Source of the DNA: a bacterium
GTDB lineage: Bacteria; Patescibacteriota; Minisyncoccia; Phycocordibacterales; 2-02-FULL-43-11
Reading direction: 5' to 3'
DNA: 10,065 bases
NCBI GenBank assembly: GCA_021814895.1
Contig: JAKAHN010000019.1
Location: forward strand, 1-10,065
Both the position numbers and the translations under genes were made by a program. Under the pieces are notes generated by a model. It was not told the DNA's origin and made no database searches. It saw only the letters and a list, made by a program, of their open reading frames with translations. Below, one piece after another: positions 1-10,065 of the stretch. The number at the start of each line of letters is the position of its first letter. The first letter of the stretch is position 1.

Positions 1-681
1 ATCATTATTTTCGGCGGCCTTATAGACCCCGTCGAGATCCTCGAATTCTACTAATAGATCGCTGGCGGTCTTTTCGCCGATGCCCTTGACGCCGGGAATA
101 TTGTCGCTGACATCGCCGCGCAAGGCTTTGTAATCGATTATCTGCGCCGGCGTCAGCCGGTAACGCTCTTTGACCTGCTCGGCTCCGTATAAGACGCTGT
201 CGGACAAGCCGCGGCTCATGGTATAGACTTTGGTCTTGTCATCGATGAGCTGGAGCGTGTCCAGATCGCCGGTGATGATTATCTTTTCCAGATTCTTATG
301 CTTCTTGGTCTGCTCGCAGATAGTGCCGATCAGGTCGTCAGCTTCATAGCCGTCCAGCTCGAAGATCGGGATATTGAAAGCCGCCGCCACTTTTTTCACA
401 TAAGGAATCTGTTCGTATAATTCATCCGGAGCTTTGACGCGCGTGGCCTTATAATCCTTATAAGCTTCATGGCGGAAAGTCGGCGCCTTCCGGTCTAAAG
501 TAAGGACGACGTATTCCGGATGAAATTCATTCAGGGCTTTCAGCAGGAAAGAGGTGAAGCCATAGACAGCATTGACGAGCTGGCCGTCCTTAGTCCTTAA
601 TGTCGGCGGAAGAGCATGAGAACTGCGATGAATGATCGCATTTCCGTCAATGATGATAAGTTTCGGCTTAGTTTTTGACAT
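1..681 (-). CDS. polA: DNA polymerase I, N-terminal 5'-3' exonuclease domain (partial, 3' end outside window)
   Basis: The 227 visible codons encode the FEN-like 5'-3' exonuclease domain of DNA polymerase I, which removes RNA primers and flaps during lagging-strand synthesis and repair. Visible in order: the first metal-binding strand LIIIDGNAIIHR (about residues 8-19), the arch-side FRHEAYKDYKATR, the metal-binding EADD motif in DGYEADDLIGT, ITGDLDTLQL, then LRGDVSDNIPGVKGIGEKTA, which is the helix-hairpin-helix DNA-binding segment with its preceding GD..SDN acidic site. The usual TGDKD/TGDRD lysine or arginine is leucine here, but the acidic residues are kept. The ATG at 681 is the first in frame and starts exactly where a leaderless transcript from the -10 box just upstream would begin. 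The gene runs off the left edge, so presence of the polymerase domain cannot be confirmed here. It lies 69 bp downstream of the membrane protein gene on the same strand but appears to have its own promoter. Confidence 0.95.
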   Translation of the reverse strand, partial: MSKTKPKLIIIDGNAIIHRSSHALPPTLRTKDGQLVNAVYGFTSFLLKALNEFHPEYVVLTLDRKAPTFRHEAYKDYKATRVKAPDELYEQIPYVKKVAAAFNIPIFELDGYEADDLIGTICEQTKKHKNLEKIIITGDLDTLQLIDDKTKVYTMSRGLSDSVLYGAEQVKERYRLTPAQIIDYKALRGDVSDNIPGVKGIGEKTASDLLVEFEDLDGVYKAAENND

Positions 682-697
682 ATGATGATTTTACCAT
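682..697 (-). promoter_or_regulatory. Extended -10 promoter giving a leaderless polA mRNA
   Basis: Read on the minus strand this is ATGG-TAAAAT-CATCAT followed directly by the polA ATG. TGG-TAAAAT fits an extended -10 (TGn-TATAAT, one mismatch). Six bases separate the hexamer from the ATG, so transcription would start on or next to the A of the start codon. There is no Shine-Dalgarno sequence and no convincing -35. The same layout occurs before the gene starting at 2562. Confidence 0.6.
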
Positions 698-750
698 TTT
701 TTGACGCCTTCAACCATTCTTCGAACCCTATCGCCGCGGTCGCGCCGGGC

Positions 751-2562
751 TCATTCAGAAGGGATCTTATATAGATGAAGGCCTTCGCGGCTGAAGCCGA
801 TAAGCGAGAAGCCGGCGCAATCGAACGGAGCGGAATAGGCATAGCTGATCCGGAATTTTTTGGCGATGACGGCTTTGCCTTCGCAGTTCGCCGTCAAGAA
901 AAGAGAATAGCTGGTTACGCTGTTGGTGATGATCGACGGCTTGGAATCCATCGGGTAATTATCCGTCGCCGCGCCGATCGCCAGTCCTTTCCAGGGCGGC
1001 GAGATGAAGCGGCTGTTCTTAGGGACGAGACTGAAGAGGCGTAGATCGTCATCCTTCAGATAATCGCCGGCGGGGGCGGACGGGATCACTCGCCTTAGTC
1101 CGCGCGGCGTATCGACGGTCAAGGTCAGATCCATCCAAGCCGTCCTTTCGGTATAGGAAAAGGCCGTTATCAAGAATAAAGCTAATATCAGCAATCGCAT
1201 GAATAGCTGCGGCGTCTTCTTGAAGAAGAAAGGGAAGGGACGTTCTAATATCTTGGAAAGCTGATCAAGACCGAAACCGGCGAAGGCGATCAGCAGCCAA
1301 GAAGTGATCATGACTGCGCGCGCATAGTCGATGATGAAGAAATAAGAGGAATAATTATAGAACAGCCAAAGGCATAAGCCGGTCAGAAGCGGCGCGATCA
1401 GGAAATATTTTTTCTCCCGGAAAGCTGCCATTAGGCCGAACAAAGAGAATGGCAGTATCCAGAGAGGCAGTATCCGCCAGATCGGGAAAGAGGCGATGCC
1501 GCTATCCAGGCTCGGACGCCATAGATAAGAGGCGACCAGTATCCAGAAATCTTTCAGGCTATATTCTTGGATCAAGAAGATCACGGCAGCCGCCAGGAAG
1601 ACTGCCATGACGCCGAAGATAAGCAGCGATCTCTTTCGGCGAACGGAAGATTCCTTATCGCTCAACAGCCAGGCCGCCAGCGCCGGAACGAGAAGGATGA
1701 CGAGCGGCGGATAAAGCAATAGAGACAGGAATCCGCTCCAGAGGGCAATCTTCATCTTTCGTCCGGTAAGCGCGATCAGGCTTGATAAGAACAGGATCAT
1801 CCCGCCGTTAAACGGCAGGAGATACCAGAGGCCGGGCATATTGCCGCCGTTGATTATGTAAGGAAGGGTCATGGCGGCGATCAGAGAGGGGAACATCCGA
1901 ATTCCGTTTTCTCTCATCAGCCGGTAGATAAGGTAACATATCAGCATCCCGGCGCCAAGAGCCATGACCGCATAGCCGGTCAGCGGAACGATATTCAGGA
2001 GCAGGCATAGCTCTGCCAAGAGAGCGAAGAAAACCATGAAGACATCGGGAGCGCCTTGCCGGCCGTAGCCGTCGATCAGCGGGTTGGCCGCCGGCAGGCT
2101 GTTTTGGCTGAGGGAATAATCGATGTAGGCGACGCCGGACCATTCATCGGAGAAATAAGGATAGGAATAGCGGCTGTGGCTGGCGAATTCCGTTCTGTTG
2201 GTAGTGCTGACGAGTCCGGAATAATCATAGTGTGCTGACCAGAGATTGAAAAAGATTATCAGGAAAGCGGCGGCAACCGGCCAAGCGTCTTGCCAGCGGA
2301 CGGATATCTTGAAAGAGGGAAGCTTTTTTTTCTTCAGCATCAGAAAGCCGGCCGCGGCAGTAGCCGCGATGTTCAATCCTAAGACGACAGGATAGAAAAA
2401 AATATGGCTAGCCTGGGTGATCAGGGCGACGGCGATATGGAAAGCGATGTCGGCTATCAGAACATGCAAAAATCCGTCGCGCCGATCCTTAAAGCTGAAA
2501 ATCAGGAGAAAAGGGGCGAGGAATATCAGGATCCCGCCGATGGTCTTCAATGCTTCTATCAT
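751..2562 (-). CDS. Multi-pass integral membrane protein, possible GT-C-type glycosyltransferase
   Basis: This is a 603-residue protein with roughly 12-14 hydrophobic segments between residues 9 and 470, for example 9-25, 31-50, 55-75, 95-110, 195-213, 252-266, 275-300, 312-332, 358-380, 387-403, 418-435 and 453-470. A hydrophilic C-terminal domain of about 130 residues follows. The longest early loop (about 111-175) carries an acidic pair, D139-E140, in a YFSDEWSGVAYIDY context. An acidic motif in an early extracytoplasmic loop, many helices and a soluble C-terminus is the layout of GT-C glycosyltransferases, which use lipid-linked sugars. I see no sequence signature that fixes the family, so this is a structural guess; an uncharacterised membrane protein of another type is equally allowed. 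The start at 2562 is supported by a -10 box ending six bases upstream. The GC-rich codon use matches polA and differs from the genes to the right. Confidence 0.85.
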   Translation of the reverse strand: MIEALKTIGGILIFLAPFLLIFSFKDRRDGFLHVLIADIAFHIAVALITQASHIFFYPVVLGLNIAATAAAGFLMLKKKKLPSFKISVRWQDAWPVAAAFLIIFFNLWSAHYDYSGLVSTTNRTEFASHSRYSYPYFSDEWSGVAYIDYSLSQNSLPAANPLIDGYGRQGAPDVFMVFFALLAELCLLLNIVPLTGYAVMALGAGMLICYLIYRLMRENGIRMFPSLIAAMTLPYIINGGNMPGLWYLLPFNGGMILFLSSLIALTGRKMKIALWSGFLSLLLYPPLVILLVPALAAWLLSDKESSVRRKRSLLIFGVMAVFLAAAVIFLIQEYSLKDFWILVASYLWRPSLDSGIASFPIWRILPLWILPFSLFGLMAAFREKKYFLIAPLLTGLCLWLFYNYSSYFFIIDYARAVMITSWLLIAFAGFGLDQLSKILERPFPFFFKKTPQLFMRLLILALFLITAFSYTERTAWMDLTLTVDTPRGLRRVIPSAPAGDYLKDDDLRLFSLVPKNSRFISPPWKGLAIGAATDNYPMDSKPSIITNSVTSYSLFLTANCEGKAVIAKKFRISYAYSAPFDCAGFSLIGFSREGLHLYKIPSE

Positions 2563-2577
2563 ATAGGAATATTACCA
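2563..2577 (-). promoter_or_regulatory. Extended -10 promoter for a leaderless mRNA of the membrane protein gene
   Basis: On the minus strand the sequence is TGG-TAATAT-TCCTAT and then the ATG at 2562. The spacing is six bases between hexamer and start codon, identical to polA, and the shared block AAAAATGGTAAnAT precedes both genes. No Shine-Dalgarno sequence is present. A -35 match is weak (TTTCCG at best), as expected for extended -10 promoters. Confidence 0.6.
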
Positions 2578-2602
2578 TTTTTAAGGACGGGCGGAAAGTT
2601 GA

Positions 2603-2641
2603 ATCCGGAGCCGGACGGATCGGCCGATAGCCGTATCGGCC
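2603..2641. repeat. Two adjacent GC-rich hairpins upstream of the membrane protein gene
   Basis: GGCCGATA (2622-2629) pairs perfectly with TATCGGCC (2634-2641) across a four-base GCCG loop. Next to it, ATCCG (2603-2607) pairs with CGGAT (2616-2620). Neither is followed by a T-run on either strand, so they do not look like intrinsic terminators. They lie between the terminator at 2644-2674 and the promoter at 2563-2577, outside the expected transcripts. Their role is unknown. Confidence 0.5.
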
Positions 2642-2643
2642 AT

Positions 2644-2674
2644 AAAAAAAGGCGCTAATCATATTTAGCGCCTT
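2644..2674 (-). terminator. Rho-independent terminator of the small 67-codon unit
   Basis: AAGGCGCTAA (2649-2658) and TTAGCGCCTT (2665-2674) form a 10-bp stem with a six-base loop. On the minus strand the stem runs straight into seven T (2650 down to 2644), a classical intrinsic terminator. The plus-strand side lacks a T-run, so orientation is clear. It lies about 40 bases after the stop codon of the small ORF at 2716-2919. Confidence 0.9.
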
Positions 2675-2715
2675 GATTACACCGTTAATAAGATGAACAT
2701 CGATTCCTCTCTCTA

Positions 2716-2919
2716 TTATTCAACCTTAGCAGGATCTTTATTGTGCCTCCGGCCACAGCCTGTAACAACCACGTTTGGTCCTGGGAAACCCCAGTAAGCA
2801 GTAAAGGTCCAACCCTTAGGCGCAACGTCAGACGTTATCGCCAATCGCGGGTCAAATAAGAGAGGAATGTTAAAAAGAACAGATAAAGGAGCAAAGAAAT
2901 GAAGCAACGTCGTTCTCAT
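2716..2919 (-). CDS. Small hypothetical protein (67 aa) with hydrophobic N-terminus
   Basis: I do not recognise this protein. The first 28 residues are hydrophobic (LLHFFAPLSVLFNIPLLF) after a short MRTT start. They could be a signal peptide or membrane anchor, though a positively charged n-region is weak. The rest is hydrophilic, with GW, YWGFPGP, a single cysteine in TGCGRRH and a charged tail. The case for a real gene comes mainly from the surroundings: a consensus sigma-70 promoter, a GGAAGA Shine-Dalgarno-like site six bases before the ATG, one uninterrupted reading frame, and a strong intrinsic terminator just beyond the stop. The same unit, about 290 nt long, could instead be a non-coding RNA. 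The pyrimidine-rich third codon positions favour coding but do not prove it. It sits at the junction between GC-richer backbone and AT-rich island. Confidence 0.5.
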   Translation of the reverse strand: MRTTLLHFFAPLSVLFNIPLLFDPRLAITSDVAPKGWTFTAYWGFPGPNVVVTGCGRRHNKDPAKVE

Positions 2920-2925
2920 TAGCAG

Positions 2926-2931
2926 TCTTCC
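2926..2931 (-). promoter_or_regulatory. Shine-Dalgarno-like site of the 67-codon ORF
   Basis: GGAAGA on the minus strand lies six bases before the ATG at 2919. It is notable because no other start codon in the window has a convincing Shine-Dalgarno sequence at proper spacing. Confidence 0.4.
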
Positions 2932-2945
2932 GATTTAATAATCTT

Positions 2946-2974
2946 AATATATAAGATGCGCCGGAGAGTGTCAA
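2946..2974 (-). promoter_or_regulatory. Consensus sigma-70 promoter for the 67-codon ORF (or ncRNA)
   Basis: The minus strand shows a perfect -35 box TTGACA (2974-2969), a spacer of exactly 17 bases, and the -10 box TATATT (2951-2946). Transcription should start near 2939, giving a leader of about 20 bases that contains the GGAAGA site. It is the only promoter in the window with a fully consensus -35. Confidence 0.75.
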
Positions 2975-2984
2975 GGACTATAAA

Positions 2985-3013
2985 AAAATCTGGCTTGCGC
3001 CAGATTTTCTTTT
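2985..3013 (-). terminator. Hairpin terminator ending the leftward operon (possibly bidirectional)
   Basis: AAAATCTGGC (2985-2994) and GCCAGATTTT (2999-3008) make a perfect 10-bp stem. On the minus strand the loop is GCAA, a stabilising GNRA tetraloop, and the stem merges into seven T (2988 down to 2982). It lies about 90 bases past the end of the last leftward gene (3102). On the plus strand the stem is followed by TTTTCTTTT, so it could also stop rightward transcription. Confidence 0.85.
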
Positions 3014-3101
3014 GGGTGGTCGTTAAAAAACGGATTTCCAACTCTTTGGACGAAATTATTGAGGAAATTAAGTATTGGGCGGAGTTTCTGAATGGTGTTT
3101 T

Positions 3102-3432
3102 TTATAAAAAAAGTAGTGAGCTGACGTAATTAACAACTATATAATAAATAATAGCCATAACAGTAATTAGCTCCAATATCCGGCACAAATTGATTGATTC
3201 TTTTTTGGAAGTCCTCTCTAATAATTGGAAGCTAAAGCCTAAAATTAATAGAAATAGACCAAGTTTGAATCCAATATTACTTATAATGGCTATGCCATAT
3301 TTTATACCGGTAATTTGGCTTTTTACATAACCGCTTCTTTGGCCGGCTATTGATATCGCCGATATTATGGCGCCGAGAGAATTTATGATTAGTCCAAAAT
3401 TACCAACTGAATTTTTTTTTAAAATTAATCAT
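3102..3432 (-). pseudogene. Small three-helix membrane protein, reading frame broken at an A9 run
   Basis: From the ATG at 3432 the frame reads MINFKKKFSW and stops. If one A of the nine-A run (minus strand, 3420 down to 3412) is skipped, one frame opens and runs to TAA at 3104-3102, giving a 109-residue protein. Hydrophobic segments lie at about residues 12-29, 44-71 and 86-104, the second ending in GLFLLILGFSFQLL. No ATG, GTG or TTG start exists early in the downstream frame, so the two parts belong together. The ATG lies 12 bases after the stop of the membrane-anchored gene at 3445 and the terminator at 2985-3013 follows, making this the third gene of the leftward operon. The break may be a sequencing or assembly error in a homopolymer, a true inactivating mutation, or slippage at A9. 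Function unknown. Confidence 0.65.
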
Positions 3433-3444
3433 ATAATTCTGATT

Positions 3445-3879
3445 TCAGAATTCAATATTTAACAATTTTTTGATTTTGTCGGCGCAATCGGCATTTTGGA
3501 CTCCGGTATTGCCGACACCGTACACCCCGTTTGATAATCTCACCAATTCTGTATGAGCTTTTAATATATTATCTCTTTTTAATGTTATATTAAGATTGGC
3601 AAAAAAATTATAGCCCGGTATTAAATTCGTTTTTACTAATAGAAGAGAAGATTGCTGTCTAAATTTTTTACTAGCCTCATCGTATGAATTTTTTAAGCCA
3701 TCCATATGGGGATTAGCATAAATATTGGCATAAAAAATTAAGGAATCAAAAATCTCGCCTATTATCTGTTTTTGATCGAAGATTGGTTTTATAAAGAATT
3801 TTTCAATTATTTGGCCAAGAACATAGATAATAACACCACCGATGATTGTTAAGCTAGAAGTTAATAATACTTTTGACAT
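3445..3879 (-). CDS. Membrane-anchored hypothetical protein (144 aa)
   Basis: One N-terminal hydrophobic helix (about residues 7-24, LTSSLTIIGGVIIYVLGQ) is followed by FFIKPIFDQKQIIGEIFDSLIFYANIY and a mostly helical soluble part ending KIKKLLNIEF. With no positively charged N-terminus and lysines after the helix, the soluble part probably faces the cytoplasm. The pattern of one helix, then a K-P..QK..IGEI...L.FYAN segment, then LL.KT.LIPGY and L.RLSNGVYG, resembles a widespread but uncharacterised family of small anchored proteins. I cannot name it. The ATG at 3879 begins two bases after the TAG of the nuclease-like gene, so the two are translationally coupled, and the frameshifted membrane gene follows 12 bases downstream. 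It may act as a membrane tether or sensor for the nuclease-like protein; that is inference from gene order only. Confidence 0.8.
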   Translation of the reverse strand: MSKVLLTSSLTIIGGVIIYVLGQIIEKFFIKPIFDQKQIIGEIFDSLIFYANIYANPHMDGLKNSYDEASKKFRQQSSLLLVKTNLIPGYNFFANLNITLKRDNILKAHTELVRLSNGVYGVGNTGVQNADCADKIKKLLNIEF

Positions 3880-3881
3880 AT

Positions 3882-4319
3882 CTATTTATTAGTTTTTTTT
3901 AAATCTTTCCAGGAATATTGGATAGCTGTGCCATTTTTACCGACCGCAAAGACGTAAAGTAGCAATTTTTTAGCTACTTGCCAGGGTAATCGACGCAAAG
4001 CAATTTTTGCACTAGATTCCGGCAAGGCAAGACCGTAATAATACCTCGTTGATTTATCCGTTTTCATTCGAGTTATAATTTGACCTAGCGAATAGACAAA
4101 AGCAACTTCATCGGCCTGTTTAATTTTACCCTCGCCTTTGGCCTCTATAAAAAAATAACGAGAATATTTTTGGTGTTTTGCTTTAATATCTACTCCTTTT
4201 TCTCTTAATCCGCCAAATTGGAAATAGCCCCATCCATTGGCAGACAGCCATTTTATAACGGAATTTTTAACAAAATCTTCCGATAAAATTTTATCTATTT
4301 TTGATATTTTTTTAATCAT
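3882..4319 (-). CDS. PD-(D/E)XK nuclease-like protein (145 aa)
   Basis: The short alpha/beta protein carries the restriction-endonuclease-like core in the right order. E14 lies in the first helix (LSEDFVKNSVIKWLSANGW), D44 in GVDIKAK, E59-A60-K61 in YFFIEAKGEG, and Q80 in SLGQIITRM. The E...GxD...ExK...Q arrangement is that of Mrr/Holliday-resolvase-like PD-(D/E)XK nucleases that need magnesium to cut DNA. No DNA-recognition domain is fused, so target choice or a partner is unknown. I take the ATG at 4319 as the start. An in-frame TTG at 4370 would add 17 residues, but that TTG is the first half of the promoter's -35 box, and the predicted transcript starts near 4335, downstream of it. First gene of a three-gene operon divergent from the type III R-M genes. 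A helper, backup nuclease or independent defence effector are all possible. Confidence 0.75.
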   Translation of the reverse strand: MIKKISKIDKILSEDFVKNSVIKWLSANGWGYFQFGGLREKGVDIKAKHQKYSRYFFIEAKGEGKIKQADEVAFVYSLGQIITRMKTDKSTRYYYGLALPESSAKIALRRLPWQVAKKLLLYVFAVGKNGTAIQYSWKDLKKTNK

Positions 4320-4341
4320 ATTTTTATCTAAAACTACTTTA

Positions 4342-4370
4342 TTTATAACACAAAATAGGCCTAAGGACAA
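4342..4370 (-). promoter_or_regulatory. Promoter of the leftward nuclease/membrane operon
   Basis: The minus strand has TTGTCC (4370-4365, four of six matches to TTGACA), a 17-base spacer and TATAAA (4347-4342). TGT just upstream of the hexamer adds an extended -10. Transcription should begin near 4335, leaving a leader of about 16 bases without a Shine-Dalgarno sequence before the ATG at 4319. Confidence 0.7.
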
Positions 4371-4401
4371 CCGTTTTCGCCGCTGATTTTTTGTGTTATA
4401 A
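4343..4401. repeat. 13-bp perfect inverted repeat framing the divergent promoters
   Basis: TTATAACACAAAA (4343-4355) is the exact reverse complement of TTTTGTGTTATAA (4389-4401), with 33 bases between. Each arm contains the extended -10 of one divergent promoter plus the bases just upstream, so both operons carry the same 13-bp element at the same position relative to their start. Both predicted start sites lie outside the arms, so this is a DNA-level element rather than an RNA hairpin. Confidence 0.75.
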
Positions 4402-4402
4402 T
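4374..4402 (+). promoter_or_regulatory. Promoter of the type III R-M operon
   Basis: A perfect extended -10, TGT-TATAAT (4394-4402), lies upstream of mod. The best -35 at 17 bases is poor (TTTTCG, 4374-4379), which the extended -10 can offset. Transcription should start near 4409, giving a leader of about 42 bases with no well-placed Shine-Dalgarno sequence. The -35 regions of this and the leftward promoter are only four bases apart, so polymerase binding at one probably hinders the other. Confidence 0.7.
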
Positions 4403-4450
4403 AAAAACATATTTCGCTTCCATTAATTTAGCGGGATATTTATTAATTTT

Positions 4451-6217
4451 ATGTCGAAAAAGACTAATTACGACGGGTGGTCAAATGAGGAATTGATAAA
4501 GGAAATTATTAAAATTAAAAGCACGACATACGGGCTTGTTTGGCATAGGGATTTACCGGAAGAGAAGATAGATATTTTAGTTAATCCAGACGCACGTACT
4601 CCAAATGAAATGTTTCCTAATGAAATGGCGGGCCGACCGTTTCCTGTTTTAAAAGAAGTTAAGGGTAAAGCGATTGAATCGGATAAGACTAAACTCGTAA
4701 ATCTTTTGATTGAGGGAGATAATTATCACTCCCTTGCTGTTTTAAATTTTACGCATCGGGAAGCAATCGATTTAATATATATTGATCCACCATATAACAC
4801 TGGAAATAATGATTTTATTTATAATGATAAATTTGTTGATAAAGAGGACAGTTTCCGGCATAGTAAATGGCTTTCGTTTATGGAGAAGCGTTTAAAGCTC
4901 GCAAAATTCCTTTTAAAATCCACGGGGGTTATTTTTATAAGTATTGATGATAATGAGTATGCTCCGTTAAAATTGCTTTGTGATGAACATATTTTTGGTG
5001 AAGGTAATTTTATAGCTTGTTTACCAACAATAATGAATTTAAAGGGTAATCAAGATCAGTTTGGATTTGCGGGGACACACGAATATACGCTTGTTTATGC
5101 AAAAGATATTAAACAAGCAAAAATGAATGAATTTGTTGTCATGGACGAAGACCTTGAAGAGTGGGAGGAGGATGAGATTGGTTATTTTAAGAAAGGCGCA
5201 AATTTGAAGTCAACAGGGGTTAATGCGCCACGCCAAAAGAGACCAAATCTTTTTTTTCCAGTTTTCTTTGCAAAAAATGGGGATTTTTATGTAACGGAAG
5301 ATAATTTACCTAAGAATTCCAGTGATATAAAAATTTTACCGATTACTGACGGCAAAGAAATGTCGTGGCGATGGGGCAAAGAAAAAATGAAAAATGAAAA
5401 ATACAATCTTATTATTGAGAAAAATGGAGAGAGTATAACAATTTATAAAAAACAAAGGCCATCACTTGGAGATTTGCCGTCCAAAAAGCCTAAAACTATT
5501 TTTTATAAGCCGGAATACAGTAGTGGAAATGGTACGTCGCAATTAAAAGATATATTTGGAGATAAAGTTTTTAATAATCCCAAGCCTTTAGATTTAATCA
5601 AGGATTTTATAAGCCTGGCTAGCCCTAAAGACGGCACCATACTTGATTTTATGGCCGGCTCCGGTACAACGGGCCACGCAGTTTTAGAATTAAATAATAA
5701 GGATGGCGGTAAAAGAAAATTTATTCTTTGTACAAATAATGGGGATGAAAAATCTAAACATAAAATAGCGTCAGATATTTGCTACCCAAGAATAAAGAGA
5801 GTTATCGGCGGATATAAAAACCAAAAGAATGAAAAAATCAACGGGTTAGGAGGAAATTTGAAATATTATATCACTGATTTCGTAGAAGCAGAGCCAACGG
5901 ACAAAAATAAGAGAAAACTTGTTAAAGAGTCTACTGATATGCTTTGTATTTTAGAGAATGCTTTCGAACTTATAGAAGAAACTCCTGAATATAAAATTTT
6001 TAAGAATACAGATAAATATGTCGGAGTTATTTTTTATGAGGAATCGATAGATGACTATAAAAAAGCAATTAAAAAAATTGATGGGCATTTTAATACTTAT
6101 GTTTTTTCGATGGGAGACGATCCGCATGCGAAAAAATTTGCTGATATCAAAAATAAAGTAACGCTTTGCGCAATCCCAGAAGTAATATTAAAAGTATATA
6201 GGGAGATTTTTAAGTAA
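4451..6217 (+). CDS. mod: Type III restriction-modification DNA methyltransferase (Mod)
   Basis: This 588-residue protein is an N6-adenine DNA methyltransferase of the beta class. The catalytic motif IV IDPPYNTGN (DPPY at 112-115) comes first and the AdoMet-binding motif I DFMAGSGTTG (399-408) comes late. Between them lie KWLSFMEKRLKLAK, the strand GVIFISIDDNEYAPLKLLCDEIF-like segment (about 158-180, here with H before IF), GTHEYTLVYAKD, and a variable region to about residue 395 that should include target recognition. Mod gives the complex its sequence specificity, methylates one strand of an asymmetric site and is required with Res for cleavage. Length and order match type III Mod proteins. 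The ATG at 4451 is the first in frame after the promoter at 4374-4402. The gene is followed after five bases by the HEPN-motif gene. AT-rich codon use differs from polA, in line with transfer. The recognition site cannot be read from the sequence. Confidence 0.95.
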   Translation: MSKKTNYDGWSNEELIKEIIKIKSTTYGLVWHRDLPEEKIDILVNPDARTPNEMFPNEMAGRPFPVLKEVKGKAIESDKTKLVNLLIEGDNYHSLAVLNFTHREAIDLIYIDPPYNTGNNDFIYNDKFVDKEDSFRHSKWLSFMEKRLKLAKFLLKSTGVIFISIDDNEYAPLKLLCDEHIFGEGNFIACLPTIMNLKGNQDQFGFAGTHEYTLVYAKDIKQAKMNEFVVMDEDLEEWEEDEIGYFKKGANLKSTGVNAPRQKRPNLFFPVFFAKNGDFYVTEDNLPKNSSDIKILPITDGKEMSWRWGKEKMKNEKYNLIIEKNGESITIYKKQRPSLGDLPSKKPKTIFYKPEYSSGNGTSQLKDIFGDKVFNNPKPLDLIKDFISLASPKDGTILDFMAGSGTTGHAVLELNNKDGGKRKFILCTNNGDEKSKHKIASDICYPRIKRVIGGYKNQKNEKINGLGGNLKYYITDFVEAEPTDKNKRKLVKESTDMLCILENAFELIEETPEYKIFKNTDKYVGVIFYEESIDDYKKAIKKIDGHFNTYVFSMGDDPHAKKFADIKNKVTLCAIPEVILKVYREIFK

Positions 6218-6222
6218 CTATT

Positions 6223-6960
6223 ATGATTTTAAATTTAGAACGATATAAAAAAGATATTGAAAAACTCGTGCAAGATGGGGGTAATTTATCGGAACTTTTA
6301 AAAGGCGAGAATGATAATTTATTGAGATTTAGAGAAGAATATGAAATTTGGTATTCGGAGGCATTGTATTTAGTAAAAGTGGTTCTGCCCGACAGATTAG
6401 ATGACTTTAAGAATTATTACGAAAATAAGAAAAATGATGCGTTGAAAAAGGCTATAACTTATACACCGCCAAGAAGTGAAGGGATGATGGTTGAGTTTGA
6501 TTATAAACCCGCGAAACAGATTGATTTTGCAAAATCACTTTTTGTTAACCAGTTAAATATAATTAAATCGTGTCAAAAAAGATTTGAAAGTTCACTTTTT
6601 GATATAAAACAATTAATGCAAGCCGATTTATTTGATTCTGAACTGGAAACAGCAAAAGAGTTAAATAAAAAAGGATTTAATCGTGGGGCCGGAGCAATCG
6701 CTGGCGTCGTTTTAGAAAAACATTTATCTGAAGTTTGTGATAACCATAATGTCAAAATTTTAAAAAAGAACCCAACAATAAACGACTACAATCAACCCAT
6801 AAAAGATGCTGATATTATTGAAGTTAAAGATTGGCGTTTTATTCAACGATTAGCTGATTTGAGAAATTTATGTGATCACGATAAAAAAATAGAACCAAAA
6901 CAGGAAGACATTGAAGAATTGATTGCCGGAGTCGAAAAAGTATCAAAAACGATATTTTAA
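6223..6960 (+). CDS. HEPN-motif protein inside the R-M operon (245 aa)
   Basis: The protein appears all-helical and has two parts. Residues 1-130 are a charged helical region with no motif I recognise. Residues about 138-245 resemble a HEPN domain: an amphipathic helix GFNRGAGAIAGVVLEKHLSEVC (151-172), then a second helix with LADLRNLCDH, where R214-N215-x3-H219 is the Rx4-6H signature of HEPN RNases. In such proteins the arginine and histidine of two subunits form a metal-independent RNA-cutting site, seen in toxins, RloC/PrrC anticodon nucleases and Cas proteins. It lies five bases after mod and ten before res, so it should be co-expressed with them. That suggests a part in defence, perhaps RNA cleavage when restriction fails, or a structural role in the complex. 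The motif is visible; RNase activity is inferred. Some HEPN-like proteins are inactive, and the N-terminal half remains unexplained. Confidence 0.8.
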   Translation: MILNLERYKKDIEKLVQDGGNLSELLKGENDNLLRFREEYEIWYSEALYLVKVVLPDRLDDFKNYYENKKNDALKKAITYTPPRSEGMMVEFDYKPAKQIDFAKSLFVNQLNIIKSCQKRFESSLFDIKQLMQADLFDSELETAKELNKKGFNRGAGAIAGVVLEKHLSEVCDNHNVKILKKNPTINDYNQPIKDADIIEVKDWRFIQRLADLRNLCDHDKKIEPKQEDIEELIAGVEKVSKTIF

Positions 6961-6970
6961 ATGAAAAATT

Positions 6971-9205
6971 ATGTGGATAGAATTTAAAAATTATCAAGAA
7001 AATGCCGTTGTTGATCTCAAACGTGAGACCAACAGGCTTTTAGATACAGATGGCAACAAGGTATTGATTTTTAAGGCACCGACCGGCTCTGGTAAAACAC
7101 TTATGATGGCAGAATTTTTGAAAAGATTAGTTGATTCTCGCATAGATGGTAAAAAGTTTTCGTTTATTTGGATTGCCGTCAACAAATTACACGACCAAAG
7201 TCGAAATAATCTTAAAAAATATTATGACCAAAATGGGGTAGGAATAAAATGTTCATATTTTGATGATTTGGATGACCGCAGAATTGGCGAGAATGAGATT
7301 CTATTTTTAAATTGGGCAAGTATTAATAAAAAAGATAATTTATACGTACGGGCGAATGAACGAGACAACAACCTTTCAAATATTATTGCCCGCACAAAAG
7401 ACGAGGGCAGAATAACCTTTCTTATTATAGATGAGAGCCATCATACAGCTAATAGCGAGAAGTCAAAAGAATTAATACAGGATATTGGCCCGAAAATTAC
7501 GATAGAAGTTTCTGCTACTCCGCAACTTAATAATGCTAACAGAATTGTTGAGGTGGAACTTAAAGATGTAAAAGACGAGGAAATGATAAAGAAAGAAATC
7601 ATAATTAATCCCGGATTTGAGAACTATATAATTGATAAGAAAAAGAGCGATCAATCAGCCGATGAACTTGTGTTAGAAAGTGCAATAAAAAAACGGCTTG
7701 AATTACGGAAAAAGCTTGAAGCGGAGAACTCGGATGTAAATCCTTTGTTGTTAATTCAATTGCCAGATGCGATGCAGGGCGTGGCTGATAAAAAGGATGA
7801 GATTATTGCTTTACTTAAGAAATTTGGTTATACGACGGAGAATGGCAGGCTCGCTATTTATCTCTCAGATAAAGATAATAAAATAAATCTGGCCAATATA
7901 GAGAAGAATGAAAATGAAGTTGAGATAATGATATTCAAACAGGCAATATCACTTGGTTGGGATTGTCCTCGAGCGACAATCTTGGTTTTATTTAGGCAAT
8001 GGCGAGAAGAAAATATCACTTTTTCCATCCAAACACTGGGCCGTATTATGCGTATGCCGGAACAAAGGCATTATTCAGATCAAGATTTAAATGTCGGTTA
8101 TGTATTTACTAGTTTACAAGACATAAAAGTTGCAGAAGATTTGTCTCGTGATTATATTACTACTTACACGGGGTATAGAATTAAAAATTATAAAAATCTC
8201 GGTTTAGTTTCTTATCACTCGAAACGTTTTAGAGAAGAAACTCGTCTTTCATCTGATTTTACTCCTCTTTTTATCGAAGCAGGCAAGAAGTTAAAACTTA
8301 AAGAAAAATTTTCATTTAAGCACAGCATATTAAAAACAAGTCTTATTGCTAGCGGTCATATTGCGGATGTCGATAAAGAAATGGCGAATATAGATAAAAA
8401 AGGTACTCTCGATATACCTAAAAATGAAGTTGAATTGCAAAATGCTTTTGATATGTTTGCTCGAAATAATCTTGCCCCATTTGAACCGGAACAACGTTCT
8501 ATCGGTCGCATAAAAAGTTCGATTTATTCATTTTTTGAGGCCTCTCGGAATGAAGATGAATGGCCCAAGATTCAAGCGGCCGTTCTTGCCGAGGAAAACC
8601 GACAAATAATGGTCGATGTTATCAATCTTACAAAAGAAATGTATCAAGAGGAGGTTGGTAAGGGGAAAAATGAATTGGTAAAAAATGAAGAGCCGTGGGA
8701 TATTCCTAAAGTAATAAATTATACATTGTCTTTTGCGAAAAAAGATTATAAAAAATCTGTAATACAACCTTATTACACAAAGAAATCTGGTATAGGGACG
8801 GCTAGTTTATTTGAAGAAGATAGCGATTTAGAAGTCGACTTTATTCAATATTTAGAAAAAGCAAAATCTATTGAGTGGTGGTTTAAGAATGGGACAAAAG
8901 ATGGATCATATTTTGCGGTACCACATACAGAGCATGGAATTGAAAAACCGTTTTATATTGATTTTGTAATAATGCAAAAAGATGGACACGTAGGCTTATT
9001 TGATACAAAAGGCGGGTTAACCGCTGAAACAGCTAAATCACGTGCCGAGGGGCTGGCAAAGTATATTGCCGAACAAAATAAAAAAGGTAAAAAACTTTAC
9101 GGAGGAATTGTATTAAAAGAAAAAAATAGTTGGCGTTATCATAACGGATTAAAATACGAATATAACCCTAACGACCTAAAAGACTGGAAGTTTTTAGAGT
9201 TATAG
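6971..9205 (+). CDS. res: Type III restriction endonuclease/helicase subunit (Res)
   Basis: This 744-residue superfamily 2 helicase-nuclease cuts DNA together with Mod. Motifs in order: an N-terminal Q-tip-like YQENAV; Walker A APTGSGKT (36-43); DESH box D154-H157; motif III SATP (181-184); SLGWDCPRA before motif VI, where QTLGRIMRMP (354-363) supplies the arginine fingers. The C-terminal nuclease has D664 in YIDFVIMQ and D678-T-K680 in GLFDTKGG, the PD-(D/E)XK set typical of type III Res. ATP hydrolysis drives switching and sliding along DNA until two complexes meet. At 744 residues it is shorter than EcoP15I Res (about 970), mainly between helicase and nuclease, but all catalytic motifs are kept, so it looks functional. 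The ATG at 6971 starts ten bases after the HEPN stop; there is no Shine-Dalgarno sequence. An ATG at 6961 is out of frame. Confidence 0.95.
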   Translation: MWIEFKNYQENAVVDLKRETNRLLDTDGNKVLIFKAPTGSGKTLMMAEFLKRLVDSRIDGKKFSFIWIAVNKLHDQSRNNLKKYYDQNGVGIKCSYFDDLDDRRIGENEILFLNWASINKKDNLYVRANERDNNLSNIIARTKDEGRITFLIIDESHHTANSEKSKELIQDIGPKITIEVSATPQLNNANRIVEVELKDVKDEEMIKKEIIINPGFENYIIDKKKSDQSADELVLESAIKKRLELRKKLEAENSDVNPLLLIQLPDAMQGVADKKDEIIALLKKFGYTTENGRLAIYLSDKDNKINLANIEKNENEVEIMIFKQAISLGWDCPRATILVLFRQWREENITFSIQTLGRIMRMPEQRHYSDQDLNVGYVFTSLQDIKVAEDLSRDYITTYTGYRIKNYKNLGLVSYHSKRFREETRLSSDFTPLFIEAGKKLKLKEKFSFKHSILKTSLIASGHIADVDKEMANIDKKGTLDIPKNEVELQNAFDMFARNNLAPFEPEQRSIGRIKSSIYSFFEASRNEDEWPKIQAAVLAEENRQIMVDVINLTKEMYQEEVGKGKNELVKNEEPWDIPKVINYTLSFAKKDYKKSVIQPYYTKKSGIGTASLFEEDSDLEVDFIQYLEKAKSIEWWFKNGTKDGSYFAVPHTEHGIEKPFYIDFVIMQKDGHVGLFDTKGGLTAETAKSRAEGLAKYIAEQNKKGKKLYGGIVLKEKNSWRYHNGLKYEYNPNDLKDWKFLEL

Positions 9206-9209
9206 CTTT

Positions 9210-9884
9210 ATGTCCTCTAATCTTTCTCAAAATCTCTACATAGTTTACGCCACTAATGAAAATTTTAGAGCAGACGTCCAATACATTAGAGAAAATATTC
9301 CGATAATTAAATTGTATGTCGACGGAGAGGGAATGGAAGATTACTCCTGTTTGTCTGAATCTATAAAAACGACAATCAGAATAAAAAATTTAGACGATAT
9401 TCATCAGTTTACGAAAAATTATGATAAGGCCATTTCTGATTTACGGTTAAAATATCATTTATCGCCGGCTTATCAAACTCCTTTAAAAGATTTTATCGAA
9501 CAGCGAGATATTATTAGTTATTCCGGTTTGCCGGAAGAACTTTGGCCGTTTAATATTGCTAATCCGACCAATCCCAAAGAAAAATTTACTGTTATTCGCT
9601 TGAATCCAGAAACGACCATAACTGAACTGCAAAAGAATTGGAATGAAATAAGACAAGCAGTCGTTAGATTGTCCGATTCTAAGCCCTTAAAAGCCTCGCC
9701 ACGGAACAATATCGCTCGAGACCTGGAAATATACGAATTACGCCAGGTAGGCAAGAAAGACAAGGAAATTGCTTCGATTATTAATGAAAAATATCCCGAT
9801 AAAATTCTCGGTTATCAAGACATCGCTAAAATTATTAAAAGGCTTTTGGATTATTCCAAGAAATTGACTGGACAAGCAAAATAA
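9210..9884 (+). CDS. Hypothetical protein with C-terminal helix-turn-helix-like region (224 aa)
   Basis: I do not recognise the family. The N-terminal 150 residues have mixed alpha/beta character with no catalytic motif I can see (YIVYATNENF, IPIIKLYVDG, FTVIRLNPETT). The C-terminal stretch about 168-219 reads as helices: IARDLEIYELRQVG, then KKDKEIASIINEKYP, then YQDIAKIIKRLLDYSKKL. The G-K-x-D-K-E-I-A spacing is that of a helix-turn-helix, so DNA binding is plausible. It begins four bases after the res stop and is followed by a terminator, so it is the last gene of the R-M operon. An operon-end DNA-binding protein could be an autoregulator acting on the inverted repeat at 4343-4401, or an accessory specificity factor. 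Both are inference. Start: the first ATG in frame; no Shine-Dalgarno sequence. Confidence 0.75.
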   Translation: MSSNLSQNLYIVYATNENFRADVQYIRENIPIIKLYVDGEGMEDYSCLSESIKTTIRIKNLDDIHQFTKNYDKAISDLRLKYHLSPAYQTPLKDFIEQRDIISYSGLPEELWPFNIANPTNPKEKFTVIRLNPETTITELQKNWNEIRQAVVRLSDSKPLKASPRNNIARDLEIYELRQVGKKDKEIASIINEKYPDKILGYQDIAKIIKRLLDYSKKLTGQAK

Positions 9885-9927
9885 TTTTGCCGGGGATATA
9901 TTGTCAAAATTTAATTCGTTATCATAG

Positions 9928-9956
9928 GACCATAAACACTAAGCTTATGGTTTTTT
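9928..9956 (+). terminator. Rho-independent terminator of the R-M operon
   Basis: ACCATAA (9929-9935) and TTATGGT (9945-9951) form a 7-bp stem, extendable by a G-T pair, with a nine-base loop. A run of six T (9951-9956) and then GTTTG follow. It lies about 45 bases after the last stop codon of the operon. Confidence 0.75.
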
Positions 9957-9983
9957 GTTTGTATCACCTTCTTTCTCACCATT

Positions 9984-10040
9984 TTCCGTTTTTTCGGACC
10001 CGGCGGATCCCCCGTGGGGGAGCCGGGCCGAAAAACGGAA
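9984..10040. repeat. 57-bp GC-rich imperfect inverted repeat
   Basis: Paired segments, outside to inside: TTCCG (9984-9988) with CGGAA (10036-10040); T6 (9989-9994) with A5 (10031-10035), one bulge; CGG (9995-9997) with CCG (10028-10030); CCCGGC (9999-10004) with GCCGGG (10022-10027); C5 (10009-10013) with G5 (10016-10020). GGAT on the left faces a single A on the right. No T-run follows on either strand, so it is not a normal intrinsic terminator. It may be a stable RNA leader structure, a protein-binding or recombination site, or one copy of a dispersed intergenic repeat. Bases 10041-10065 show nothing recognisable. Confidence 0.8.
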
Positions 10041-10065
10041 TGGCTGGATAGGCGTAAAGAAACAA

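Follow-up and report, generated by a model that had tools for sequence, protein, structure and literature searches.

Organisation of the locus

The window, that is the whole analysed stretch of 10,065 nucleotides, carries a type III restriction-modification (R-M) system with an additional gene between mod and res. The region comprises the following features:

4451..6217, + strand: mod, type III DNA methyltransferase subunit, 588 aa (PADLOC, Pfam)
6218..6222, + strand: gap of 5 bp between the mod stop and the HEPN ATG
6223..6960, + strand: HEPN-domain gene, 245 aa, cargo at the mod-res junction
6232..6597, + strand: helical N-terminal part, about residues 4-125 (structure model)
6598..6957, + strand: HEPN domain, residues 126-245
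6862..6879, + strand: R214-N215-x3-H219, predicted catalytic motif
6961..6970, + strand: gap of 10 bp between the HEPN stop and the res ATG
6971..9205, + strand: res, type III restriction subunit, 744 aa, with a helicase and a nuclease-like C-terminus (the latter by eye)
9210..9884, + strand: gene for a 224-aa protein of no assigned function, 4 bp 3' of res

The HEPN ORF starts with ATG, and the open frames of mod and res lie on the same strand. Mod matched PADLOC MTase_III (4.4e-85) and Pfam N6_N4_Mtase (3.4e-35), and Res matched Pfam ResIII (1.2e-20) and PADLOC REase_III (2.3e-19). Direct reading of the sequence moreover revealed the motifs DPPY and FMAGSG in Mod as well as APTGSGKT, DESH and IDFVI...DTK in Res, the nuclease motif being recognised by eye. 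The window hence holds the Mod methyltransferase and Res helicase-nuclease pair of a type III system. An earlier reading of this DNA from its letters (the sequence-only reading) had placed a gene with a HEPN signature between mod and res at these distances; the ORFs and the family matches of Mod and Res confirmed the arrangement, including its tight and co-directional placement.

The window has a low GC content (29-37%) from about 3 kb onwards to its end; the adjoining stretch, at about 52% GC, contains the start of what by eye is a polA-like gene. The GC content of the HEPN gene (0.308) is just slightly under that of mod (0.333) and res (0.345), and therefore we do not claim a recent foreign origin. 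No paired direct repeat of at least 20 nt was found at the ends of the HEPN insertion. Between positions 4200 and 10065 we counted 24 promoter-like matches compared with 23.7 in shuffled sequences, i.e. no excess, and 7 terminator-like matches compared with 4.0. The operon structure is therefore deduced from spacing only. The 224-aa gene perhaps belongs to the same operon. Its product gave no Pfam family match up to 0.05, and its model (pLDDT 62.9) was too poor for a structure search.

Upstream of mod two genes are encoded on the opposite strand (3882-4370 and 3445-3879, both -). By eye, the former has the look of a small PD-(D/E)xK-type nuclease, and a relative with 36% identity lies beside another type III locus (L016:4622-5050). 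The window's own genome also contains a second, divergent type III mod-res pair (L085:2331-6874, -), whose genes overlap by 4 bp and leave the junction empty. Here and below, the neighbour names integrase, terminase, polA, leuC/leuD, RadC and small nuclease are our assumptions, given by eye rather than from family searches.

Predicted HEPN fold and conserved motif of the 245-aa protein

The motif of the protein reads RNLCDH. R214, N215 and H219 were invariant in an alignment of 27 rows comprising the window protein and 26 of the 119 other listed homologues. Near the C-terminus, RNxxxH was present in 119 of 120 listed proteins including the window protein; the sole exception (P0066, 216 aa) ends with RNLG within the motif. 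In a distant set of 12 rows reaching down to 20% identity, H219 was retained in all 12, N215 in 11 and R214 in 10. The predicted structure shows the all-helical HEPN fold. Thus, the conservation of R214 and H219 and the HEPN fold, both put forward in the sequence-only reading, were borne out. Excerpts of the 2013 HEPN survey give Rx4-6H with a polar residue after the arginine as a feature of the superfamily (PMC3710099), and the window protein displays this motif.

The N-terminal part was modelled as helical, its structure matches were unrelated helical bundles only, and residues 85-95 had a pLDDT under 50. Family searches with the window protein returned one unrelated Pfam match (0.027), no PADLOC or NCBIfam match up to E 1 and, with phmmer against the PDB, one irrelevant match (0.041). 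A more distant homologue in genome G621 scored above the Pfam HEPN cut-off (2.1e-07). For DUF4145 (PF13643) the window protein gave no match, and the homologues L077 and P0005 reached 20.5 and 14.6 bits at a cut-off of 23.1. It is therefore the conservation of the motif together with the predicted fold, and not the bare motif, that carries the assignment. The in silico evidence for a HEPN RNase in an R-M operon is good. Further traits of the superfamily are metal-independent RNase activity and a dimeric state; the window protein is probably an endoribonuclease, and it is probably dimeric.

Distribution of the HEPN family

Six genomes of the window's phylum contained a family match, namely the window genome (G000), G086, G098, G324, G481 and G708. 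A single-sequence search (E <= 1e-3) yielded G000, G086 and G098 among 286 same-phylum genomes (3/286), and an alignment search (E <= 1e-10) yielded G324, G481, G708 and G000 among 383 genomes (4/383); G324, G481 and G708 were again the three matches among 14 genomes of one family. Among 118 relatives chosen by search, one of the same genus and most of the same order or beyond, the window genome itself was the only match (1/118, E <= 1e-10).

In four of the six genomes the gene lies inside an R-M operon, which is of type III in the window and of type I in G708, G481 and G324. G708 belongs to the same class as the window genome, and its locus has the order hsdR, HEPN, fused hsdM-hsdS gene and AbiU/AIPR; its HEPN protein is 54% identical to that of the window and is flanked by gaps of 4 and 2 bp. 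In G481 and G324 a distant homologue (23% over the whole protein) is flanked by hsdM and an ATPase gene on one side and by hsdS on the other, and hsdR lies downstream. PADLOC was used to check HsdM, HsdS and HsdR of G481 as well as HsdR of G324; hsdM and hsdS of G324 are presumed from likeness. As both genomes belong to one family, their placements may represent one event. Accordingly, the earlier claim that HEPN proteins neighbour R-M genes held for this family in G708, G481 and G324, the latter two possibly counting once. The type I operon of G324 (L081:4949-10297, +) also contains an AAA_15/AAA_21 ATPase gene and a SoFic gene, i.e. several accessory genes within one R-M operon.

The loci of G086 and G098 (the latter on a contig of 4.1 kb) contained no R-M homologue, and in G086 the HEPN gene has a weak TIR-like neighbour (0.0067). 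Outside the phylum the family was found in 4/201 genomes from the phylum to which an Anaerolineales record belongs (E <= 1e-15) and in 1/299 from that of a gammaproteobacterial record (E <= 1e-20), with an R-M homologue at none of these 4 + 1 loci. The gammaproteobacterial-phylum locus is cut by the contig end, and there the HEPN gene is followed by the PADLOC candidate defence gene PDC-S73. In G642 (L078:5811-8499, +) the homologue is flanked by two aconitase-family genes, in a neighbourhood resembling, by eye, a gene string for leucine/branched-chain biosynthesis.

With the alignment as query, 30 loci with HEPN homologues, several of them near-copies, were detected in viral contigs; the single-sequence scan of these contigs gave no match, and neither did a phage collection. 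Among the 25 viral loci that were viewed, several adjoin integrase- or terminase-like genes, and phage-type DNA methylase genes were seen at L036, L055, L059 and L064 (all by eye). At the viral loci L050:2139-3731 and L057:1985-3579 the homologue adjoins a zinc-ribbon DUF4145-like gene, by eye. Plasmids contributed 25 matches including 22 Acinetobacter records and a Serratia record, some annotated as DUF4145 or HEPN.

As a control, 39 other HEPN-family loci (the 30 viral ones and L004-L007, L077-L079, L082 and L083) were searched by tblastn (E <= 1e-3) with the window's proteins and with HsdR, HsdM and HsdS of G708 and G481. Only HEPN was found and no R-M homologue, in loci of differing length, from which R-M genes lying farther away would be missing. 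Taken together with the R-M placements, the HEPN family is therefore mobile and occurs alone, yet is often found in R-M operons in the window's phylum.

In the sequence-only reading, a lack of recurring linkage with mod and res was to count against the idea. Such linkage was not directly seen in another genome, and a hint comes only from the sizes of two or three contigs. The HEPN homologues P0003, P0005 and P0086 and homologues of the 224-aa protein are found on contigs of equal size (979,672, 74,018 and 5,191). On the contigs of 979,672 and 74,018 the HEPN homologues are 87% and 76% identical and the 224-aa homologues 91% and 90%; the equal-sized contigs of 5,191 could be a coincidence. These equal sizes are a hint that HEPN and the 224-aa gene are inherited as a unit, and perhaps the HEPN gene within mod-res is not a one-off. 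Among 108 relatives the 224-aa gene was present in the window genome itself only (1/108, E <= 1e-5), and single-sequence scans of viral contigs, a method limited to close relatives, found neither Res nor the 224-aa gene.

The mod-res junction in related systems

Relatives of the window's Res were found in 22/237 same-class genomes (E <= 1e-20) and 17/286 same-phylum genomes (E <= 1e-40), and relatives of the Res of G391 in 3/24 genomes of its family (E <= 1e-60); the genome of the query is counted in each case, and the genome sets overlap. They amounted to 42 distinct Res loci including the window, plasmid Res relatives being left aside. Four loci (L013, L028, L029 and L032), whose junction is hidden by a contig end or a partial res, were dropped; L013 has an HTH-like fragment 5' of res. 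The second pieces of broken res genes (L033, L105) and repeats (L110, L112, L113) were not recounted. The 38 readable junctions consist of the window, 33 direct junctions and four other filled ones, at which the whole Mod was confirmed by tblastn. L030 (broken mod) and L027 and L093 (broken res) were counted as direct, as were L019, L034 and L100, in which the mod frame extends about 125 residues beyond the matched part and ends at res.

In 33/38 readable junctions mod and res abut or overlap with nothing between them. Twenty-eight of these lie within 15 bp; for the remaining five, taking the earliest possible start of res gives overlaps of 27-138 bp. The empty junctions include those of the five closest Res relatives (67-71% identical), one of which is a broken res with 69% and 59% in its two pieces. 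The remaining 5/38 junctions are filled, with five different contents. Besides the HEPN gene of the window these are:

L086:3160-8513, - strand, G391: CBASS cyclase (PADLOC, 5.7e-105) and Cap15 effector (Pfam, 2.5e-34), gaps of 1-2 bp
L106:4259-9591, - strand, G028: Schlafen AlbA_2 gene (1.4e-11) and a 239-aa protein of no assigned function, gaps of 2-4 bp
L107:2-5707, - strand, G111: RNase HI (1.9e-12) and DUF3800 (2.3e-14)
L114:2491-2871, - strand, G1263: 126-aa protein of no assigned function with cysteine pairs and a membrane-like stretch (by eye), gaps of 4 and 8 bp

PADLOC names the CBASS pair alone and gave no name to the Schlafen/AlbA, RNase HI, DUF3800 and other cargo proteins. Accordingly, the cargo is of a defence nature for the CBASS pair and likely so for HEPN. 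In G111 a 35-nt copy of the res start (86%) precedes the DUF3800 gene, a trace of recombination at the junction. A SoFic-type gene lies 5' of mod in G111, and in three relatives PADLOC-matched genes (QatA-like, Ppl-like and LmuB-like) lie 3' of res.

Before G1263 was discovered, a tree was calculated from 38 Res rows, namely four filled loci, 33 direct ones and L013 with its hidden junction. The label filled required two changes on this tree compared with a shuffled mean of 3.9, and 2/500 shuffles were as low. One filled position is the window, whose sister group consists of five relatives with an empty junction (100/100). The other is a clade (98/98) formed by G391, G111, G028 and L013, with a different cargo at every readable junction. 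The Res of G1263 is 66% identical to that of G391 and by identity fits this clade, adding a fifth kind of cargo. Filled loci are confined to one half of the tree (4/17 labelled rows compared with 0/20), with a midpoint root set for drawing and a long-branch warning at the deep forks. Since every readable junction of the G391/G111/G028 clade is filled, and each differently, a favoured site is suggested. Unrelated genes at the same junction in sister systems go beyond what the sequence-only reading had considered.

Proposed role and comparison with known systems

We lean towards the explanation that the protein is a HEPN endoribonuclease which is carried as cargo between mod and res and forms a co-expressed second line similar to PrrC. 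The gene would have been acquired at the junction and would be expressed together with mod and res. Mod-Res would first cut unmodified invading DNA. If the invader survived or disabled restriction, the HEPN enzyme would be released or activated and would cut RNA, and the growth of the infected cell would be stopped. We favour this explanation because of the fold, the motif, the R-M placements, the cargo slot, the possible inheritance as a unit and the published precedent. A simple co-expressed second line is, in our estimate, rather likely; that HEPN is additionally controlled by the state of the R-M system is a tentative idea which we consider doubtful, and any control by Mod-Res or by the N-terminal part would likewise be conjectural.

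The precedent is PrrC, a HEPN anticodon nuclease within a type I locus that has been tested experimentally (PMC3710099, PMC12707154, both in excerpts). According to these excerpts, the type Ic EcoprrI locus carries, like the window, a HEPN ribonuclease gene inside an R-M operon, and PrrC acts as a second line upon inhibition of restriction, which we propose for the window protein. The excerpts of the HEPN survey further describe HEPN clades in R-M operons, state that PrrC is kept inactive by its R-M system and propose a second-line role for R-M-linked HEPN clades in general (PMC3710099). The combination of R-M with a suicide RNase is already known from type I systems and predicted for many HEPN clades. 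The window gene is likewise embedded in an R-M operon, as deduced from spacing and strand. However, PrrC carries an ABC ATPase at its N-terminus and belongs to a type I system, whereas the window protein (245 aa) has a helical N-terminus without an ATPase match and a type III host. Moreover, it shares its position at the junction with unrelated genes of sister systems.

Alternatively, the HEPN gene could be an independent mobile defence or toxin gene that inserted into the operon and profits from its expression without a functional tie to restriction. The 30 viral-contig loci, several of the 25 viewed ones being near integrase- or terminase-like genes, the 39 family loci free of R-M homologues, the copy between aconitase-family genes in G642 and the nearest Mod-Res relatives, which lack HEPN, are all in line with this explanation. 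We nevertheless regard it as unlikely, as four of six same-phylum matches lie in R-M operons of two types (two maybe being one event), which in our judgement exceeds what random landing should give, and as one Res clade with all readable junctions filled differently points to a favoured site.

The sequence-only reading had also considered a third subunit of a Mod-HEPN-Res complex, required for restriction or its control. Tight spacing, the shared direction and the possible co-inheritance with the operon would fit such a subunit, but 33/38 related junctions hold no gene and the HEPN family is present without Mod and Res at the 39 other loci, which makes a standing subunit improbable. Thus, the fold, motif and placement of that reading stood, and its third-subunit part did not. 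A toxin-antitoxin pair of HEPN and the downstream 224-aa protein carried by the R-M operon is very improbable: both genes lie in one string and have homologues on three equal-sized contigs, but res separates them, the 224-aa protein has neither a Pfam match nor a good model, and no nucleotidyltransferase, the usual partner of HEPN toxins, was found among the window proteins scanned.

Returning to the second-line reading, a wider and more speculative extension is that one clade of patescibacterial type III systems uses its mod-res junction as a slot for exchangeable effectors, in which a HEPN RNase, a CBASS cyclase-Cap15 pair, Schlafen/AlbA, RNase HI-DUF3800 or small genes of no assigned function would each be silenced or triggered by the state of Mod-Res, with restriction as a general sensor platform. 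We consider this extension unlikely in its full form. The exchangeable cargo of the mod-res slot in type III systems is a more interesting result than the single HEPN case, and no report of genes between type III mod and res was among the matches listed in the open-access literature. If true, a slot including a whole CBASS pair would make the restriction operons of these tiny bacteria a chassis for layered immunity. It raises the testable question whether the state of Mod-Res controls whichever effector occupies the slot.

Further known systems share single traits with the window. The DUF4145-like HEPN clade is also found in operon with R-M, as described in excerpts of the survey (PMC3710099). 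The L077 homologue falls just below the DUF4145 cut-off and some plasmid relatives are annotated as DUF4145 or HEPN, whereas the window protein lacks such a match and has an extra helical N-terminal part of about 125 residues. According to the excerpts of PMC11411939, TgvAB likewise is a second defence system within an R-M cluster; however, its host is of type I, and it performs modification-dependent DNA restriction and is not a HEPN protein. Similarly, excerpts of PMC8259958 describe type III systems in which an extra helicase-like ATPase gene is tied to mod and res as an accessory gene. In contrast to the window HEPN gene, it is located upstream of mod instead of at the mod-res junction, and its close homologues accompany hundreds of type III systems (PMC8259958).
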